From the NCBI RefSeq assembly GCF_003730115.1, contig NZ_RJVP01000001.1, positions 682,001 through 746,000 of the forward strand: 64,000 bases of DNA, written 5' to 3'. This DNA is from Pseudomethylobacillus aquaticus (GTDB taxonomy: Bacteria; Pseudomonadota; Gammaproteobacteria; Burkholderiales; Methylophilaceae). A model generated the notes under the pieces. That model saw only the letters and a list, made by a program, of their open reading frames with translations. It searched no databases and was not told the DNA's origin. A program made the position numbers and the translations under genes. Shown here piece after piece: positions 1 to 64,000 of the stretch (within the stretch, counting starts at the first letter, position 1; each line of letters starts with the position of its first letter).

Positions 1-1
1 G

Positions 2-250
2 TGCGATTTTCATGCCTATGTGGAGGTGTATCTGAGCGGCCGCTGGTATCTGTTCGACCCTAGCGGTGTTTCCATCCCGATGGGGCTGGTGCGCATGGGC
101 ACCGGCCGTGATGCCGCCGATGTGGCCTTTGCCACGGTGTTCGGTGCCATCCATTCATGGTCACCCAAGATCACGATTGACCCCATCCACGACCCGGCCA
201 ATGGCTACGACATGCCGACGCACACGGCACAGGCGCTGTGCAGCTGCTAG
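2..250 (+). CDS. Transglutaminase-like protein, C-terminal fragment (5' end outside window)
   Basis: The reading frame is open from the left edge and ends at TAG 248-250. The visible 82 residues begin CDFHAYVEVYL and continue to WYLFDPSG. These match the His (DFHA) and Asp (FDPSG) catalytic blocks of bacterial transglutaminase-like proteases/cross-linkers; the nucleophilic Cys would lie upstream of the window. After the Asp block comes a typical short tail. Substrate and role are unknown for this family subgroup. The downstream 270 bp hold a tandem repeat and the promoter of the next gene, so it probably ends its own transcription unit. Confidence 0.8.
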   Translation, partial: CDFHAYVEVYLSGRWYLFDPSGVSIPMGLVRMGTGRDAADVAFATVFGAIHSWSPKITIDPIHDPANGYDMPTHTAQALCSC

Positions 251-292
251 AGGCTGAGTGGGCCAACAGCACGCTGCCGGGCTGGTCTTTAG

Positions 293-435
293 TGCCAGCT
301 CAACATGCCAGCTCAACATGCCAGCTCAACATGCCAGCTCAACATGCCAGCTCAACATGCCAGCTCAACATGCCAGCTCAACATGCCAGCTCAACATGCC
401 AGCTCAACATGCCAGCTCAACATGCCAACTCGACC
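293..435. repeat. 13-bp tandem repeat array, ten perfect copies plus one degenerate
   Basis: The unit TGCCAGCTCAACA is repeated without a gap or mismatch from 293 to 422 (ten copies). An eleventh copy with substitutions follows at 423-435. Thirteen is not a multiple of three, and no frame of the plus strand contains a stop inside the array, so each frame would encode the same 13-residue periodic peptide (MPAQHASSTCQLN). No start with a convincing ribosome site precedes it, so it is treated as non-coding. It begins 43 bp after the transglutaminase stop and ends about 30 bp before the hipB promoter. Confidence 0.97.
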
Positions 436-466
436 ATGCATGGACAAACACGATGCACACCGTTAT

Positions 467-522
467 TTGCATACCGATAAAACATTACATATAATCAGTA
501 ATTACTTATTTATCGGTATGCA
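467..522 (+). promoter_or_regulatory. hipB promoter embedded in a 14-bp inverted-repeat operator
   Basis: A -35 TTGCAT (467-472) and -10 TATAAT (490-495) are 17 bp apart. A perfect 14-bp inverted repeat, TGCATACCGATAAA at 468-481 and its complement at 509-522, overlaps the -35 and the predicted start of transcription, and the ATG of the hipB-like gene follows at 525. This is the layout expected for autorepression by the encoded HTH protein. No clear Shine-Dalgarno sequence lies between the predicted start site and the ATG, so the mRNA may be nearly leaderless. Confidence 0.75.
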
Positions 523-524
523 TT

Positions 525-848
525 ATGCCTAGGCGAGACCCTGAAGTTACGCCCTTCCCTCTGCCTGTCATTCAGCGCTTGGTACAGTGGGCTAAAGTGA
601 TTCGTGCACAACGGCAGCAGATGCAATTGCCCATGCGCGACTTTGCCTACCGCCTCAATATTAGCCTGGATACCTTGCAACGCATGGAGCGTGGCGAGCC
701 CACTGTACAAGCATCGACCTATCTCAATGCCCTGCTGGCCCTGGGGGTGATGGATGCGCTGTGCCCCACCCCAACAGAGGCGCTGATGGCAAGCTCGCAG
801 GCCAGGGTGCGCCACAAAAAGGCCAGCGAGCCCGATGATTACTTCTAG
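525..848 (+). CDS. HipB-like XRE-family antitoxin/repressor
   Basis: 107 aa. A helix-turn-helix occupies about residues 30-85, with LNISLDTLQRMERGEPTV as recognition region and TYLNALLALGVMDAL after it, the pattern of HipB/XRE proteins paired with HipA kinases. It is preceded by its own promoter and inverted-repeat operator and overlaps the next gene by 14 bp, as in hipBA operons. It probably represses this promoter. Because the partner gene has lost the kinase part, it may now serve only as an autoregulator or as an antitoxin for HipA made elsewhere (inference). Confidence 0.8.
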   Translation: MPRRDPEVTPFPLPVIQRLVQWAKVIRAQRQQMQLPMRDFAYRLNISLDTLQRMERGEPTVQASTYLNALLALGVMDALCPTPTEALMASSQARVRHKKASEPDDYF

Positions 849-1251
849 CGCCTATGTGCATTTGCAGCGCCCGGATAATGGCGATTGGGTGATCGTAGGC
901 AGGTATACGCTTGAGCGCCCCGAAACGCCCGACAGCCCAGAAAAACCAGTCGGACAATTTGTCTACGCACCGTCTTATCTGGATGCGGCTTACCCTTGGG
1001 TGATAGACCCGATCAATTTGCCACGACTCGATTCAGTGCCCTACCCGGCTTACCGGTACAAGGGGCTGACCGATGTGTTACGCGACATCAGCCCGGACGC
1101 CTGGGGCAAGCTGATCCTGCAGCACGAATATCACCTGGGCAGCCATGCCCATGAGTTTGATTATCTGATGCATGCAGGCAATATGGATAGATGGGGTGCG
1201 CTTACGGTAAGCCGCTCTAAAAAGCCGGACACCGCCTCTATTCTTGCTTGA
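835..1251 (+). pseudogene. HipA N-terminal domain fragment; kinase domain missing
   Basis: 138 aa, starting inside the end of the hipB-like gene. It resembles the first ~140 residues of HipA-family Ser/Thr kinases: a YVHLQRPDNGDW opening, GQFVYAPSYL, the DISPDAWGK block, the DYLMHAGNMDRWGAL block. It then diverges after about 13 residues and stops at TGA 1249-1251, so the phosphate-binding and catalytic parts of a ~430-aa HipA are absent. hflX ends 13 bp further on in the opposite direction, so no kinase can follow. It is most simply a truncated toxin. A stand-alone HipS-like protein (as in HipBST, where the N-subdomain is a separate gene) is the alternative, but no hipT is adjacent. Confidence 0.7.
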
Positions 1252-1264
1252 TTCGGTCTGGCGG

Positions 1265-2611
1265 TCACGCCACCCGACTGACCTGTTCCTTTAACTGCAT
1301 GACCGCATCCGGCGCAGCGCGCACACGGAACAGTGCGCCTTCATCGCTGGCGCTTTCTTCCAGCACCTGACAGTTGGCGTAGATGTCGCGGCGCAGTTGC
1401 TGCGCGGACCAGGGCAGGAACAGCTCGGCTTCGATCAGGTCGCGCTGGAAGAAGGCCACGATGATCTGATGCAGCCTGGCGACCTCCTCCGGGCGGCGCG
1501 CACTCATCACCACACAGTCCGGGTATTTTTCGCGCAGGGCCGCTTCGCATGTGGCTTGAGCCGCTGCGTCACCCACGTGGTCGATCTTGTTGAACACGCG
1601 GATACGCGGCACTTCGTGCGCTTCGATCTCGTTCAGCACGGTGTCGGTGACTTCCAGCTGGCGCTCGAAGCCCGGATCGCTGGCGTCGATGACATGCAGC
1701 AGCAAAGCGGCGTCCAGCGCCTCATCCAGCGTTGATTTGAACGAGGCCACCAGGCCGTGCGGCAAGTTCTTGATGAAACCCACCGTGTCGCTGACCAGCA
1801 CGCGCGGCATGCTTTCCGGGTGCAGGGTGCGCACGGTGGTATCCAGCGTGGCGAACAGTTTGTTGGCCACCAGCACCTCACTGCCGGTGAGGGCGCGCAT
1901 CAGCGTGGATTTGCCCGCGTTGGTATAGCCCACCAGCGCGACATTGGCCTGGCTTTGGCGGTCCTGACGGCGCGCACGCTGGGTCTTGCGCTCCGCGTCC
2001 ATGGCCACGATCTCCTGTTGCAGCTCGGCGATGCGGTCACGGATCTTGCGGCGGTCCAGCTCGGTATGCGATTCACCACCGCCACGGCCACCCGCGCCAC
2101 TGCGCTGACGGCCTTGCGGGCCAGCCAGCTTGGCGGCTTCGCGCATACGTGGCGCCATATAGCCTAAGCGGGCGATCTCCACCTGCGCGCGCGCCGCACG
2201 GGAGCGGGCATTGCGGTGGAAGATCTCCAGGATGACCATGGTGCGGTCCATCACCTCGCAGCCGACTTCTTTTTCCAGATTACGGGCCTGCGATGGCGAG
2301 ATCTCGTGGTCCACCAGCAGGGCCTCGATCTCCTGTGCATCCGGGTCGGGGGTCATCTCGTCCGCGTCTTCCCCCTCGCCTTCCGGGTTCACAAAATCGC
2401 GGATCTCCTGCCGTTTGCCCACACCCAGGTAAGCGGTCATGTCGAAGCTGGAGCGCTTTTGCACAAAAGTACGCACCACCTGATAGCCCAGTGTCTTGGC
2501 CAGCTCGCGCAGCTCGTTGAGCGAGGCTTCGAACTCGATATCCGTCACATCGGACAGTTGTACGGCCGCGACAACGGCGTAACGCGGGGCTTGTTGATCT
2601 TCGATTTGCAT
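1265..2611 (-). CDS. hflX: GTPase HflX
   Basis: 448 aa. HflX is a ribosome-splitting GTPase acting on stalled 70S/50S particles. The N-terminal HflX domain contains YLGVGKRQEI (61-70) and LSPSQ-like ISPSQARNLEKEV (104-116). A Gly-rich linker lies near 170-180 and a coiled segment near 186-220. The G domain has G1 GYTNAGKS (228-235), G3 DTVGF (275-279) and G4 NKID (341-344). An acidic insert near residues 76-92 lengthens the N-domain. It stands alone here, away from hfq and hflKC, its usual betaproteobacterial neighbours, so it may be a second copy or a relocated gene. Confidence 0.93.
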   Translation of the reverse strand: MQIEDQQAPRYAVVAAVQLSDVTDIEFEASLNELRELAKTLGYQVVRTFVQKRSSFDMTAYLGVGKRQEIRDFVNPEGEGEDADEMTPDPDAQEIEALLVDHEISPSQARNLEKEVGCEVMDRTMVILEIFHRNARSRAARAQVEIARLGYMAPRMREAAKLAGPQGRQRSGAGGRGGGESHTELDRRKIRDRIAELQQEIVAMDAERKTQRARRQDRQSQANVALVGYTNAGKSTLMRALTGSEVLVANKLFATLDTTVRTLHPESMPRVLVSDTVGFIKNLPHGLVASFKSTLDEALDAALLLHVIDASDPGFERQLEVTDTVLNEIEAHEVPRIRVFNKIDHVGDAAAQATCEAALREKYPDCVVMSARRPEEVARLHQIIVAFFQRDLIEAELFLPWSAQQLRRDIYANCQVLEESASDEGALFRVRAAPDAVMQLKEQVSRVA

Positions 2612-2776
2612 TCAGCGTGGAGGGATTGAATTAGCGAAGGCAGATAGTACCTGCAAATGCGCACGCTGCCTGCATGACAGCACTTGGCAATGATGGATTG
2701 CGGTGCCTGAAGAGGAAATGTGATGCCTGGAGCAAACATAGATTGGCCTTGCAGAAGACCTATGCAGCGCGGCGTT

Positions 2777-2802
2777 GCCAGCTAGCCGACCAGCTAGCTG
2801 GC
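2777..2802 (-). terminator. Stem-loop just after the PepSY gene
   Basis: Perfect 10-bp arms GCCAGCTAGC / GCTAGCTGGC (2777-2786 and 2793-2802) with a 6-nt loop lie 11 bp past the stop of the minus-strand PepSY gene. No U-tract follows, so it may be a 3' stabilising hairpin or a weak terminator of the iron-uptake operon. The rest of 2612-2813 shows nothing else recognisable. Confidence 0.4.
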
Positions 2803-2813
2803 TGAGCAATCGC

Positions 2814-4037
2814 CTAGCTTTGCAACAAGGCCGCTTGCGGCTGCCTGGTCTGTGCGGCGACCATGCGGCGACTCTGGCGCTTGCGCAACCAGATCAGCAC
2901 GCCGGTCAGTGACAGCATGGCCACCATCAGCCCCATGGCCGAGATCAGGATGCGACCGGGCAAGCCAAGGATGCGGCCGGAATGCAGCGGGAACTGGGCC
3001 TGCATGAAAATATCGCCCGCCGTGCCGGTGCCCGGCACGTTGTCGCCCAGATAGCGCCCGTCCGGCCCGTCAAAATACAGCCAGGGGTTGCCCAGTCCGC
3101 CGTCGCCGTGGTCGTTGCCGGGCTGGAAAAAGCCCACGCCGTATACGCCCACTTCGGTGGAATAGAACACGGCCCCGGCCGGGTCGGTCCAGCCGCGCTT
3201 GCTGGCTTCGGCGCGGGCCAGCTGCACGACCTGCTCACGACTCACACCGGGCTGATAGGGCAGATCAGGCGCTTGCGGGGCACGCACCAGGAAGGGGCTG
3301 GGGGTCAGCTCGGAGAACAGCGAGACGATAGGCCGCATCACCTGAAAATTCAGGTTCATGGACACCGAGGTGACCGCCACGATGAGCAGCAGCGCCCACA
3401 CCCACACGCCACCCGAGCGATGCAGATCGAAGGTGACCTTGCGGCTGCCCTGCCCCCAGCGGAACGCGAAGGACTTGCGCCAGCTGGCAAAGCTGGGGAA
3501 CGAGATCCACAGCGCGACGAAGCTGTCGATCACCCACAGGATGCCGACGATGCCAAAGATCAGAATGCCCAACTCGATGCCGAAGCCATCCGGGATGTGC
3601 AGGCTGTAATGCAGCTTGTACAGGAAGGGCAGCAGGTTCTCGCGCGACAGCGACACCTCGCCCCACATGCGGCGGCCCTGCTCCTCGGCAGTCACCGGGT
3701 CCAGCGCCACCTGGTTGTAGTCCACCGTGTAGGCTTTGCCGTTGGCCGGGTCTATCCTGGGCTTGACCATCATGCCGGTGGTGTGACCGGGCTCGTGCAG
3801 CAAGGGCAGATAGGTCACCAGCATGCGCGGGTCGCGCGCTTCCACCTGCCGGGCCAGCGCGAACGCCGATTGCGGTGTGCTGCTGGCGGCGCTGCGCGCA
3901 TGGAACAGGTCCGGGTTCAGCCACTCATCCAGCTCATGGTCCCAGGAGATGATGGCACCGGTCAGCCCGGCCACGAACAGGAACACGGCCGTGGTCAGGC
4001 CCAGCCAGCGATGCAGTATGACGAAGACATTACGCAT
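2814..4037 (-). CDS. PepSY-associated TM (PiuB-like) inner-membrane protein
   Basis: 407 aa from the ATG at 4037, which lies 5 bp after the receptor stop; an earlier in-frame ATG (4097) would overlap the receptor and is less likely. The N-terminus FVILHRWLGLTTAVFLFVAGLTGAIISWDHELD is the hallmark first helix pair of PepSY_TM proteins with heme-ligand-like His. Further hydrophobic segments lie near residues 165-185, 215-235 and 360-385. The family is found next to TonB receptors and is thought to help reduce or release iron from ferri-siderophores in the periplasm. Its place as last gene after hemP-tonB-exbBD-receptor supports that role. Confidence 0.88.
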   Translation of the reverse strand: MRNVFVILHRWLGLTTAVFLFVAGLTGAIISWDHELDEWLNPDLFHARSAASSTPQSAFALARQVEARDPRMLVTYLPLLHEPGHTTGMMVKPRIDPANGKAYTVDYNQVALDPVTAEEQGRRMWGEVSLSRENLLPFLYKLHYSLHIPDGFGIELGILIFGIVGILWVIDSFVALWISFPSFASWRKSFAFRWGQGSRKVTFDLHRSGGVWVWALLLIVAVTSVSMNLNFQVMRPIVSLFSELTPSPFLVRAPQAPDLPYQPGVSREQVVQLARAEASKRGWTDPAGAVFYSTEVGVYGVGFFQPGNDHGDGGLGNPWLYFDGPDGRYLGDNVPGTGTAGDIFMQAQFPLHSGRILGLPGRILISAMGLMVAMLSLTGVLIWLRKRQSRRMVAAQTRQPQAALLQS

Positions 4038-4042
4038 GGCGA

Positions 4043-6172
4043 TCACCAACGGTAGGTGGCGCTGATCAGCACGCTGCGACGCGCGCCTACGAAGCAATCA
4101 CCTCGTCCCAGGCAGGTGCTTACGTATTTTTCATCGGTGAGGTTCTGCGCATTGAGGGCATAACGCCAGTTGCTGTTCTCCCATCCCAGCATGGCATCGC
4201 CCAGCAATACAGAATCCACACTGGGCGCCGTGGTGTCGCGGAAGCTGCTGAAATAACGTGCGCCCAGTCCGGCCGAGAAGCCATCGATATCCGCGATGCT
4301 GAAGCGGTACTTGCTCCAGATGGCGGCCTGATGCTCGGGGATGCCGTCCAGCGCCTTGTCGTTCTCGATATAGTTATAGTGCGCCGCCACATCCATACGC
4401 CGCGTGATGCGACCCAGCCAGGACAGCTCCAGGCCGCTGGTCTGGGTCTTGCCCGCCTGGATCTGGTTGAGCGGGTTGTTCGGGTCGTTGATGAGGCGGT
4501 TGTTCTCGCGCAGGTCATACACCGCTGCGGTCAGGCTGTAATTGCCGTTCACGGGCTGATACTTCACGCCGACCTCGTGCTGCTTGCCTTCCATGGGCGT
4601 GAAGCGCTGGCCGATGAAGTTGGTGCCCGTCACCGGCGTGAACGATTCACTGTAGCTGACGTAAGGCGACAGGCCATTGTCTGCCGCGTACATGAGTGCC
4701 AGACGCCCGGTGGTGGCAGCGTCCTGCTCGGTGCCGCCACCGTCGATGGCGTTGTAGGCACGGTCACGGCGCAGGCCAGCCACCACGATCCAGTTGGGGC
4801 CGAATTTCATCTGATCCTGCACATAGAAACCGACCTGGCGCTGCATGGCGTCAGGCGCGGCATTGGTGGCGCGGATCTTGTAGCCGGTGTAGACCGGGTT
4901 AAACACGTCGATATCCGGCACACCACCGCCCTGTCCCACCGGGGCATCAAAACCGGTCTTCAGGCTTTGATCGAAATGGACATAATCCAGGCCCAGCAAT
5001 AATTTGTGGCGTATGAAGCCGGTCGCGAAATCCCCCTGCAGATGCTGGTCTGCGGTGAGGTTGCGCGCCTTGGTCAGTGCGGCATAGGCATAGCGCCCGA
5101 TGATGCGCTGGTTAGGGTCCAGGTAGGAATTGCCGGGATTGCTGAAGGAATCCGCATACAGGCTGCGGTAATCCACCTCGTTATCGGAATAGCGGAAGTT
5201 CTGGCGCACGGTCCAGGCATCGCTGAAGCGATGCTCGAACTGCCAGCCTATGGCTTTGTAGGTGGAATCGTACCGGTCATTGCCGGGCTCGCCTATGAAC
5301 CGGTCAGTGGGGATGCGGCCATTCGGATTGCGCGTCACATAACCGCTCCAGGGCAAGAACTGCAAGGTCGAGCCGGATTTATCCTTCTGGTAATCCGCAC
5401 GCAGCGTGAAGCTGGTGTCGTCATTGGGACGGTAGGTGATGGAAGGCGCGATCAGCACGCGGTCATCGCTGACATGGTCCACCTGGGTATCAGCATCACG
5501 GCCGACCGCCACCAGACGGTACAGCAAAGTGCCATCTTCATTGAGCGGGCCGGTGAAATCGCCACGGATCTGCTTGCGGTTGAAACTGCCGAGCTGCACG
5601 CCGATCTCGTTCTGGGCTTCCGCCTGCGGCATCTTGCTGACGGCATTGACGATGCCCGCCGTGCTGCCCTGCCCGTACAGCACCGAGGCCGGGCCACGCA
5701 GCACTTCGATGCGTTCCAGCGCATACGGATCGATACGGATGGTGCTGGTATAGAAGCCGAACAGGCGACGCAAACCGTCGCGGTACTCGGTGGGATAAGC
5801 GCCACGCACCAGATAGCCATCGCTGCGCGAATCCACACCGAAGGCATCGGAACGCACGCCTGCCGCGTAATTCAGCGCATCCTGCATGTTCTGTGCGCCC
5901 AGGTCTTCCATGAACTCACGGGTCACCACGCTCACCGACTGTGGCGTTTCGTTGAGGGGGGTGTCGGTCTTGGTGGCGGTCGCGCTCTGTTTGGCGGCAT
6001 AGCCCTGCACCGGGCCGTTGGCCTTTTCTTTCGCGGTGACCGCTTTCACGGTGACTTCGGGCAGCGTCTCGGCGGCGGCAGGCACGTCAGCAGGTGGCGC
6101 TAGCGGGGCAGCGTGGGCTGTCGCACTCATTACCATGAGCACGGCCAGATGGAGAGTATTGGGCTTGAACAT
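4043..6172 (-). CDS. TonB-dependent siderophore receptor (FhuA/FoxA-like)
   Basis: 709 aa with a signal peptide (cleavage near AHA-AP, residue 21). It has a plug domain starting near residue 70 (NETPQSVSVVTREFMED, YALERIEVLRGPASVLYGQGSTAGIVN) and a 22-strand barrel ending in aromatic YRW, the usual outer-membrane C-terminus. The plug and barrel style is that of ferric hydroxamate-type receptors, but the ligand cannot be read from sequence. It sits between exbD and the PepSY gene, all on the minus strand, so import energy and post-import reduction are encoded together. No Fur box lies directly upstream; it is probably co-transcribed from the hemP promoter. Confidence 0.9.
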   Translation of the reverse strand: MFKPNTLHLAVLMVMSATAHAAPLAPPADVPAAAETLPEVTVKAVTAKEKANGPVQGYAAKQSATATKTDTPLNETPQSVSVVTREFMEDLGAQNMQDALNYAAGVRSDAFGVDSRSDGYLVRGAYPTEYRDGLRRLFGFYTSTIRIDPYALERIEVLRGPASVLYGQGSTAGIVNAVSKMPQAEAQNEIGVQLGSFNRKQIRGDFTGPLNEDGTLLYRLVAVGRDADTQVDHVSDDRVLIAPSITYRPNDDTSFTLRADYQKDKSGSTLQFLPWSGYVTRNPNGRIPTDRFIGEPGNDRYDSTYKAIGWQFEHRFSDAWTVRQNFRYSDNEVDYRSLYADSFSNPGNSYLDPNQRIIGRYAYAALTKARNLTADQHLQGDFATGFIRHKLLLGLDYVHFDQSLKTGFDAPVGQGGGVPDIDVFNPVYTGYKIRATNAAPDAMQRQVGFYVQDQMKFGPNWIVVAGLRRDRAYNAIDGGGTEQDAATTGRLALMYAADNGLSPYVSYSESFTPVTGTNFIGQRFTPMEGKQHEVGVKYQPVNGNYSLTAAVYDLRENNRLINDPNNPLNQIQAGKTQTSGLELSWLGRITRRMDVAAHYNYIENDKALDGIPEHQAAIWSKYRFSIADIDGFSAGLGARYFSSFRDTTAPSVDSVLLGDAMLGWENSNWRYALNAQNLTDEKYVSTCLGRGDCFVGARRSVLISATYRW

Positions 6173-6183
6173 AGCCGGTGTTC

Positions 6184-6200
6184 CTTTAATCGGATTAAAG
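6184..6200 (-). promoter_or_regulatory. 17-bp palindrome overlapping the receptor ribosome-binding site
   Basis: CTTTAATC-G-GATTAAAG is a perfect palindrome with 8-bp arms, 12 bp before the receptor ATG. On the minus strand its right half supplies the AAAGGA of the Shine-Dalgarno sequence. It could be an operator, or fold as a 7-bp stem with a CCG loop that hides the ribosome site. It does not resemble a Fur box. Confidence 0.55.
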
Positions 6201-6347
6201 AATCACTGGCTGGCTACACTAGACTGGCTGGCTGGTGATACGTGTGGTTTTAGTCAAGATGGCCACGACAAATGCCATGGCCATCAGATTCAATCGTTGT
6301 AGTGCGTTGCGGCGTACTCGCCGCCGTGCCGTGCTGCCTTTACGCCA

Positions 6348-6761
6348 TCACTCCGGCGTACTGACAAAGCCCAGCTTGGTGATGCCTACGGTCTGCGCAT
6401 CGGCCATGATCCCGGCCAGCAACTGATAACGCGTGTTCTTGTCCGCACGCAGGTGCAACTCCGGCTGCGGCTCGATCTGCGCTGCCTGCTGCAGCTTGAC
6501 CTTGAGCTCACCCTCCACCAGAGGCACATCGTTCCAGTACAGCTTGCCAGCCTCATCGATGGCGATGGAAATGACCTCGGGCTTGTCCGGCAGCGGCTGA
6601 CTGCTGGCTTGCGGCAGGTCGATCTTGACGGCGTGGGTGAGCAGCGGTGCGGTGATGATGAAGATCACCAGCAGCACCAGCATCACATCGACCAGCGGCG
6701 TGGTGTTGATCTCGGCCATGGGCTGGCCGTGAGCATCGCCATTGGGATTGAGAAAACTCAT
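6348..6761 (-). CDS. exbD: ExbD, TonB energising proton channel subunit
   Basis: 137 aa. One N-terminal transmembrane helix (about 20-42) contains the essential Asp in PLVDVMLVLLVIF, preceded by INTTP, and a periplasmic domain follows. ExbD forms the proton channel with ExbB and powers TonB. It overlaps exbB by 4 bp (ATGA), indicating translational coupling. The 175 bp between it and the receptor gene contain only the palindrome at 6184-6200. Confidence 0.95.
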   Translation of the reverse strand: MSFLNPNGDAHGQPMAEINTTPLVDVMLVLLVIFIITAPLLTHAVKIDLPQASSQPLPDKPEVISIAIDEAGKLYWNDVPLVEGELKVKLQQAAQIEPQPELHLRADKNTRYQLLAGIMADAQTVGITKLGFVSTPE

Positions 6762-7489
6762 GCGGTGACCTCTTTCAGCCTGGCACGCTGTGCCGCCTCT
6801 GCCGCTTTGGCGGCGCGGTTGATCATGGGTGCGCCCGTGGTCAGCAGCGTGTGCAACTCATGTGCGAACTGTTCCATCTCGGCCATCAGCACGCGGTTGC
6901 CGCGCAGCAGGGCGTTGTAAGCCAGTACCGCCGGGATGGCCACCGCCAGCCCGATGGCGGTCATGATCAGTGCTTCGCCGACCGGGCCTGCCACCTTGTC
7001 CAGCGTGGCCTGACCGCTCATGCTGATGCTGGCCAGCGCGTGATAGATGCCCCACACGGTGCCGAACAGACCTACGAATGGCGATACGCTACCCACGGAG
7101 GCCAGCACACTGAGGCCTTGTTCCATCCTGGCACTTTCTTGCGAGATGGCACGGCGCATCACGCGCACGATGAACTCGTCCTGGCTGACGCCCTCTGCAT
7201 GGCGCTTGGCCGCTTGCTGGTGATGCTCGGAAGCATCCACAGCCTGCATGGCCACACGTGCCAGTGGCGTCTCCACCGGCTGCAACGCAGCCTGTAGCGT
7301 AGGCGCTTGCCAGAACTGTTGTGCATAGTCACGGCTGGCACGACGCAGCTGCAGGAACTGCCAGGTCTTGGTGACGATGAGGTACCAGCTGGCGACCGAC
7401 ATCGCCAGCAACATCAGGGCAACGGCGATCGAGACCGGACCACCTTCGGTGATGAAGGTGAGGCTGTTGAATTCATAGGCGTTCTGCAT
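6758..7489 (-). CDS. exbB: ExbB, TonB energising proton channel subunit
   Basis: 243 aa, MotA/TolQ/ExbB family. The first membrane helix lies near residues 18-40, and two more helices are in the second half (ASVGSVSPFVGLFGTVWGIY and VGEALIMTAIGLAVAIPAVLAYN), the conserved MotA_ExbB block. It forms the pentameric channel around ExbD. It overlaps exbD and follows tonB after a 94-bp gap that contains a strong hairpin. Confidence 0.95.
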   Translation of the reverse strand: MQNAYEFNSLTFITEGGPVSIAVALMLLAMSVASWYLIVTKTWQFLQLRRASRDYAQQFWQAPTLQAALQPVETPLARVAMQAVDASEHHQQAAKRHAEGVSQDEFIVRVMRRAISQESARMEQGLSVLASVGSVSPFVGLFGTVWGIYHALASISMSGQATLDKVAGPVGEALIMTAIGLAVAIPAVLAYNALLRGNRVLMAEMEQFAHELHTLLTTGAPMINRAAKAAEAAQRARLKEVTA

Positions 7490-7540
7490 GCAGATAAACT
7501 CCGATTAACTTTTTTGGAATGAGGGACTGAAAGCGCCAGC

Positions 7541-7568
7541 CTGCACAGCAGCAAGGGCTGCTGTGCAG
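7541..7568 (-). other. Perfect hairpin between tonB and exbB
   Basis: Arms CTGCACAGCAGC / GCTGCTGTGCAG (7541-7552, 7557-7568) with a 4-nt loop lie 16 bp after the tonB stop on the minus strand. No U-run follows directly, so it is more likely a processing or stabilising structure, or a partial attenuator, than a full terminator. Confidence 0.6.
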
Positions 7569-7583
7569 CTGGGCTATGTGCGC

Positions 7584-8351
7584 TTAGCTTTGCAGTGAGA
7601 AATTGACTGGCACCAGCACATAAGCACTGATGGGTTGGTTATCGCGCTTGGCCGGAATGAAACGCCAGCCTTTCACCGCCGCGATAGCGGCATGATCAAG
7701 ACGCGTGTAACCGCTGCCCTGTTCCAGCTGTACCGATTCAGCCCCACCTTCCACCGACACCAGCACACGCAGCAACACGCGGCCCTCCTCGCCGGAACGG
7801 CGCGACAGGTTGGGGTATTGCGGAGGCGGGTTGGAGAGGTAAGAAGCACCGAACCTGGGCGGCTCGATCACGGGTTCGCGCTTGGGTTCGGCCACCACCA
7901 CGGGCTGAGGCTCGGGCGCAGGTGCTTGCACCACCACCGGCGCAGTCGGCGCTTCCACCACGGGTTGAGCCACCGGCTGGGCGGCCGTTTCGGTCACAGG
8001 CTTGGGTGTGGGCTGCTCCACCACAGGCTTGGGTTTGGGGATGACTTTTTTGACTACAGGTTCAGGCTTGGGCACCACCGGCACCACTTCCGGTTCCGGC
8101 TTGGGGGCAGGGTTGGCCACCAGGCTGACCGTCATGGGCTCCATCTGGGGCACCTCGGCGGGCTTGATCGCGGCATGGGTCAGCAGCATGCCGAATACCG
8201 CAGCATGCGCCGCCAGCACGAACGCCAGCTTGCCGTAGGCAGGCGACAGCTCGGCGGTGAACGCGCGGCCACCACCCAGTGGCGACAGTGCACGCACGCT
8301 GCGCGCTGGCGGCGTATCGTAATGGGGGACCAGACGTAGATTAGTGGACAT
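7584..8351 (-). CDS. tonB: TonB energy-transducing protein
   Basis: 255 aa. A short cytoplasmic N-terminus is followed by one membrane anchor (about 41-60, KLAFVLAAHAAVFGMLLTHA). A long Pro/Glu/Lys/Val periplasmic spacer (about 70-165, KPEP/KPKP repeats) spans the periplasm. The C-terminal TonB domain (about 170-255) has PPQYPNLSRRSGEEGRVLLR and a final VPVNFSLQS strand. It couples the ExbBD proton motive force to the receptor. Its start overlaps the end of the upstream small gene by 11 bp. Confidence 0.95.
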   Translation of the reverse strand: MSTNLRLVPHYDTPPARSVRALSPLGGGRAFTAELSPAYGKLAFVLAAHAAVFGMLLTHAAIKPAEVPQMEPMTVSLVANPAPKPEPEVVPVVPKPEPVVKKVIPKPKPVVEQPTPKPVTETAAQPVAQPVVEAPTAPVVVQAPAPEPQPVVVAEPKREPVIEPPRFGASYLSNPPPQYPNLSRRSGEEGRVLLRVLVSVEGGAESVQLEQGSGYTRLDHAAIAAVKGWRFIPAKRDNQPISAYVLVPVNFSLQS

Positions 8352-8577
8352 TGCCTAGGTTTCTCAAAAACTGGTTGACCTCACGGGAGGCACTCAGCGC
8401 CTGTAACTTGCTGACCGCTTGCTGCATCACTTTGTGCAGGGTTTCAAATGCCTCGACTTCCAGGCGCAGGCTGAGCGCGCCGACTTCCAGCTCCGCCACA
8501 CCGCACTCTTCGCAATACACCACCCGGCAATGCTCTTCGCCAGACAGCAGGATGCGCTTGCATTGTTTGGTATTCAT
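8341..8577 (-). CDS. Small Cys-containing protein of the hemP-tonB operon, function unknown
   Basis: 78 aa. The N-terminal half carries four cysteines (C6, C17, C22, C25), the last three as C-x4-C-x2-C within CRVVYCEECGVAELEVG, followed by a predicted amphipathic helix (FETLHKVMQQAVSKLQAL). No signal peptide is visible, so it should be cytoplasmic. It lies between hemP and tonB and overlaps tonB by 11 bp, so it is very likely translated and iron-regulated. A metal or redox role is possible from the cysteines but is not shown. I do not recognise a named family. Confidence 0.7.
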   Translation of the reverse strand: MNTKQCKRILLSGEEHCRVVYCEECGVAELEVGALSLRLEVEAFETLHKVMQQAVSKLQALSASREVNQFLRNLGNVH

Positions 8578-8597
8578 AACCGCCTCTCTTCGCTCAC

Positions 8598-8738
8598 CTA
8601 CTTGGTGAGGATCAGCTTGCCCTGACTGGTCAGCCGCAAACGGTATTCAGCCCCGGCGTGCTGAATGATCAACTCACGAGCCCCTGCGAACAGCTGCTCA
8701 CTGGTGTAGCGCGGTATCGACAACCCCGGTGTTTTCAC
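8598..8738 (-). CDS. hemP: Hemin uptake protein HemP
   Basis: The conserved tail YTSEQLFAGARELIIQHAGAEYRLRLTSQGKLILTK is the HemP signature (small protein, often first gene of heme/iron uptake operons in Beta- and Gammaproteobacteria). The open frame extends back to a TTG at 8801, but that codon is inside the predicted -35 and the intervening codons are inside the Fur box. The first usable start after the predicted transcription start (~8766) is GTG 8736-8738, giving 46 aa. In other species HemP can act as an activator or facilitator of heme receptor expression. Confidence 0.85.
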   Translation of the reverse strand: MKTPGLSIPRYTSEQLFAGARELIIQHAGAEYRLRLTSQGKLILTK

Positions 8739-8768
8739 AGGGCCTGGTGCCGCAGTGTTATTTATAAC

Positions 8769-8801
8769 GTTAATGATAATGATTCCTATTAAATAGGTCA
8801 A
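8769..8801 (-). promoter_or_regulatory. Fur-box promoter of the hemP-tonB-exbBD operon
   Basis: On the minus strand, -35 TTGACC (8796-8801), 17-bp spacer, -10 TATCAT (8773-8778). A Fur-box-like sequence at 8769-8787 matches about 14 of 19 positions of GATAATGATAATCATTATC and covers the -10. Fe-Fur would block RNA polymerase here. The same architecture recurs at 9899-9931. Confidence 0.85.
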
Positions 8802-8808
8802 GTGATTG

Positions 8809-8834
8809 AAAAAAAAGGTCGCCCGAAAGCGACC
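8809..8834 (-). terminator. Rho-independent terminator of the S4 paralogue gene
   Basis: Stem GGTCGC / GCGACC (8817-8822, 8829-8834) with a 6-nt loop is followed on the minus strand by eight U residues (A-run 8809-8816). It lies 27 bp after the S4 stop and just upstream of the hemP promoter, so the two Fur-type units are transcriptionally separate. Confidence 0.93.
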
Positions 8835-8861
8835 GAGTGAGGAGACCTGTATTCGATAGTG

Positions 8862-9479
8862 CTAGATGCGGTTGGCGTAGTACTCGACCACCTGCTGCAC
8901 ATCCACCGGGAACGGCACATCATCGGCGGCTGGCAGGTGGGCGATGGTGGCGGTGTGTTGCTGCTCGTCCCAGCTCAGCCATTCCGGACGTGTCAGCGGC
9001 AGATCCTTAAGCGTTTCCACCACCAGAGGCAATTGCAGACTGCTGGCTTTCAGCGTGATGCTGTCACCGGCGCGCAAACGCATGGAGGGGATGTTCACAC
9101 TGCGACCATTCAGCAGCAGGTGGCGATGCGACACCAGCTGGCGCGCAGCGGCGATGGTAGGCGCAAACCCGGCACGGAACGCCACGTTGTCGAGACGACG
9201 CTCCAGCAACTGCAGCAGGGTTTCGCCGGTCGGTGCTTTACCGCGTCGCGCATCGATCATCAGTCGGCGCAGCTGACGTTCGGTGAGGCCATAGTTGAAG
9301 CGCAGCTTCTGCTTCTCCTGCAGCTTCACACCAAAGTCGGATTTGCGGCGGCGCGTGGCCTTGGCACCGTGCTGACCAGGCGGCGTCGGGCGGGATTCCA
9401 TGCTTTTGCGTGACAGGCCAGGCAAATCCAGCCCCAGTGCGCGCATGATCTTGAGTCGTGGTCCGGTAAATCGTGACAT
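8862..9479 (-). CDS. rpsD: Ribosomal protein S4 paralogue, cysteine-free
   Basis: 205 aa, usual S4 length. It starts MSRFTGPRLK, has PPGQHG near residue 33-38, and the S4 RNA-binding domain RLDNVAFRAGFAPTIAAARQLVSHRHLLLNG (about 92-125). S4 nucleates 30S assembly on 16S rRNA. Canonical rpsD lies in the alpha operon next to rpoA. This copy stands behind a Fur-type promoter with an unknown gene, is divergent in the N-terminus (ALGLDLPGLSRKSM instead of the usual ...RREG...) and contains no cysteine at all. A good Shine-Dalgarno (AGGAAAT) precedes the ATG at 9479. Its being an iron-responsive second copy is an inference. Confidence 0.88.
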   Translation of the reverse strand: MSRFTGPRLKIMRALGLDLPGLSRKSMESRPTPPGQHGAKATRRRKSDFGVKLQEKQKLRFNYGLTERQLRRLMIDARRGKAPTGETLLQLLERRLDNVAFRAGFAPTIAAARQLVSHRHLLLNGRSVNIPSMRLRAGDSITLKASSLQLPLVVETLKDLPLTRPEWLSWDEQQHTATIAHLPAADDVPFPVDVQQVVEYYANRI

Positions 9480-9564
9480 CGTTATTTCCTGAATCGCTAA
9501 CTAAAAATTGATCTGCAAAAAATGGATCCACGAAAATTGGATCCCATAGTGCAAGTGCATGGCA

Positions 9565-9876
9565 TCAATGCACCACGCCGCTACCCGGCTGGATGGAGCA
9601 CATCAGCGCATCCTGCGCCTCGGGTGTCGCGGCTTCCGACTGGCTGTGCAGAATGTCCTGCCACTGCGCCACAAGCCGCCCCGCCACCTCGGACACCAGC
9701 CTGGATTCCGCGTAATGCGGCGCCTGCAGCTTGCGTGCGAGACTAAGGGCGACCTTGGCGAGATCAGCCGAGGGCTGATTCACATAACGCGTGGCGATCC
9801 AGCTCAAAGACGCCAGCAGGTCGCTGGCTTTTGGCAGGTCCACATCGTAGTCATTGGTGCTGGAAGCGGTTTGCAT
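9565..9876 (-). CDS. Unknown 103-aa protein behind a Fur-type promoter
   Basis: 103 aa, no signal peptide, no membrane segment, no cysteine until a single C near residue 93; predicted mainly helical (SDLLASLSWIATRYVN, ADLAKVALSLARKLQA, SEVAGRLVAQWQDILHSQ). I do not recognise a family. Its ATG follows CAGGAACAGGCG and lies about 20 nt after the predicted transcription start. The S4 paralogue follows after 85 bp with no terminator between, so both are probably one iron-repressed operon. Function is open; a ribosome- or iron-related role is only suggested by context. Confidence 0.65.
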   Translation of the reverse strand: MQTASSTNDYDVDLPKASDLLASLSWIATRYVNQPSADLAKVALSLARKLQAPHYAESRLVSEVAGRLVAQWQDILHSQSEAATPEAQDALMCSIQPGSGVVH

Positions 9877-9898
9877 CGCCTGTTCCTGATTAAGTTTT

Positions 9899-9931
9899 GA
9901 TAATGATAATGATTCGCATTTAATGAGTCAA
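9899..9931 (-). promoter_or_regulatory. Fur-box promoter of the unknown gene / S4 paralogue operon
   Basis: Minus-strand -35 TTGACT (9926-9931), 17-bp spacer, -10 TATCAT (9903-9908). The Fur box at 9899-9917 matches 16 of 19 consensus positions. The flanking bases AATGATAATGATTC, ATT and GTCAAG are shared with the hemP promoter 1.1 kb away, so the two promoters are probably duplicates of one another or convergent copies. Confidence 0.85.
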
Positions 9932-10070
9932 GCGGAATTGATGATGAGCACCACAAACTTGAGTCTGCTGACGTGCAGGATGAACTGATGGCTTGATATG
10001 GTGGACTGCTGAGTGGGTTCGCCCTGCGACTGGCTACTTGGCTACTTACAGGTGATGGACAGAATTGGGT

Positions 10071-10832
10071 CGTCGTTCCCGCGCAGGCGGGAACCCAGGC
10101 AAGGTCAATCACCCGCGACATGCACTTCCCGGCAGGACGCAAATACCGTCGTTCAAACGGGAGCGCAGCTAGCCTCGCATCCCGCATCCCGGTTCAGCTT
10201 AATTGCCTGGATTCCCGCCTGCGCGGGAACGACGACATGCCGTGACCTCGTTTTCTGGCTTGCACCGGAAGACGATATCAGGTGGTGTTGACTTACCTCC
10301 CCTGCTGCCAAGCCGAGCAACGCAGACCCGTCTGGGGTCTTCGGCGAGCACTGTCTGAAGTCCGCAGGCGCTCACGTCTTGTGTGAGCGACCAGGCTGAG
10401 TTGCGCAGCCGCCAGACGGGCCGAGTCGCGCAGGGTAGCCGCAGGCCTTGCTAGGGGGTGCCCTTCTCTTTGGCTACTTTCTCTTGGGCAAACAAGAGAA
10501 AGTAGCTCGCCTGCCGGGCGAGACCGGCTCACACAGTTAGTTTCGGCGGACTGCTGAAGCGAGTCCGCCCTACCTGCTGTCGTCATTCCGGCGCAGGCCG
10601 GAATCCAGGCGGCGCAACTCACCACTCGGTCAGCACTGTTCAAGCATATCGAGGAAGCCTGGAGCACACCATACGGCGCAATGCGCTGCGCTTATTGGCG
10701 CCCTACTTGTTCACACCTATTTTTTCACCCCGACTCGCCCCGTCACTCAGTCGGAAAGCAGCTAGCCACGGCATCCACATCCCGATTCAGCTTAATTGCC
10801 TGGATCCCCTCCCACGCGGGAACGACGATATC
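10071..10832. repeat. Gene-free region with REP-like palindromic repeats
   Basis: The 965-bp gap 9877-10841 carries four related elements. A (10071-10102, CGTCGTTCCCGC...GCGGGAACCCAGG) and C (10581-10610, CGTCATTCCGGC...GCCGGAATCCAGG) are in one orientation. B (about 10203-10234) is the near-exact reverse complement of A, and D (about 10797-10830) is a degraded B. B and D are part of a longer direct repeat of about 75 bp (10165-10238 and 10759-10832) that includes AGCTAGCC and TTCAGCTTAATTGCCTGGAT. No credible gene is present; open frames here lack starts and codon bias. Confidence 0.8.
10474..10505. repeat. Hairpin inside a dispersed-repeat-like block
   Basis: Perfect 12-bp arms CTACTTTCTCTT / AAGAGAAAGTAG with an 8-nt loop are embedded in about 200 bp (10300-10520) that I recall as resembling a dispersed intergenic repeat seen in several proteobacterial genomes (CCCTTCTCTTTGGCTAC...). 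Its relation to the neighbouring REP-like elements is unknown. Confidence 0.55.
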
Positions 10833-10841
10833 GCACCAGAC

Positions 10842-11747
10842 TCAATCTTCATGGACTTCGGCGTATCGCTCGGCCAGGTAATCCAGCAAGACACGCACGG
10901 AGGGCAACAAGCCTCGACGGCTGGGGAACACGGCATGCACGATCTCTTTAGGCGGCACCCATTCCGGCAACAGATGACGCAGCCTGCCATCGGCAAGCTC
11001 TGCCTCCAGCAACATCAATGGCAGTTGCACCACCCCCACGCCGGCCAGTGCGGCATGACGCAGCGCCACCATGTCCGTGGTGATGAAGCGTGGCTGATGA
11101 TGCAGCTTAACCTCAGCGCCATTCGGGCCATGCAGTTGCCATTGATGCAGCTGCTGCGCTGCGCCCAGCGCCAGACTGGGCCAGTGCTGCAAATCAGACG
11201 GGTTCTCTGGCAGACCAAGCTGTGCGATCAAGGCCGGACTAGCCACCAGACACTGCTTGCGGTCTGCCAGCACGCGCATCACCAGATCGCTGCTCTGCAG
11301 AGGCGGCGGACGCACGCGAATGGCGATGTCCATGGCCTCGGCGATCACGTCCACACGCCGGTTGGTGGCTTCCAGTTGCACCACCACCTGCGGGTAACGC
11401 ACCATGAAATCGGCCAGCATGGCCCCGAAGTGCGCATGCAGCAGCGCGATCGGACAGGAGATGCGCACGCTGCCACGTGGCTCGGCACGCGTGACTTCGA
11501 TGGCCTCCTGCGCGGCCTCCGCTTCCACCAGCATGGCTTTGCAATGCTCGAAATAACGACGCCCCACCTCGGTCACGGTAAAGGTGCGTGTGGAGCGCTG
11601 GATCAAGCGCACACCCAGCCGCTCTTCCAGCAGCGCGATACGCCGACTGAGCCGGGATTTAGGCATGCCGATGGCACGCCCGGCAGCGGCAAAGCCGCCA
11701 TGCTCCACGGCCTGCACAAAATAATAGAGATCGTTGAGGTCTTGCAT
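10842..11747 (-). CDS. LysR-family transcriptional regulator
   Basis: 301 aa from the ATG at 11747, which has AAGGAG five bases upstream; the GTG two codons earlier would sit inside that site. An N-terminal winged HTH (about 3-62, with FAAAGRAIGMPKSRLSRRIALLEERLGVRL) is followed by a substrate-binding domain (about 88-295). The recognition helix has PKSRLSRRI, typical of the DsdC/AaeR-like group that regulates divergent neighbours. It is divergent from the pirin gene, with a 132-bp AT-rich gap likely to hold both promoters and its operator. The effector is unknown. Confidence 0.9.
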   Translation of the reverse strand: MQDLNDLYYFVQAVEHGGFAAAGRAIGMPKSRLSRRIALLEERLGVRLIQRSTRTFTVTEVGRRYFEHCKAMLVEAEAAQEAIEVTRAEPRGSVRISCPIALLHAHFGAMLADFMVRYPQVVVQLEATNRRVDVIAEAMDIAIRVRPPPLQSSDLVMRVLADRKQCLVASPALIAQLGLPENPSDLQHWPSLALGAAQQLHQWQLHGPNGAEVKLHHQPRFITTDMVALRHAALAGVGVVQLPLMLLEAELADGRLRHLLPEWVPPKEIVHAVFPSRRGLLPSVRVLLDYLAERYAEVHED

Positions 11748-11879
11748 ACGCACTCCTTGCGCACTCCATCGTCCTATAAATGAAACGATGAGTTGTAATT
11801 TAGCAGACTACTCAACCATTGATGACAAAAATATACTGCATTCCATCGATAACGCATCACCGCCACAAGGAGACAGATC

Positions 11880-12752
11880 ATGAAAAGAGTACTCGGCGTT
11901 TACAGCGCGCCACGCAGTCACTGGGTGGGCAACGGTTTTCCGGTGCGCTCGCTGTTCACCTACAACAGCCACGGCAAACCGCTCAGCCCGTTTCTGATGC
12001 TGGACTACGCAGGCCCTGCCGACTTTGGCCCGGCTGAAAAAGCACGCGGCGTAGCACAACACCCGCACCGTGGCTTTGAAACGGTCACCATCGTCTATCA
12101 GGGCGAAGTGGCGCACCGTGATTCCACGGGTCAGGGCGGCATCATCGGCCCCGGTGATGTGCAATGGATGACCGCTGGCAGTGGCATCCTGCATGAGGAA
12201 TACCACTCGCCCGCCTTCACGGCCCAGGGTGGCACGCTGGAGATGGTGCAACTGTGGGTCAACCTGCCCGCCAGGGACAAGATGACCGCACCCGGCTATC
12301 AGGCCATCCTGAATCAGGCCATCCCGGTGGCTGATCTGCCAGACGGCGCAGGCACGGTGCGCGTGATCGCGGGTGACTATGCACAAAGCCGTGGCCCGGC
12401 GCACACCTTCTCACCCATGCAGGTGTGGGACATGCGCCTCAAGCAAGGCAGCCTCACCACGCTGCAACTGCCACAAGGCTGGAACACCTCGCTGGTGGTA
12501 TTGCGCGGCACGGTGATGGTCAACGACACGGCGGTCACGCGTGAAGCGCAGATGGTGGTGCTGGACCGGGATGGCGAGAACGTCAGCATCGAAGCCAATA
12601 CCGATGCCGTGATCCTGCTGCTGAGCGGCGAGCCGATCGCAGAACCTATCGTCGGTTATGGCCCATTCGTGATGAACACGCAGGAAGAGATCGACCAGGC
12701 CATCACGGATTTCAACGCAGGCCGGTTTGGCGCCGACATTGCAACACATTGA
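11880..12752 (+). CDS. Pirin family protein
   Basis: 290 aa bicupin. The N-terminal cupin carries the metal site: HPHRGFETVTIVYQGEVAHRD (about 61-81) and WMTAGSGILHEEY (about 98-110), supplying three His and a Glu for Fe(II). A C-terminal pirin domain (about 175-275) has FSPMQVWDMRL and GEPIAEPIVGYGPFVMNT. Bacterial pirins act as quercetinases or redox-sensing partners of enzymes such as pyruvate dehydrogenase; which applies is not visible. AAGGAG at 11867-11872 fits the ATG at 11880. It is probably regulated by the divergent LysR protein and is followed by a hairpin. Confidence 0.92.
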   Translation: MKRVLGVYSAPRSHWVGNGFPVRSLFTYNSHGKPLSPFLMLDYAGPADFGPAEKARGVAQHPHRGFETVTIVYQGEVAHRDSTGQGGIIGPGDVQWMTAGSGILHEEYHSPAFTAQGGTLEMVQLWVNLPARDKMTAPGYQAILNQAIPVADLPDGAGTVRVIAGDYAQSRGPAHTFSPMQVWDMRLKQGSLTTLQLPQGWNTSLVVLRGTVMVNDTAVTREAQMVVLDRDGENVSIEANTDAVILLLSGEPIAEPIVGYGPFVMNTQEEIDQAITDFNAGRFGADIATH

Positions 12753-12758
12753 GCAAGC

Positions 12759-12794
12759 CGTCCGGTGATGACAAATCACCGCCATCACCGGACG
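12759..12794 (+). terminator. Stem-loop after the pirin gene
   Basis: Perfect 12-bp arms CGTCCGGTGATG / CATCACCGGACG (12759-12770, 12783-12794), 12-nt loop, followed by TCATTTTTAC. It is probably a moderate terminator separating pirin from the hydrolase gene, which has its own Shine-Dalgarno but no obvious strong promoter. Confidence 0.65.
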
Positions 12795-12850
12795 TCATTT
12801 TTACTTTGAGATTTATCGCTGGGTAGTCACTTTTGAAAAGGAGCCTCATC

Positions 12851-13474
12851 ATGAACAAGCCTTACACCCGTCTGGACAAGGACAACGCTGTGGTACTGCT
12901 GGTGGATCACCAGGCCGGCCTGCTGTCGCTGGTGCGCGACATAGACCCGGACCAGTTCCGCAACAACGTACTGGCACTGGCCGACCTGGCCAAATACTTC
13001 AAGCTGCCCACCATCCTCACCACCAGCTTCGAGCAAGGCCCCAACGGCCCGCTTATGCCCGAGCTGAAAGCCCTGTTCCCGGATGCGCCGTATATCGCCC
13101 GGCCGGGCCAGATCAATGCCTGGGACAATGCAGACTTCGTCAAAGCGATCAAAGCCACCGGCAAAAAACAGCTCATCATCGCCGGCGTGGTCACCGAAGT
13201 CTGCGTCGCATTCCCCGCCTTAGCGGCTATCGAAGAAGGCTTTGAAGTATTCGTCATAACTGATGCCTCGGGCACCTTCAACGCATTGACACGCGATTCT
13301 GCCTGGGACCGCATGTCCGGCGCAGGCGCACAACTGATGACCTGGTTCGGCGCGGCCTGCGAACTGCACCGCGACTGGCGCAATGACGTGGAAGGCCTGG
13401 CGACTTTGCTGTCCAACCACATTCCGGATTACCGCAACCTGATCAACAGCTACAACACGTTCACCCAGCGCTAG
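12851..13474 (+). CDS. Isochorismatase-family (YcaC-like) hydrolase
   Basis: 207 aa from the ATG at 12851 with AAAGGAG eight bases before; the longer frame from TTG 12833 overlaps that site. Cysteine-hydrolase fold: LLVDHQAGLLSLV (catalytic Asp near residue 19) and GVVTEVCVAFPAL (nucleophilic Cys near 118), with a Lys near 84 possibly completing the triad. Length and the long C-terminal RDWRNDVEGL segment match YcaC-type hydrolases of unknown substrate. Pirin plus this hydrolase plus a LysR regulator is a recurrent bacterial trio, so a shared response is likely. Confidence 0.88.
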   Translation: MNKPYTRLDKDNAVVLLVDHQAGLLSLVRDIDPDQFRNNVLALADLAKYFKLPTILTTSFEQGPNGPLMPELKALFPDAPYIARPGQINAWDNADFVKAIKATGKKQLIIAGVVTEVCVAFPALAAIEEGFEVFVITDASGTFNALTRDSAWDRMSGAGAQLMTWFGAACELHRDWRNDVEGLATLLSNHIPDYRNLINSYNTFTQR

Positions 13475-13480
13475 AGGTCG

Positions 13481-13526
13481 GAACAAACAAAAAGCCCACG
13501 GCGTGCCGTGGGCTTTTTGTTTGTTC
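13481..13526. terminator. Strong bidirectional terminator
   Basis: A perfect 22-bp inverted repeat (13481-13502 and 13505-13526) with core AAAAAGCCCACGGC and GCCGTGGGCTTTTT has U-runs on both strands. It ends the hydrolase gene on the plus strand and the AT-rich five-gene operon on the minus strand, whose last stop is at 13547. Confidence 0.95.
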
Positions 13527-13546
13527 GTATTACCATCACTGTTAAA

Positions 13547-14095
13547 TCACTTACTCTGAAATTGAATAAACCCTTGGTTTATTGCCATAAAAACCGAGGC
13601 AAGCATAAAAGACTGACTTAGCTCACCATGATGTAGTCCTACTATAAAATCTTGGGGAGACATCAACCTAACCATCACTCCATCCTCTTGTTCACTGCCC
13701 TCTTTAAAAGATGGGTTGCGGCACAAAAAGGTATGTACATAATTATTTTGAAGTCCCGGATTAGCAAGATAGCAGCCTAATTGAATCCATTCTCCACCAA
13801 AGAACCCAGCCTCCTCAAGCAGCTCATCTTGTGCCGCTTGGAATGGAGTTTTGCCATCATCAACTATGCCGCCAGGCAACTCTAAAGTTTCCCTCCCAAG
13901 AGCATGCCGAAACTGTCTCACTAGGACAATCTCACCAGAACCGAGTACAGCTATGATATTCACCCAATCAGGACACTTTAATACGTTGAACTGAGCAACC
14001 GCTCCATTTTCTTGATGGATATCAAATGACGCGACTTTATAGGCTCCAAAATCCCACTCTGTGACTGCGTTAGATACAACTGCTTTCTTATCCAC
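13547..14095 (-). CDS. NUDIX-fold protein with altered Nudix box
   Basis: 182 aa, ADP-ribose pyrophosphatase-like NUDIX fold: FNVLKCPDWVNIIAVLGSGEIVLVRQFRHALGRETLELPGG then the Nudix box. The canonical box is G-x5-E-x7-R-E-U-x-E-E-x-G-U. Here the first Glu is Lys (IVDDGK) and the Arg is Asp (QAAQDELLEEAGF), while the metal-binding ELLEEAG is kept. Activity may be altered or lost. Its first 39 codons overlap the upstream phosphatase-like gene by 118 bp in another frame. It is the last gene of the AT-rich operon and ends 20 bp before a strong terminator. NUDIX enzymes hydrolyse nucleoside diphosphate derivatives. Confidence 0.85.
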   Translation of the reverse strand: MDKKAVVSNAVTEWDFGAYKVASFDIHQENGAVAQFNVLKCPDWVNIIAVLGSGEIVLVRQFRHALGRETLELPGGIVDDGKTPFQAAQDELLEEAGFFGGEWIQLGCYLANPGLQNNYVHTFLCRNPSFKEGSEQEDGVMVRLMSPQDFIVGLHHGELSQSFMLASVFMAINQGFIQFQSK

Positions 14096-14685
14096 TGTAT
14101 ATCCTGCGGAGTTAGTCGGAATGATATTGGATGTGCATAACGGAAATGATGATTGAGGTAGCCACCACCACTCTCAGGCGTGTTTCTTAATTTAATATTC
14201 TTCATTAAAACTAGTGAAGATCGCGTTGCCACAACACAAACATTTTTAACGCGTAATTTGTGTATACAAAATAGAAGTGAAAGACCTTGGCAGAAGAAAC
14301 TAAAAATATCTTGCATGCCTGGAATGACAACTTCTGATATCTCGATTTCTCTTCGATTCCAACGATGCAATGACTCCATCGCTGAGGGATATCTCAATTT
14401 CGACTCATCAACTCTAAGGCCGGCCAAACTACCAAGTCCAATTGGGCTTAGTAACGGAGATTTATATTGAGTAGTCGTATTACAGTATTTTGATAGCAAG
14501 CCTGCCGTCTCTTCAGTCTGTAAAGTTGGCGCATACAGAATAATATCAATGGATTGTTGCTTTAGATAACGACCTGCACGGTGAGCGGCTAAGCGACCTT
14601 TAAAAGTCAATCTTTCGCCAATACCACCAATAACATCAACGAGATTTTTTCTGCTTTCAGCATGACGAATTAATGTTATGCGCAC
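13978..14685 (-). CDS. Histidine-phosphatase-fold (phosphoglycerate mutase-like) protein
   Basis: 235 aa. The opening MRITLIRHAESRKNLVDVIGG contains the phospho-acceptor RHAES motif, and LTFKGRLAAHRAGRYL matches the family. The position of the second catalytic His (usually V-x-T/S-H-G) reads VVATRSSLV, with Arg in place of His, and the usual acidic wEG block reads LAG. It may therefore be a divergent subfamily or an inactive phosphatase. Its C-terminal ~39 codons overlap the second NUDIX gene, either a true overlap or a frameshift that extended the tail. It starts 9 bp after the NeuD-like gene. Substrate unknown. Confidence 0.75.
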   Translation of the reverse strand: MRITLIRHAESRKNLVDVIGGIGERLTFKGRLAAHRAGRYLKQQSIDIILYAPTLQTEETAGLLSKYCNTTTQYKSPLLSPIGLGSLAGLRVDESKLRYPSAMESLHRWNRREIEISEVVIPGMQDIFSFFCQGLSLLFCIHKLRVKNVCVVATRSSLVLMKNIKLRNTPESGGGYLNHHFRYAHPISFRLTPQDIQWIRKQLYLTQSQSGILEPIKSRHLISIKKMERLLSSTY

Positions 14686-14694
14686 GGTCTTAGA

Positions 14695-15327
14695 CTAATT
14701 TAGCGAAATCTGACGAGCAGGTATCCCTGCATAGGTACCACTGAAATCTATATCGTTTACGACTGATGCGCCTGCCCCAATGACAGTGTTTGAAGCAATT
14801 TTCAAACTTTGAATTATGCTCGCCCTCATTCCGATATAAGCATTCTCGCCGATAGACGTACATGATCCCACTGTTACACCGGGACAAATGTTTGAAAAAG
14901 CCCCGATATCGCTCATGGCACCAATAAAACTGTGAGCATTAACCACTACGCCCTTACTTAAATTAGCATGAGGTCCTATTACAGCTCCTGGAAAAACAAC
15001 GCTGCCAAGGCCAATTGAAACATCACCAAGTAAGACAGCCGCAGGATCAATCAATGTCACAAGAGAGGATTCCAGCCCTAGTGAAATAATGTGTTGAATT
15101 AAATTACGCCTACTAGCGTTATTTCCAACTGCAACAAATAGTTTCTTACTTCCGATTTTCTTTACAGAGAGGCTATCCGTTGTTCCCCAGTAAATTGAGG
15201 CAGAGTATGAAGGGAGTTTTTCAGGAGAATCGTCAATATATCCTTCTACTGCAAAAGCCTTTGTTCTTCGAGCAATCTCTGCCACAGTCAATCCAAATGA
15301 CGATCCACCAACAATTACAAGTTTCAA
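14695..15327 (-). CDS. NeuD/PglD-family acyltransferase
   Basis: 210 aa. The N-terminal Rossmann-like part (MKLVIVGGSSFGLTVAEIAR, about 1-85) binds nucleotide-sugar in the family. A left-handed beta-helix of hexapeptide repeats follows (about 95-200, e.g. VSIGLGSVVFPGAVIGPHANLSKGV, NAHSFIGAMSDIG, IPARQISLN end). Family members use acetyl-CoA to modify sialic-acid, legionaminic or bacillosamine-type sugars. No glycan or sugar-synthesis genes are adjacent, which is unusual. Its start overlaps the membrane-protein gene by 4 bp (ATGA), so it is part of the same operon. Confidence 0.85.
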   Translation of the reverse strand: MKLVIVGGSSFGLTVAEIARRTKAFAVEGYIDDSPEKLPSYSASIYWGTTDSLSVKKIGSKKLFVAVGNNASRRNLIQHIISLGLESSLVTLIDPAAVLLGDVSIGLGSVVFPGAVIGPHANLSKGVVVNAHSFIGAMSDIGAFSNICPGVTVGSCTSIGENAYIGMRASIIQSLKIASNTVIGAGASVVNDIDFSGTYAGIPARQISLN

Positions 15328-16097
15328 GATGTTGGAACCAACATGTTTGCCGCCAGAATTTTCGTGTGCGTGAGTTTATTTTCTAGAAACTTAAACTCCA
15401 AGACCATCGCAAAGTCTTTTGTACCGAATTGTGAATCAATTTTTGACATCGAATCGCTGTCAGCAGTAAGCGCTTTGACTGCCCCCCATGTACCCAAACC
15501 ACGAAGCCCAAAAGCTACTAAGCAAGAGTACATAGGTTTACCATTTAATCCTTGCACTCTAATTACCATTCCATAATCCGTAGCAAGGCTTTTGTCATCG
15601 GCAATAACACTTTCAAGTCTTTTGTTTACGGTTTCGATACATCCTGCTGCTTCGTTATATGAAAAGGGAAGAATCTCGTATTTATTAGATACTCTCGCCA
15701 ATATTTCACGACTGACATTATTAAATTTTGGCCCACCAATAGAAATAACATGGTTGTCTGAAAGCTTTTCCAAATCAACAGATGGATCATCAACAAGCTT
15801 GGCGTCAGCTCCCAGTCCTGAAAAAGTATTTCGAATTTCTGAAAATGCTTGAACTTCGTTAAGACTGACTTTTGGAGTACCACTGTGATTAGGGCTAGGC
15901 TTTGTAGTCAAGACTACCGAAGCTTGCCGTGATTTAGCAATGAATGGTCTCCATATGTTTTTAGCAAGGTAATAATTCTTAAATATTTTTATTTTTGCCC
16001 AGAAATATCCAGCTAAAAAAGCAATTCCAAGCTTAATCAAATCGATAACTACCCCCTTTATCAAATCCACAATTGAAATATCAAACAGCGTTAGCAT
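15324..16097 (-). CDS. Membrane-anchored protein of unknown function
   Basis: 257 aa. A single N-terminal hydrophobic helix (about 17-36, VIDLIKLGIAFLAGYFWAKI) is followed by a basic stretch and a soluble domain. That domain has a beta-strand plus glycine loop HVISIGGPKFNNVSREIL (about 115-132), then YGMVIRV, and a second glycine-rich block AFGLRGLGTWGAVKALT (about 200-216). The glycine loop recalls nucleotide-binding Rossmann-like folds (inference). I do not recognise a named family. The gene starts inside the first NUDIX gene (17-bp overlap) and overlaps the NeuD-like gene by 4 bp. An effector or sensor tied to the nucleotide-derivative enzymes around it is possible but unproven. Confidence 0.75.
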   Translation of the reverse strand: MLTLFDISIVDLIKGVVIDLIKLGIAFLAGYFWAKIKIFKNYYLAKNIWRPFIAKSRQASVVLTTKPSPNHSGTPKVSLNEVQAFSEIRNTFSGLGADAKLVDDPSVDLEKLSDNHVISIGGPKFNNVSREILARVSNKYEILPFSYNEAAGCIETVNKRLESVIADDKSLATDYGMVIRVQGLNGKPMYSCLVAFGLRGLGTWGAVKALTADSDSMSKIDSQFGTKDFAMVLEFKFLENKLTHTKILAANMLVPTS

Positions 16098-16557
16098 TAG
16101 TTAACCCCCTCCCAACTAAAAACAACACTGCTGTAACGCTAGGAGCATGTGAAATCTTGCCAGTAGTTATTAGATCCCAAGCATCGAATAAATCCAGAAG
16201 CAGCAACTCTTCTCGAAGTTGTACTGGCATCAATGAGCTTGTTTCAACAAGATGAGTAATATGGCTCGAAATTGAAAAGTCCATATCCAGCTTAATCAGA
16301 TAAGCTGCCGACTCTCCTTCTACACCAGTCTCTTCTCTAAGCTCTCGGAGTGCGGCATGTTCAATACTCTCGCCTGGCTCAACTCGTCCACCAGGTAACT
16401 CTAAAGTGTAAGTCTCATGAACCGGTCTCCACTGCTTCACAAAAACAAGCTTATCTGGATGATCTACAAAAGTATGGACAGCACACACCGACTCGGGGAA
16501 AACATAAAGTGATTCCCTTTCCACATGAACAGTTCGAACTGGACCGATTGATTCCAT
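16081..16557 (-). CDS. NUDIX hydrolase with complete Nudix box
   Basis: 158 aa. The segment GGRVEPGESIEHAALREL then REETGV fits the full Nudix consensus (G-x5-E-x7-REUxEExGU), preceded by LVFVKQWRPVHETYTLELP, the ADP-ribose/nucleoside-diphosphate-sugar hydrolase style. It should be an active diphosphate hydrolase; substrate unknown. It is the first gene of the AT-rich operon, downstream of a predicted promoter at 16588-16616, and its end overlaps the membrane-protein gene by 17 bp. Confidence 0.88.
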   Translation of the reverse strand: MESIGPVRTVHVERESLYVFPESVCAVHTFVDHPDKLVFVKQWRPVHETYTLELPGGRVEPGESIEHAALRELREETGVEGESAAYLIKLDMDFSISSHITHLVETSSLMPVQLREELLLLDLFDAWDLITTGKISHAPSVTAVLFLVGRGLTNANAV

Positions 16558-16587
16558 TAAAGAAAGCCTAAATATGGTGTTTAAATC

Positions 16588-16616
16588 ATTGTACTCATAA
16601 CCATTTCTTCGACCAA
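16588..16616 (-). promoter_or_regulatory. Predicted promoter of the AT-rich five-gene operon
   Basis: Minus-strand TTGGTC (16611-16616), 17-bp spacer, TACAAT (16588-16593). Transcription would begin near 16581, about 24 nt before the NUDIX ATG at 16557. It lies downstream of the htpG terminator, so the operon is independent of htpG. The Shine-Dalgarno sequence of the first gene is weak. Confidence 0.55.
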
Positions 16617-16620
16617 TCTT

Positions 16621-16650
16621 AAAAACAAAATGGCCCCGAATATTCGGGGC
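16621..16650 (-). terminator. Terminator of htpG
   Basis: The palindrome GCCCCGAATATTCGGGGC (16633-16650) is followed on the minus strand by CATTTTGTTTTT. It sits 26 bp after the htpG stop and isolates htpG from the AT-rich operon. Confidence 0.9.
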
Positions 16651-16675
16651 GATTGATATTGATTGCAGTACCTAG

Positions 16676-18586
16676 TTAAGCCAGCAGTTTGTTCATGCGC
16701 TTGACGAAGCTGGCCGGGTCTTCCAGCTGACCACCTTCTGCCAGCAGGGCCTGATCGAACAGCAGCGATGCCAGGTCGCTGAACCGGTCTTCGTCGCTTT
16801 CCGATTGTAGACGGTTCACCAGTTTGTGGCCGGTGTTGATCTCCAGCGTGGGCTTGGTGTCCGGGGTCTTCTGGCCAGCCGCTTTGAGCAGGCGTTCCAG
16901 ATTACCGGACATGTCGTTGTCACCCGTGACCAGGCAAGCGGGGGAATCAGTCAGGCGGTGCGTGACGCGCACTTCCTTGACCTTGTCGCCCAGCGCGGTC
17001 TGGATACGCTCGATGAGCGGTTTGGCTTCGTCTTCGATCTTCTTCTGCTGTTCCTTCTCGGCTTCGTCTTCCAGCTTGCCGAGGTCCAGGTCGCCCTTGG
17101 CCACGGATTGCAGAGCCTTGCCTTCGAACTCGGTCAGGCTGCCCAGCATCCATTCGTCCACACGGTCGGACAGCAGCAGCACTTCGATGCCCTTCTTGCG
17201 GAAGATCTCCAGATGCGGGCTGTGCTTGGCGGCCGCGAAGCTGTCGGCGGTGATGTAGTAGATCTTCTCCTGGCCTTCTTTCATGCGCTCTACGTATTGC
17301 TTCAGCGATACGACTTGTTCTTCGCTGTCTACATGTGTGGAAGCAAAGCGCAGCAGGCTGGCGATCTTGTCCTTGTTGGCAAAGTCTTCGGTCGGGCCTT
17401 CTTTCAGCACCCGACCGAATTCGTTCCAGAACTTGGCGTACTGCTCAGGCTGGTTCTCGGCCAGATCTTCCAGCTGACCCAGCACCTTCTTCACAGAGCC
17501 GGCCTTGATGTTGTCGATGTCGCGGCTGGATTGCAGGATCTCGCGTGATACGTTGAGTGGCAGGTCAGCCGAGTCGATCACGCCGCGCACAAAGCGCAGG
17601 TATTGCGGCATCAGTTTTTCGGCATCTTCCATGATGAACACGCGCTTCACATACAGCTTGATGCCGTGACGGCGCTCGCGGTCGTAAAGATCGAATGGCG
17701 CCTTGGCTGGCACATACAACAGCGAGATGTATTCCTGCTTGCCTTCCACGCGGTTGTGACTCCAGCTCAGCGGGTCTTCAAAGTCGTGCGAAACGTGCTT
17801 GTAGAATTCCTTGTACTCGTCTTCGCTGATGTCACTCTTGCTGCGCGCCCACAGCGCAGAGGCCTTGTTGACGGTCTCGTCTTCATCGGTGGGGACTTGC
17901 TCGCCGTCTTTCCACTCGGAAGCCTTCATGACGATGGGCAGCGTGATGTGGTCGGAATACTTGCGGATGATGGTCTTCAGCTTCCAGTCATTGAGGAACT
18001 CGTCCTCGCCTTCACGCAGGTGCAGGATGATGTCGGTGCCACGCGTGGCCTTGTCGGCAACTTCCAGGGTGAAATCGCCCTCACCTGCCGATTCCCACTT
18101 CACCGCCTCGCTATCGCCCGCACGCCGTGTCAGCAGCGTGACCTTGTCGGCGATGATGAAAGCAGAATAGAAGCCCACGCCGAACTGGCCGATCAGGTTG
18201 GCGTCCTTGGCCTGGTCGCCAGACAGGGACTGGAAGAATTCCTTGGTGCCGGATTTGGCGATGGTGCCGATGTTGTCGATGACTTCCTGACGGCTCATGC
18301 CGATGCCGTTGTCGGAGATGGTGACAGTGCGTGCTGCCTTGTCAAAAGCAATACGAATGCTGAGGTTGCTATCGTCGCCGTACAGGCTGTTGTCGGCGAG
18401 CGCTTCGAAACGCAGCTTGTCGGCAGCGTCGGAGGCATTGGAGATCAGCTCGCGCAGTACGATCTCCTTGTTGCTGTAGAGCGAATGGATCATCAGCTGC
18501 AGCAGCTGTTTCACCTCGGCCTGGAAGGCCATCTTCTGGGCGCCGCCCGCCTGTGGTTTAACGTCGGATGTGGTTTCGGTGGTCAT
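16676..18586 (-). CDS. htpG: Chaperone HtpG (bacterial Hsp90)
   Basis: 636 aa, normal family length. N-terminal GHKL ATPase: [15 protein letters not shown] (N-box Asn), [14 protein letters not shown] and [11 protein letters not shown]. The middle domain follows ([17 protein letters not shown]) and a C-terminal dimerisation domain ([15 protein letters not shown]). It is an ATP-dependent cytoplasmic chaperone cooperating with DnaK. No obvious heat-shock promoter was identified in the 262-bp gap upstream (18587-18848), which otherwise holds nothing recognisable apart from the Shine-Dalgarno of the next plus-strand gene. Confidence 0.98.
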
Positions 18587-18848
18587 GGATCAAACTCCCT
18601 CGTGCTGATTTGGAACGGTCTTTGTAAAAACCTTGTTGCGAATATGGGAGCAGTGCGACAGATTTCAAGCAGCGTGCGTGAAGGAAATATAGCGCACCTC
18701 AGCGAGCTTGTGCGCGGATGCAGGCATGGCTTGATTATTCGGTGCAGGCAGCGCATTCTCATGTTTCTGGCGCAGCAATAAAAAACCAATAAAACTAAAC
18801 GTACCCATCAAAATAACAGCCTGCCAGCGCTTACCGGGGAGACACACC

Positions 18849-19538
18849 ATGTTGCAGAACCTGTTGTGGCATAGACGCGCCAGGGGTCACGGCCTCTGTC
18901 ATGAGGCATCGTGCATACCGCCCATCCGCCATCGCGGTGCCGGCCTGACACGGGCATTATTGGGTATGACTACATTGAGCATGGTGATCGCCTGCCTCAG
19001 TCTCTCGTTCATGAGCAGCGCTTATGCCCAGGACTGCCCGCCAGCGGGCGGCAAGTTCATCATCAAAGGCTTTACCGGCGAAACCGGCGTGACCGCCACG
19101 GGCGCCGCCAAGGACCCGCGCTATGGTTGCAAATGGCAGACCGACGATGGCCGCGAACTGTGGTGGGACATGGGTGAAGACGTGGTGGCCAAGCAGGCCA
19201 GCAAACCGGCAGCCGGCAAAGCGCCGCCGGGCAGCACCCTGGGTGGGCCACTCAGCACCGGTAGCGTCTACGAATGCACACTGCCCGGTATCGGCCTCTT
19301 CACCGGGGCTTACTTCGGCATCATCAACAGCAACACCTACCGGGACTTCGATGGCAGGCGCGGCAATTACCGTTATGACGCCAGCACCGGCATACTGCGG
19401 CTGACCAGCGGCTCGTCCAAAGGCCTGGTATATAAACGCACCTCGGACAAGACCTTCCGTGTGCTGGATGACAAAGGCAACATCACGGGTGGCAATTGCG
19501 TGCACAACAGTGCCAAGAAGATAGACGGACGCTGGTAA
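18849..19538 (+). CDS. Secreted protein of unknown function
   Basis: 229 aa from ATG 18849, supported by GGGGAGA at 18836-18842. A hydrophobic segment (about 40-58) ends in AYAQD, a signal-peptidase site, so the mature domain begins near residue 61. An internal ATG (18966) would give a normal-length signal peptide and is the alternative start. The mature part is Gly/Thr-rich with four cysteines and a WQTDDGRELWWDMGED segment. The last ~90 residues (TYRDFDGRRGNYRYDASTGILRLTSG) look like a small beta-barrel. No family recognised. Confidence 0.7.
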   Translation: MLQNLLWHRRARGHGLCHEASCIPPIRHRGAGLTRALLGMTTLSMVIACLSLSFMSSAYAQDCPPAGGKFIIKGFTGETGVTATGAAKDPRYGCKWQTDDGRELWWDMGEDVVAKQASKPAAGKAPPGSTLGGPLSTGSVYECTLPGIGLFTGAYFGIINSNTYRDFDGRRGNYRYDASTGILRLTSGSSKGLVYKRTSDKTFRVLDDKGNITGGNCVHNSAKKIDGRW

Positions 19539-19605
19539 CATCATCACTGGAGTGCGCCACGCGCCATCATGACATCACCGTCAACCACATAGCCTGGGAG
19601 CAAGG

Positions 19606-19869
19606 ATGAGCGTCATCACCATAGACCGCTTGAGCGATACCCGCTTTGAAGTCACCGTGCACAGCCAGAGCACCACCACACACCTCGTCAATGTGCAGCC
19701 GGACTACGCGGAAAAGCTCACCTGCGGCAAGATCAGCACCGAGGATCTGGTGCAGCGCTCGTTCGAGTTCCTGCTGGCACGCGAATCCAATACCAGCATC
19801 CTGCGCAGTTTTGACCTGGGCGTGATCGGGCGCTATTTCCCGGAATACGAACAACACATAGGCCGCTAG
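19606..19869 (+). CDS. Small conserved-type cytoplasmic protein, unknown function
   Basis: 87 aa, no signal or membrane segment. Beta-strands at the start (ITIDRLSDTRFEVTVHSQ) are followed by a helix and a charged, conserved-looking end (SFEFLLARESNTSILRSFDLGVIGRYFPEYEQH). It lies 67 bp after the secreted protein and 39 bp before the next gene on the same strand, so the three may form an operon. A GGGAGCAAGG site precedes the ATG. Function unknown. Confidence 0.7.
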   Translation: MSVITIDRLSDTRFEVTVHSQSTTTHLVNVQPDYAEKLTCGKISTEDLVQRSFEFLLARESNTSILRSFDLGVIGRYFPEYEQHIGR

Positions 19870-19908
19870 CATGCACATCCGCATGATGCTGCTGACAGGG
19901 GCGCGCTG

Positions 19909-20463
19909 ATGAAGAGCAGAACCATCTACATGGGGCTACTGGTGATGGTACTGGCCACCGCTTCGGCGGCTTACCTGTCAGTTTCCATGTCCAGGGCAGC
20001 AAGCCCAGCGGATGTGATTGAGGCTTTTTACAAAGCCTATTTCCAGCATATCGCCTCGACCCCAGACCGCGCGCATGCACCCGCACTGCCTTTTTCCAGG
20101 GCGTTTCAGGCCGCCATCACGGATAACCACCAGCAATGTGCCGCTTATGACGGGGTATGCGGCTTTGGTGCCAGCGGCGATGTCTATCTGAACGCACAGG
20201 ACCATGACCCGGGCCTGAGCTATGAAGCGGCGGGAACTCAGGTGCAGCAGATCGCACCCGACCTGGTACAAGCCAGCTTCGAGCTGTTCCCCAGCTTGAA
20301 GCAAGCCCATCAGCTACGCAGAACGGTGGCATTTCGCATGCTGCAGGAGAACGGCCACTGGGTGGTGGATGACATCGTCTACGATGGCCAGTATTCGGCA
20401 CGCCAGCAGATGCAGGAAGAGAACGCCAGCCTGCAGGCAGAAGCTCAGCAGCAAGCGCAGTAA
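19909..20463 (+). CDS. Exported DUF3828-like protein
   Basis: 184 aa. The N-terminal hydrophobic helix (about 7-30, with AASPADV after it) is a signal peptide or membrane anchor. The body begins VIEAFYKAYFQHI and ends RTVAFRMLQENGHWVVDDIVYDG, the pattern of DUF3828/NTF2-like periplasmic proteins, with a charged Gln/Ala-rich tail. Two cysteines flank AAYDGV and may form a disulfide. Role unknown. The 248 bp that follow (20464-20711) show no gene or clear terminator. Confidence 0.65.
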   Translation: MKSRTIYMGLLVMVLATASAAYLSVSMSRAASPADVIEAFYKAYFQHIASTPDRAHAPALPFSRAFQAAITDNHQQCAAYDGVCGFGASGDVYLNAQDHDPGLSYEAAGTQVQQIAPDLVQASFELFPSLKQAHQLRRTVAFRMLQENGHWVVDDIVYDGQYSARQQMQEENASLQAEAQQQAQ

Positions 20464-20711
20464 CTGTCCAGCACCGCTCTGCTAGTACCACTCCGCTAGC
20501 ACCACCCGACCCTCACCGTTGCACCGCCGTGGCAGCCTGATTTGATGGCGCTTAGCCGCTCATCGTCACGATCATGGTGCAGAACCTGTGCGGAAAGATG
20601 CGTTCCAAGCAGGCGAGCGCCCGTAAAGTGTGCGCTGGCTGGCGCAATGCACCATGTTATGGTTATCATGCGACTAGTCGTCAGACCGTTGGATAACAAG
20701 AGCGAACCATC

Positions 20712-22430
20712 ATGAAGCCGCCACTCCAGAACACCCGACAACCCTCCCAGATGGAGTTGCAGCCGCTGCTGCAGCTGTTGAATCAGGGACGCCTGCCGCA
20801 GGCCGAGCAAAGCTCCAGGGCCATGCTGCAGCGCTATCCGTCCACCTTCATCATCTACAACGTGCTGGGCGTGGCGCTGGAAGGCCAGCAGAAATTCGCT
20901 GAAGCCGAGACCGTCTACCGCAAAGCCATCCAGCTGGATGGCAAGATCGCCGAGATCCATTTCAATCTGGGTGTGGTGCAAAGCCAGCTGGGCAAGCTGG
21001 ACGAAGCGATCCACTGTTATCGCAAGTGCATCGCACTGAAACCGAACCTGGCGGTAGCGCATTTCAATCTGGGCATCGCCCTGCAAGCGCTGCAACGTCT
21101 GGAAGAAGCCACTGCCGCCTATCGGCGGGCCACAGCGCTGGAGCCGGGCTTTTTCGAGGCACACGGCAATCTGGGAGCCGTGCTGCAGGCGCAGGGCAAA
21201 CTGGACGATGCGATCGCGTGTTACCGCAAAGCCATCGCCATCCAGCCGGATGCGCGTGGCTATTTCAACCTGGGGACTGCGCTGCGTAACCAGGGTGTGC
21301 TGGAAGAAGCCATCGCCTGTTATCAGCAAGCCATCGCACTGGCACCGGGCTATGTGGATGCGCACAGCAATCTGGGCGATATCTACTTCCATCAGGGCAA
21401 GGCCAATCAAGCCGTGCACTGTTACCGGCAGGCGCTGGCCATTGCGCCGGATCATGCACTGACGAATTACAACCTGGGTATCTTCTATTACGACAGCGGC
21501 GAGCTGGAACTCGCCATCCCCTGCTTTGAGCGCGCGCAGATCAACGACTGGCAGGAACGTACACTTTATTGCCTGTACAAGACCGGCCAGTTCGATGCAT
21601 TCCGCAGCAGGCTGGAGCCCTTGCTTGCCCAGAAGCACAGCTCCCCGTTCCTGGCCACCTTGTCTGCCCACTATGCCGCCAACTTCGGCCAGGAAGACCC
21701 GTACGATTTCTGCAAGGACCCGATGGATTTCGTGTTCCATGCGCGCATCCCGGAGCTGTCAGACCCAGACAGCCCCTTGCTGGCCGAGCTGATCCACGAC
21801 ATCGAACAGGCCGATATCGCGGAACGCAAACAGGGCCGTCTGGTGAACGGCACCCAGTCTGCTGGCAACCTGTTCAAGCGCCCGGAAGCCTCGTTCCGCA
21901 AACTGGCCGCACTGGTCAAGCAACAGGTGGAGGCTTACAAAGCCAGGTTCGCTGGCGCTGACAACGGCTTGATGCAGTATTTTCCCAAGGACATCGAGTT
22001 CAGCAGCTCCTGGTTCGTGAAGATGCGCCAGGGCGGCCACCTCAGCTCGCATATCCATGAAGAAGGCTGGCTCAGCGGCTCGCTGTATCTGGCCATGCCA
22101 CGCCGCGCCGCAGGCAGCGATGCGGGCAGCATCGAGTTCAGCACCCATGGTGACAACTACCCGCTACAGCATGATGATTTCCCGCGGCGTGCCATTCCAC
22201 CCGAGGTGGGCGATATCGTGATCTTCCCTTCCTCGCTGTTCCACCGCACCATCCCGTTCGATGCCAGCGAGGCACGCATCTGCGTGGCTTTCGATGTCAA
22301 GCCGCAGGAGACACCGGGCTTCCTCAAGCGCGGCAGCATGATGTCACTGGGCGCTTTCTGCCCCTGGCTGGTGGAAACGCTGGAGCTGCTGGAAGTGTTC
22401 GGCCATTACGGCCTGCGCCTGCTGGCCTGA
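20712..22430 (+). CDS. TPR protein fused to a 2OG-Fe(II) oxygenase domain
   Basis: 572 aa. Residues about 15-290 are eight or so 34-residue tetratricopeptide repeats (e.g. IHFNLGVVQSQLGKLDEAI, AHFNLGIALQALQRLEEAT). The C-terminal ~200 residues match the prolyl-hydroxylase-like 2OG-Fe(II) oxygenase family (PF13759 type): the HIHEEGWLSGSLYLA His-x-His block, VGDIVIFPSSLFHRTIPF with the distal His, and an Arg in ARICVAFDV for 2-oxoglutarate. It probably hydroxylates a protein or peptide recognised by the TPRs; the target is unknown. It faces the piuC oxygenase gene tail to tail, 82 bp apart. Confidence 0.85.
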   Translation: MKPPLQNTRQPSQMELQPLLQLLNQGRLPQAEQSSRAMLQRYPSTFIIYNVLGVALEGQQKFAEAETVYRKAIQLDGKIAEIHFNLGVVQSQLGKLDEAIHCYRKCIALKPNLAVAHFNLGIALQALQRLEEATAAYRRATALEPGFFEAHGNLGAVLQAQGKLDDAIACYRKAIAIQPDARGYFNLGTALRNQGVLEEAIACYQQAIALAPGYVDAHSNLGDIYFHQGKANQAVHCYRQALAIAPDHALTNYNLGIFYYDSGELELAIPCFERAQINDWQERTLYCLYKTGQFDAFRSRLEPLLAQKHSSPFLATLSAHYAANFGQEDPYDFCKDPMDFVFHARIPELSDPDSPLLAELIHDIEQADIAERKQGRLVNGTQSAGNLFKRPEASFRKLAALVKQQVEAYKARFAGADNGLMQYFPKDIEFSSSWFVKMRQGGHLSSHIHEEGWLSGSLYLAMPRRAAGSDAGSIEFSTHGDNYPLQHDDFPRRAIPPEVGDIVIFPSSLFHRTIPFDASEARICVAFDVKPQETPGFLKRGSMMSLGAFCPWLVETLELLEVFGHYGLRLLA

Positions 22431-22512
22431 GCGCCAGCCGCGCTGGACTGTCCTCACCCGGTTGACCGCCCCGACCAGGACGGCTGCCGCGTGCGGCCTG
22501 GCTGTCTGCCCA

Positions 22513-23196
22513 CTAGCTGTCTGCCCACATGCGTAGCAGGTTGTGATAGACCCCGGTCAGGCCGATCACTTCGGGGTCTTTGCCACCACGACTCAGGCTC
22601 AGTTTCTGGATATTGGCGTCCAGCTGGAACAACAAACTGCGCTGTCCGTCGTCCCGCACCATGCTTTGCATCCAGAAAAAAGAGCTGACGCGTTCGCCAC
22701 GTGTCACCGGCGTCACATGATGCAGACTGCTGGATGGGTATAACACCATATGCCCGGCCGCCAGCTTGACGCGCTGCACGCCGTAGGTGTCTTCGATGCT
22801 GAGTTCGCCACCGTCATAATCTTCCGGTTCGCTCAGGAACAGGGTGGCGGACAGGTCGCTGCGGATGCGGAAGCTGGTACCGCGCAGATAGCGTATGGCA
22901 TTGTCCACATGGGTACCGAACTGCTGCCCCACCCCATAGCGATTGAACAGAGGAGGGAACACTTTGAGCGGCAGGGCCGCAGAAATGAACAGGGCATTGG
23001 CGGACAAGGCATCCTGGATCAAGTCACCGATCTCGCGTGCCACCCGGGAATGTTCGGGAAGCTGCAGATTCTTTTTGGCGAGCGCGGATTGATGCCCGGA
23101 AGTGACATTGCCATCCACCCACTCCGCTGCATCGATACGCTCACGAAACTGTGCCACCTGTGCCTTGCTGAGTACTTCTGGGATCTCCAGCAGCAT
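22513..23196 (-). CDS. piuC: PKHD-type Fe(II)/2OG hydroxylase PiuC
   Basis: 227 aa from the ATG at 23196 (GGAG nine bases before); the frame is open 10 codons further but the family starts MLLxIPxVL as here. Active site: [16 protein letters not shown] (His and Asp) and [11 protein letters not shown] (distal His and Arg). PiuC/YbiX sits beside Fiu-type catecholate receptors in many proteobacteria and affects iron uptake by an unresolved hydroxylation. Here it is likewise 108 bp downstream of the Fiu-like receptor on the same strand, so it is probably co-transcribed and Fur-regulated. Confidence 0.93.
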
Positions 23197-23304
23197 ATTG
23201 CGTCTCCGTAAAACCACCATAGTCAATACAAAATCCCTGCAAAGTCACCTTTGCAGGGATCGCTGTCCAGCCATCATGCCATGAGCACGATGGTCCAGGT
23301 CACC

Positions 23305-25482
23305 TTAGTAGTTGAAGTTCAGGCTCAGGAAGGCCAGCCGTCCGGCCGCTACCAATGCACCGTGGTTGGTATAGGTGGCATTGAAATAGCGCTCATCGGT
23401 CAGGTTCTGCACGTTGAGCTGCAAGCTCAGGTTCTTGTCCAGCTTGTAGCTGGCCATGGCGTCCCAACGTACATAAGAAGGCAGATACGCGGTGTTGCCC
23501 GGGTTGGCGAACACGCGGTCCATGTAGAACGCACCGCCACCGACGCGGAACTTGGGGTTGAGGTCATAGGTGGTCCACAGGCTGGCACTGTTGCGCGCAA
23601 TGGTCGGGATCTCGTTGCCTTCGTTGCTGGTACCAAAGGTACCGGCATTACCGACCTGATCACCGCCGTCCTTGAGCTCGCTATCCATGAAGATGTAACC
23701 GCCGAATACTTGCCATTGCTTGGTGATCTTGCCTGCCAGGCCCAGCTCGATGCCCTTGACGGCGATCTTGCCCGCGTTGACGAACTCGTTGGCCACCGCG
23801 GTGGCGACCCGTGCATCGGTCTTCTGGGTGTAGAACAGCGCGCCGGTCAACAGCAGGTCTTCCATGACTTCAACCTTGGCACCCAGCTCATACGACTTGC
23901 TGCGTTCCGGATCCAGATCCTGCGTACCAACGCCCAGATTGTTGCCATTTTCCTGATTGCCGGTACCCGCAGCGGAACCCACTGGCGAGCTGGCTGTGCC
24001 GTAAGACGCGTACAGACTGGAGCTCGGCGTCATCTTGTAAACGATACCCGTCTGATAATTAAAGAAGCCTTTGCTGTTGCTGAAACGCGGCGCACCGGCA
24101 GCCGAGGATTGCGCATTGGAATCGTAGTTATCGTAGCGCAGGCCCAGATTCAGGATCCATTGCTTGCTGAGCTCGATGCTGTCGAACACGTAAGCCGAGC
24201 GCGACAATACACGCGACTTGGTGCTGGTCAGCGCCGGCAAGGAATCCGGACTTGGGTCATTCGCATTCGGGTTGTTGAGGTCTGCACTCGGTCCGTTCAC
24301 GGTCTGATAGGTCCTGGCATCCGTTTCCTCGTCACTGAACTCTACGCCGGTGTTCACCGTGTGTTTCAGTGCTGCTGTGTCAAAACGCACGGTCAAATCT
24401 GTCAGGTTGGCGATGCCTTGAGTGGTGCTGTCACGACCCCGCGTACTGCGGGTGACCAGTCCAGCGGCCAGGTCAGCCACCGACACCGTAGGCCGCGTCA
24501 TCACATAATCGTTGTTGACCGAACTCACACGTGTGGTGTTGCGCAGCACCACACCGTTATCGAACTCGTGTTTGATCGCTGCGGTGCCGATATCAACACG
24601 GGTCTTGCGGAAATCACGGTCCTTGATGCCGTAGAAGTTGTCTTTATCCACGGACAATGGCTTGCCTACGATGGATGTGCCGTTGTTGAAGTACGGGATA
24701 CCCCAATCTGGCAGTTCATCGGTTTCCAGGTGATAAAGACTGATGGTGGCCGAGGTCGCAGAATTCAGACCCAGCGTGATGGATGGCGCAACACCATAGC
24801 GCCTGCCGGTGACATGGTCACGTCCCGGCGTATCGGCATCGTGCGCCATGCCGACCAGACGTACCGCCACATCGTCACCCAGCTTCTGGTTGACGTCTAT
24901 GGTGCCGCGCATGTAATCATCCGTGCCCAGGCCTACGGAACCACGTACGAAATTCTCCGCCTTGGGCTGCTTGGTGATGATGTTGATGCTGCCACCCGCG
25001 GAACCGCGACCATCGAATGCACCGCTAGGGCCTTTGAGCACTTCGATACGCTCGATTGCAAAGATCTCGCGCGACTGAGAACCCAGGTCACGCACGCCAT
25101 CCACATAGGTGGAACCTTGCACATCAAAACCGCGAATGAAGGGGCGGTCACCGAACGCGCCGCCGCCTTCAGCCGCACCAAAGGTGATGCCTGGCGTGGT
25201 ACGCAGGGCTTCCTGGAAAGTGGTCGCGCCACTGTCCTGGATCACGTCAGACGTGATCACCGTCACGGTTTTAGGGGTGTCGAGCAGAGGCGCCGTGAAT
25301 TTCTGGTTGGCAGAACGCTCGGCCTTGTAGCCGAGCGCCTCTTCGACTTTGGAAGCTTTCACATCGACAACCGGCAAGGTCGCCGCCTCTTCCGCATACA
25401 CCGTACTGCCAAATACCAAGGCCAGCGCAGAGACTGCCGGCTTCAGTTTGAATTGCCTGCTTGATTTTGTTTTATTGGACAT
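23305..25482 (-). CDS. Catecholate siderophore receptor, Fiu-like
   Basis: 725 aa. Signal peptide to about residue 30 (STVYAEE). Plug: LLDTPKTVTVITSDVIQDSG, FIRGFDVQGSTYVDGVRD, FAIERIEVLKGPSGAFDGRGSAGGSIN. The barrel ends LAFLSLNFNY with C-terminal aromatic. The plug is closest in style to Fiu, a TonB-dependent importer of ferric catecholate monomers and dimers; exact ligand not readable. The piuC partner downstream supports the assignment. Fur-box-like sequences upstream at 25539-25553 suggest iron repression. Confidence 0.92.
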   Translation of the reverse strand: MSNKTKSSRQFKLKPAVSALALVFGSTVYAEEAATLPVVDVKASKVEEALGYKAERSANQKFTAPLLDTPKTVTVITSDVIQDSGATTFQEALRTTPGITFGAAEGGGAFGDRPFIRGFDVQGSTYVDGVRDLGSQSREIFAIERIEVLKGPSGAFDGRGSAGGSINIITKQPKAENFVRGSVGLGTDDYMRGTIDVNQKLGDDVAVRLVGMAHDADTPGRDHVTGRRYGVAPSITLGLNSATSATISLYHLETDELPDWGIPYFNNGTSIVGKPLSVDKDNFYGIKDRDFRKTRVDIGTAAIKHEFDNGVVLRNTTRVSSVNNDYVMTRPTVSVADLAAGLVTRSTRGRDSTTQGIANLTDLTVRFDTAALKHTVNTGVEFSDEETDARTYQTVNGPSADLNNPNANDPSPDSLPALTSTKSRVLSRSAYVFDSIELSKQWILNLGLRYDNYDSNAQSSAAGAPRFSNSKGFFNYQTGIVYKMTPSSSLYASYGTASSPVGSAAGTGNQENGNNLGVGTQDLDPERSKSYELGAKVEVMEDLLLTGALFYTQKTDARVATAVANEFVNAGKIAVKGIELGLAGKITKQWQVFGGYIFMDSELKDGGDQVGNAGTFGTSNEGNEIPTIARNSASLWTTYDLNPKFRVGGGAFYMDRVFANPGNTAYLPSYVRWDAMASYKLDKNLSLQLNVQNLTDERYFNATYTNHGALVAAGRLAFLSLNFNY

Positions 25483-25538
25483 ATTCCACCCTTTTCACAT
25501 GAATGATGTTTGCAAATTTTTACGAATAATAACACAAT

Positions 25539-25553
25539 TGATAATTATTCTTA
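25539..25553 (-). promoter_or_regulatory. Fur-box-like site upstream of the Fiu-like receptor
   Basis: TGATAATTATTCTTA matches 13 of 15 positions of the 7-1-7 Fur motif TGATAATnATTATCA. It lies 57 bp before the receptor ATG in an AT-rich stretch. It is the minus-strand control site of the 362-bp divergent region 25483-25844. Confidence 0.75.
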
Positions 25554-25680
25554 TTTAGATTTACAAAAGATATGCAACAGCGTCGCATTCGCGCAACAAT
25601 CACTTGCCCCTTTAGTGATCTGCTGTGGATGAAAAGCAGGCTAGCCCGCGTCTACAGGCCAATGGATTTAGGCTATAATC

Positions 25681-25699
25681 TATAATGATTCTCATTTAT
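25681..25699 (+). promoter_or_regulatory. Fur-box-like site upstream of the PepSY reductive cluster
   Basis: TATAATGATTCTCATTTAT matches 13 of 19 Fur consensus positions and directly follows a TATAATC at 25674. It is 146 bp before the PepSY gene start. With 25539-25553 it suggests that both sides of the divergent region answer to Fur. The bases between (25700-25844) show no gene. Confidence 0.6.
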
Positions 25700-25844
25700 A
25701 TTGGTGCTGCAACTGAACCGCAGCGCGTAGCGGGCCTGCCCTGTGTGCGGCGCGCATCCAGCTGGCAGCAGATGGCCATGGCCAATGCTGTATCCAATTC
25801 GGTATATAGAGTAAGCAAACCAACCACCCGCAGCCTTTGATGCC

Positions 25845-26507
25845 ATGTCCATAGACGCAAGCCCTTCAACCTCAACGCCTACACCCAGGCCCAGTACCGC
25901 ACCCGCACGCCGCAGTTTCTGGCTGAGGCAGTTGTATCAATGGCACTGGATCAGTTCCGCACTGTGTCTGGTGGGCATGCTGCTGTTTGCGGTGACGGGC
26001 ATCACGCTCAACAACGCCGCGCATATCGAATCGGAAGCGGCCGTCGTCGAGCGTTCCGCCACCTTGCCGGCAGCGCTCATCAAGCTGGTGGAAACGCAGC
26101 CAGCCCAGAGCAAGACCCTGCCCCTGCCAGTGAGCGAGTGGATTAAAGCAAACCTGCAGATACAAACGCGTGGACGCGCAGCAGAGTGGTCGGAACAGGA
26201 GATCTACGTGTCCATGCCGGAAGCCGGTGCAGACGCCTGGCTGTCCATAGACCGCCGCACCGGTGAGCTTATTTATGAACACTCGGACCGCGGCCTGATC
26301 GCCTTCCTGAACGACCTGCATAAAGGCCGCCACACCGGCACGGTGTGGAGCTGGTTCATCGACATCTTCAGCGTGGCCGCCATCCTGTTTTCGCTGACCG
26401 GCATGCTGCTGCTGTGCATGCGTGCCAGTGATCGCCCATCCACCTGGCCACTGGTGGGACTGGGCTTTGTGATGCCCTTGTTGTTACTTGTTATTTTCGT
26501 TCATTGA
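25845..26507 (+). CDS. PepSY-associated TM protein (short form)
   Basis: 220 aa. A Ser/Pro/Thr-rich cytoplasmic start (1-22), then WLRQLYQWHWISSALCLVGMLLFAVTGITLNN (helix 1, with the conserved His). A periplasmic PepSY-like section (about 60-160, including DAWLSIDRRTGELIYE and HKGRHTGTVWSWFID) is followed by two C-terminal helices (about 172-190, 200-219). It is shorter than the 400-aa form near 2.8-4.0 kb. In such clusters it is thought to work in periplasmic siderophore iron reduction, consistent with the flavin reductase encoded three genes later. Confidence 0.85.
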   Translation: MSIDASPSTSTPTPRPSTAPARRSFWLRQLYQWHWISSALCLVGMLLFAVTGITLNNAAHIESEAAVVERSATLPAALIKLVETQPAQSKTLPLPVSEWIKANLQIQTRGRAAEWSEQEIYVSMPEAGADAWLSIDRRTGELIYEHSDRGLIAFLNDLHKGRHTGTVWSWFIDIFSVAAILFSLTGMLLLCMRASDRPSTWPLVGLGFVMPLLLLVIFVH

Positions 26508-26544
26508 TCACTATCTAATCGATTTGGACCTACCGGAGCACGTC

Positions 26545-27054
26545 ATGTTGAGAAAAGTATTACTGGGGCTGAGCACTGCCCTGTTCAGTGCGAACCTGAT
26601 GGCTGCAGAGATGCAGATACGCATCGACATCCCTGCCATGTCTGTCGCGGAATATCACCGCCCCTATGTCGCGGTGTGGATAGAAAAGCCGGATGAGAGC
26701 ATCGCCAGGCATGTGGCGGTCTGGTATGACCAGGCCGCTGCCGAGAACAAAGGCACCAAGTGGCTAAAAGACCTGCGCCTGTGGTGGCGCAAGGGCGGCC
26801 GCGAACTGCAGATGCCCATGGACGGCATGAGTAGCGCCACCCGGCAAGTCGGGCAGCATCAACTGCGTGTCGATGACGCCACGCTGCGCAGTCTGGCCAG
26901 TGGTGAATACCGGCTGGTGGTAGAAGCGGCCCGCGAAAAAGGCGGCCGCGAGTTCGTGAAGATCCCGTTCCGCCTGCCGGTCAGTGTAGCGGCACAACGG
27001 CAGCAAAAAGGCAGTGAAGAGCTGGGCATGATACAGCTCTCGCTCCAGCCTTGA
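26545..27054 (+). CDS. DUF2271 periplasmic protein
   Basis: 169 aa from ATG 26545 (CCGGAGCA upstream; an earlier start would overlap the previous gene). Signal peptide about 1-20 (ANLMAAEMQ). The mature beta-rich domain starts IRIDIP, contains YHRPYVAVWIEKPD and LWWRKGGRELQMPMDGMSSATRQVGQH, and ends IQLSLQP, the DUF2271 pattern. The family is found with PepSY and DUF4198 genes in iron-reductive clusters; molecular role unknown. Confidence 0.85.
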   Translation: MLRKVLLGLSTALFSANLMAAEMQIRIDIPAMSVAEYHRPYVAVWIEKPDESIARHVAVWYDQAAAENKGTKWLKDLRLWWRKGGRELQMPMDGMSSATRQVGQHQLRVDDATLRSLASGEYRLVVEAAREKGGREFVKIPFRLPVSVAAQRQQKGSEELGMIQLSLQP

Positions 27055-27144
27055 GCCTGCGCGTTTCCAATCAGCCTGCGTGTATCCGATGACAGAGCAC
27101 ACGCACCTACGACACCCCTGTTTTAAACCATCAAGGAGCCTTAC

Positions 27145-27942
27145 ATGAAACCCTGGTTAATGCTGTCCCCGCTGCTGATCGCCCTGCTATCCACCAGCGC
27201 GCACGCGCATGGCATCTGGTTGCTGCCATCCAGCACGGTGCTGTCCGCACCACAGTTCGTCACCTTTGACGCCGCGGTGTCGAATGACATCTTCCATTTC
27301 AACCATCGCCCACTGCCTGTGGATCAACTCAAGATCGTGGCCCCGGACAGATCGCTGCTCGCGCCTGAGAACGTCGCCAAAGGCGAACTGCGCACCACCT
27401 TCGATGCCAATCTGAAACAGACCGGCACCTACAAGCTGCAGATCGTGCGCAGCGGTCTGCGCGCGCGCTGGAAAGAAGGCAGCGAAGCCAAGCGCTTCAT
27501 GGGCGATGCCGAAAAACTACGCCAGCAACTGCCAGCCAATGCCACCGATGTGGAAGTGAATGAATCCGCCAGCCGCATCGAGACTTACGTCACGGTAGGC
27601 ACACCGAGCGAACCACCGCTGGATCAAAAAGGGCTGGAGATGCGCTCGGAAACCCATCCTAACGACCTGGTGGCAGGCGAGCAGATCACCCTGCAATTCC
27701 TGGTCGATGGCAAACCTGCCGCTGGCGTGCAGATCGAAGTGGTACGCGGTGAATCCCGCTACCGCAACGACCCGGAGCCACTCAAGCTCACCAGCGGTGC
27801 AGATGGCCGCGTGCGTCTTGCGCTGGAAAGAGCCGGCATGTACTGGCTGGACGCCGACATCACCGACAACAAGGTCAGCGACAAACTGGCCAAGGAACGC
27901 AGCCTGGCCTACACGGTGACGCTGGAAGTACTGCCTAAATAG
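27145..27942 (+). CDS. DUF4198 periplasmic protein
   Basis: 265 aa. Signal peptide about 1-22 (LLSTSAHAHGIW). The DUF4198 family start HGIWLLPSSTVL is present, with a first beta-sandwich-like half containing AVSNDIFHFNHRPL and a second Ig-like half (LVAGEQITLQFLVDGKPAAGVQIEVVRG, about 170-265). DUF4198 proteins are exported and occur with TonB receptors and metal (Ni, Co, Fe) uptake; exact binding is unknown. AAGGAG precedes the ATG, and the gene is third in the plus-strand cluster. Confidence 0.85.
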   Translation: MKPWLMLSPLLIALLSTSAHAHGIWLLPSSTVLSAPQFVTFDAAVSNDIFHFNHRPLPVDQLKIVAPDRSLLAPENVAKGELRTTFDANLKQTGTYKLQIVRSGLRARWKEGSEAKRFMGDAEKLRQQLPANATDVEVNESASRIETYVTVGTPSEPPLDQKGLEMRSETHPNDLVAGEQITLQFLVDGKPAAGVQIEVVRGESRYRNDPEPLKLTSGADGRVRLALERAGMYWLDADITDNKVSDKLAKERSLAYTVTLEVLPK

Positions 27943-27969
27943 TCCCCGCAGACACCAAGTATTCGATCG

Positions 27970-29592
27970 ATGCTGACTGATCTACCTGTATTGACCGCTG
28001 AAAGGCTGAGCCTGGCCCTGACAGCGGTTTTTGTCTATGTGTGCCTGTGCATCTGGATCCATGCCAGGCATCGCCGCAACAGCGCCCCAGTTGGGGCGGC
28101 CCCAGACACCGACTGGCTGATCGTGTATGCCAGCCAGACCGGTTATGCACAACAGCTGGCCAGCAGCACGGCGGATGCGCTACGCGCCTCCGGGCTGGGC
28201 TGTACGCTGATGCCGCTGATGCATACAGCAGCCACCACGCTGCAACAGCACGCACGCGTGCTGTTCATTGCAAGCACCACGGGTGAAGGGGATGCACCAG
28301 ACAATGCAGCCATCTTTGTGGAGCAGGTGATGCCGTTGGCGCTCACCTTGCCGGCGCTGCGTTACGGCATACTGGCGCTGGGCGACCAGCGTTACAAGCA
28401 CTATTGCGGCTTCGCCATCCAGTTGGAAGCGTGGTTGCAACAGACTGGCGCAACAGCGCTGTTCGACATGATCAAGGTGAACCAGCGTGATCCGGCGGCG
28501 CTGGCAGCCTGGCAGCAGGCCCTGCAGCACAGCGTGCCACAGCTGCGCTATCAAGAATCCTACTTGCAACAGCCCTACTCGCAACAGTCCGCCTCCCAGC
28601 AGCCAGCGTCTCCACAACAGGCATCACCAGACTGGCTGCCTGGCGACACCGAGGATTGGGTACTACAGAGCCGCACCTGTCTCAACACCGGCAGCAGCGG
28701 CTTACCGGTCTACCATCTGGTGTTGAAGCCAGCGCGTGCGCTGGCATCCGGCCACTGGCGTGCCGGCGACATCGCCGAGATCGTGCCACGCAACCCGCCA
28801 CATCTGATCGCGGCGGTGCTGGACCAGCTGACGGCAGCGCAAGGCCATGCAAGCCAGTCGAGTAAAGCCGGTAACCAGCCTGGCTGGCCAGGCACGGACC
28901 TGCTGGCTGACCGGCAGATCCATACCGACTGGCATCAGGGCCTTGCAGACCCGCTGGATATCACCAAACTGGCTGAAAGATTGCCACGTTTAGGGATCAG
29001 GTCCTACTCCATCGCCTCTGTGCCTGCGGACGGCCAGATCGAATTACTGGTGCGCGAATCCAGAACCGGCAACGGCGCACCCGGTGTAGGCGCAGGCTGG
29101 CTTTGTCATTGGGCACAGCCAGGGCAGAACATCGAGCTGCAGATACGCAGCAACCCCTCCTTCCACATCCCGGAAGATGACCGCCCGATGATTCTGATCG
29201 GCAATGGCACCGGCATCGCCGGTTTGCGCAGCCTGATCAAACAGCGCATCGCGCAAGGGCATACCCGCAACTGGCTGTTGTTTGGCGAACGCTCGGCTGC
29301 CGTGGATTTTCACTTTGCGGAGGACTGCGCGGCGTGGCTGCATGAGGGCAGCCTGCAACAACTGGACACCGCCTTCTCGCGCGACGGCGACACGGTACGC
29401 TATGTGCAGGACCTGCTGCCGGCGCAGCAAACCCGCTTGCGCCAGTGGGTGGATCAGGGCGCCAGCCTCTATGTATGCGGCAGCGCGGCGGGCATGGCCC
29501 CCGAAGTGCATGGCATGCTGGTCAAGCTATTGGGCGCACCCACCATGTCGACGCTGATCGCTAGCGGTCGATACCGGCGCGACATCTACTGA
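27970..29592 (+). CDS. Membrane-anchored flavodoxin/FAD-NADPH reductase (CysJ-like)
   Basis: 540 aa. One N-terminal membrane helix (about 12-32) precedes a flavodoxin domain (about 48-195: IVYASQTGYAQQLA and STTGEGDAPDN for FMN). A Gln/Ser-rich linker follows, then FAD- and NADPH-binding halves (RSYSIASVPADGQIELLVR for FAD; IGNGTGIAGLRSLI and LLFGERS for NADPH), ending YVCGSAAGMAPEV, RRDIY. Layout is that of sulfite-reductase flavoprotein/CPR enzymes, but with a membrane anchor and no CysI partner. It probably feeds electrons to the PepSY protein for iron release, an inference from the operon. Confidence 0.88.
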   Translation: MLTDLPVLTAERLSLALTAVFVYVCLCIWIHARHRRNSAPVGAAPDTDWLIVYASQTGYAQQLASSTADALRASGLGCTLMPLMHTAATTLQQHARVLFIASTTGEGDAPDNAAIFVEQVMPLALTLPALRYGILALGDQRYKHYCGFAIQLEAWLQQTGATALFDMIKVNQRDPAALAAWQQALQHSVPQLRYQESYLQQPYSQQSASQQPASPQQASPDWLPGDTEDWVLQSRTCLNTGSSGLPVYHLVLKPARALASGHWRAGDIAEIVPRNPPHLIAAVLDQLTAAQGHASQSSKAGNQPGWPGTDLLADRQIHTDWHQGLADPLDITKLAERLPRLGIRSYSIASVPADGQIELLVRESRTGNGAPGVGAGWLCHWAQPGQNIELQIRSNPSFHIPEDDRPMILIGNGTGIAGLRSLIKQRIAQGHTRNWLLFGERSAAVDFHFAEDCAAWLHEGSLQQLDTAFSRDGDTVRYVQDLLPAQQTRLRQWVDQGASLYVCGSAAGMAPEVHGMLVKLLGAPTMSTLIASGRYRRDIY

Positions 29593-29663
29593 TAACCACA
29601 GCGCTGATGACTATAGCGCTGATGCCCGCCAAGCGTGGCAGGCGGTGAACCCGCCTAAGGCCG

Positions 29664-31271
29664 CTACAGCGCATCCAGGCCGTTCAACACCTTGTCCGCA
29701 TGCGCGGCGATGCGCATGCGCTCATCCGCGTCCAGTCTTTCGAAGTTCTTGGCCATCAGCGCGGTGCGCGGGTTGGCGGCAAAGGTGTCGTGGTGTTTAG
29801 CCAGAAAATGCCAGTACAAGGTAGTGTACGGGCAGGCCTCGGGCCCGCTGCGCAGCTCCGGCTTGTAGCGACAACCCGTGCAGTAATTGCTCATGCGCTT
29901 GATGTAAGCGCCACTTGCCACATAGGGCTTGCTGGTGAAGCGCCCGCCATTGGCATACAGCGCCATGCCCGCCGTGTTGGGTAGCTCCACCCACTCCACC
30001 GCATCCACATACACCGCCAGATACCAGGCTTCCACCTGACGCGGATCGATCTCCGCCAGCAAGCCGAACAGGCCGGTCACCATCAGGCGCTGGATATGGT
30101 GGGCATAACCATATTCCAATGTCTGGCCTATGGTCTGACGCAGGCAGTTCATGTGCGTGTCGCCGGTCCAGTACCACACCGGCAGCGCACGTTGATGCTG
30201 ATAATGATTGGCACTGGCCATGCCTGGCATGTCCAGCCAGTACACACCACGGATGAATTCGCGCCAGCCCAGCACCTGGCGTATGAAACCTTCCACGCTG
30301 GCCAGCGGCAGGCGCTGCTGACGGTAGGCTTGTTCGGCGGCCGCGATCACTTCGCGCGGGTCCAGCAGCTTGAGGTTGAGAGAGGACGACAATAAGGAAT
30401 GCCACAGAAACGGCGTGGCTTGCGCTTGCTGACTTTCCCCAGGAGTTTCCCCAAGCATGCTCTTGCTTTGCCCAGGGCCATGACTGCTTTGCCACATGGC
30501 ATCCTGATGCGGGCCGAACTGCCCCAGTTTGTGCTGGATGAAATCGTCCAGGAAAGCCAGTGCCTGGGCACGCGTCACCGGCCAGACAAAATGCGCCAGG
30601 CTGCCCGGATGCTCAGGAAAATGGAACGCCACATCGGCCAGCACGTCGTGGGTGATGGCATCCACGGCCACCGCAGGCGCGGACGGTAGCTGCTGCGGAC
30701 CGCGCTTGCCAAACGACTGCCGGTTATCGGCATCGAAATTCCAGGCACCGCCTGCCGGTTCACCCGCTTCCATGAGCACGTCATGCCGCTTGCGCATCCA
30801 GCGGTAGAAGAACTCCATGCGCAGGCTTTTATTGCTGCCTGCCCAGCGTTTGAAATCCGCACGGCTGCACATGAAATGCGTGTCATCACGCACCGCCAGG
30901 GCACAGCCCATCTCCACAGCCAACTGTTCCAGCGCCTGCAACACGCGGTATTCGCCCGGTTCGCAGACGATGAGCTTTTGTGGCTGCAACTGCAGCACCT
31001 GCGCGCGCCAGGCCGCGGACAGGCTGGGGTAGGCATGCGCGCCCAGCTTCAAATAAGTGAGCGGCAAGCCCGCCGCTTCAAGCTGCACGGCAAAATGCCG
31101 CATGGCCGACAGGAACAAGGCGATGCGCGCCTTGTGGCTCCACACCAGCGTGGCTTCGGCAGGCGCTTCCACCATGAGGATGTGGTCTTGTGCGGCATCG
31201 AAGCCGTCCAATGCCGGATTGTCGTGGTTGAGCTGATCACCGAGGATCAGGATCAGGTGGCGGCAAGGCAT
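29664..31271 (-). CDS. FeS-type bacterial cryptochrome/(6-4) photolyase
   Basis: 535 aa. N-terminal LILILGDQLNHDNPAL is the start of the FeS-BCP/PhrB class. C-terminal FAD part includes FIRQVLGWREFIRGVYW and AHHIQRLMVTGLF. A conserved Cys in MNCLRQTIG plus the cluster YCTGCRYKPELRSG then ACPY supply the four ligands of a [4Fe-4S] cluster. The class repairs (6-4) photoproducts with blue light. It is the last gene of a tightly overlapping set with tcdA and DUF2256, its start overlapping the DUF2256 stop by 1 bp. Confidence 0.93.
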   Translation of the reverse strand: MPCRHLILILGDQLNHDNPALDGFDAAQDHILMVEAPAEATLVWSHKARIALFLSAMRHFAVQLEAAGLPLTYLKLGAHAYPSLSAAWRAQVLQLQPQKLIVCEPGEYRVLQALEQLAVEMGCALAVRDDTHFMCSRADFKRWAGSNKSLRMEFFYRWMRKRHDVLMEAGEPAGGAWNFDADNRQSFGKRGPQQLPSAPAVAVDAITHDVLADVAFHFPEHPGSLAHFVWPVTRAQALAFLDDFIQHKLGQFGPHQDAMWQSSHGPGQSKSMLGETPGESQQAQATPFLWHSLLSSSLNLKLLDPREVIAAAEQAYRQQRLPLASVEGFIRQVLGWREFIRGVYWLDMPGMASANHYQHQRALPVWYWTGDTHMNCLRQTIGQTLEYGYAHHIQRLMVTGLFGLLAEIDPRQVEAWYLAVYVDAVEWVELPNTAGMALYANGGRFTSKPYVASGAYIKRMSNYCTGCRYKPELRSGPEACPYTTLYWHFLAKHHDTFAANPRTALMAKNFERLDADERMRIAAHADKVLNGLDAL

Positions 31272-31450
31272 CAGGCAGCTCCGGGTTTGGCACGTTTACG
31301 GCAGGCTTCGGAACAGTATTTCACCTGTTCCCAGTTGTTGGCCCAGGCTTTGCGCCAGCTCATGTCGCGGCCACAGACCGCACAGGGTTTGCTGGGCAGA
31401 CAGGATTTATTGCCTTTGAAAGACGGAGATTGCGGCTTGGCTGGACTCAT
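31271..31450 (-). CDS. DUF2256 zinc-ribbon-like small protein
   Basis: 59 aa from the ATG at 31450; a longer frame overlaps tcdA. LPSKPCAVCGRDMSWRKAWANNW then VKYCSEACRKR is the DUF2256 signature with two CxxC/CxxxC pairs likely to bind zinc. The family often neighbours cryptochrome/photolyase genes, as here. Function unknown. It overlaps tcdA by 4 bp and the photolyase by 1 bp. Confidence 0.9.
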   Translation of the reverse strand: MSPAKPQSPSFKGNKSCLPSKPCAVCGRDMSWRKAWANNWEQVKYCSEACRKRAKPGAA

Positions 31451-32298
31451 CCAGCCACAGACTGGCCAGACTGCAACAGGTTCAATACCTGGGCGGCAGC
31501 GGCCATGCCGAACGGCGCCGTCACGCACACCGAGGAGCCGTAGCCGGCACAGTTGAGGCCGGTGATACCGGCATGTTGATCGATGGTGGTCTCCAGCTCA
31601 CAACTGGGGTCCGGCGGCTGCACCGGCTCGTCCGAATACACGCAGGGGATACCGAACACAGTCGCCAGCTGCTTGCCATGCGGCGCTTGGGGGAAGCCAT
31701 GCTCACGGCGCAGCTGGTTGCGCACCTTGGCGATCAGTCTGTCGCCATGCACGCGCGCCAGGTCGGCGATGCGGATACGCGTCGGGTCCAGGCGTCCGCC
31801 TGCCCCACCCGTCGTGACCAGCGCGATGTGCTGGCGTTTGCAACAGGCTGCGATCGCCACCTTGGCGCGCGCATCGTCGATGGCATCCAGCACCGCATCG
31901 AAGCCCTGACCCAGCATCGCGGCCACATTATCAACAGTGATGAAGTCTTCCACCTCGTGCACCTGACACAGCGGGTTGATGCTGAGGATACGCGCCGCCA
32001 TGGCGCTGACCTTGGCTTTGCCGAACGCGCCTTCCACCGCATGCAGCTGGCGGTTGACGTTGGATTCGGCGATGTTGTCCAGATCGATCAGCGTGATATG
32101 CCCTACCGCATTGCGCGCCAGCGCCTCGGCAGCCCAGGAACCGACACCGCCTATGCCGATCACGCACACATGCGCGGCCTGCAGACGTGCCAGTCCAGCC
32201 TCGCCATACAGGCGCCGCACGCCAGCAAAGCGTCGCGCCAAGTCAGGGACGAGCTCAGGGGCGAGGTCAGGCGAGAGATCCGTCTGCGAGGCTGGCAC
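31447..32298 (-). CDS. tcdA: tRNA threonylcarbamoyladenosine dehydratase TcdA (CsdL)
   Basis: 283 aa from GTG 32296-32298, with AGGAA just upstream and a 1-bp overlap with the preceding stop (TAGTG); the frame is open to 32427 but inside the upstream gene. The E1-like nucleotide fold has VIGIGGVGSWAAEALARNAVG and LIDLDNIAESNVNRQ, and GTG-less ending LNLLQSGQSVAG. TcdA cyclises t6A37 to ct6A in ANN-decoding tRNAs with ATP. Its partners CsdA/CsdE are not in the window. Confidence 0.93.
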   Translation of the reverse strand: MPASQTDLSPDLAPELVPDLARRFAGVRRLYGEAGLARLQAAHVCVIGIGGVGSWAAEALARNAVGHITLIDLDNIAESNVNRQLHAVEGAFGKAKVSAMAARILSINPLCQVHEVEDFITVDNVAAMLGQGFDAVLDAIDDARAKVAIAACCKRQHIALVTTGGAGGRLDPTRIRIADLARVHGDRLIAKVRNQLRREHGFPQAPHGKQLATVFGIPCVYSDEPVQPPDPSCELETTIDQHAGITGLNCAGYGSSVCVTAPFGMAAAAQVLNLLQSGQSVAG

Positions 32299-33257
32299 TA
32301 TTTCCTGCACTCGACCTCCGCTACGCTCTGGATGTATTCGCTCAGATCGCCGACCGGGCATTGCTGCTGGCGCACCTGCTGCGCGATGCCCTGCAAGTCC
32401 TGGATGAAGGCCATGGATTGGCTGCACGCCAGTTTGCCGCTATCTACCGCTTTTTGTATGGTCACTTCCAGCTTCTTGAGTTTGTCCATCTGCTGCTGAC
32501 AGGCAGTGCTGATGGTCGCCGCGCTGTTTGCAGGCAGCGTATCGGCTTTAGCGCAGAACATGGCACTCAAGCGCCCCAGTGTCTCTGTCCTGCTGGTGGG
32601 TACCGGTGCCTGCGCGCGGCCGAACACCTGCACCGGCTTGCCCTGTCGGATCTGGCTCAGGCTGAGGATACGGAACGTGTCGCTGGCGCAGTCGAACGAC
32701 AAGGTGCTCAAGCTGGTTTCCTGTTCAGCCGGTTTGATGACGCGGGTATTGATACGGAACGCCTGCTGGTCGGTAGAACGCAGCAGGGATGCCGGATCGA
32801 AATAGACCTCGCCCTGCTTGCTGGTCGCCAGCAGCTCCCATTGCGGTTCAGCGCTATTGCTGGACGGGCTTGCAGCCACCTGCGCGCTTGCACCGGCCGC
32901 CTCACAGTAAGCCTGCCTGAGCTGGTCAGGGAGGGAATCCGCCGCGATGGCTTGCACCGACTGTGGCTGGTCGAAACGATCGAACTCGCGCTTGTTGAAG
33001 GTGCGGCCGCCGCGCAGATAACGGTATTGCTTGTTGGCACAATCGACCTGCATCTGGGTGTTCCACACGCCACCATCTGCCTGCACCACACGCGTCATGA
33101 TGGTGAAGCTGCGCTGCTCCGGCTGCATCTGCACGGTGTCCGGGTCGATGAAATACTCCCCGGCCACACTCTTGCCTACCGCCTGCCAGTCCGCCCATGC
33201 AGCAGGGCTGGTCAGCAGCACCGCATGCAGCAGCATGGCTGCCAGCGCAGATCTCAC
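32298..33257 (-). CDS. Exported Adhesin_E-like repeat protein
   Basis: 319 aa. Signal peptide to about residue 22 (SPAAWAD). Two copies of a ~110-residue domain follow: [20 protein letters not shown] (about 24) and [20 protein letters not shown] (about 140), each with a paired-Cys strand ([20 protein letters not shown]). This fits the surface-adhesin protein E family in tandem. A helical C-terminal third has four more cysteines. Role unknown; surface or periplasmic. It overlaps acpS by 4 bp and tcdA by 1 bp. Confidence 0.75.
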
Positions 33258-33634
33258 GCGCGCTCCAGCACCACGAAGGCCACCACCATGCTGTGTTCGT
33301 CGCTGATGGTGAGATGCGTATGTGCAATGCCTTGCTGATTCACCCAGTGTTGCAGATCAGCCGACAGGATCAGTCCAGGTTTGCCCAGATCGTCATGCTG
33401 CACACCGATGTTAGGCATCAGCGCTGGCGCGCGCAGGCCGGTGCCCAGCGCTTTGGCGAACGCTTCCTTGACGGCGAAACGCTTGGCCAGAAAACGTGCC
33501 TGCTGCGGTGACTGTTGCCACACCGGGAATTCCTGTGCGGTCAGCACACGCCTGGCAAAGGTCTCGCCGAAGCGTTCCAAAGAAGCCTCGATGCGCGCCA
33601 CCGCCACGATGTCGGTTCCTATGCCGTAGATCAT
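33254..33634 (-). CDS. acpS: Holo-[acyl-carrier-protein] synthase
   Basis: 126 aa from the ATG at 33634 ([21 protein letters not shown]); the open frame extends further but the family begins here. The Mg-binding Asp in GTDIV and Glu in [15 protein letters not shown] are present, with [18 protein letters not shown] at the end. It transfers 4'-phosphopantetheine from CoA to ACP. It is downstream of pdxJ, the usual order era-recO-pdxJ-acpS. Confidence 0.97.
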
Positions 33635-33707
33635 GAAGGCTGAGAAGGGAGAAGGGAGCAAGGGGAAGGGAAACGTCCCACCGAGAGCAAACGGCTGCGC
33701 ATACGAC

Positions 33708-34436
33708 TCAGGCCTGACCTGCGGCGGCACGCATCAGCTGCTTCATCTCGCGGATGGCGTATTCCCAGCCCACGAACAGCGCATGCGCGACGATGGCGTG
33801 GCCGATGTTAAGTTCTTCGATATCCGGGATGGCGGCGATCTCGTGTACGTTATGGATGTTGAGACCATGACCAGCGTTGACGATCAGGCCCTGCTGCTGT
33901 GCATGCAGACTGGCGGCGACGATGCGCGCCAGCTCATGACGCTGCACACTGCCTGATGTGTCGGCGAATTTGCCGGTATGCAGCTCAATCACCGGCGCAC
34001 CGGCACGGATAGCGGCGTCGATCTGCGCGATATCCGGCGCGATGAACAGCGACACACGGATGCCCGCTTCACCCAGACGGTCGCAGGCTTCGGCCACGCG
34101 CTCGAAATTACCCAGCACGTCCAGGCCGCCTTCGGTAGTGCGTTCCTCGCGCCGCTCCGGCACCAGACACACATCCTGTGGCTGCACCTTGAGTGCGATG
34201 CCAACCATCTCCTCGGTGACCGCCATCTCCAGGTTCATCTTGGTCTGCAGCAAGGGGCGCAGCGCGTAGACATCCTCATCACGGATATGGCGGCGGTCTT
34301 CACGCAAATGGATGGTGATGCTGTCGGCCCCCGCCTCTTCGGCGCGCAATGCAGCTTGCACCACACTGGGGTACTGGGTGCCACGTGCATTACGCAGCGT
34401 GGCGACGTGGTCGATATTGACGCCGAGTTTGATCAT
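33708..34436 (-). CDS. pdxJ: Pyridoxine 5'-phosphate synthase
   Basis: 242 aa TIM barrel: [17 protein letters not shown] start, [36 protein letters not shown]. PdxJ condenses 1-deoxyxylulose 5-phosphate with 3-amino-2-oxopropyl phosphate to give pyridoxine 5'-phosphate. It lies between recO (33-bp gap) and acpS (73-bp gap). Confidence 0.98.
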
Positions 34437-34469
34437 GATGCGAAAATGGTTCCTATAAATCCTGCAGCG

Positions 34470-35192
34470 CTATAAGCCCTGCAAATCGATCAATAACTGC
34501 CGTGTATGCAAGGACTGGTCGCCCAGATAAAAGGCCAGCAGCATGCGCATCAGCTGCTTGCTCTGTTGCTGCGTGAGCGGGTCGTTGTAATCGTCTGCAC
34601 CCATGTCCAGCAGGGTCTTGCCTTGTAATCTTACGCCGCTTTGCGCCTGCGTTGCACGGCAGGCACCCCGCTCCGGCTGATAGTCATAAGCAAGTTCCGC
34701 CTGGATGGGCTGCCCGGCCTCGTCCTGCAGCAACGGCACCGCATACCCCAGTTGCTGCAGCAGCTGCAGCTCGAAGCGGCGCAGTGTGGTCGCGGTTTCA
34801 CCCCCACTGGCCAGCACACGCAAGGTCAGGCCGTAAAAATCGAACAGGCCGTCATGGGCATCTTCGCGCGGCAGCAAGCGCAACAACAATTCGTTGAGAT
34901 AAAAACCACACATCAGCGCCTCGCCCTGCAACAGCAGCAAACCACTGCCCCACTCCAGGCTGTGCAGGTTCTTTAGCTCGGCCTTGCCGGACCAGGTGCC
35001 CAGCAAGGGCTGGAACGACTGCAGCATGCCGCGCATGGCAGAGCGTGGCCTGCGCGCACCTTTGGCAACCGCAGCGACACGGCCCAGCTCGCGGCTGAAC
35101 AGCTCGACCACCAGACTGGTTTCCTTGAACGGATAGGTGTGCAGCACGTAGACTGGCTGATGGTCGTGACGAACGGAAGCGCTTACTGCCAC
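34470..35192 (-). CDS. recO: DNA repair protein RecO
   Basis: 240 aa. N-terminal OB fold (YVLHTYPFKETSLVVELFSRELGRVAAVAKGARRPRSAMRGMLQ) and helical C-terminal part with ACRATQAQSGVRLQGKTLL. RecO loads RecA onto SSB-coated DNA with RecR. Follows era after a 179-bp gap (35193-35371) with no visible gene or terminator. Confidence 0.95.
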   Translation of the reverse strand: MAVSASVRHDHQPVYVLHTYPFKETSLVVELFSRELGRVAAVAKGARRPRSAMRGMLQSFQPLLGTWSGKAELKNLHSLEWGSGLLLLQGEALMCGFYLNELLLRLLPREDAHDGLFDFYGLTLRVLASGGETATTLRRFELQLLQQLGYAVPLLQDEAGQPIQAELAYDYQPERGACRATQAQSGVRLQGKTLLDMGADDYNDPLTQQQSKQLMRMLLAFYLGDQSLHTRQLLIDLQGL

Positions 35193-35371
35193 GTTCAGCT
35201 ACTCCAGCACTTCAAGCCGTTTGGGATTCGCTTGCGGGCCGGCCATTAAGTACCGTCTCCCGCCTGCTGGCGTGTGCCAAATCGGGCGTGAACAAGGCGG
35301 CCGAGCGCAGACAGTAGATGGAACTACGGCAAGCGAGGCCAACGCTGCGCACGTTCGATTTCGCATGCGCC

Positions 35372-36261
<890 letters not shown>

Positions 36262-36265
<4 letters not shown>

Positions 36266-36948
36266 GAGGGTACTTTCCTGACGGCAGGCAATTGGCTGAA
36301 GGCCAGTTGCGCGGCCTGTTGTTCGGCGATGCGGCGGCTGCTGCCTTCGCCATAGGTATGGAGGTTCATACCGGCGATGAAGCATTCGACACGGAAGGTC
36401 TGGCAATGGGCTTCGCCTTCGGTGCTGACCACCGTGTATTCGGGCACGTCCATCTTCTGGCCCTGCAGGTATTCCTGCAGCAGTGATTTGGAATCCTTGC
36501 CTATGGTCTTGGGGTCCAGCCCGTGCAGCAAAGGTTGATACAGACGCACCACCAGCGTTTCGGCAGCGCTATAACCGGCATCCATGAACACGGCGCCGAT
36601 GATGGCTTCAACCGCATCGGCCAGCACGGAAGGACGGCGCCAGCCACCGCTTTTCAGCTCGCCTTCACCCAGCAGCAGCGCTTCACCCAGGTTGAGACTG
36701 CGCGCGATCTCGCTCAGCGTCTGTTCCTTGACCAGATAAGCACGCAGACGGCTCAAGTCACCTTCAGGCAGTTTGGGATATTGCTGGTACAGCAGGTGCG
36801 CGACCACGCAATTGAGCACGCCATCACCGAGGAATTCCAGACGCTCGTTGTTGGCCGCCGTCAGGCTGCGGTGCGTGAGTGCCTGGGTGAGCAGCGCCGG
36901 GTTGGCAAAGTCGTGCCCCAGCTGTCGCAGCAGGCCGATCGCCGCCAT
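36262..36948 (-). CDS. rnc: Ribonuclease III
   Basis: 228 aa. Signature [12 protein letters not shown] (Gly where most have Ser) and [13 protein letters not shown] carry the catalytic acidic residues. A double-stranded RNA-binding domain (about 155-225, [30 protein letters not shown]) follows. Processes rRNA precursors and structured mRNA. Sits between lepB and era. Confidence 0.97.
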
Positions 36949-36987
36949 CAGCGTGCCGCTCCGCGCAGGCCAGTAACAGAGGCGCGC

Positions 36988-37734
36988 TTATTCAATGCGG
37001 GTACCGATACGGCCGAAGTCATCGAAATTCCACCAGATCAGGAAGGCACGGCCAACCAGATTATCTTCCGGCACAAAACCCCACACGCGGCTGTCACGGC
37101 TGTTGTCACGGTTGTCGCCCATGGCGAAATAATGCCCTTCCGGCACCACGGCTTCGCCGTCGATAGACAGGCTGTCGTCATGGATCAGCGTGTCGTAATG
37201 CTTGTCGCCCATCTGTTCCTGTATGCGCCGCGCACTGATCATGCTGAGGCCGGAGCCTACATAATCGTAGTTGCCATCGGCCGTGGTGGGCACCGGCTGG
37301 TCGTTCACGAACAGCTGCTTGTCGCGGTAGCTGATCCTGTCGCCTGGCAGGCCGACCACACGCTTGATGTAGTCGATGGACGGGTCAGGCGGGTAATGGA
37401 ACACGAACACATCACCACGCTTGGGCTCACCCAGGGCGATGAAGGTGTTGTTCAGGATGGGCACGCGCAGGCCGTAGGTGAATTTGTTGACCAGGATGAA
37501 ATCGCCCGCCAGCAAGGTGGGCATCATGGAGCCGGACGGGATCTTGAACGGCTCGACGATGAAAGAGCGGATCACGAACACCAGCAGGATCACCGGGAAG
37601 AAACTCTTGGAATACTCCACCAGTACCGGCTCGGCCTTGCCCGGCGCACGGCGCTTCTTGAGAAACAGGCTATCCAGCAACCAGATTAAGCCGGTCACCG
37701 CCAGGATCACCAGCATGAACAATGCAAACATCAT
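36988..37734 (-). CDS. lepB: Signal peptidase I
   Basis: 248 aa from the ATG at 37734, with GGAGG about ten bases upstream; the frame opens earlier at a GTG inside that site. Two N-terminal helices (about 4-22, 48-66), catalytic Ser in IPSGSMMPTL and Lys in YIKRVVGLPGDRI, then GDNRDNSRDSRVWGFVP (box E). Cleaves Sec signal peptides at the periplasmic face. It follows lepA by 115 bp. Confidence 0.96.
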   Translation of the reverse strand: MMFALFMLVILAVTGLIWLLDSLFLKKRRAPGKAEPVLVEYSKSFFPVILLVFVIRSFIVEPFKIPSGSMMPTLLAGDFILVNKFTYGLRVPILNNTFIALGEPKRGDVFVFHYPPDPSIDYIKRVVGLPGDRISYRDKQLFVNDQPVPTTADGNYDYVGSGLSMISARRIQEQMGDKHYDTLIHDDSLSIDGEAVVPEGHYFAMGDNRDNSRDSRVWGFVPEDNLVGRAFLIWWNFDDFGRIGTRIE

Positions 37735-37849
37735 AGGTACAACCTCCACTGACTGCCGCCATGTCCGCCTGCATGCGCAGCGCCATTGGCCAATTGGGTA
37801 TGCTGAGCAGGCCAGCTGACAGCTTGCAGCGCAAGGCCGTCAGCGCCCA

Positions 37850-39643
37850 TCATTTGTCTTCGACCTGCAGAATGGCGAGGAAGGCTTCCTGCGGGATCTC
37901 CACATTGCCCACCTGCTTCATGCGCTTCTTGCCTTCTTTTTGTTTCTCCAGCAGCTTCTTCTTGCGCGTGATGTCGCCACCATAACACTTGGCCAGCACG
38001 TTCTTGCGCATGGCTTTCACGGTCTCGCGCGAGATGATGTTGGCGCCGATGGCGGCTTGCACGGCCACGTCGAACATCTGGCGCGGGATCAGTTCGCGCA
38101 TCTTGGCGCATAGCTGACGGCCACGGTACACGCTGTTGGCGCGGTGCACGATCAGCGACAGGGCATCGACACGCTCACCGTTGACCATGATGTCCAGCTT
38201 GACCAGGTCAGCGGCACGGAATTCCAGAAACTCGTAATCCATGGAGGCATAGCCACGCGACACCGATTTCAGCTTGTCGAAGAAATCCAGCACCACTTCA
38301 TTGAGCGGCATCTCGTAGGTGAGCATGACCTGGCGGCCCATGTATTGCATATTGCGCTGCACGCCTCGCTTGCCATTGCACAGCGTCATCACCGGGCCTA
38401 CATAATCCTGTGGCATCAGCAGATTGACGGTGATCATGGGCTCGCGGATCTCGTCGATGCGTGAAGGCTCGGGCAGGCGCGAAGGATTCTCGATCTGCTG
38501 CACTTCACCGCTCTTAAGCAACAACTCATAAACCACGGTCGGTGCCGTGGTGATGAGGTCCATATCGTATTCACGCTCCAGCCGCTCCTGCACGATCTCC
38601 ATGTGCAGCAGACCCAGGAAGCCGCAACGGAAGCCAAAGCCCAGTGCCGTGGAGTTCTCCGGCTCGTATTGCAGGGAGGCATCGTTGAGTTGCAGTTTTT
38701 CGAGCGCGGTACGCAAGGCTTCGAACTGGTTGGATTCCACCGGATACAAACCGGCGAACACCTGTGGCTGCACTTCCTTGAAGCCGGGCAAGGCCTCGGC
38801 AGCCGGGCGCGTATCCAGCGTGACGGTATCGCCCACCTTGGCAGCCGTCAGCTCCTTGATACCGGCGATGATGAAGCCCACTTCACCGGCCGACAGCGAT
38901 TCCTTGACCAGCGATTTCGGCGTGAACACACCCACCTGCTCGCACAGATGCACGGCACGCGTGGCCATCATCTTGATCTTGTCTTTGGGTTTGAGCGTAC
39001 CGTCGATGACACGCACCAGCATCACCACGCCAACGTAATTATCAAACCAGGAATCAATGATCAGCGCCTTCAAGGGTGCGGTCGGGTCGCCGACTGGCGG
39101 CGGGATCCTGGCGATGACCGCTTCCAGCACATCACGCACGCCTTCACCGGTTTTGGCGGAACAACGCACCGCGTCGGTGGCTTCCACGCCGATGACATCC
39201 TCGATCTCCTGGATCACCCGGTCCGGGTCAGCCGATGGCAGGTCGATCTTGTTGAGCACGGCAGTGACGGTCACGCCCAGGTCGATGGCGGTATAACAGT
39301 TGGCCACACTCTGCGCTTCCACACCTTGCGAGGCGTCCACCACCAGCAACGCGCCTTCGCAGGCAGACAGCGAACGGCTCACCTCATAGGAAAAGTCGAC
39401 GTGGCCCGGAGTATCGATCAGGTTGAGCTGATAACGCTGACCGTCCAGCGCCACATAGTCCAGTGCCGCGGTCTGCGCCTTGATGGTGATGCCGCGCTCG
39501 CGCTCCAGGTCCATGGAGTCGAGCACCTGAGCCTCCATTTCACGGTCAGACAAACCACCACACAGGTGGATGATGCGGTCAGCCAGCGTGGATTTACCGT
39601 GGTCGATGTGGGCGATGATGGAGAAATTACGGATATTTTTCAT
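37850..39643 (-). CDS. lepA: Elongation factor 4 (LepA)
   Basis: 597 aa, usual length. [15 protein letters not shown] (G1), [16 protein letters not shown] (G3), [10 protein letters not shown] (G4), EF-G-like domains, and the LepA-specific C-terminus ([43 protein letters not shown]). Ribosome back-translocase/initiation factor. It is followed upstream by a 132-bp gap (39644-39775) with a small hairpin GGGCGC/GCGCCC near 39666-39681 but no clear terminator. Confidence 0.98.
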
Positions 39644-39775
39644 GATTGGATGCTTGCAACAACAAGGGCGCCTGAGCGCCCCCGTTGCAACGATTTTTCG
39701 GCCTGTACGTTTATCGGCTTGATAATGCGGCCAATTTTACAGCAAACGCCGTCTGGCCGCACCTCTGCAGCATGC

Positions 39776-41194
39776 TTACTTGCCGGTGGTGACCTTAATC
39801 GGTACGTACAAGGTGTTTTCGCCGCGCTTGATCAGCAAGGCCACGGACTTTCCTGCAGCAACAGCAGCAAGCTGCTTGTTGAACTGATCCAGGCTGACCA
39901 CCTCGGTATTGTTCAAGCCCAGCACCACATCGCCACGGCGGATACCCGCCTGAGCAGCGACGCCCTGTGCATCGATCACCAGCAGGCCGTTCTGGCCGTT
40001 AAGCTGCTTTTTCTGCTGCGGGGTCAGTTCACGCAGGATCAGACCGATACGGTTGACCTCGGGCTTGGCCGACTCACGTGGCGCACTGGCCGCTTCTTCC
40101 GCATCCGGCATATTGCCTACGGTGATGTTCAAGGTCTTGGCAGCCCCCTTGCGCAACACCTCCGCCTGCGCAGTTTTGCCCGGCTTCACGGCTGCGACGG
40201 CACGTGGCAGATCGGACGAAGTGGTAATGGGTTTACCGTCGAACTTGAGGATCACGTCACCGGGTTCCAGGCCACCCTTCTCGGCCGGGCTGCCTTTTTC
40301 GATACCCGCCACCAGCGCACCACCAGCGCCCTTCATGCCAAACGATTCAGCCAGCTCTGCGTTCATCTCCTGGATGGCGATACCCAGCCAGCCTCGCGTG
40401 ATCTTGCCACTGGCTTTAAGTTGATTAGAGATGTCGATGGCCACATCGATGGGGATGGCGAAAGACAGACCCACGGAACCACCGCTGCGGCTGTAGATCT
40501 GCGAGTTGATGCCGACCACTTCACCGCGCAGATTGAACAGCGGGCCGCCGGAATTACCGGGGTTGATGGCAACATCGGTCTGGATGAACGGCACGAAGTT
40601 CTCTTGCGGCAAAGCACGGCCCTTGGCGCTGACGATGCCCGCCGTCATGGTGTTCTCAAGGCCGAATGGGGAGCCGATCGCGGCCACCCATTCGCCCACC
40701 TTGAGCTGGCTAGGGTCGCCCGTGGTCACCTTGGGCAAACCAGTCGCTTCGATCTTGAGCAGGGCCACGTCGGTACGCTTGTCGCTGCCGATGATCCTGG
40801 CCTTGAATTCACGCTTGTCATGCAGCTTGACGATGACTTCGTCCGCCTGGCTGACCACGTGCGCATTGGTCAGCACATAGCCGTCACTGCTGATGATGAA
40901 ACCGGAACCCAGCGAGCTGGATTTATATTCTTGTTGCGGAGCACCCGGCGCACCTGGCGCGCCACCTGGGGCTGGGATACCGAAGCGGCGGAACAGCTCG
41001 CTCAGCCCCTCATCGTTGGGGAAGCCAGGGAACGGCGATGCTGCAGCGCTCTGCATGGTTTGGGTGATGCTGATGTTGACCACTGCAGGCCCCTGCTTCT
41101 CGGCCAGCTCAGTGAAATCCGGAAGATCCCTGGCAACAGCCTGACCTGCCAGCGTCAGGCTCAATGCCAACACCGTAACTAAATTTCTGATCAT
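39776..41194 (-). CDS. DegP/MucD-type periplasmic serine protease
   Basis: 472 aa. Signal peptide to about residue 21. Trypsin-like domain with His (TNAHVV), Asp (RTDVALLKI) and Ser (GNSGGPLF), plus Gly/Ala/Pro-rich loop near 75-88. Two PDZ domains follow (about 265-355 and 385-465; GWLGIAIQEMN, GSPAEKGGLEPGDVILKFDG, AGIRRGDVVLGLN). Degrades or chaperones misfolded envelope proteins. Sits downstream of rseB/rseC, the mucD position of the sigma-E operon. Confidence 0.95.
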   Translation of the reverse strand: MIRNLVTVLALSLTLAGQAVARDLPDFTELAEKQGPAVVNISITQTMQSAAASPFPGFPNDEGLSELFRRFGIPAPGGAPGAPGAPQQEYKSSSLGSGFIISSDGYVLTNAHVVSQADEVIVKLHDKREFKARIIGSDKRTDVALLKIEATGLPKVTTGDPSQLKVGEWVAAIGSPFGLENTMTAGIVSAKGRALPQENFVPFIQTDVAINPGNSGGPLFNLRGEVVGINSQIYSRSGGSVGLSFAIPIDVAIDISNQLKASGKITRGWLGIAIQEMNAELAESFGMKGAGGALVAGIEKGSPAEKGGLEPGDVILKFDGKPITTSSDLPRAVAAVKPGKTAQAEVLRKGAAKTLNITVGNMPDAEEAASAPRESAKPEVNRIGLILRELTPQQKKQLNGQNGLLVIDAQGVAAQAGIRRGDVVLGLNNTEVVSLDQFNKQLAAVAAGKSVALLIKRGENTLYVPIKVTTGK

Positions 41195-41238
41195 TTATTA
41201 CCCTCGTTCATGATGGAGTTGCATTAGCTGATATGGCA

Positions 41239-41703
41239 TTACTTGAAATGGATGGCGTGCACGGCCTCGGCTGGAAGCAAACGAACGATCTGCGGACGCG
41301 CGGCGAACTGCACGCTCGCGCCCATGCTATGCAGCCTCACCCACAACATACCCAGGGCCAAGCCTGCCACAGTACCGAGCACCGCATGCAGATCGGCGCC
41401 AGCACCCAGTACACTGCCGACCGCGCTGCCCAGCAACAAACTCAGCAGGGGCACTGCATATACCTTGAGCGCCCCCACCAGCAACGCTTGCGGGGCAACC
41501 GCCACCATCACATGATCGCCAGGCTGTGCACCGATGGTGTTGCTGGCGCTGAATACGCGGCGATGATGACGGAACAAACGCCCGAACAACGCGACCCCAC
41601 AGCCACGACTCTGCCCACACAGGCTGCACGCCTTGGATCTCACCACTTCCAGTTCGGCTGCGTCATCATAGACAGTGAGGACGACGGCTTGTTCTTCAAT
41701 CAT
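41239..41703 (-). CDS. rseC: RseC-family protein
   Basis: 154 aa. Cytoplasmic Cys-rich start (SKACSLCGQSRGCGVALFG, C-x2-C-x5-C) is followed by two membrane helices (about 72-92, 103-123), the SoxR-reducing/RseC architecture. RseC modulates sigma-E and assists the Rsx/Rnf-type SoxR-reducing system; a complete rnf operon occurs 9 kb away. It lies 18 bp after rseB. Confidence 0.92.
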   Translation of the reverse strand: MIEEQAVVLTVYDDAAELEVVRSKACSLCGQSRGCGVALFGRLFRHHRRVFSASNTIGAQPGDHVMVAVAPQALLVGALKVYAVPLLSLLLGSAVGSVLGAGADLHAVLGTVAGLALGMLWVRLHSMGASVQFAARPQIVRLLPAEAVHAIHFK

Positions 41704-41720
41704 GGGATGGATGAAACGGT

Positions 41721-42722
41721 TTATTTTTTGTAGCTGAGCGGACTGCTTTTGAAACTGATGCTGTTGGAGATCTGCATCAGCGTGCTAGCCGGCACTTCGC
41801 CGACCACCACGGTTTGGTAGCCATTACTGACATTCACGAACATATTGGTTGGACCGACACCACGGTGGCCCAGCCGGATGGGCGTCGCTGGGTTACTGAC
41901 CGCCTCGATGAACATGGAAACATTGGCCAGACCGTCCGAGAAAATCAGCTGACTGACGGGTGCTGGCTTGTTGGGGAGCTTGCGCACCACATGATCGATC
42001 TTGTGAAAACCAGCAGGCAGTGCACCCAGTTGCCAGACTTCGGCCTGCGCCAGCCCAGCCTGATCGGTGACTTCTTCCATGACATAGGGCTTGCGGACAT
42101 CCACCTTGGGCTGGAACCAGTCCATATTCTGCGTATCCAGCAGATTGAGCTGACTGAACGCGATCTGCTCGACCGGTTCCTGACGCTCGTTAAGCAACAT
42201 GGATTTGAGCAGCAGACCGTATTCGCGATCCACCCATAGCTTGTAGCTGTAACGGTAGCCATCTTTGGCTTCCAGGTAGACCAGTTGCGCGTCACGGCCA
42301 CCGATGCGTTCCGTGGCGCCCAGTTTGCTGTGGTAGCTTTGCTTGAGCGCAGTCATGTCAACCGGTAGCAAGGCCGGAAACATGTTCTTGTCCTTGCGCT
42401 TCTCGATGACGACTTTCTCATCGCGGGCGTTGAACACCACCACATCGTTACCCTGACGCAATATCTCGCGCGGGGCCCCGTCCAGCACCACGATACGGGC
42501 GTATTCGCCCTGACCGTAGTTCATGTGGGTAATCTGCACCGACTTGCTGTTGGTATTGACGCCCTGATAAACGAAGATGCCACGGTAACTGAGGTCACGA
42601 GCCGCCTGAGCGGTCTTTTGCAGCCAGGACCAGCCATCTTCAGGCTGGTTTTCTGCGTGACCCGCCGTGGTCCATACCAGACAGAGGGCCAGCAGGTATG
42701 CTGGCGCTGCTGATCTCATCAA
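41721..42722 (-). CDS. rseB: Sigma-E regulatory protein RseB (MucB)
   Basis: 333 aa periplasmic protein. Signal peptide to about residue 23; MucB/RseB N-domain (LSYRGIFVYQGVNTNSKSVQITHM, YSYKLWVDREYGLLLKSMLLNERQ) and C-domain (VSQLIFSDGLANVSMFIEAV, HRGVGPTNMFVN). It binds the RseA periplasmic domain and senses LPS/outer-membrane protein stress. Overlaps rseA by 4 bp. Confidence 0.95.
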   Translation of the reverse strand: MMRSAAPAYLLALCLVWTTAGHAENQPEDGWSWLQKTAQAARDLSYRGIFVYQGVNTNSKSVQITHMNYGQGEYARIVVLDGAPREILRQGNDVVVFNARDEKVVIEKRKDKNMFPALLPVDMTALKQSYHSKLGATERIGGRDAQLVYLEAKDGYRYSYKLWVDREYGLLLKSMLLNERQEPVEQIAFSQLNLLDTQNMDWFQPKVDVRKPYVMEEVTDQAGLAQAEVWQLGALPAGFHKIDHVVRKLPNKPAPVSQLIFSDGLANVSMFIEAVSNPATPIRLGHRGVGPTNMFVNVSNGYQTVVVGEVPASTLMQISNSISFKSSPLSYKK

Positions 42723-43306
42723 CGTCCGCCTTCGGCATACGCCGCAGGCTGGATGTAGTAAGCAGCGTTCGGCGCCATGGATTGATGCGCCATCAGGTAT
42801 TCTGCTGGCAATTCGGACACCAGCACTGGGGTTGGCTCGACTTGCCGGGATGCTTGCTCGATAGCCACCACTTGTACGGAACGATTTTGCGTGAGATTCG
42901 TCTGGGCCAGCTCACCCTGAGCAGACTCACTGCTTGAGCTGAGCGCAGCCAGTTCAATGGAAGCGACTGGACCACCGGTCTGCTGCAAGGCCATCCAGCC
43001 CACGAACATGACCGCTGCGAAGGAAGCCGCGATAGACCAGCCGCCGGAGCCAGACCAGGCACCAGCCACCGCACGCAGACGGGATGGCTTGGGTGCCAGT
43101 ACCACAGGCTCTTCACGCAGCTTTTGCATCAGGCGCTGCTCGAAGCCTGGCGACAGGATCGCATTGCCACGCATGGCGTCACCGATCAGATGATAGGTGT
43201 CCCAGCTACGGCGCATCTCGCCATCGTGGCTCAGCGAACTGAACAGATGGTCGGCTTCCTCGATCGGAATCGCTCCATCCATCAATGCCGAAACTTGTTC
43301 TTTCAT
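42719..43306 (-). CDS. rseA: Anti-sigma-E factor RseA (MucA)
   Basis: 195 aa. N-terminal sigma-binding domain (KEQVSALMDGAIPIEEADHLFSSLS, WDTYHLIGDAMRG), one membrane helix (about 103-122, GWSIAASFAAVMFVGWMALQQ) and a periplasmic tail cut by DegS-like proteases in the pathway. Sits 32 bp after rpoE. Confidence 0.95.
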   Translation of the reverse strand: MKEQVSALMDGAIPIEEADHLFSSLSHDGEMRRSWDTYHLIGDAMRGNAILSPGFEQRLMQKLREEPVVLAPKPSRLRAVAGAWSGSGGWSIAASFAAVMFVGWMALQQTGGPVASIELAALSSSSESAQGELAQTNLTQNRSVQVVAIEQASRQVEPTPVLVSELPAEYLMAHQSMAPNAAYYIQPAAYAEGGR

Positions 43307-43338
43307 ATACTTCTCCTCAATGCTGGCAGTGACTACAC

Positions 43339-44073
43339 TTACCAGCGTCTATCTTTAGGCGTGTCCAGCAAGGGCCGCAGCTGCTGCGAGATGGTCTCGC
43401 GCGCGCGGAAGATGCGGGAACGCACAGTACCTATCGGGCAATTCATCAATGTCGCGATCTCTTCGTAGCTCAGGCCTTCGATCTCGCGCAAGGTGATCGC
43501 AGTACGCAACTCTTCCGGCAGGGAAGCCACCGTGTCATTGACTGTCTTGGCGATCTGCTTGCTCATCAGCTCCGTTTCCGGCGTGTCCATGGTGCGCAGC
43601 TCGTTGCCATCCTCGAAGTTCTCGGCGTCTTCGATCTCGATGTCATTGCTGACCTGCGGTCTGCGTCCCATTGAGACCAGGTAGTTCTTGGCCGTGTTGA
43701 TGCCGATACGGTACAGCCAAGTGTAAAACGCGCTATCACCGCGGAAGTTCGGCAAGGCGCGATACGCCTTGATGAACGATTCCTGCACCACATCCTCCAC
43801 CTCAGCCTGGTCACGTATCATGCGCGACAGCAGACGGCCCAGTTTGCGCTGGTACTTTTCCACCAGCAAACCGAAGGCACGCTGGTCGCCGTGCTGGGCA
43901 CGCTCAACCAGCGCCTGGTCCAGCTCGCGATTACCTGCAGCCGCATTGGTATTGGCACTTGCAGGTTTGGCATCTCCTGCCGGAAATTTGATCATGGCCG
44001 GAGTATAACCTTGTAGCTTGGTGTCGACGAATCCCAGACTGGAAAACTCTTGGAAATTTTTGCTGTTTATCAT
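43339..44073 (-). CDS. rpoE: RNA polymerase sigma-E factor (RpoE/AlgU)
   Basis: 244 aa from ATG 44073, which has AGGGAG seven bases before; a later ATG (43995) with weak site would remove the first 26 residues, which most RpoE proteins lack. Region 2: LVERAQHGDQRAFGLLVEKYQRKLGRLLSRM, VVQESFIKAYRALPNFRGDSAFYTWLYRIGINTAKNYL. Region 4: LPEELRTAITLREIEGLSYEEIATLMNCPIGTVRSRIFRARE. Directs the envelope stress response; the downstream genes are its regulators. Confidence 0.95.
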   Translation of the reverse strand: MINSKNFQEFSSLGFVDTKLQGYTPAMIKFPAGDAKPASANTNAAAGNRELDQALVERAQHGDQRAFGLLVEKYQRKLGRLLSRMIRDQAEVEDVVQESFIKAYRALPNFRGDSAFYTWLYRIGINTAKNYLVSMGRRPQVSNDIEIEDAENFEDGNELRTMDTPETELMSKQIAKTVNDTVASLPEELRTAITLREIEGLSYEEIATLMNCPIGTVRSRIFRARETISQQLRPLLDTPKDRRW

Positions 44074-44125
44074 TGCCCTACTCCCTGTAGAGATTGCGCT
44101 ATTTCAACCTAACTAGCTTGCAAGG

Positions 44126-44153
44126 GAAGACAGCGCTACACTCGCAAAAGTTC
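44126..44153 (-). promoter_or_regulatory. Possible sigma-E autoregulatory promoter of rpoE
   Basis: Minus-strand GAACTT (44148-44153), 17 bases, TCTTC (44126-44130), close to the sigma-E/AlgU pattern GAACTT-N16/17-TCtnA. It lies 53 bp before rpoE within the 134-bp divergent gap shared with nadB. Autoregulation is usual for rpoE operons. Confidence 0.5.
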
Positions 44154-44207
44154 ATCCAGATATCGCAACCAAGGTCTGGCCCATCACCTTCAGATTGTCT
44201 ATGCCCA

Positions 44208-45836
44208 ATGCAACAATATGACGTCCTTATCCTGGGCAGCGGTCTCGCTGGCCTGACCCTCGCACTCAAGGTGGCGGCCAACCGGCAGGTGTGTCTGGTC
44301 AGCAAACGCAGCGTGGACGACAGCTCCAGCAATTGGGCCCAGGGCGGCATCGCCGCGGTGCTCAACGACGACGATTCCATCGAGGCGCACATCCAGGATA
44401 CGCTGGTGGCAGGTGCCGGTCTGTGCGATGCCGCGGTGACGCGACTGGTGGCCGAACATGGACGCGAGACCGTGGAATGGCTGATCGAGGAAGGCGTGCC
44501 ATTCACACGCGAGGCCGATGACAGCGGCTACCACCTGACCCGGGAAGGTGGCCACAGCCATCGCCGCATCATCCATGCCGCTGACGCCACCGGGCATGCG
44601 GTGCAGCAGACACTGGCAGACAAGGTACGCAGGCACCCCAATATCCGTGTCCTGGAAGATCACATCGCGGTAGACCTGATCACCTCGACCAAGGCCGGCG
44701 TGCGTGGCACCGATTGCCTGGGTGCCTACCTGCTGGACAATACCAGTGGCAAGGTCATCACCGTGGCGGCACAGCAAACCGTATTGGCCACTGGCGGTGC
44801 AGGCAAGGTCTATCTGTACACCACCAATCCTGATGTCGCGACTGGCGACGGCATCGCCATGGCCTGGCGGGCGGGCTGCCGTGTCGCGAATATGGAATTC
44901 ATCCAGTTCCACCCCACTTGCCTGTATCACCCGCAAGCCAAGTCGTTCCTGATCTCTGAAGCGGTGCGTGGCGAGGGCGGTCTGCTACGCCTGCCAGACG
45001 GCACGCGCTTCATGCCCGCCCACGATGAGCGCGCCGAACTGGCTCCGCGCGATGTGGTGGCACGCGCCATCGACTTCGAGATGAAAAAGCGCGGTATTGA
45101 CTGCGTCTATATTGACATCACCCATCAGCCGGCCGATTTCATCCTGTCGCACTTCCCCACCATCTACCGGCGCTGCATGGAACTGGGCATCGACATCACC
45201 AAACAACCCATCCCGGTGGTGCCAGCCGCGCACTACAGCTGCGGCGGCATCATGACCGATCACATCGGACGCACCGACCTGCCCGGCCTGTATGCCATAG
45301 GCGAGACCGCCTGTACCGGTCTGCACGGCGCCAACCGGCTAGCCAGCAACTCATTGCTGGAATGCCTGGTGTTCGGGCAAGAAGTAGCACGTGACATCCT
45401 GCTACAGCCGGTCAAACCTTGCAGCAAGCTGCCCTACTGGGATGAGAGCCGTGTCACCGACGCGGACGAAGAGATCATCATCGCGCACACCTGGAACGAA
45501 TTGCGCCGCTTCATGTGGAACTACGTGGGTATCGTGCGCACCACCAAGCGTTTGCAGCGTGCCCTGAACCGCATCGACATGCTGCGCAGCGAAGTGCATG
45601 AGTTCTACAGCAACTTCCGCATCAGCAATAACCTGATCGAATTGCGTAACCTGCTGCAAGTGGCGGAATTGATCGTGAGAAGCGCGATGGAGCGGCATGA
45701 GAGCCGCGGGCTGCATTACAGCCGCGACTATCCGGACATGCTGAGCGAAGCGATCCCCACCGTGCTGGAGCCCTCCAACTACTACAGCCTGCTGGACCGC
45801 CATCACGGCCTGACGGCCAGAAAGAAAGTCGGCTAG
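44208..45836 (+). CDS. nadB: L-aspartate oxidase
   Basis: 542 aa from ATG 44208 ([21 protein letters not shown]); the frame extends upstream to 44094 without a family match. FAD binding GSGLAGL, then [20 protein letters not shown], catalytic-type [10 protein letters not shown] and [20 protein letters not shown]. It oxidises L-aspartate to iminoaspartate for NAD synthesis. Divergent from rpoE and convergent with the bufferin cluster. Confidence 0.96.
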
Positions 45837-45845
45837 CTGCGTTGC

Positions 45846-46625
45846 TCAGGCTGCGCGGCTGATACCGAGCAACGCACCCTGCTGGCGCAGGTCCTCCAGG
45901 ATCTGGGTACCGAAGCCCACCACCATCTCCGTATCGGACTGACCCAGCTCACTGGCGATCTGCAACAGCGCCTGACGGCCATTCACCGTACCGGTTTGCA
46001 ACAGCGCCAGCAGCCGCGCTGTCACCGGGTTCAACTCCACAAAGCGTACCACGTCCTGCGGGTCGCGGAACACCAGCAACTGCACTGGTTCGACCGCTTT
46101 GGGTTTGAATTGCCTGGAGATGCGTTGCACCGGATAGTCATAACTGAGCAAAGCCAGTGCGGGCGCCAACACCGGCTGGCCCTCCAGCAGATCACCAGCA
46201 GTCTCCACACTGTCTGGCGCAACGGACACATCGGCCACCGCCAGCGCCATCTCCACCCACTCATAGTGGGCCAGATGCGGCAGGTAGGCTGGCAAGCGCA
46301 ACGCCGGATCATGCTGCTGGATCTGGCTCAGGTATTGCAGAAACTCTTCTGGGATCTTGCGGAATAGCGGGCTGCTGCAACGGTGATGGATGAAGAAGCT
46401 GCGCACCAGCCGGCGCCATAAACGCGCACCCAGTGCCAGCTGCGCCACCGGAAAGCAGGCTGATACCGAGCTGTAGAAATTGTTGAACACGATCTCCGTG
46501 TATACCTGCATGCGCTCGGCGCGCACCTGCGCGGGTTTGCGTACATGCCTGGGGTCACGCACATGTGCACAGAACTGTTGCTGATACTGCATGAAGCCCG
46601 GCAGGGCTGGAATGGTACTGGTCAT
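45846..46625 (-). CDS. BufC-type DUF2063 partner protein
   Basis: 259 aa. N-terminal DUF2063 helical domain (FMQYQQQFCAHVRDP, ERMQVYTEIVFNNFYSSVSACFPV, LVRSFFIHHRCSSPLFRKIPEEFLQYL) and a C-terminal winged/beta part (LLVFRDPQDVVRFVELNPVTARLLALLQ). In MNIO systems BufC/HvfC helps recruit the precursor to the maturase. It is last in bufA-bufB-bufC, 13 bp after bufB, and ends 9 bp from nadB (convergent). Confidence 0.9.
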   Translation of the reverse strand: MTSTIPALPGFMQYQQQFCAHVRDPRHVRKPAQVRAERMQVYTEIVFNNFYSSVSACFPVAQLALGARLWRRLVRSFFIHHRCSSPLFRKIPEEFLQYLSQIQQHDPALRLPAYLPHLAHYEWVEMALAVADVSVAPDSVETAGDLLEGQPVLAPALALLSYDYPVQRISRQFKPKAVEPVQLLVFRDPQDVVRFVELNPVTARLLALLQTGTVNGRQALLQIASELGQSDTEMVVGFGTQILEDLRQQGALLGISRAA

Positions 46626-46638
46626 GAAAAGGCTGTTA

Positions 46639-47535
46639 TCAGGCCGCCACTTTGGGCAGATACGGCGTGCCTACAGCCCACGCATCAGGCCTGTACGGCT
46701 CAGCCAGGCGTTGCATGGCGGCGATGCGATCCACTTCCTGCATCACGGTCTGCAGTGGCGGGATGTTGATATCGCGCTCCAGCAAGGTGGGAAAAGCACC
46801 ATACAGACGATAGGCTTCTTCCAGCAAGGCCCATACCGAGGCTATGACGTCCTGCCCATGCGTGTCGATGATCAAATCTTCGGCTTCGCGGTCATGGCCA
46901 GCGATATGCGCATAGACGATGCGCTCGCCGGGCAGGCCACGCAGGAAAGTGATGGGATCGAAACCGAAATTGACACTGTTGACGTAGACATTATTGATAT
47001 CGAGGTGCAGATCGCAATCCGCCTCGCTCAACACGGCATTGATGAATGTCAGCTCATCCATCTCGGCAATTGGCGCTGCCACATAGAAAGAAGCATTTTC
47101 TACCGCGATGCGGCGCTCAAGGATGTCCTGGGTGCGACGTATGCGAGCCGACACGTACTTGACCGCTTCTTCGGTGAACGGAATGGGCAGCAAATCGTAC
47201 ATATAGCCGCCATCACTGCAATAACTGAGGTGTTCGGTGTAACGGGTGATGCCATGCTGATCGAGAAAATCACGCACTTCATATAAAAACGATTCATTGA
47301 GCGCATCCGGCCCGCCCAATGACAGCGACAAGCCATGTGCTGCAATGGGAAAGCGCTCGGTGAACCATGCCAGCTGCCTGCCGACACGGCCACCGACGCC
47401 TATCCAGTTCTCTGGCGCGATCTCCACAAAACCCAGCGACTGCAACAACGCAGTCCCGTAAGCGGCCTGCACCTGGGGGATCAGCTCGCGCTTAAGCCCC
47501 AGGCCGGCACCTCGGATGACATGGACTGGATTCAA
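46639..47535 (-). CDS. BufB-type MNIO maturase (DUF692)
   Basis: 298 aa TIM-barrel multinuclear non-heme iron-dependent oxidase: GAGLGLKRELIPQV start, VEIAPENWIGVGG (metal-binding Glu/Asn block), HGLSLSLGGPDALN, TEHLSYCSDGG, LHLDINNVYVNSVNFG, HIAGHDREAEDLIIDTHGQDV and LLERDINIPP carry the expected His, Asp and Glu ligands. The family oxidises precursor cysteines to thiooxazole-type groups. It follows the precursor gene by 21 bp. Confidence 0.93.
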   Translation of the reverse strand: MNPVHVIRGAGLGLKRELIPQVQAAYGTALLQSLGFVEIAPENWIGVGGRVGRQLAWFTERFPIAAHGLSLSLGGPDALNESFLYEVRDFLDQHGITRYTEHLSYCSDGGYMYDLLPIPFTEEAVKYVSARIRRTQDILERRIAVENASFYVAAPIAEMDELTFINAVLSEADCDLHLDINNVYVNSVNFGFDPITFLRGLPGERIVYAHIAGHDREAEDLIIDTHGQDVIASVWALLEEAYRLYGAFPTLLERDINIPPLQTVMQEVDRIAAMQRLAEPYRPDAWAVGTPYLPKVAA

Positions 47536-47556
47536 CGCCAGGCTCCGCTCGTCAGC

Positions 47557-47883
47557 TTACTTCTTTTCAGCGCCACACTTACCGGTACCGCACTTGCCTT
47601 CTTTGGCCTTGTCACCACTGCAGGAACCTTCTTTGGCCTTGTCAGCAGAGCACTTGCCTTCCATGGCCTTGTCACCGCCGCAGGAACCTTCCTTGCCCTT
47701 TTCGGCAGCACACTTACCGGTACCGCACTTGCCGTCGGCACCCTTGTCAGCCACTACCATATAGCCGGAGGACAAGGTCTTCAGTGCGAATGGGTTCTCA
47801 GCGGCGCTCACCGAAGTAGCCGCCAGGCTGGCGACGAAAGCAGTGCCCAGAAGAGCAGCGAGGGTTTTGTTGGATGCATTCAT
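47557..47883 (-). CDS. BufA-type bufferin precursor (Cys-rich RiPP)
   Basis: 108 aa. A signal peptide (about 1-27, AATSVSAAEN) leads to a Lys/Glu/Gly-rich tail with seven cysteines, in repeats DGKCG, EGSCG, EGKCS, EGSCS, EGKCG plus two TGKC. These are variants of the EGKCG motif whose Cys becomes a copper-binding thiooxazole in bufferins/HvfA peptides (recent literature, from memory). The 3' half of the gene is an imperfect DNA repeat of about 36 bp. TAGGAGA precedes the ATG. Copper protection is the likely role. Confidence 0.9.
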   Translation of the reverse strand: MNASNKTLAALLGTAFVASLAATSVSAAENPFALKTLSSGYMVVADKGADGKCGTGKCAAEKGKEGSCGGDKAMEGKCSADKAKEGSCSGDKAKEGKCGTGKCGAEKK

Positions 47884-47959
47884 TTTGTATCTCCTAAATT
47901 GGATAAGTACTCGATTAAGTTCAGCTTATTGTTGCGAACTGCATGGTCATATACGTGCA

Positions 47960-48229
47960 TCAATACCCTCCGGATTCAGGTTTGGGGCTATGTTCCAGCC
48001 GGGCCGCGATGCGTTGCCGCGCCGCCGCCGTCAACTGCACATCGGCATCCTGCTCTGCATGGCTGCGCAATTTGTGCACCATGTCACGCAACAGCAGCAG
48101 CTGCTGACGGAACCGTTCGCATACATCACAGATCAGCAGATGCAAGCGCAGTGCAAAACGCTCACGCAGGCTCAAACGACGATCGAGCGATTGCGAAATC
48201 AACTGACTGGCTTGTTTGCAACTTAACAT
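47960..48229 (-). CDS. Zinc-finger anti-sigma factor (zf-HC2 type)
   Basis: 89 aa from ATG 48229 with ACAGGAAC upstream; an ATG at 48256 overlapping the sigma stop (TGATG) is the alternative. MLSCKQASQLISQSLDR is followed by HLLICDVCERF, giving a His-x3-Cys-x2-Cys zinc site with the early Cys as fourth ligand. No membrane helix, so it is a soluble ZAS-type anti-sigma factor binding the ECF factor encoded directly before it. It lies 76 bp before bufA. Confidence 0.85.
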   Translation of the reverse strand: MLSCKQASQLISQSLDRRLSLRERFALRLHLLICDVCERFRQQLLLLRDMVHKLRSHAEQDADVQLTAAARQRIAARLEHSPKPESGGY

Positions 48230-48255
48230 CACGGTTCCTGTAACAAAGGTTCGCA

Positions 48256-48813
48256 TCAACTGCCTAGCCAATTCAGCTCCAGGCATTTCCTCAGATTCAT
48301 CCGGGCACGATATAACATGACCCATGCGTTCGTCGTGCTGATATCCAGTTCCTTACAGATTTCTTCATTATCGGTTTCGTGCACTTCGCGCAGCATGAAC
48401 AATTGTGCCAGTTTGGTCGGCAAACGGTTCATGCACTCCTGCAACACCTGCAGGAACTGCTTCTGCTCCAGCTCGTCCTGCGGAGCGCCCCAGGCTTGCG
48501 GCTTGTCGGCCCAGTGACGCTGATCGTCCGCGAAGAAGTCATCCATGCCAGCCTCGTCCGGCAGGTCTTCACCCAGGTCTTCCACCACCTGCTCGCGTGA
48601 CTGCTTGCGGATGATGTCGATGATCTTGTGTTTGAGTATGCCGGTGAGCCAGGTGCGCGGTGCCGATTTACCAGCAAAGCCCTGATTTTGCATGGCAGCC
48701 AGCAGCGTATCCTGCACCGCGTCTTCGGCCAGGTGCGGGTCGCGCAGCCGCGCCAGCGCAAATCGATAAAGAAAATCACCGTGCTCGGTCAACCAGTCGT
48801 GCTGCGCTGCCAT
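48256..48813 (-). CDS. ECF sigma factor next to the bufferin genes
   Basis: 185 aa from ATG 48813 (GGGAGCAGG upstream); the longer frame to 48900 lacks family sequence. Region 2 has YRFALARLRDPHLAEDAVQDTLLAAMQ and APRTWLTGILKHKIIDIIRKQ. Region 4 has MNRLPTKLAQLFMLREVHETDNEEICKELDISTTNAWVMLYRARMNLRKCLE. Close linkage to the anti-sigma gene and to bufABC suggests that it controls the bufferin cluster, as ECF factors do in related species. Upstream 48814-48991 has no gene. Confidence 0.92.
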   Translation of the reverse strand: MAAQHDWLTEHGDFLYRFALARLRDPHLAEDAVQDTLLAAMQNQGFAGKSAPRTWLTGILKHKIIDIIRKQSREQVVEDLGEDLPDEAGMDDFFADDQRHWADKPQAWGAPQDELEQKQFLQVLQECMNRLPTKLAQLFMLREVHETDNEEICKELDISTTNAWVMLYRARMNLRKCLELNWLGS

Positions 48814-48991
48814 GTCCTGCTCCCTGAATCTGTCTCCCTGCCTGGGAGTATGTTTTAGCTGATTGGTTTTATGCCTGCCACATCCAGCAAGTGATACCAC
48901 ATCCTTGCGTCATGTGCATTAAGGCGACGTAAAATACGGCTTCACGCCTGTTGCTCGCGCATGCACCCATCGCCTTTGTTGTCAGATGCAT

Positions 48992-49438
48992 CTAGTCTAC
49001 ATGCAGCCCTGCGCGCCTGCGCAGGCTGGCAATGTATGCCAGCGCGTCCAGGGGCTGTTGATTGCGCTGCGCCTGCCAAACCACTTCAGCCAGACAATCC
49101 ATCAGGGCATGCTGTGCGGCCTGCGCATCGCCCTCCTGCTCCAGCAAGGCGGCATAGGCTGCCGCGATACTCGGCGGCTGGTCGATACTGATCTGCTCCA
49201 GCACGGAAAGATGCAGACTCATGTGCAAAAAGGGATTGGTCTCGCCCATCTCCGGGAAGTAGGCCTGCTGCAAATAGCGCTCCGGCTGGTCCAGCACGCC
49301 ATGATACTCGGGATGCGCCTGCATGATGCTGACCGCCAGCGCCTCGATGTTACTGAGCGCCTGCTGGGCACGGAACCTGGTCCAGGCATCGAAGAAGAAC
49401 TGCCGCACCTGATCGCGGCTGGGGTTGAACAGACTCAT
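48992..49438 (-). CDS. DUF1841 family protein
   Basis: 148 aa, no signal. MSLFNPSRDQVRQFFFDAWTRFRAQQALSNIEALAVSIMQAHPEYHGVLD and MGETNPFLHMSLHLSVLEQISID are the DUF1841 pattern, a family confined mostly to Beta/Gammaproteobacteria next to nth. It overlaps nth by 4 bp, so is translated with it. Function unknown. Confidence 0.9.
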   Translation of the reverse strand: MSLFNPSRDQVRQFFFDAWTRFRAQQALSNIEALAVSIMQAHPEYHGVLDQPERYLQQAYFPEMGETNPFLHMSLHLSVLEQISIDQPPSIAAAYAALLEQEGDAQAAQHALMDCLAEVVWQAQRNQQPLDALAYIASLRRRAGLHVD

Positions 49439-50100
49439 GCCGGTGCGCTCGCAAAGCCCTCGGGGGCAACGGTCTTAGGTTTGAAGCGGCACAGGTCGAT
49501 CACCACACACTGGTGACAATGCGGCTTGCGCGCCATGCAGGTGTAGCGCCCATGCAGGATCATCAAGTGGTGCGCGTCCTGCAGGTACTCTTTGGGGACA
49601 GCCTTCATGAGCTTCAGCTCCACGGCCAGCGGCGTCTTGCCGGGGGCCAGACCGGTACGGTTGCCGAGGCGGAAGATGTGCGTATCCACCGCGATGGTAG
49701 GCTGTCCGAATGCGGTGTTGAGCACCACATTGGCGGTCTTGCGCCCTACCCCCGGCAAGGCCTCCAGCGCCTCGCGCGTGGCCGGCACCTCACCACCATG
49801 CTGCTCCACCAGTATCTGGCAGGTCGCCAGCACATGGTTGGCCTTGCTGTGATAAAGGCCTATGGTCTTGATATGCGCTTTCAGCCCATCCAGCCCGAGC
49901 GCCAGCATGGCCTGCGGAGTATTGGCGACCGGGAACAGCCTGGCGGTAGCCAGATTGACGCTTTTGTCCGTGGCCTGCGCAGACAGCATCACGGCGATCA
50001 GCAACTCGAAGGTGCTGCTGTAATCCAGCTCGGTGACCGGCTCGGGGATGGCCTGCTTGAGCCTGCGGAAGAATTCCAGGCGTTGTGTTGCATTCATCAA
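49435..50100 (-). CDS. nth: Endonuclease III
   Basis: 221 aa. Helix-hairpin-helix ALPGVGRKTANVVLN with the catalytic Lys, catalytic Asp in VDTHIFRLGNRTGL, and [4Fe-4S] ligands in CMARKPHCHQCVVIDLC. DNA glycosylase/AP-lyase for oxidised pyrimidines. Sits directly after rnfE (8 bp), the conserved rnf-nth order. Confidence 0.97.
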   Translation of the reverse strand: MMNATQRLEFFRRLKQAIPEPVTELDYSSTFELLIAVMLSAQATDKSVNLATARLFPVANTPQAMLALGLDGLKAHIKTIGLYHSKANHVLATCQILVEQHGGEVPATREALEALPGVGRKTANVVLNTAFGQPTIAVDTHIFRLGNRTGLAPGKTPLAVELKLMKAVPKEYLQDAHHLMILHGRYTCMARKPHCHQCVVIDLCRFKPKTVAPEGFASAPA

Positions 50101-50108
50101 ACGATTAC

Positions 50109-50792
50109 CTAGTGAGATTGGGCGACCGGCAACGCTGCCTGCATGCTTGCTTTAGCTAGGCGGCGCTGCTCCAGCCAGTTATGGGTGGCGATCAACAGGC
50201 CCAGGCCGATGAACGCGCCCGGCGGCAGGATGGCCAGCAGAAAGCCAGGATAATCCGGGATAAGCTGCAGCACCCAGGCCTTGGCCTCTGCACCGAACAC
50301 CAGGTCGATGCCGGACAAAACCGTGCCTTTGCCGACCAACTCCCGCACCGCCCCCAGCAGCGTCAGCACCAGGGTCAGGCCCAGCCCCATCATGAGGCCA
50401 TCCAGCGCGGAGGGGGTGATCGGGTTCTTGGCCGCAAACGCTTCGACACGCGCCAGTACGATGCAATTGGTCACGATCAGGGGGATGAAGATGCCCAGCA
50501 CCACATACAAGGGGTGCACAAAGGCGTTCATGGACAAATCGATGATGGTGACCAAGGCGGCGATCACCAGAATGAACACGGGGATGCGGATCTCGTCCGG
50601 CACATAACGGCGCACCGGCGCCACCGCGGCGTTGCTGGCGGCCATCACCAGCGCGGTGGCCAGCCCCAGAGACAATCCATTCACCGCCGTGCTGGTCACG
50701 GCCAGCGTGGGGCACAAGCCCAGCAATTGCATGGTGCCCGGGTTCTGCTTCCACAGCCCATGCTCCACGATGTCACGGTATTGCCCCATCAC
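50109..50792 (-). CDS. rnfE: Rnf electron-transport complex subunit E
   Basis: 227 aa, six membrane segments. PGTMQLLGLCPTLAVTSTAVNGLSLGLAT start, IPLIVTNCIVLARVEAFA contains the conserved Cys of the RnfA/E pair. Membrane part of the Rnf/Rsx complex. Overlaps rnfG by 4 bp. Confidence 0.96.
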   Translation of the reverse strand: MMGQYRDIVEHGLWKQNPGTMQLLGLCPTLAVTSTAVNGLSLGLATALVMAASNAAVAPVRRYVPDEIRIPVFILVIAALVTIIDLSMNAFVHPLYVVLGIFIPLIVTNCIVLARVEAFAAKNPITPSALDGLMMGLGLTLVLTLLGAVRELVGKGTVLSGIDLVFGAEAKAWVLQLIPDYPGFLLAILPPGAFIGLGLLIATHNWLEQRRLAKASMQAALPVAQSH

Positions 50793-51502
50793 GGTTCTCC
50801 TGTTGCGGTTTCTGACAGCGGCCCCGGCGATGGAGTTGCCATGCTGGCTGGCATCAAGGCGGCCAGCGCGCTGGTTTGAGGGAACAACAGCGCGTGTTGC
50901 GCCGCGGCATACTGCAGTGCGCGCTGGGTGGCCCTGATCACGGCGCGTGGTGTGATGGTCGCCCCCGCCATGTAGTCAAACGCGCCGCCATCCTTGCGTA
51001 CCGCCCAGGCTGCCGGCGGCGGCGCTGCCAGCGAGCGGCCATCGAATTGACGGATCCAGTCGCTGCGCAGCACTTCGATGTAATCCCCCAGGCCCGGGGT
51101 CTCTTTGTGGGTCAGCACCCGCACCCCGCTCAACTGGCCCGACACGGTGATGCCGACCAACAGTTTGATATCGCCGCTGTATCCATCCGGTGCCACTACT
51201 TCCAGGATCACGGCACTGGGCTGTCCAGCCAGGCTGGCGAGGTAGGCTGTGGAGGCTAGACGCTGCCCCAGCAAGGGGTCGGCAGGCAGCATGATGCTGT
51301 GCTGGAGCAGGTCGTTGTCGTGCAGGCTGGATGGCAGCACCTGCGCCAGCAAGGCCAGCTTGGCGGCCCGTTCGCTGGCCGCGATCGGTGCACGGGTGTG
51401 CTGGTAAGTGCCCGTGAGCAGCAGCGTGCCCACGGCCGCGAACACCACCAGGATGGCGGCGGTCACCATGGCATGTTTGAGCACGTTGAGCATGGCCTTC
51501 AT
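50789..51502 (-). CDS. rnfG: Rnf electron-transport complex subunit G
   Basis: 237 aa. One N-terminal helix and a periplasmic FMN-binding domain with YMAGATITPRAVIRA, where the Thr carries covalent FMN (family knowledge), and LVGITVSGQLSGVRVLTHKETPGLGDYIEV. It transfers electrons within Rnf. A weakly conserved Ala/Pro tail ends the protein. Confidence 0.96.
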   Translation of the reverse strand: MKAMLNVLKHAMVTAAILVVFAAVGTLLLTGTYQHTRAPIAASERAAKLALLAQVLPSSLHDNDLLQHSIMLPADPLLGQRLASTAYLASLAGQPSAVILEVVAPDGYSGDIKLLVGITVSGQLSGVRVLTHKETPGLGDYIEVLRSDWIRQFDGRSLAAPPPAAWAVRKDGGAFDYMAGATITPRAVIRATQRALQYAAAQHALLFPQTSALAALMPASMATPSPGPLSETATGEP

Positions 51503-51511
51503 GCAGCTGCC

Positions 51512-52531
51512 TTATTTTTCATGTCCGAACACGCGCGGCTGGGTGTAGGCATCCAGCAAAGGCACGCACATGTTCATGAGGATAACGGCAAACGCGATGC
51601 CATCCGGATAAGCACCGAACACCCGGATCACATAGGTCAACACGCCAATGCCCGCAGCGAACACTAATTTGGCCAACGGCGTGGTGGGGCCACTCACCGG
51701 GTCGGTGGCGATAAAGAACGCGCACAACATGGCAGCACCACTGAACAGATGGAACTGTGGGCTGGCATACAGGCCGGGAGCAAACAGATGAAAAGTGCCA
51801 GACAACAGGGTCAGCGTGGCCAGGAAAGCAAGCGGGATATGCCAGCTGATGATGCGCTGCTGTAACAGATAGATGCCGCCCAGCAGGTAGGCCAGCGCCA
51901 CCAGTTCACTGCCACGACCACCCAGCCAACCGAAGATCGGCGTGTTGCTGATATCCGATATTGGCTGTTGCAATATCAGCTGGGTCTTGAGGTAATCCAG
52001 CGGCGTGGCCGAACTGATGGCATCCACCGGCACCCCCAGCGGCAGACTGCGCATGAAGATGTAATGCCATTGATCGGTGAAGCTCAAGCTCACCTTGGCC
52101 AGCTCCAGCGGGCTGGGCCACTGCGTCATCAACACCGGGAACGAGATCAGCAGCGCGGCATAGCCTATCATGGCGGGATTGAACGGGTTGTAGCCCAGGC
52201 CGCCATACAGCTGTTTGGCGACCACGATCGCGAACAGCGTACCTACCACCACCAGCCACCAGGGTGCCAGAGGAGGCAGCGCCAACGCCAGCAGCCAGGC
52301 GGTGACAATGGCACTGCCATCCATGAGGAAGGGCAATACTGGCCGCTGCCGCAAGCGCAGCACGGCGGCTTCTGCCAACAAGGCCGTCAAGGTAGCCAAT
52401 GCCAGACTGATGAGGATGCCGCCGCCATAGACCCACACATAAGTCGCGATACCTGGCAGCAGCGCCAGCAGGACTTTCAGCATGATCACCGAGACACTGG
52501 GTGCGCTGCTCAGATAAGGTGAGCGGCTCAT
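51512..52531 (-). CDS. rnfD: Rnf electron-transport complex subunit D
   Basis: 339 aa, about nine membrane segments. SSATPLDYLKTQ contains the Thr of the covalent FMN site; FNPAMIGYAALLISFP and ATDPVSGPTT are conserved. It likely couples electron flow to ion movement. Overlaps rnfC by 4 bp. Confidence 0.96.
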   Translation of the reverse strand: MSRSPYLSSAPSVSVIMLKVLLALLPGIATYVWVYGGGILISLALATLTALLAEAAVLRLRQRPVLPFLMDGSAIVTAWLLALALPPLAPWWLVVVGTLFAIVVAKQLYGGLGYNPFNPAMIGYAALLISFPVLMTQWPSPLELAKVSLSFTDQWHYIFMRSLPLGVPVDAISSATPLDYLKTQLILQQPISDISNTPIFGWLGGRGSELVALAYLLGGIYLLQQRIISWHIPLAFLATLTLLSGTFHLFAPGLYASPQFHLFSGAAMLCAFFIATDPVSGPTTPLAKLVFAAGIGVLTYVIRVFGAYPDGIAFAVILMNMCVPLLDAYTQPRVFGHEK

Positions 52532-54369
52532 GAAGGCTCCTTGCTATTGGACGTTACAGACGAGGCCACCTGGGCTGATACACCGTTTATGGTGCTGTGC
52601 TGGTCAGCGGCATGCGTCGCTGCAGCGGCCTCTGCCACATCATCCTTGTTGATCTTTGCGGCAAGGGCGGCCGCCTCGGCACGCCGTGCATCGATGGCTG
52701 CCATCTCGGCAGCCACTGCCGGGTTCACAGCGGCGGTGTTCTGGGCTGCCTGAGCCGCTTTTTGTGCCTTGGCACGCTCGATCGCAGCAGCGATGGCGGC
52801 TTTTTTTACAGCTTCGGCCTGTGCGCTGGCCGGGCTTGCGGCGACATTGACGGCTGCATCTCCTGCATACTGAACACCGGACTCTGCTTTGCTGGGCTCT
52901 GTTTTACCGGCTTCGGCTTTGGCACCTGCCGCTTTCTGGGCATGCTTGAGGGCGCGCTCCTGTTTCTCGCGCTCGATGCGCATGAGACGGAAATCGTTAC
53001 GTTCGCGCGCCAGGTTGGCGGCTTCCTTGGCACGGTCCTGGGCGATGATCTCGCTCTTGGCATAGCGGTAATACTGCACCAGCGGAATGTTGCTGGGACA
53101 CACATAGCTGCAGCAACCGCACTCGATGCAGTCGAACAGCTTGTAATCACGCGCCTTGTCGAAATTGTCGGATTTGGCGAACCAGTACAGCTCTTGCGGT
53201 TGCAGACTGACCGGGCAGGCCTCGGCGCAGCGTGCGCAGCGTATGCAGGGCATGGCCGGTGCTGCAGGCGGGAACAGGCGGGGGGTGGAGGCGATGATGC
53301 AATTGGTGGCCTTGGTGACGGGCACCTCGGGCGATGGCAGACTGAAGCCCATCATAGGCCCACCCATGATGAACTCGCTGGTGTCCTCCAGCACCCCGCC
53401 AGCCGCTTCCAGCAAGGCGCTGACCGGCATGCCCAGTGGCACCTCGAAATTGCCTGGCCTGGCCACATTGCCGGTGACCGTGACGATGCGCGACAGGGCC
53501 GGTTCACCAAAGCGCATGTAACGGTAGATGGCCAGCACCGTGGCCACGTTGAAGCATTGCACGCCCACATCCACAGAACGCTGATGACTGGGGATCTCCA
53601 GCCCGGTCAGCACGTGGATCAGGCGGCGCGCATCCCCACTCGGGTAAATAGTCGGCACCACGATCACCTGCGCGCTGCTGTCCGCTGCGTCGCAAGCTGC
53701 ACGTAGCGCGGCGGCGGCTTCGGGTTTGTTGTCCTCGATGCCGATCAGGCAACGTTCGGCTCCCAGCAGGTGTTGGGTGATGGCGATGCCACGCAGGAGA
53801 TCGGCCGCCCGCTCACGCATGACCATGTCATCACAAGTGATGTATGGCTCGCATTCGGCAGCATTGATCACCAGGGTATGGATACCCGAGCGGCCATCGC
53901 TGCGCAGTTTGATGTGGGTAGGGAACGCAGCCCCACCCAGTCCGACGATGCCGGACTGACGCAGACTGGCCACCACCGCACGGGCCTCCATGTGCTGCCA
54001 GTCTATGGGCGTCAACACCGTCCATTCATCCAGCCCATCCGGCTGCAAGGTCAGGCAGCGGTCCGGCAAACCGGACGGATGCGGGATCAGCGCATCCTGA
54101 ATGGCGGTGATGATGCCGGAGGTGGGGGCATGGATGGCCGCCGAGATCCCGCCTTCGGCTTCTGCCAGCAACTGGCCTTTGAGCACGCGCTCACCGACCT
54201 GCACGCGCAGGTGCGGGATGTTGCCCACATGCTGACGCAGCGGCAGCACCAGCGGCAGTGTCGCCTGCAGCACACGGATAGGCTGTGTGGTGGAGGCCTG
54301 TTTGTGCTGGGGTGGGTGTACGCCACCATTGAACTTGAACAGTTTGACCAGATTCACCAGTGCGTTCAT
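52528..54369 (-). CDS. rnfC: Rnf electron-transport complex subunit C
   Basis: 613 aa from the ATG at 54369, overlapping rnfB by 4 bp. NADH/FMN-binding half ([26 protein letters not shown]), then two [4Fe-4S] motifs [17 protein letters not shown] and [17 protein letters not shown]. An Ala/Lys/Glu-rich C-terminal tail (about 470-613) is common in proteobacterial RnfC. Electron entry subunit. Confidence 0.95.
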
Positions 54370-54938
54370 GCCGCTTTCTCCAGCGTAGCCTGCACGGGCT
54401 TGATGGAAAACACCGGGTAGCGCCACTTCCAGTTATCCGGCGTCTCGGCCAGCGGCTGCATGCTGATGCAGTCCACCGGACATGGCGCCAGGCATAATTC
54501 GCACCCGGTACATTCGGCGGCGATGATGGTGTGCATGTGCTTGGCTGCGCCCAGGATCGCATCCACCGGGCAGGCCTGGATGCACAGCGTACAGCCTATG
54601 CAGGTCTGCTCATCGATGACTGCCACCGATTTGGGCTTGGGAACACCATGCTCGGCATTGAGCGGCTTGTACTCCACGCCCAGCAGGTCAGCCAGCGCAT
54701 GCACGCCTGCATCGCCACCCGGCGGGCATTGATTGATATCGGCTTCGCCATTGGCGATGGCCGTGGCATAGGGTTTGCACCCAGGATACCCACACTGGCC
54801 GCACTGGGTCTGCGGCAGGATGGCGTCGATACGCGCCACCAGCGGGTCGCCCTCCACCTTGAATTTGAGCGCAGAGTAGCCCAGCACCAGGCCCAGCAAC
54901 AGCGCCAGCCCCACCATCACCAGCAAGGCGGTCAGCAT
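54366..54938 (-). CDS. rnfB: Rnf electron-transport complex subunit B
   Basis: 190 aa. N-terminal helix, then [13 protein letters not shown] cluster site and two ferredoxin motifs [16 protein letters not shown] and [16 protein letters not shown]. Cytoplasmic electron carrier of Rnf. Starts 1 bp into the end of rnfA. Confidence 0.96.
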
Positions 54939-55516
54939 CAGCGCACCAACCCGGCAAAGCCCATGAAGGCCAGGCTCATCAGGCCTGCGGTGACCATGGC
55001 GATGGCGGAACCACGAAACACCGTCGGCACTTCTGCCGCCTCCATGCGTTCACGCAGGGAAGAGAACAGAATGAGCACCAGCGAGAACCCCAGCGCGCCG
55101 CCCAGACCGAACAACAAGGATTCAAGGAAATTATGCTGCGCCTGCACGTTGAGTAGCGGGATACCCAGTACCGCGCAGTTGGTGGTGATCAGTGGCAGAT
55201 AGATGCCCAGCACCTGATACAGCAGCGGAGAGTTCTTCTCCATCCACATCTCGGTGAACTGCACCACACCCGCGATCACCACGATGAACGACAAGGTGCG
55301 CAGGTAGAACAGTTCGGTACCCAGCAGGTATTCGCTGATCAGATAACTGGTGCCGGACGCCACCGTCAGCACGAAAGCCGTGGCCAAGCCCATGGCGATG
55401 GAGGCTTCCAGCTTCTTGGACACGCCCATGAACGGGCAGAGACCCAGGATTTTCACCAGCACGATGTTGTTGACCAGCACCGTACCCAGCAAGATGATCA
55501 GCGTGCTCTCAAGCAT
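54938..55516 (-). CDS. rnfA: Rnf electron-transport complex subunit A
   Basis: 192 aa, six membrane segments. [27 protein letters not shown] start and [14 protein letters not shown] contain the two conserved cysteines. First gene of rnfABCDGE-nth-DUF1841. Its promoter lies in 55517-55826. Confidence 0.96.
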
Positions 55517-55826
55517 CAGAATGGCAGGCGAATTAAAAGCCTAATTATACAGGCTTTATACAGGCTGCAACGACGCAGACCGGTGCCGACAGATGGGCGG
55601 GGCACCACCGCCGTCCCGGCCCGGCGTACACCAACAGCTACAGCGGCCAGCCGCCGGGGTTGCAACCGTGGTCAGGCAGGCCCGGCGGCTATCCGTCCGG
55701 GTCCGCCATACCAGGCCTGCAGCTCCCCACACGCAGCGACATGGCTTTGCACATTGTAAAATCCGGTGCAAGCGTCCAGCGCTTTCGGTTAGAATATTTG
55801 GATTCAACCATTTACCCGGATTTATC
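55517..55826. other. Divergent gap between rnfA and dapA
   Basis: 310 bp without a credible gene. It must hold the promoters of rnfA and dapA. A GC-rich central block (55580-55730) shows no clear repeat. Near dapA, TTAGAATA (about 55791) could be the -10, with TTTC/CAGCGC before it, but no convincing -35. A direct ACAGGCT repeat lies near 55549-55568 close to the rnfA start. Confidence 0.5.
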
Positions 55827-56702
55827 ATGCTGCAAGGCAGTCTCGTCGCCATCGTGACACCGATGCACGAAAACGGCGACCTGGATCTGGCGAGTTTGCG
55901 CGCCCTGATCGACTTTCATATCAACGAAGGCAGTGACGGCATCGTCATCGTGGGCACCACAGGGGAGTCGCCCACCGTGGATGTGGAAGAGCATTGCCTG
56001 CTGATCGAAACCGCAGTCCAGCATGTCGCCAAGCGTGTTCCCGTGATCGCCGGTACCGGCGCCAATTCCACACGCGAAGCCATCAACCTGACCCGCCACG
56101 CGGCAGCCATAGGCGCAGATGCCTGCCTGCTGGTCGCGCCTTATTACAATCGACCCACACAGGAAGGCCTGTATCAGCACTTCCGTAGCGTGGCCGAAGC
56201 CGTGGCCATTCCGCAGATACTGTATAACGTGCCTGGCCGCACCGGTTGCGATATCAGCAACGATACGGCGCTGCGTCTGGCCGCGATACCCAATATCATC
56301 GGCATCAAGGACGCCACGGGCAATATCGAACGTGGCACCGACCTGATCCAGCGCGCACCTGCAGACTTTGCCATCTACAGTGGCGACGACGCCAGCAGCC
56401 TGGCCTTGATGCTGATGGGCGGACATGGAGTGATCTCGGTGACGGCGAACGTCGCCCCGCGGCTGATGCATGCCATGTGCACAGCCGCCTTCCGCGGGGA
56501 TCTAAAAGAAGCACGTACCATCAATCAGCAGCTGTTCATGCTGCACCAAAAATTGTTTGTTGAAGCGAACCCAATCCCGGTCAAATGGGTCTTGAATCAG
56601 ATGCATCTTATTCAATCGGGTCTACGTCTGCCACTGACACCGCTGGCCAGCCAGCATCACGACACCTTGCGTGTCGCCATGCAGCAAGCTTCCATCCTGT
56701 GA
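55827..56702 (+). CDS. dapA: 4-hydroxy-tetrahydrodipicolinate synthase
   Basis: 291 aa from ATG 55827. TIM barrel: GTTGESPTVD phosphate-like loop, Tyr of YNVPGRTG, Schiff-base Lys in IGIKDATGN, and GDDASSL. Condenses pyruvate with aspartate semialdehyde in the lysine/diaminopimelate pathway. bamC follows after 11 bp, so they are one operon, as in other Betaproteobacteria. Confidence 0.97.
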   Translation: MLQGSLVAIVTPMHENGDLDLASLRALIDFHINEGSDGIVIVGTTGESPTVDVEEHCLLIETAVQHVAKRVPVIAGTGANSTREAINLTRHAAAIGADACLLVAPYYNRPTQEGLYQHFRSVAEAVAIPQILYNVPGRTGCDISNDTALRLAAIPNIIGIKDATGNIERGTDLIQRAPADFAIYSGDDASSLALMLMGGHGVISVTANVAPRLMHAMCTAAFRGDLKEARTINQQLFMLHQKLFVEANPIPVKWVLNQMHLIQSGLRLPLTPLASQHHDTLRVAMQQASIL

Positions 56703-56713
56703 TGAGGAACCTC

Positions 56714-57997
56714 ATGAATCAACCCCGTTTCAAACGCACCACCGGTGTCAAACTACTGATCGGTGCCACTGTATTGGCTACCCTGAGCGGATGCGAGTCC
56801 ATTCCGTTCCTGAGCAAAACCTCCGAATACAAGACCGCTGGTCGTGCCAAACCGCTGGAAGTCCCTCCGGACCTGACCTCGGTTTCTGCTGGGGACACTT
56901 ACAGCGTGCCGGGCGGTGCCACCACTTTCTCCGATTTCAGTCAAACCGCGCAAGGCCCGGCTTCCGAGGCCGAGCAACTGCTGGCCAACCCGGACAATGT
57001 GCGCATGGAGCGCGCAGGCGCCCAGCGCTGGCTGGTGGTCGAAGCGCCGCCAGAGAAGATCTGGCCTGTGGTGCGCGAGTTCTGGGCTGACTTGGGCTTT
57101 GCCGTGCGCGTGGAGAATCTGGAAACCGGCGTCATGGAAACCGAGTGGGCTGATGCCAGCAAGCTGAAGAAAGACGAAAAACTGGGCTACCTGGACCGCT
57201 TCGACAAGTTCCTGGACGGACTGTCCGGACTTGCCAACCGCCAGAAATTCCGCACACGGCTGGAGCGTGGTGCAAGCCCGGGCCATACCGAGATCTACCT
57301 GACCCATCGCACCGTCACCACTGCCCCGGATGATGGCAAAGTGCGCCAGCGCACCCCGTTCGGTGAAGTGGAGACTGGCTTCCGTCTGGATTCAAAAACA
57401 GTCAAACAGAATGAACAGGACGCCGATCTGGACGCTGAATTGCTGCGTCGCCTGATGGTCAGACTGGGCGTTGCAGAGAACCGTGCCCGTGATATCGTAG
57501 CCAATCCGCAGATCGAGCGCCGTGCCTCTCTACGTCAGGAAAACAATACCATCAGCCTGCTCATGAACGATCCGTTCGATCGTAGCTGGCGCCAGGTCGG
57601 CCTGGCACTGGACCGGGTCGGCTTTGTGGTGGAAGACCGCGACCGTTCCAGAGGCTTGTACTACGTCCGCTATTCCGAATTCGGCATCGATGATGCGCCG
57701 GAAGAAAAGAAGGGCTTGCTGGACAAGCTGAAATTCTGGGGCGATGAAAAATCCGAAGCGCAAAAGCCAGCCTCAGAACGGCCGGTGGCAGACCCTGCCA
57801 GGGAAAACACCGGCGTGGTGGACAAGCTCAAGTTCTGGAAGAGCAAGGAAGATCAGCGTGCCGATGCGGAGCGCCAATACCTGATCAAGGTCGCAACCGA
57901 GGGTGCGGGCACACTGGTCGATGTGACTGACAAGGATGGTAACCACTCCAACACCAGCAACCGCATCATCAACCTGTTGCATGAACAGTTGCGTTAA
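56714..57997 (+). CDS. bamC: Outer-membrane assembly lipoprotein BamC
   Basis: 427 aa from ATG 56714 with GAGGAAC before it. Lipobox LATLSGCES (acylated Cys near 26), then the BamC N-terminal segment PLEVPPDLTS. Two helix-grip domains follow (RWLVVEAPPEKIWPVVREFWADLGFAV and RSWRQVGLALDRVGFVVEDRDRSRGLYYVRYSE). A repeated KKGLLDKLKFWGDE / VVDKLKFWKSKED linker occurs near 335-380. Member of the BAM complex. Confidence 0.93.
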   Translation: MNQPRFKRTTGVKLLIGATVLATLSGCESIPFLSKTSEYKTAGRAKPLEVPPDLTSVSAGDTYSVPGGATTFSDFSQTAQGPASEAEQLLANPDNVRMERAGAQRWLVVEAPPEKIWPVVREFWADLGFAVRVENLETGVMETEWADASKLKKDEKLGYLDRFDKFLDGLSGLANRQKFRTRLERGASPGHTEIYLTHRTVTTAPDDGKVRQRTPFGEVETGFRLDSKTVKQNEQDADLDAELLRRLMVRLGVAENRARDIVANPQIERRASLRQENNTISLLMNDPFDRSWRQVGLALDRVGFVVEDRDRSRGLYYVRYSEFGIDDAPEEKKGLLDKLKFWGDEKSEAQKPASERPVADPARENTGVVDKLKFWKSKEDQRADAERQYLIKVATEGAGTLVDVTDKDGNHSNTSNRIINLLHEQLR

Positions 57998-58027
57998 CAG
58001 AGCCACTGCCTCGCCGCTGACCCGCTG

Positions 58028-58807
58028 ATGCGCTTTGCTTCACTGGGTAGCGGCAGCAACGGCAATGGTCTGGTCGTCGAATCCGGCAATACCCGCGTAT
58101 TGCTGGATTGCGGTTTTGGCTTACGTGACAGCGAACAACGCCTGGGAAGACTAGGCGTAAGCCCGGAGCAACTCTCGGGCATCCTGGTCACTCACGAGCA
58201 CGATGACCATGCAGGCGGTGTATTCAGGCTGGCCGCGCGGCACGGTATACCGGTTTGGCTGACTCACGGCACCCTGCGTATGGTGGAACGCCTGCTCAAC
58301 AAGCCTGACAAGCTTAGCCTCAACGTCATCGACAGCCACCTGGCGTTCGCACTGGGTGATCTGGAGATACAACCTTATCCGGTACCGCACGATGCGCGCG
58401 AGCCCGTGCAGTATGTGTTTGGCGATGGCAGCCAACGTCTGGGAGTACTGACCGACACTGGTGCAAGCACCCCGCACATCGCCGCCATGCTGAGCGGCTG
58501 CGACGCGCTGGTGCTGGAATGCAATCACGATCTTGATATGCTGATGCATGGTCCGTATGCACGCACGCTCAAACAGCGCGTGAGCAGCCGGCTCGGCCAT
58601 CTCGACAATGCCAGCTCCGCCGACTTGCTGGCCGGACTGGACAACAGCAAGCTGCAGCACATCGTCGCTGCACACCTCAGCGCACAGAACAACACCCCCG
58701 CGCTGGCCACCCAGGCTCTGAGCCAGGCCCTGGGTTGCACGCAGGACTGGATCGCGGTGGCGACACAACTGGATGGACTGGACTGGCGCGAAATCAGCGC
58801 ACGCTGA
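58028..58807 (+). CDS. MBL-fold metallo-hydrolase (WalJ/YycJ-like)
   Basis: 259 aa. THEHDDHAGG is the zinc-binding HxHxDH motif, with further ligands in VPHDAREPV, LTDTGAS, LECNHD and AAHLSAQNN. Family includes exonuclease-like and phosphodiesterase-like hydrolases; substrate unknown. Third gene after dapA-bamC, 30 bp after bamC; co-transcription is likely. Confidence 0.88.
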   Translation: MRFASLGSGSNGNGLVVESGNTRVLLDCGFGLRDSEQRLGRLGVSPEQLSGILVTHEHDDHAGGVFRLAARHGIPVWLTHGTLRMVERLLNKPDKLSLNVIDSHLAFALGDLEIQPYPVPHDAREPVQYVFGDGSQRLGVLTDTGASTPHIAAMLSGCDALVLECNHDLDMLMHGPYARTLKQRVSSRLGHLDNASSADLLAGLDNSKLQHIVAAHLSAQNNTPALATQALSQALGCTQDWIAVATQLDGLDWREISAR

Positions 58808-58886
58808 CCAGCTTTCCCAGGCTGACCGGTTTGCTATCGAGCGCTCATATCACCGCGCTCTTTTGATCACGACAGCAGACAACAAA

Positions 58887-58909
58887 AAAGCCGATCAATG
58901 ATCGGCTTT
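58887..58909. terminator. Bidirectional terminator
   Basis: Arms AAAGCCGATC / GATCGGCTTT with a 3-nt loop. The minus-strand transcript ends in a run of U residues (from AACAAAAAAG on plus), so it terminates the small lipoprotein gene; on the plus strand it is a weaker stop for the MBL gene. Confidence 0.92.
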
Positions 58910-58939
58910 CTCGATTGACACCGCTTAAGCGGTGATCAA

Positions 58940-59137
58940 TTAGTTTGCTGGTGCAGCTTCAGCAGGAGCAGCTTCTTCAGCAGCAGGAGCCGCTTCTTCA
59001 GCTGGCATTGCTTCAGCTGGTGCAGCTTCAGCAGGCATTGCTTCTTCAGCAGCAGGGGCTTCAGCAGGAGCTTCTTCTTGGCCACACGCAACCAAGAACA
59101 GAGCGAACAGAGCGGCAAGCAGAGCGGAACGAGTCAT
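58940..59137 (-). CDS. Small Ala/Pro/Glu-rich lipoprotein
   Basis: 65 aa. A signal peptide with lipobox LFLVACGQ gives a lipid-anchored Cys near 18. The remainder is almost only Ala, Glu, Pro and Met in repeats (EEAPAEAPAAEEAMPAEAAPAEAMP...). The short own terminator suggests strong expression. Role unknown; such proteins may be structural spacers in the periplasm. The DNA shows GCT/TCA-type purine-pyrimidine bias from the repeats. Confidence 0.85.
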   Translation of the reverse strand: MTRSALLAALFALFLVACGQEEAPAEAPAAEEAMPAEAAPAEAMPAEEAAPAAEEAAPAEAAPAN

Positions 59138-59301
59138 TTTTAATCCCTTAACGATGTCAATAAAATTAATCTGCGGCTACCCATTTGTATGTCAGCCGAG
59201 TACGAAAATTCTACCACCTATTTCCAAAAAAACCACTGTTTTTCCAGCACTGGCGGGGCTTTTGACAAAAACACCACATTCGCTGCCGAATTTAGCTGCG
59301 A

Positions 59302-60465
59302 TCATTCAAGTGGCTGTATATAACCAAGCTGGTACCAGTCCGACAACTGCGCGATCCCAGCTGCTGACAGCAAGCCTACACTTTGCGCATCCAGCATGCG
59401 CTGATCCGCCAAGGCCAGCAACCAGGCATCCTCAGGGGCACGCGCCATGGATTCGCCATTCAGATAGATGTGATGCTGGTCGTATAGCATCAACGTCTTC
59501 ATATCCAGGCCTACACCGGTTTGCAGGGCTTTACGCAAAAAACCTTTGGTCGTAGCAGGTTTGCGCTGGGTGAACTGCACATGCGGCTTTGGTTCGGTGA
59601 GATAACGGCCCAGAAACTGCGCGATATCCATGGCATCCCAGCGGATCTGGCTCAAGATGTCAGCGACCTGCGTCTGCATCGCAGCAGCGATCAGCGCCGG
59701 GCTGCTTTGCAGCTGCAGATCCGGATCCGCATACAAGCCTGGCAGGCGCAGATGCTCCTGCAGGTAGCTCAGGAACTCATGGCCCAGCTCCTGTGCGGAT
59801 GGCGCGCGGAAGCCGATGGAGTAGGTCATGCATTCCCCGACGGCAATCCCCCAGTGTGCAAGCCTGGGAGGCAGATACAGCATGTCACCCGGCTGTAGCA
59901 GCCACTCCTGCTCGGTATCGAAACGCTGCAGGATGCGCAGCGGCGCATCTTCCACGATAGACAAGTCCTGCTGCTCGCTGACCCGCCATAGCCGCTGCCC
60001 CTGACCTTGCAGCAAGAACACGTCGTAGGAATCGAAATGCGGGCCTACACCGCCGCCATCGGGAGCATAGCTGACCATCAGATCATCCAGCCTCGCATAG
60101 GGGATAAAGTTGAATTGCTGCAGCAACTCGGCGGCTTCAGACAAGTGGTGATTCACGCCCTGCACCAGTAAAGTCCAGTCACGCTCTGGCAGCTCAGCAA
60201 AATCGGTCTCGTCGAACGGGCCTTGCTCCACCTGCCATTGCGGGTCGGCGTGGCGCACCAGGCGTGACTGCACCTCGTCCTCGCAGGCCAGTCCGGCCAA
60301 TTCGTCAGGACTCAGCACCCCGCTGAAACCTGGCAGTGCGCCACGGATCAGCAGCGGTTTCTTCTGCCAGTAATCACGCAGGAATTCGTGCGCCGAGATG
60401 CCACCCAATAGCGGCAGACCGGCCATATCAGGCTCAGGTTTTTTCATGGCGTCATGATAATGCAT
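59302..60465 (-). CDS. roxA: Ribosomal protein arginine hydroxylase RoxA (YcfD-like)
   Basis: 387 aa JmjC cupin: GPHFDSYDVFLLQGQGQRLW (HxD) and PPRLAHWGIAVG (distal His) form the Fe(II)/2OG site, with WQKKPLLIRGALPGF and an all-helical C-terminal part (DMKTLMLYDQHHIYLNGES). The family hydroxylates Arg81 of ribosomal protein L16. ATG 60465 is preceded by GAGG. Stands alone on the minus strand, facing the lipoprotein gene. Confidence 0.9.
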   Translation of the reverse strand: MHYHDAMKKPEPDMAGLPLLGGISAHEFLRDYWQKKPLLIRGALPGFSGVLSPDELAGLACEDEVQSRLVRHADPQWQVEQGPFDETDFAELPERDWTLLVQGVNHHLSEAAELLQQFNFIPYARLDDLMVSYAPDGGGVGPHFDSYDVFLLQGQGQRLWRVSEQQDLSIVEDAPLRILQRFDTEQEWLLQPGDMLYLPPRLAHWGIAVGECMTYSIGFRAPSAQELGHEFLSYLQEHLRLPGLYADPDLQLQSSPALIAAAMQTQVADILSQIRWDAMDIAQFLGRYLTEPKPHVQFTQRKPATTKGFLRKALQTGVGLDMKTLMLYDQHHIYLNGESMARAPEDAWLLALADQRMLDAQSVGLLSAAGIAQLSDWYQLGYIQPLE

Positions 60466-60523
60466 AGCAATCGCCTCGCGGAAATGGGTTAGAATCGTTG
60501 CGACCTAATCCTCCATCCCGCTT

Positions 60524-60997
60524 ATGCTGCAGCCCGGTACCGACTCGCCCGACTTTTCCTTGCCCGACGCCGATATGGAGCTGGTCAAACTCTCCCGCTT
60601 ACGCGGCAAGCATGTCGTACTGTATTTCTACCCCAAGGATGACACCCCTGGGTGCACGGTGGAAGCCATCGAGTTCAGCGACCTGCTGGAACAATTCGAC
60701 GCCCTCAATTGCGTGATCATCGGCATCAGCCGTGATGACTGCATCAGCCATGCCGATTTCCGCGACAAGCACGGCCTCAGCGTCACGCTGCTGGCGGACG
60801 TTGATGGTGAAGCGTGCCAGAAATTCGGCGTATGGCAGGAAAAGGAAAAAGACGGTGTCCGCAAGATGGGCATCGTGCGCTCCACCTTCGTCATCAATAG
60901 CACTGGCCAATTGTGTTACTGCAACTACAAGGTTGCGGCCAAGGGCCATGCAGCAGAAGTGCTGCATTTCGTACAAACCCTGCAATCCTCACACTGA
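60524..60997 (+). CDS. bcp: PrxQ/Bcp-type peroxiredoxin
   Basis: 157 aa. SPDFSLPD start; peroxidatic Cys in YFYPKDDTPGCTVEAIEFSD (about residue 44). The E. coli-type second Cys five residues later is absent; a Cys in EACQKFGVW (about 98) may be the resolving Cys, as in other PrxQ types. Reduces peroxides using thioredoxin. slyD follows 11 bp after. Confidence 0.95.
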   Translation: MLQPGTDSPDFSLPDADMELVKLSRLRGKHVVLYFYPKDDTPGCTVEAIEFSDLLEQFDALNCVIIGISRDDCISHADFRDKHGLSVTLLADVDGEACQKFGVWQEKEKDGVRKMGIVRSTFVINSTGQLCYCNYKVAAKGHAAEVLHFVQTLQSSH

Positions 60998-61008
60998 AGG
61001 AACCCATC

Positions 61009-61488
61009 ATGCAAATCGCCATGAATACCGTTGTTACCATGTCCTACGAGCTGCGCAACAGCGAAGGCGACGTCCTTGAATCCAGTCAGGAGCCGGTGGC
61101 TTACCTGCACGGCGGCTATGACAATATCTTCCCGCGCGTGGAAGAAGAGCTGCATGGCAAATCCGTAGGTGACACCGTCGAAATCACACTGGAACCCGCC
61201 GATGCCTTTGGTGATTACGATGAAGAGCTGGTTCAGATCGAACCTGCGGCGGCATTCCCGACCAAAGATCTGAAAGTGGGCATGCAATTCGAAGGTGAAG
61301 ACGAAAAGGGCGATGTGGTCCTTTACACCATCACCAACATCGAAGATGGCAAGGTGGTCGTGGATGGCAACCACCCCTGGGCTGGTGAACGCCTGCTGTT
61401 CAAGGCCACGGTCACGGCCGTGCGTTCTGCCAGCAAGGAAGAAGTCGAGCACGAGCATGTGCACGGCGCCGGCGGCCATCACCACTAA
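61009..61488 (+). CDS. slyD: FKBP-type peptidyl-prolyl isomerase SlyD
   Basis: 159 aa from ATG 61009 (GAAGGAAC upstream). FKBP fold with inserted-flap chaperone domain (VAYLHGGYDNIFPRVEEELHGKSVGDTVEITLEPADAFG, FPTKDLKVGMQF). A His-rich tail (EHEHVHGAGGHHH) is likely to bind Ni or other metals. Two N-terminal Met codons are possible starts. Prolyl isomerase and metallochaperone. Confidence 0.95.
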   Translation: MQIAMNTVVTMSYELRNSEGDVLESSQEPVAYLHGGYDNIFPRVEEELHGKSVGDTVEITLEPADAFGDYDEELVQIEPAAAFPTKDLKVGMQFEGEDEKGDVVLYTITNIEDGKVVVDGNHPWAGERLLFKATVTAVRSASKEEVEHEHVHGAGGHHH

Positions 61489-61506
61489 GCCGCCTCAACA
61501 ATGGCG

Positions 61507-64000
61507 TCAGGTCTGCGCTTGATCTAACAACTTGCGCAGGCTGTAGACCAGCTCCAGCGCCTGCTTGGGTGTCAGGTCGTCAGGGTCGATACGATCCAGT
61601 TCCATGACGACCGGGTGCTCTGCAGGCGTTGCTGTTTCCGGCGCCACCGCAGCGAACATGTCCACCTGTGGCGTGTGTCCCTGTTGCGCCACACTTTGTT
61701 GTTCCAGCAGCGCCAGTTTGCGCTTGGCTGCCGCCACTACTGTGCGCGGGATCCCCGCCAGCTGAGCCACCTGCAGGCCATAACTCTGACTGGCAGGCCC
61801 TTCCTCCACGGCATGCAGGAACACGATGCCACTACCATGCTCCACTGCATCCAGATGCACGTTGGCCGCCTGTTTGAACTCCTCCACCAGCCGCGTCAGC
61901 TCGAAATAATGCGTGGCGAACAGAGTATAACTGCGGTTCTTCTCCAATAACTGCTTGGCCACCGCCCAGGCTAGCGCCAGCCCATCGAAGGTGGACGTAC
62001 CGCGTCCGATCTCGTCCAGCAACACCAGGCTGTGTGGTGTGGCGTTATGCAGGATGTTAGCGGTTTCGGTCATCTCGACCATGAAAGTGGAGCGGCCACC
62101 GGCCAGGTCATCCGAGGCACCGATACGCGTGAAGATGCGGTCAATGTTACCGATCACGGCCTGCTGCGCTGGCACAAAACAACCACAATAAGCCAGCAAC
62201 ACGATCAGCGCGGTCTGGCGCATGAAGGTCGACTTACCGCCCATATTGGGCCCGGTGATCAGCAGCAGCTGCCGGTAAGGGCTAAGCTGTACATCGTTGG
62301 CAATGAAAGGCTGCGCCAGCTGTTCCACCACCGGATGTCGCCCGGCCAGGATACGCACGCCGGGCTCAGCCGTGAATTCGGGCGCCACATAAGCCAGCGC
62401 ACGGGCACGTTCAGCATAGCAACACAGCACATCCAGTTCGGCGATGGCCTGGGCATTGGTCTGCAAAGGACTGATGAACGGTGCCAGCGCATCCAGCACC
62501 TGCTCGTACAACAGCTTCTCGCGCGCCAGTGCCCGGTCGTTGGCCGACAGCACCTTGTCCTCAAAGGTCTTGAGTTCGGGGGTGATGTAACGCTCCACGT
62601 TCTTGAGCGTCTGGCGGCGACGGTATTCCGCTGGCGCCAGCTCGGCCTGGGCGCGGCTCAGCTCGATGTAAAAACCATGCACGCTGTTGTATTCGACCTT
62701 GAGGTTGGCAAGACCGGTGCGCTCACGCTCCTGCGCTTCGAACGCCAGCAGAAAATCGCCGCAATCGGTCTGGATGGAGCGCAACTCGTCGAGCTCGGTA
62801 TCGAACCCGGTGGCGATCACGCCGCCCTCGCGCAGCACGGCAGCGGGTTCTGGCTGGATCGCGGCCTGCAGCAATTGCAGCACATGTTGCGGAGACTGCA
62901 GGCGCACGGTTAGCTGCTGCAGCAAAGGTGCATCCACTGCTGCGACCGTCTGCTGCAAGCCCGGCAAGGCCTGCAGACTGTCGCGCAATGCAGACAAATC
63001 ACGTGGGCGTGCCGAACGCAGCGCGATACGCGCAGTGATGCGCTCCATGTCGGAAACAAGCCGCAACTGTGGCCGCAGGGCATCGCCGCTATCGTCATGC
63101 AGCAAAGCGGAGACCGCCGTGTGCCGCGCCGCAACGGCCGCCTGTGAACGCAAGGGATGGTGCAGCCAGTGCCGCAACAAGCGAGCGCCCATGGCGGTCT
63201 GTGTGGTATTGAGCAAGGCATACAAGGTAGGGGCTGGCTCGCCGCGCAAGGTCTGATCGATCTCCAGATTGCGGCGTGTGGCCGCATCCAGCTGGATGTA
63301 TTGACCGCCCTGCTCCACGCTCAGGCCGGTGATATGCGGCAGAGCGGTGCGCTGGGTATGCTTGACGTAATCGAGCAATGCACCGGCAGCGGCAATCGCG
63401 GCGTGCAAACCGTCGCAGCCAAAGCCATCCAGATCGTGGGTGTTGAACTGCCGGGTCAAGCTTTGTCTGGCTGTATCCAGATCGAATTGCCAGGTGGCCA
63501 GGCGACGTTTTGGACATTTGCAGCCAGCCAGCGCCGCATGCTCAAAACCATCTGCGCACAACAACTCGGCTGGCGCGATACGCTCCAGTTCCTGCGCCAG
63601 CATGCCAGGCGCAACCTCACTCAGCACGAACTGGCCAGCGGCCAGATTCAGGCTGGCCAGGCCGATCACGCTCTGCTCCTGCCAGACGGCTAGCAGCCGA
63701 TTGTCACGCGTCTCGTCCAGCAAGGCGCTGTCGGTGAGCGTGCCCGGCGTGAGGATGCGCGTGACCTGGCGCTCTACCGGGCCCTTGGCTTTGGCCGGGT
63801 CGCCCACTTGCTCGCAGATGGCCACCGCTTCGCCCAGTTTGCTGAGTTTGACCAGATATTGCTCGGCCGCATGGTAAGGAACACCTGCCATACGTATCGG
63901 CTCACCATTCGACGCGCCGCGCTTGGTCAGCGTGATGCCGAGCAGGCGTGCCGCTTTTTCTGCATCGTCATGGAACAACTCGTAAAAGTCACCCATGCGA
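61507..64000 (-). CDS. mutS: DNA mismatch repair protein MutS (5' end outside window)
   Basis: The frame is open to the right edge; the first visible residues [28 protein letters not shown] normally start about residue 20-25, so about 3% is missing. Mismatch-recognition GDFYE Phe is present, then connector, lever and clamp domains, ATPase [29 protein letters not shown] and TATHYFELT-like [10 protein letters not shown]. The C-terminus ends [10 protein letters not shown]. It is convergent with slyD, 18 bp apart. Confidence 0.98.

Follow-up and report, generated by a model that had tools for sequence, protein, structure and literature searches.

The systems closest to the operon reported here are oxazolin (HvfABC) of Haemophilus influenzae, fontiphorin (FonABC), and gonophorin, for which 5-thiooxazoles and copper binding have been described (PMC13097082). 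Gonophorin, of the ngo cluster, belongs to the Neisseria sigma-E operon NMB2140-2145 (NGO1948-1943), in which a sigma factor and a ZAS anti-sigma factor are part of the same operon; NMB2141-2143 are called hypothetical in the sigma-E papers, and it is our own reading that they encode precursor, maturase, and partner. When MseR was lost in N. meningitidis, its operon was transcribed 6- to 36-fold more strongly (PMC3240639), and expression of the corresponding sigma factor was unchanged by oxidative stimuli (PMC2893595). The Caulobacter bufferins Buf1 and Buf2 (sigF, CC3252) also combine MNIO-DUF2063 machinery with control by an ECF sigma factor; that system is induced by chromium and cadmium, and its anti-sigma factor is a DUF1109 membrane protein (PMC3511200). 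In the landscape paper, the text on bufferins and the EGKCG-type group names sigma factors for the Buf1 clusters and none for the EGKCG type (PMC12452194). Work on how captophorin maturases choose their Cys residues is ongoing. The proposal of the FonB study, tried with a few mutants, is that a single Phe, modelled to contact residues on both sides of the Cys, governs both flanking residues (PMC13097082).

The window, meaning the whole 64-kb stretch of Pseudomethylobacillus aquaticus DNA analyzed here, carries on its minus strand, from 48813 to 45846, five co-directional genes for an ECF sigma factor, a ZAS anti-sigma factor, a secreted seven-Cys precursor, an MNIO maturase, and a DUF2063 partner, in that 5'-to-3' order. 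The sigma factor (185 aa; 48256..48813, with ATG 48813 the most likely start) has the Pfam domains Sigma70_r2 and r4_2 in its longer ORF and scores 221 bits against TIGR02943 (cut-off 162). Its gene ends 26 bp before that of the soluble ZAS-type anti-sigma factor (89 aa; 47960..48229, start most likely ATG 48229), which matches PF13490 in its longer ORF and NF052368 at 69.6 bits (cut-off 50). The precursor (hvfA/bufA-like, 108 aa; 47557..47883) has a Sec-type signal peptide by eye; the maturase (298 aa; 46639..47535, TTG start) matches PF05114 at 326 bits and structure 3BWW at an E value of 7.5e-72. The partner (259 aa; 45846..46625) has the domains PF09836 and PF22106 (NGO1945_C) and matches, at an E value of 5e-11, the gonococcal structure 3DEE, which is N. 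gonorrhoeae PME1 (PMC13097082). A sequence-only reading had described a bufA-type cluster here with its own ECF gene and soluble zf-HC2 anti-sigma gene directly upstream, and all five genes, including both members of that pair, are found where it placed them.

Its label “bufferin-type” holds in that this is a MNIO cluster of the copper-RiPP type, but not in the strict sense. The maturase passes the HvfB model NF003818 (398 bits, cut-off 360) and the partner passes the HvfC model NF050145 (272 bits, cut-off 142), and so we assign the cluster to the EGKCG/oxazolin type; an HvfB-type MNIO together with a PME1/DUF2063 partner is one mark of the captophorin Lys-Cys group. Bufferin loci combine a BufB maturase with a DUF2282 or 6/12-Cys precursor, whereas here the maturase falls short of the BufB model NF050167 (251 bits, cut-off 310) and the seven-Cys precursor has no Pfam match, to DUF2282 or otherwise. 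The anti-sigma factor likewise differs from the Caulobacter membrane protein in being soluble. The window shares with oxazolin and fontiphorin the HvfB and HvfC models, the signal peptide, and the repeated G-K-C motifs, but in its precursor Lys is replaced by Ser before two Cys and Gly by Ser or Ala after three, and at the specificity sites of its maturase the conserved Phe is Ile and the first Arg is Lys. Compared with the Neisseria operon, the sigma pair lies upstream rather than downstream of the precursor, and there is no DoxX gene in the cluster. This kind of operon, with its sigma/ZAS pair, is already known from Neisseria; in the Methylophilaceae, both the peptide and its modifying enzyme have moved away from the form that has been studied, and together they make a natural test of how a maturase picks its targets.

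The locus is probably a captophorin operon of the HvfABC branch, linked to an ECF sigma factor and under ZAS control, for a thiooxazole-forming, copper-binding peptide with a maturase that accepts altered units. The sequences themselves show the gene content and order, the family membership, the motif statistics, and the residue changes, while the widened specificity is our inference. By analogy with homologues, from which the chemistry, copper binding, export, and sigma control are all drawn, a signal would free the sigma factor from its soluble zinc anti-sigma factor and so increase operon transcription, the MNIO-partner pair would oxidize precursor Cys to 5-thiooxazoles prior to Sec export, and the product, probably a Cys-rich copper-binding peptide, would bind copper in the periplasm.

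The precursor passes the KCGExKCG domain model NF050137 at 24.5 bits (cut-off 19.5), although no single stretch does so alone, and stays below threshold for the HvfA equivalog NF050188 (39.9 bits, cut-off 95). Checked with their codons, its Cys motifs are, in order, DGKCG, TGKCA, EGSCG, EGKCS, EGSCS, EGKCG, and TGKCG, four of the Cys lying in two tandem units and three isolated. The count of seven Cys, the two Ser-for-Lys sites (EGSCG and EGSCS), and the two TGKC blocks were all read correctly in the earlier description; its notation EGKC[GS]/EGSC[GS] recorded real variants but drew no conclusion from the position after the Cys (+1), where Ser stands at two sites and Ala at one in place of Gly. 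Exact EGKCG occurs just once among the seven. Both Ser sites are coded TCC and Lys AAG, three base changes apart, so the Ser sites look like separate repeat lineages rather than single slips, and the recurrence of the same motif kinds in related loci indicates that the variants are more than chance.

We compared precursors chosen by script as the ORF with the most G-x-C motifs near the maturase, the mature part being cut at NPF or residue 25. The family set came from 84 HvfB-type genomes, giving the window and 78 further loci (G024, G041, G060, G081, and G086 were left out). The class sample of 80 loci was reduced to 56 (16 without a precursor candidate, 8 with candidates discarded as not repeat-bearing), a further set of 80 supplied the 18 non-Methylophilaceae loci with a precursor, and the order sample of 59 rows left 53 after L343 (not HvfB type), the duplicates L344, L346, and L347, and others without a precursor had been set aside.

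Altered motifs run through all of the Methylophilaceae set (79 loci). Lys precedes 215 of 223 tandem Cys, i.e., those five residues apart, but only 42 of the 226 others, and Ser, His, or Asn follows 199 of 449 Cys; in the other families of the class, by comparison, 412 of 423 Cys are followed by Gly. Among the 64 family loci with both kinds of Cys, the Lys/Arg/Gln fraction is higher for tandem than for isolated Cys in 54, lower in 0, and equal in 10; the same comparison in 80 loci outside the family gave 32, 4, and 44, respectively. From these sequences the family precursor appears to consist of two module types, tandem GKC-xxG-KC with Lys kept and isolated EG[S/A/N]C[S/G/H].

The enzyme has changed as well. 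Lys15-Arg16 and Asp255-Ile256 of the window's maturase align with Arg15-Arg16 and Asp249-Phe250 of FonB. In our residue survey the Phe is missing from 78 of 79 Methylophilaceae maturases and kept in 78 of 80 enzymes of the class sample and 52 of 59 rows of the order sample. A strict Phe-to-Gly coupling looked strong at first (Fisher p 4e-17, 153 loci) but was weakened by the tree and by non-Phe enzymes outside the family, and we keep it as a hypothesis. In the midpoint-rooted tree the sole Phe-bearing family member sits near the base (support for its join, 82/49), which makes no more than one or two losses of the Phe probable; the coupling rests on one clade. In the readable precursors that go with six outside non-Phe enzymes (L199, L322, L330, L331, L334, and L350), Gly or Ala follows 42 of 43 Cys, in 25 of the 78 non-Phe family loci the +1 residue is never Ser, His, or Asn, and 7 of the 122 Phe-bearing loci have some residue other than Gly or Ala there. 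Dozens of enzyme-substrate pairs without the Phe and with both flanks altered thus exist naturally in the family, and together with the exceptions near its base and outside it they make the one-Phe model testable by enzyme swaps between methylotrophs.

The FonBC data bear directly on which Cys would be modified. Ala, Arg, and Thr were tolerated in place of Lys (position 3), while the changes tried at position 5, other than to Ala, blocked processing (PMC13097082). The specificity given in the sequence-only reading, EGKCG, is thus too strict as a rule, and with FonBC lenient at Lys and fussy after Cys, the sharper test lies in EGKCS and EGSCS, not EGSCG: by analogy, EGSCG is predicted to be modified and the other two are the doubtful sites. 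If the +1 residue rather than the Lys/Ser exchange decides, only the five Cys before Gly or Ala would be converted, and EGKCS and EGSCS would stay thiols in a mixed thiooxazole/thiol ligand. The FonBC pattern and the prevalence of Gly at +1 in the other families of the class argue for this outcome, yet we think it rather unlikely. Some family precursors (e.g., L079 and L099) have Gly after just one of six Cys, which would leave an enzyme restricted to Cys-Gly nearly without substrate, and still the maturase is kept. Furthermore, FonBC needed two repeats to act and once modified a Cys-Tyr substrate (PMC13097082).

A different division, between tandem and isolated modules, would leave the isolated EG[S/A/N]C units as spacers or plain-thiol metal-binding repeats that arose by repeat growth and are the target of no enzyme. 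The sharp tandem/isolated split in the residue preceding the Cys would fit, as would the finding that only the two-repeat peptide of two shortened FonA peptides was a substrate (PMC13097082), but isolated EGSCG or EGNCG modules occur alongside an ordinary Phe-type enzyme in several other families, and the tolerance of FonBC at position 3 also speaks against it; we regard this division as improbable. Most likely, the Phe-less family maturase accepts the altered units and all or most of the seven Cys would be modified. We suggest, more tentatively, that the pocket was widened on either side of the Cys by loss of the Phe together with the Arg-to-Lys change at a second specificity site, and that the precursor co-evolved with the enzyme to have two modules, EG[S/A/N]C[S/H] being a new substrate class and some modules adding a His metal ligand.

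The putative zinc ligands of the anti-sigma factor, Cys4 and His30-x3-Cys34-x2-Cys37, occupy the positions printed for Neisseria MseR (PMC2893595), and the His-x3-Cys-x2-Cys motif, N-terminal Cys, and ECF neighbor make it a ZAS-type protein. ECF and ZAS homologues lie upstream of the hvf cluster, in the same direction and within 2.9 kb, at 71 of 79 family loci, so that the soluble zinc anti-sigma/ECF pair is tied to EGKCG-type clusters across most of the Methylophilaceae. Induction by metal or thiol stress, which the sequence-only reading suggested from this pair, would be a possibility only, oxidative stimuli having left expression of the corresponding meningococcal sigma factor as it was (PMC2893595). 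Among 150 family genomes, 72 have both HvfB and the ECF (at least 60% identity), 12 have HvfB alone, 5 the ECF alone, and 61 neither, kinship being ignored in these counts. An exclusive link between sigma factor and hvf genes was rejected, as ECF-ZAS stands alone in some genomes: G001, G082, G129, and G025 have the pair without hvf immediately downstream, and all four also lack an HvfB-type match. These genomes, and the inclusion of msrA/msrB in the Neisseria regulon (PMC3240639), could mean that the pair is a broader stress switch merely beside the cluster, with hvf as one of several targets or none. We find this doubtful given the conserved position and direction of the pair, and because the Neisseria pair has its own operon among its main targets (PMC3240639).

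We scored the Neisseria sigma-E consensus (GTMAGBWTT, 12-13 bases, CGTCTAAH; PMC2893595) against upstream regions from the Methylophilaceae, 71 for ecf and 78 for the precursor. In the window the best sites had 7 mismatches before the precursor and 5 before ecf, no better than chance; across the family, the ecf regions equaled one simple shuffle, and the precursor regions were slightly better than one shuffle. Dyads and k-mers found de novo upstream of ecf were enriched partly through kinship and, by eye, through the coding end of the upstream gene, and in the window's genome the few four-base dyads that the regions upstream of ecf, the precursor, and msrA have in common looked like chance matches. 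Locus L094, however, carries a site with 1 mismatch of 17 ahead of its precursor and another with 3 ahead of the ECF gene nearby, and none of 20 shuffles of the 78 precursor regions reached 1 mismatch. In other families, 7 of 129 precursor-start regions had at most 3 mismatches, compared with 16 in ten shuffles of all 129. The L094 match and these counts point to a Neisseria-type promoter in some relatives, but neither in the window nor in most Methylophilaceae. The ECF of L094 is no nearer to those of family f225 than the window's is; f225 itself appears Neisseria-like, its nine loci having the order precursor-maturase-partner-ECF, with ECFs 37-42% identical to the window's and a ZAS match in seven.

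The operon at 48813-45846 is ordinary in kind, since its peptide class and the link to a sigma factor with a soluble zinc-type anti-sigma (ZAS) have both been published already. The variant of precursor motif and maturase that it carries is real and useful, and it occurs across the family. A literature search that covered few subscription journals showed, among the papers listed, none joining the Methylophilaceae to captophorin or MNIO clusters.

The five genes lie in the same direction on the minus strand and are transcribed in the order ECF sigma factor (TIGR02943, 221 bits against a cut-off of 162), soluble zf-HC2 anti-sigma factor, precursor (108 aa), MNIO enzyme (the maturase), and DUF2063 protein (its partner). 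ATG 48229 is the most likely start of the anti-sigma gene; read from there, the protein has Cys4, His30, Cys34, and Cys37, the same positions as printed for Neisseria meningitidis MseR (PMC2893595). Gene order, the TIGR02943 match, and these Cys/His positions bear out the sequence-only reading of a soluble zf-HC2 anti-sigma and an ECF gene directly upstream of the precursor. A nadB-type gene (FAD_binding_2 family; the nadB name was given by eye) lies opposite and faces the cluster. The cluster lacks a DoxX gene; the three DoxX matches of the genome lie elsewhere. A second ECF gene, an RpoE match at 43339-44073 (TIGR02939, 313 bits), lies about 1.8 kb past the cluster end, beyond the nadB-like gene. 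Among the named genomes scanned, the nearest is Methylobacillus flagellatus L1B, with a maturase 94% identical to that of the window, which we read as pointing to a Methylobacillus host and to the Methylophilaceae as its family.

The window maturase scores above the cut-off of the NCBIfam HvfB model and below that of BufB, the partner likewise passes HvfC, and the precursor falls short of the HvfA equivalog, reaching only the short KCG-repeat domain model. By these matches we assign the cluster to the EGKCG/oxazolin branch of captophorins, the name used in a 2026 paper that describes 5-thiooxazoles on fontiphorin, oxazolin, and gonophorin, together with copper binding (PMC13097082); a later preprint agrees with the oxazolin result (PMC13419390). 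The earlier description of a bufferin-type RiPP cluster is thus right as to a copper-RiPP-type MNIO cluster and wrong as to bufferin proper. The genome has a further MNIO locus on another contig (L109, contig C8, 22321-23103), whose enzyme does pass BufB (384 bits, cut-off 310). Its gene is preceded by a short ORF that is lipoprotein-like and repeats a C-K motif, and two copper-RiPP types therefore probably coexist in this genome.

The seven Cys of the window precursor lie in DGKCG, TGKCA, EGSCG, EGKCS, EGSCS, EGKCG, and TGKCG, and the Ser-for-Lys variants first read there, EGSCG and EGSCS, are indeed present. Across the family (the window and 78 further loci with flanks, giving 79 precursors and 449 Cys), Cys is preceded by Lys in 257 cases, by Ser in 120, by Ala in 34, and by Asn in 22; at the position directly after it (+1), Gly occurs 233 times, Ser 158 times, and His 35 times. 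In other families of the class (56 precursors), 373 of 423 Cys have Lys before them and 412 have Gly after them. We split the Cys by spacing into those exactly five residues from another Cys (tandem) and all others (isolated). Within the family, Lys precedes 215 of 223 tandem Cys versus 42 of 226 others; outside it (127 loci), the counts are 478 of 505 versus 184 of 268. Tandem units therefore retain Lys and isolated ones have often lost it, a pattern that is weaker outside the family. The EGSC sites of the window precursor are isolated-type units. Six Nitrosomonadales precursors (L271, L275, L280, L282, L290, and L292) appear by eye to combine a short KCG stretch with EF-hand-like repeats, resembling the EF-hand chimaeras of PMC12452194.

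The studied fontiphorin maturase and partner, FonBC, tolerate Ala, Arg, or Thr for Lys before Cys and, among the variants tested, accept Ala alone for the Gly after it (PMC13097082), so by analogy even an ordinary enzyme would be expected to modify EGSCG. The mixed motif set, put forward earlier as a natural specificity test, is a sharper one at EGKCS and EGSCS, the doubtful sites in the window peptide, than at EGSCG. Precursors such as those of L079 and L099 have a single Cys-Gly among six Cys, from which we infer that some family maturases accept Ser and His after Cys.

In the AlphaFold model of FonB, the substrate Lys and Gly on either side of Cys lie against Phe250, which adjoins Asp249, the proposed catalytic base; a logo of 100 Lys-Cys enzymes shows both Phe and Arg as conserved, and the F250D change widens tolerance (PMC13097082). 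When the FonB sites were mapped by inference through the conserved stretches at G-L-G-x-R-R and E-R-D-F, also found in 3BWW, Phe was missing from 78 of 79 family maturases, where its place is taken by Ser (30), Thr (20), Asn (11), Ile (9, the window enzyme among them), or another residue (8); Lys replaces the first Arg in all 79. The class sample has Phe in 78 of 80 and the Arg pair in 74 of 80; the order sample has Phe in 52 of 59 rows, one row being not of HvfB type. In another family, f225, the enzymes that lack Phe (L330, L331, and L334) have Lys in place of the first Arg, just as the Methylophilaceae do, suggesting a joint change of the two sites. The sole Phe-bearing family enzyme, L045 (the same place as named locus L230, Methylobacillus sp. 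MM3), accompanies a precursor in which all five Cys are followed by Gly.

Relaxed +1 residues account for 206 of 444 Cys in non-Phe family loci versus 10 of 773 outside the family, and in bulk they are observed only where Phe is missing; some other +1 residue occurs in 7 of 122 Phe-bearing loci. Such simple counts are not independent, because Phe was probably lost only once or twice in the family. On a midpoint-rooted maximum-likelihood tree of 105 enzymes, L045 falls near the family base, its exact place being weakly supported (82/49). Six non-Phe enzymes outside the family with readable precursors (L199, L322, L330, L331, L334, and L350) keep mostly Gly at +1 (40 of 43 Cys, with Ala 2 and other 1), so that Phe loss alone does not suffice to change the substrate.

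Of the 79 family loci, 71 have co-directional ECF and ZAS genes within 2.9 kb upstream; among the eight without the pair, the sequence upstream is short in L093 and L112, the latter still showing the ZAS. A Cys/His pattern scan found the ZAS arrangement in 65 of 78 fetched family loci. Among the 80 class-sample loci from other families, queried with the window's proteins so that distant pairs may escape, both genes are upstream only in L158 and L172, and the ZAS alone in L142 and L200. The pair is upstream in 22 of the 59 order-sample rows. Nine f225 rows there have the ECF gene downstream, seven with a ZAS match, and their gene order matches the Neisseria operon, in which sigma-E and MseR regulate both the cluster and msrA/msrB (PMC3240639, PMC2893595). 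The pair stands without precursor, maturase, and partner genes immediately downstream in genomes G001, G082, G025, and G129, and so it probably has further targets. At L370 (G001) and L372 (G025), where the pair is retained and these genes are absent downstream, other genes follow, apparently flhF at L372 (named by eye). In N. meningitidis, sigma-E expression is unchanged by oxidative stimuli (PMC2893595); in Caulobacter, chromium and cadmium elicit a response of sigma-F, a sigma factor that works with another kind of anti-sigma (PMC3511200).

A sequence search of the window recognised no promoter in the cluster. By eye, many family loci (L074, L079, and L089 among them) have an element, TGATTGAAT or TGCTTCAAT, whose end lies about seven bases ahead of the ECF ATG and which resembles the extended -10 box of a leaderless transcript; it is missing upstream of the window ECF gene. 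L094 (G145, contig C92), whose ECF is of a divergent type 47% identical to that of the window, stands apart from the window and from the other tested family loci in having a pair of Neisseria sigma-E-like promoters, a near-perfect one upstream of the precursor (1 mismatch of 17) and a weaker copy upstream of the ECF gene (3 mismatches of 17).
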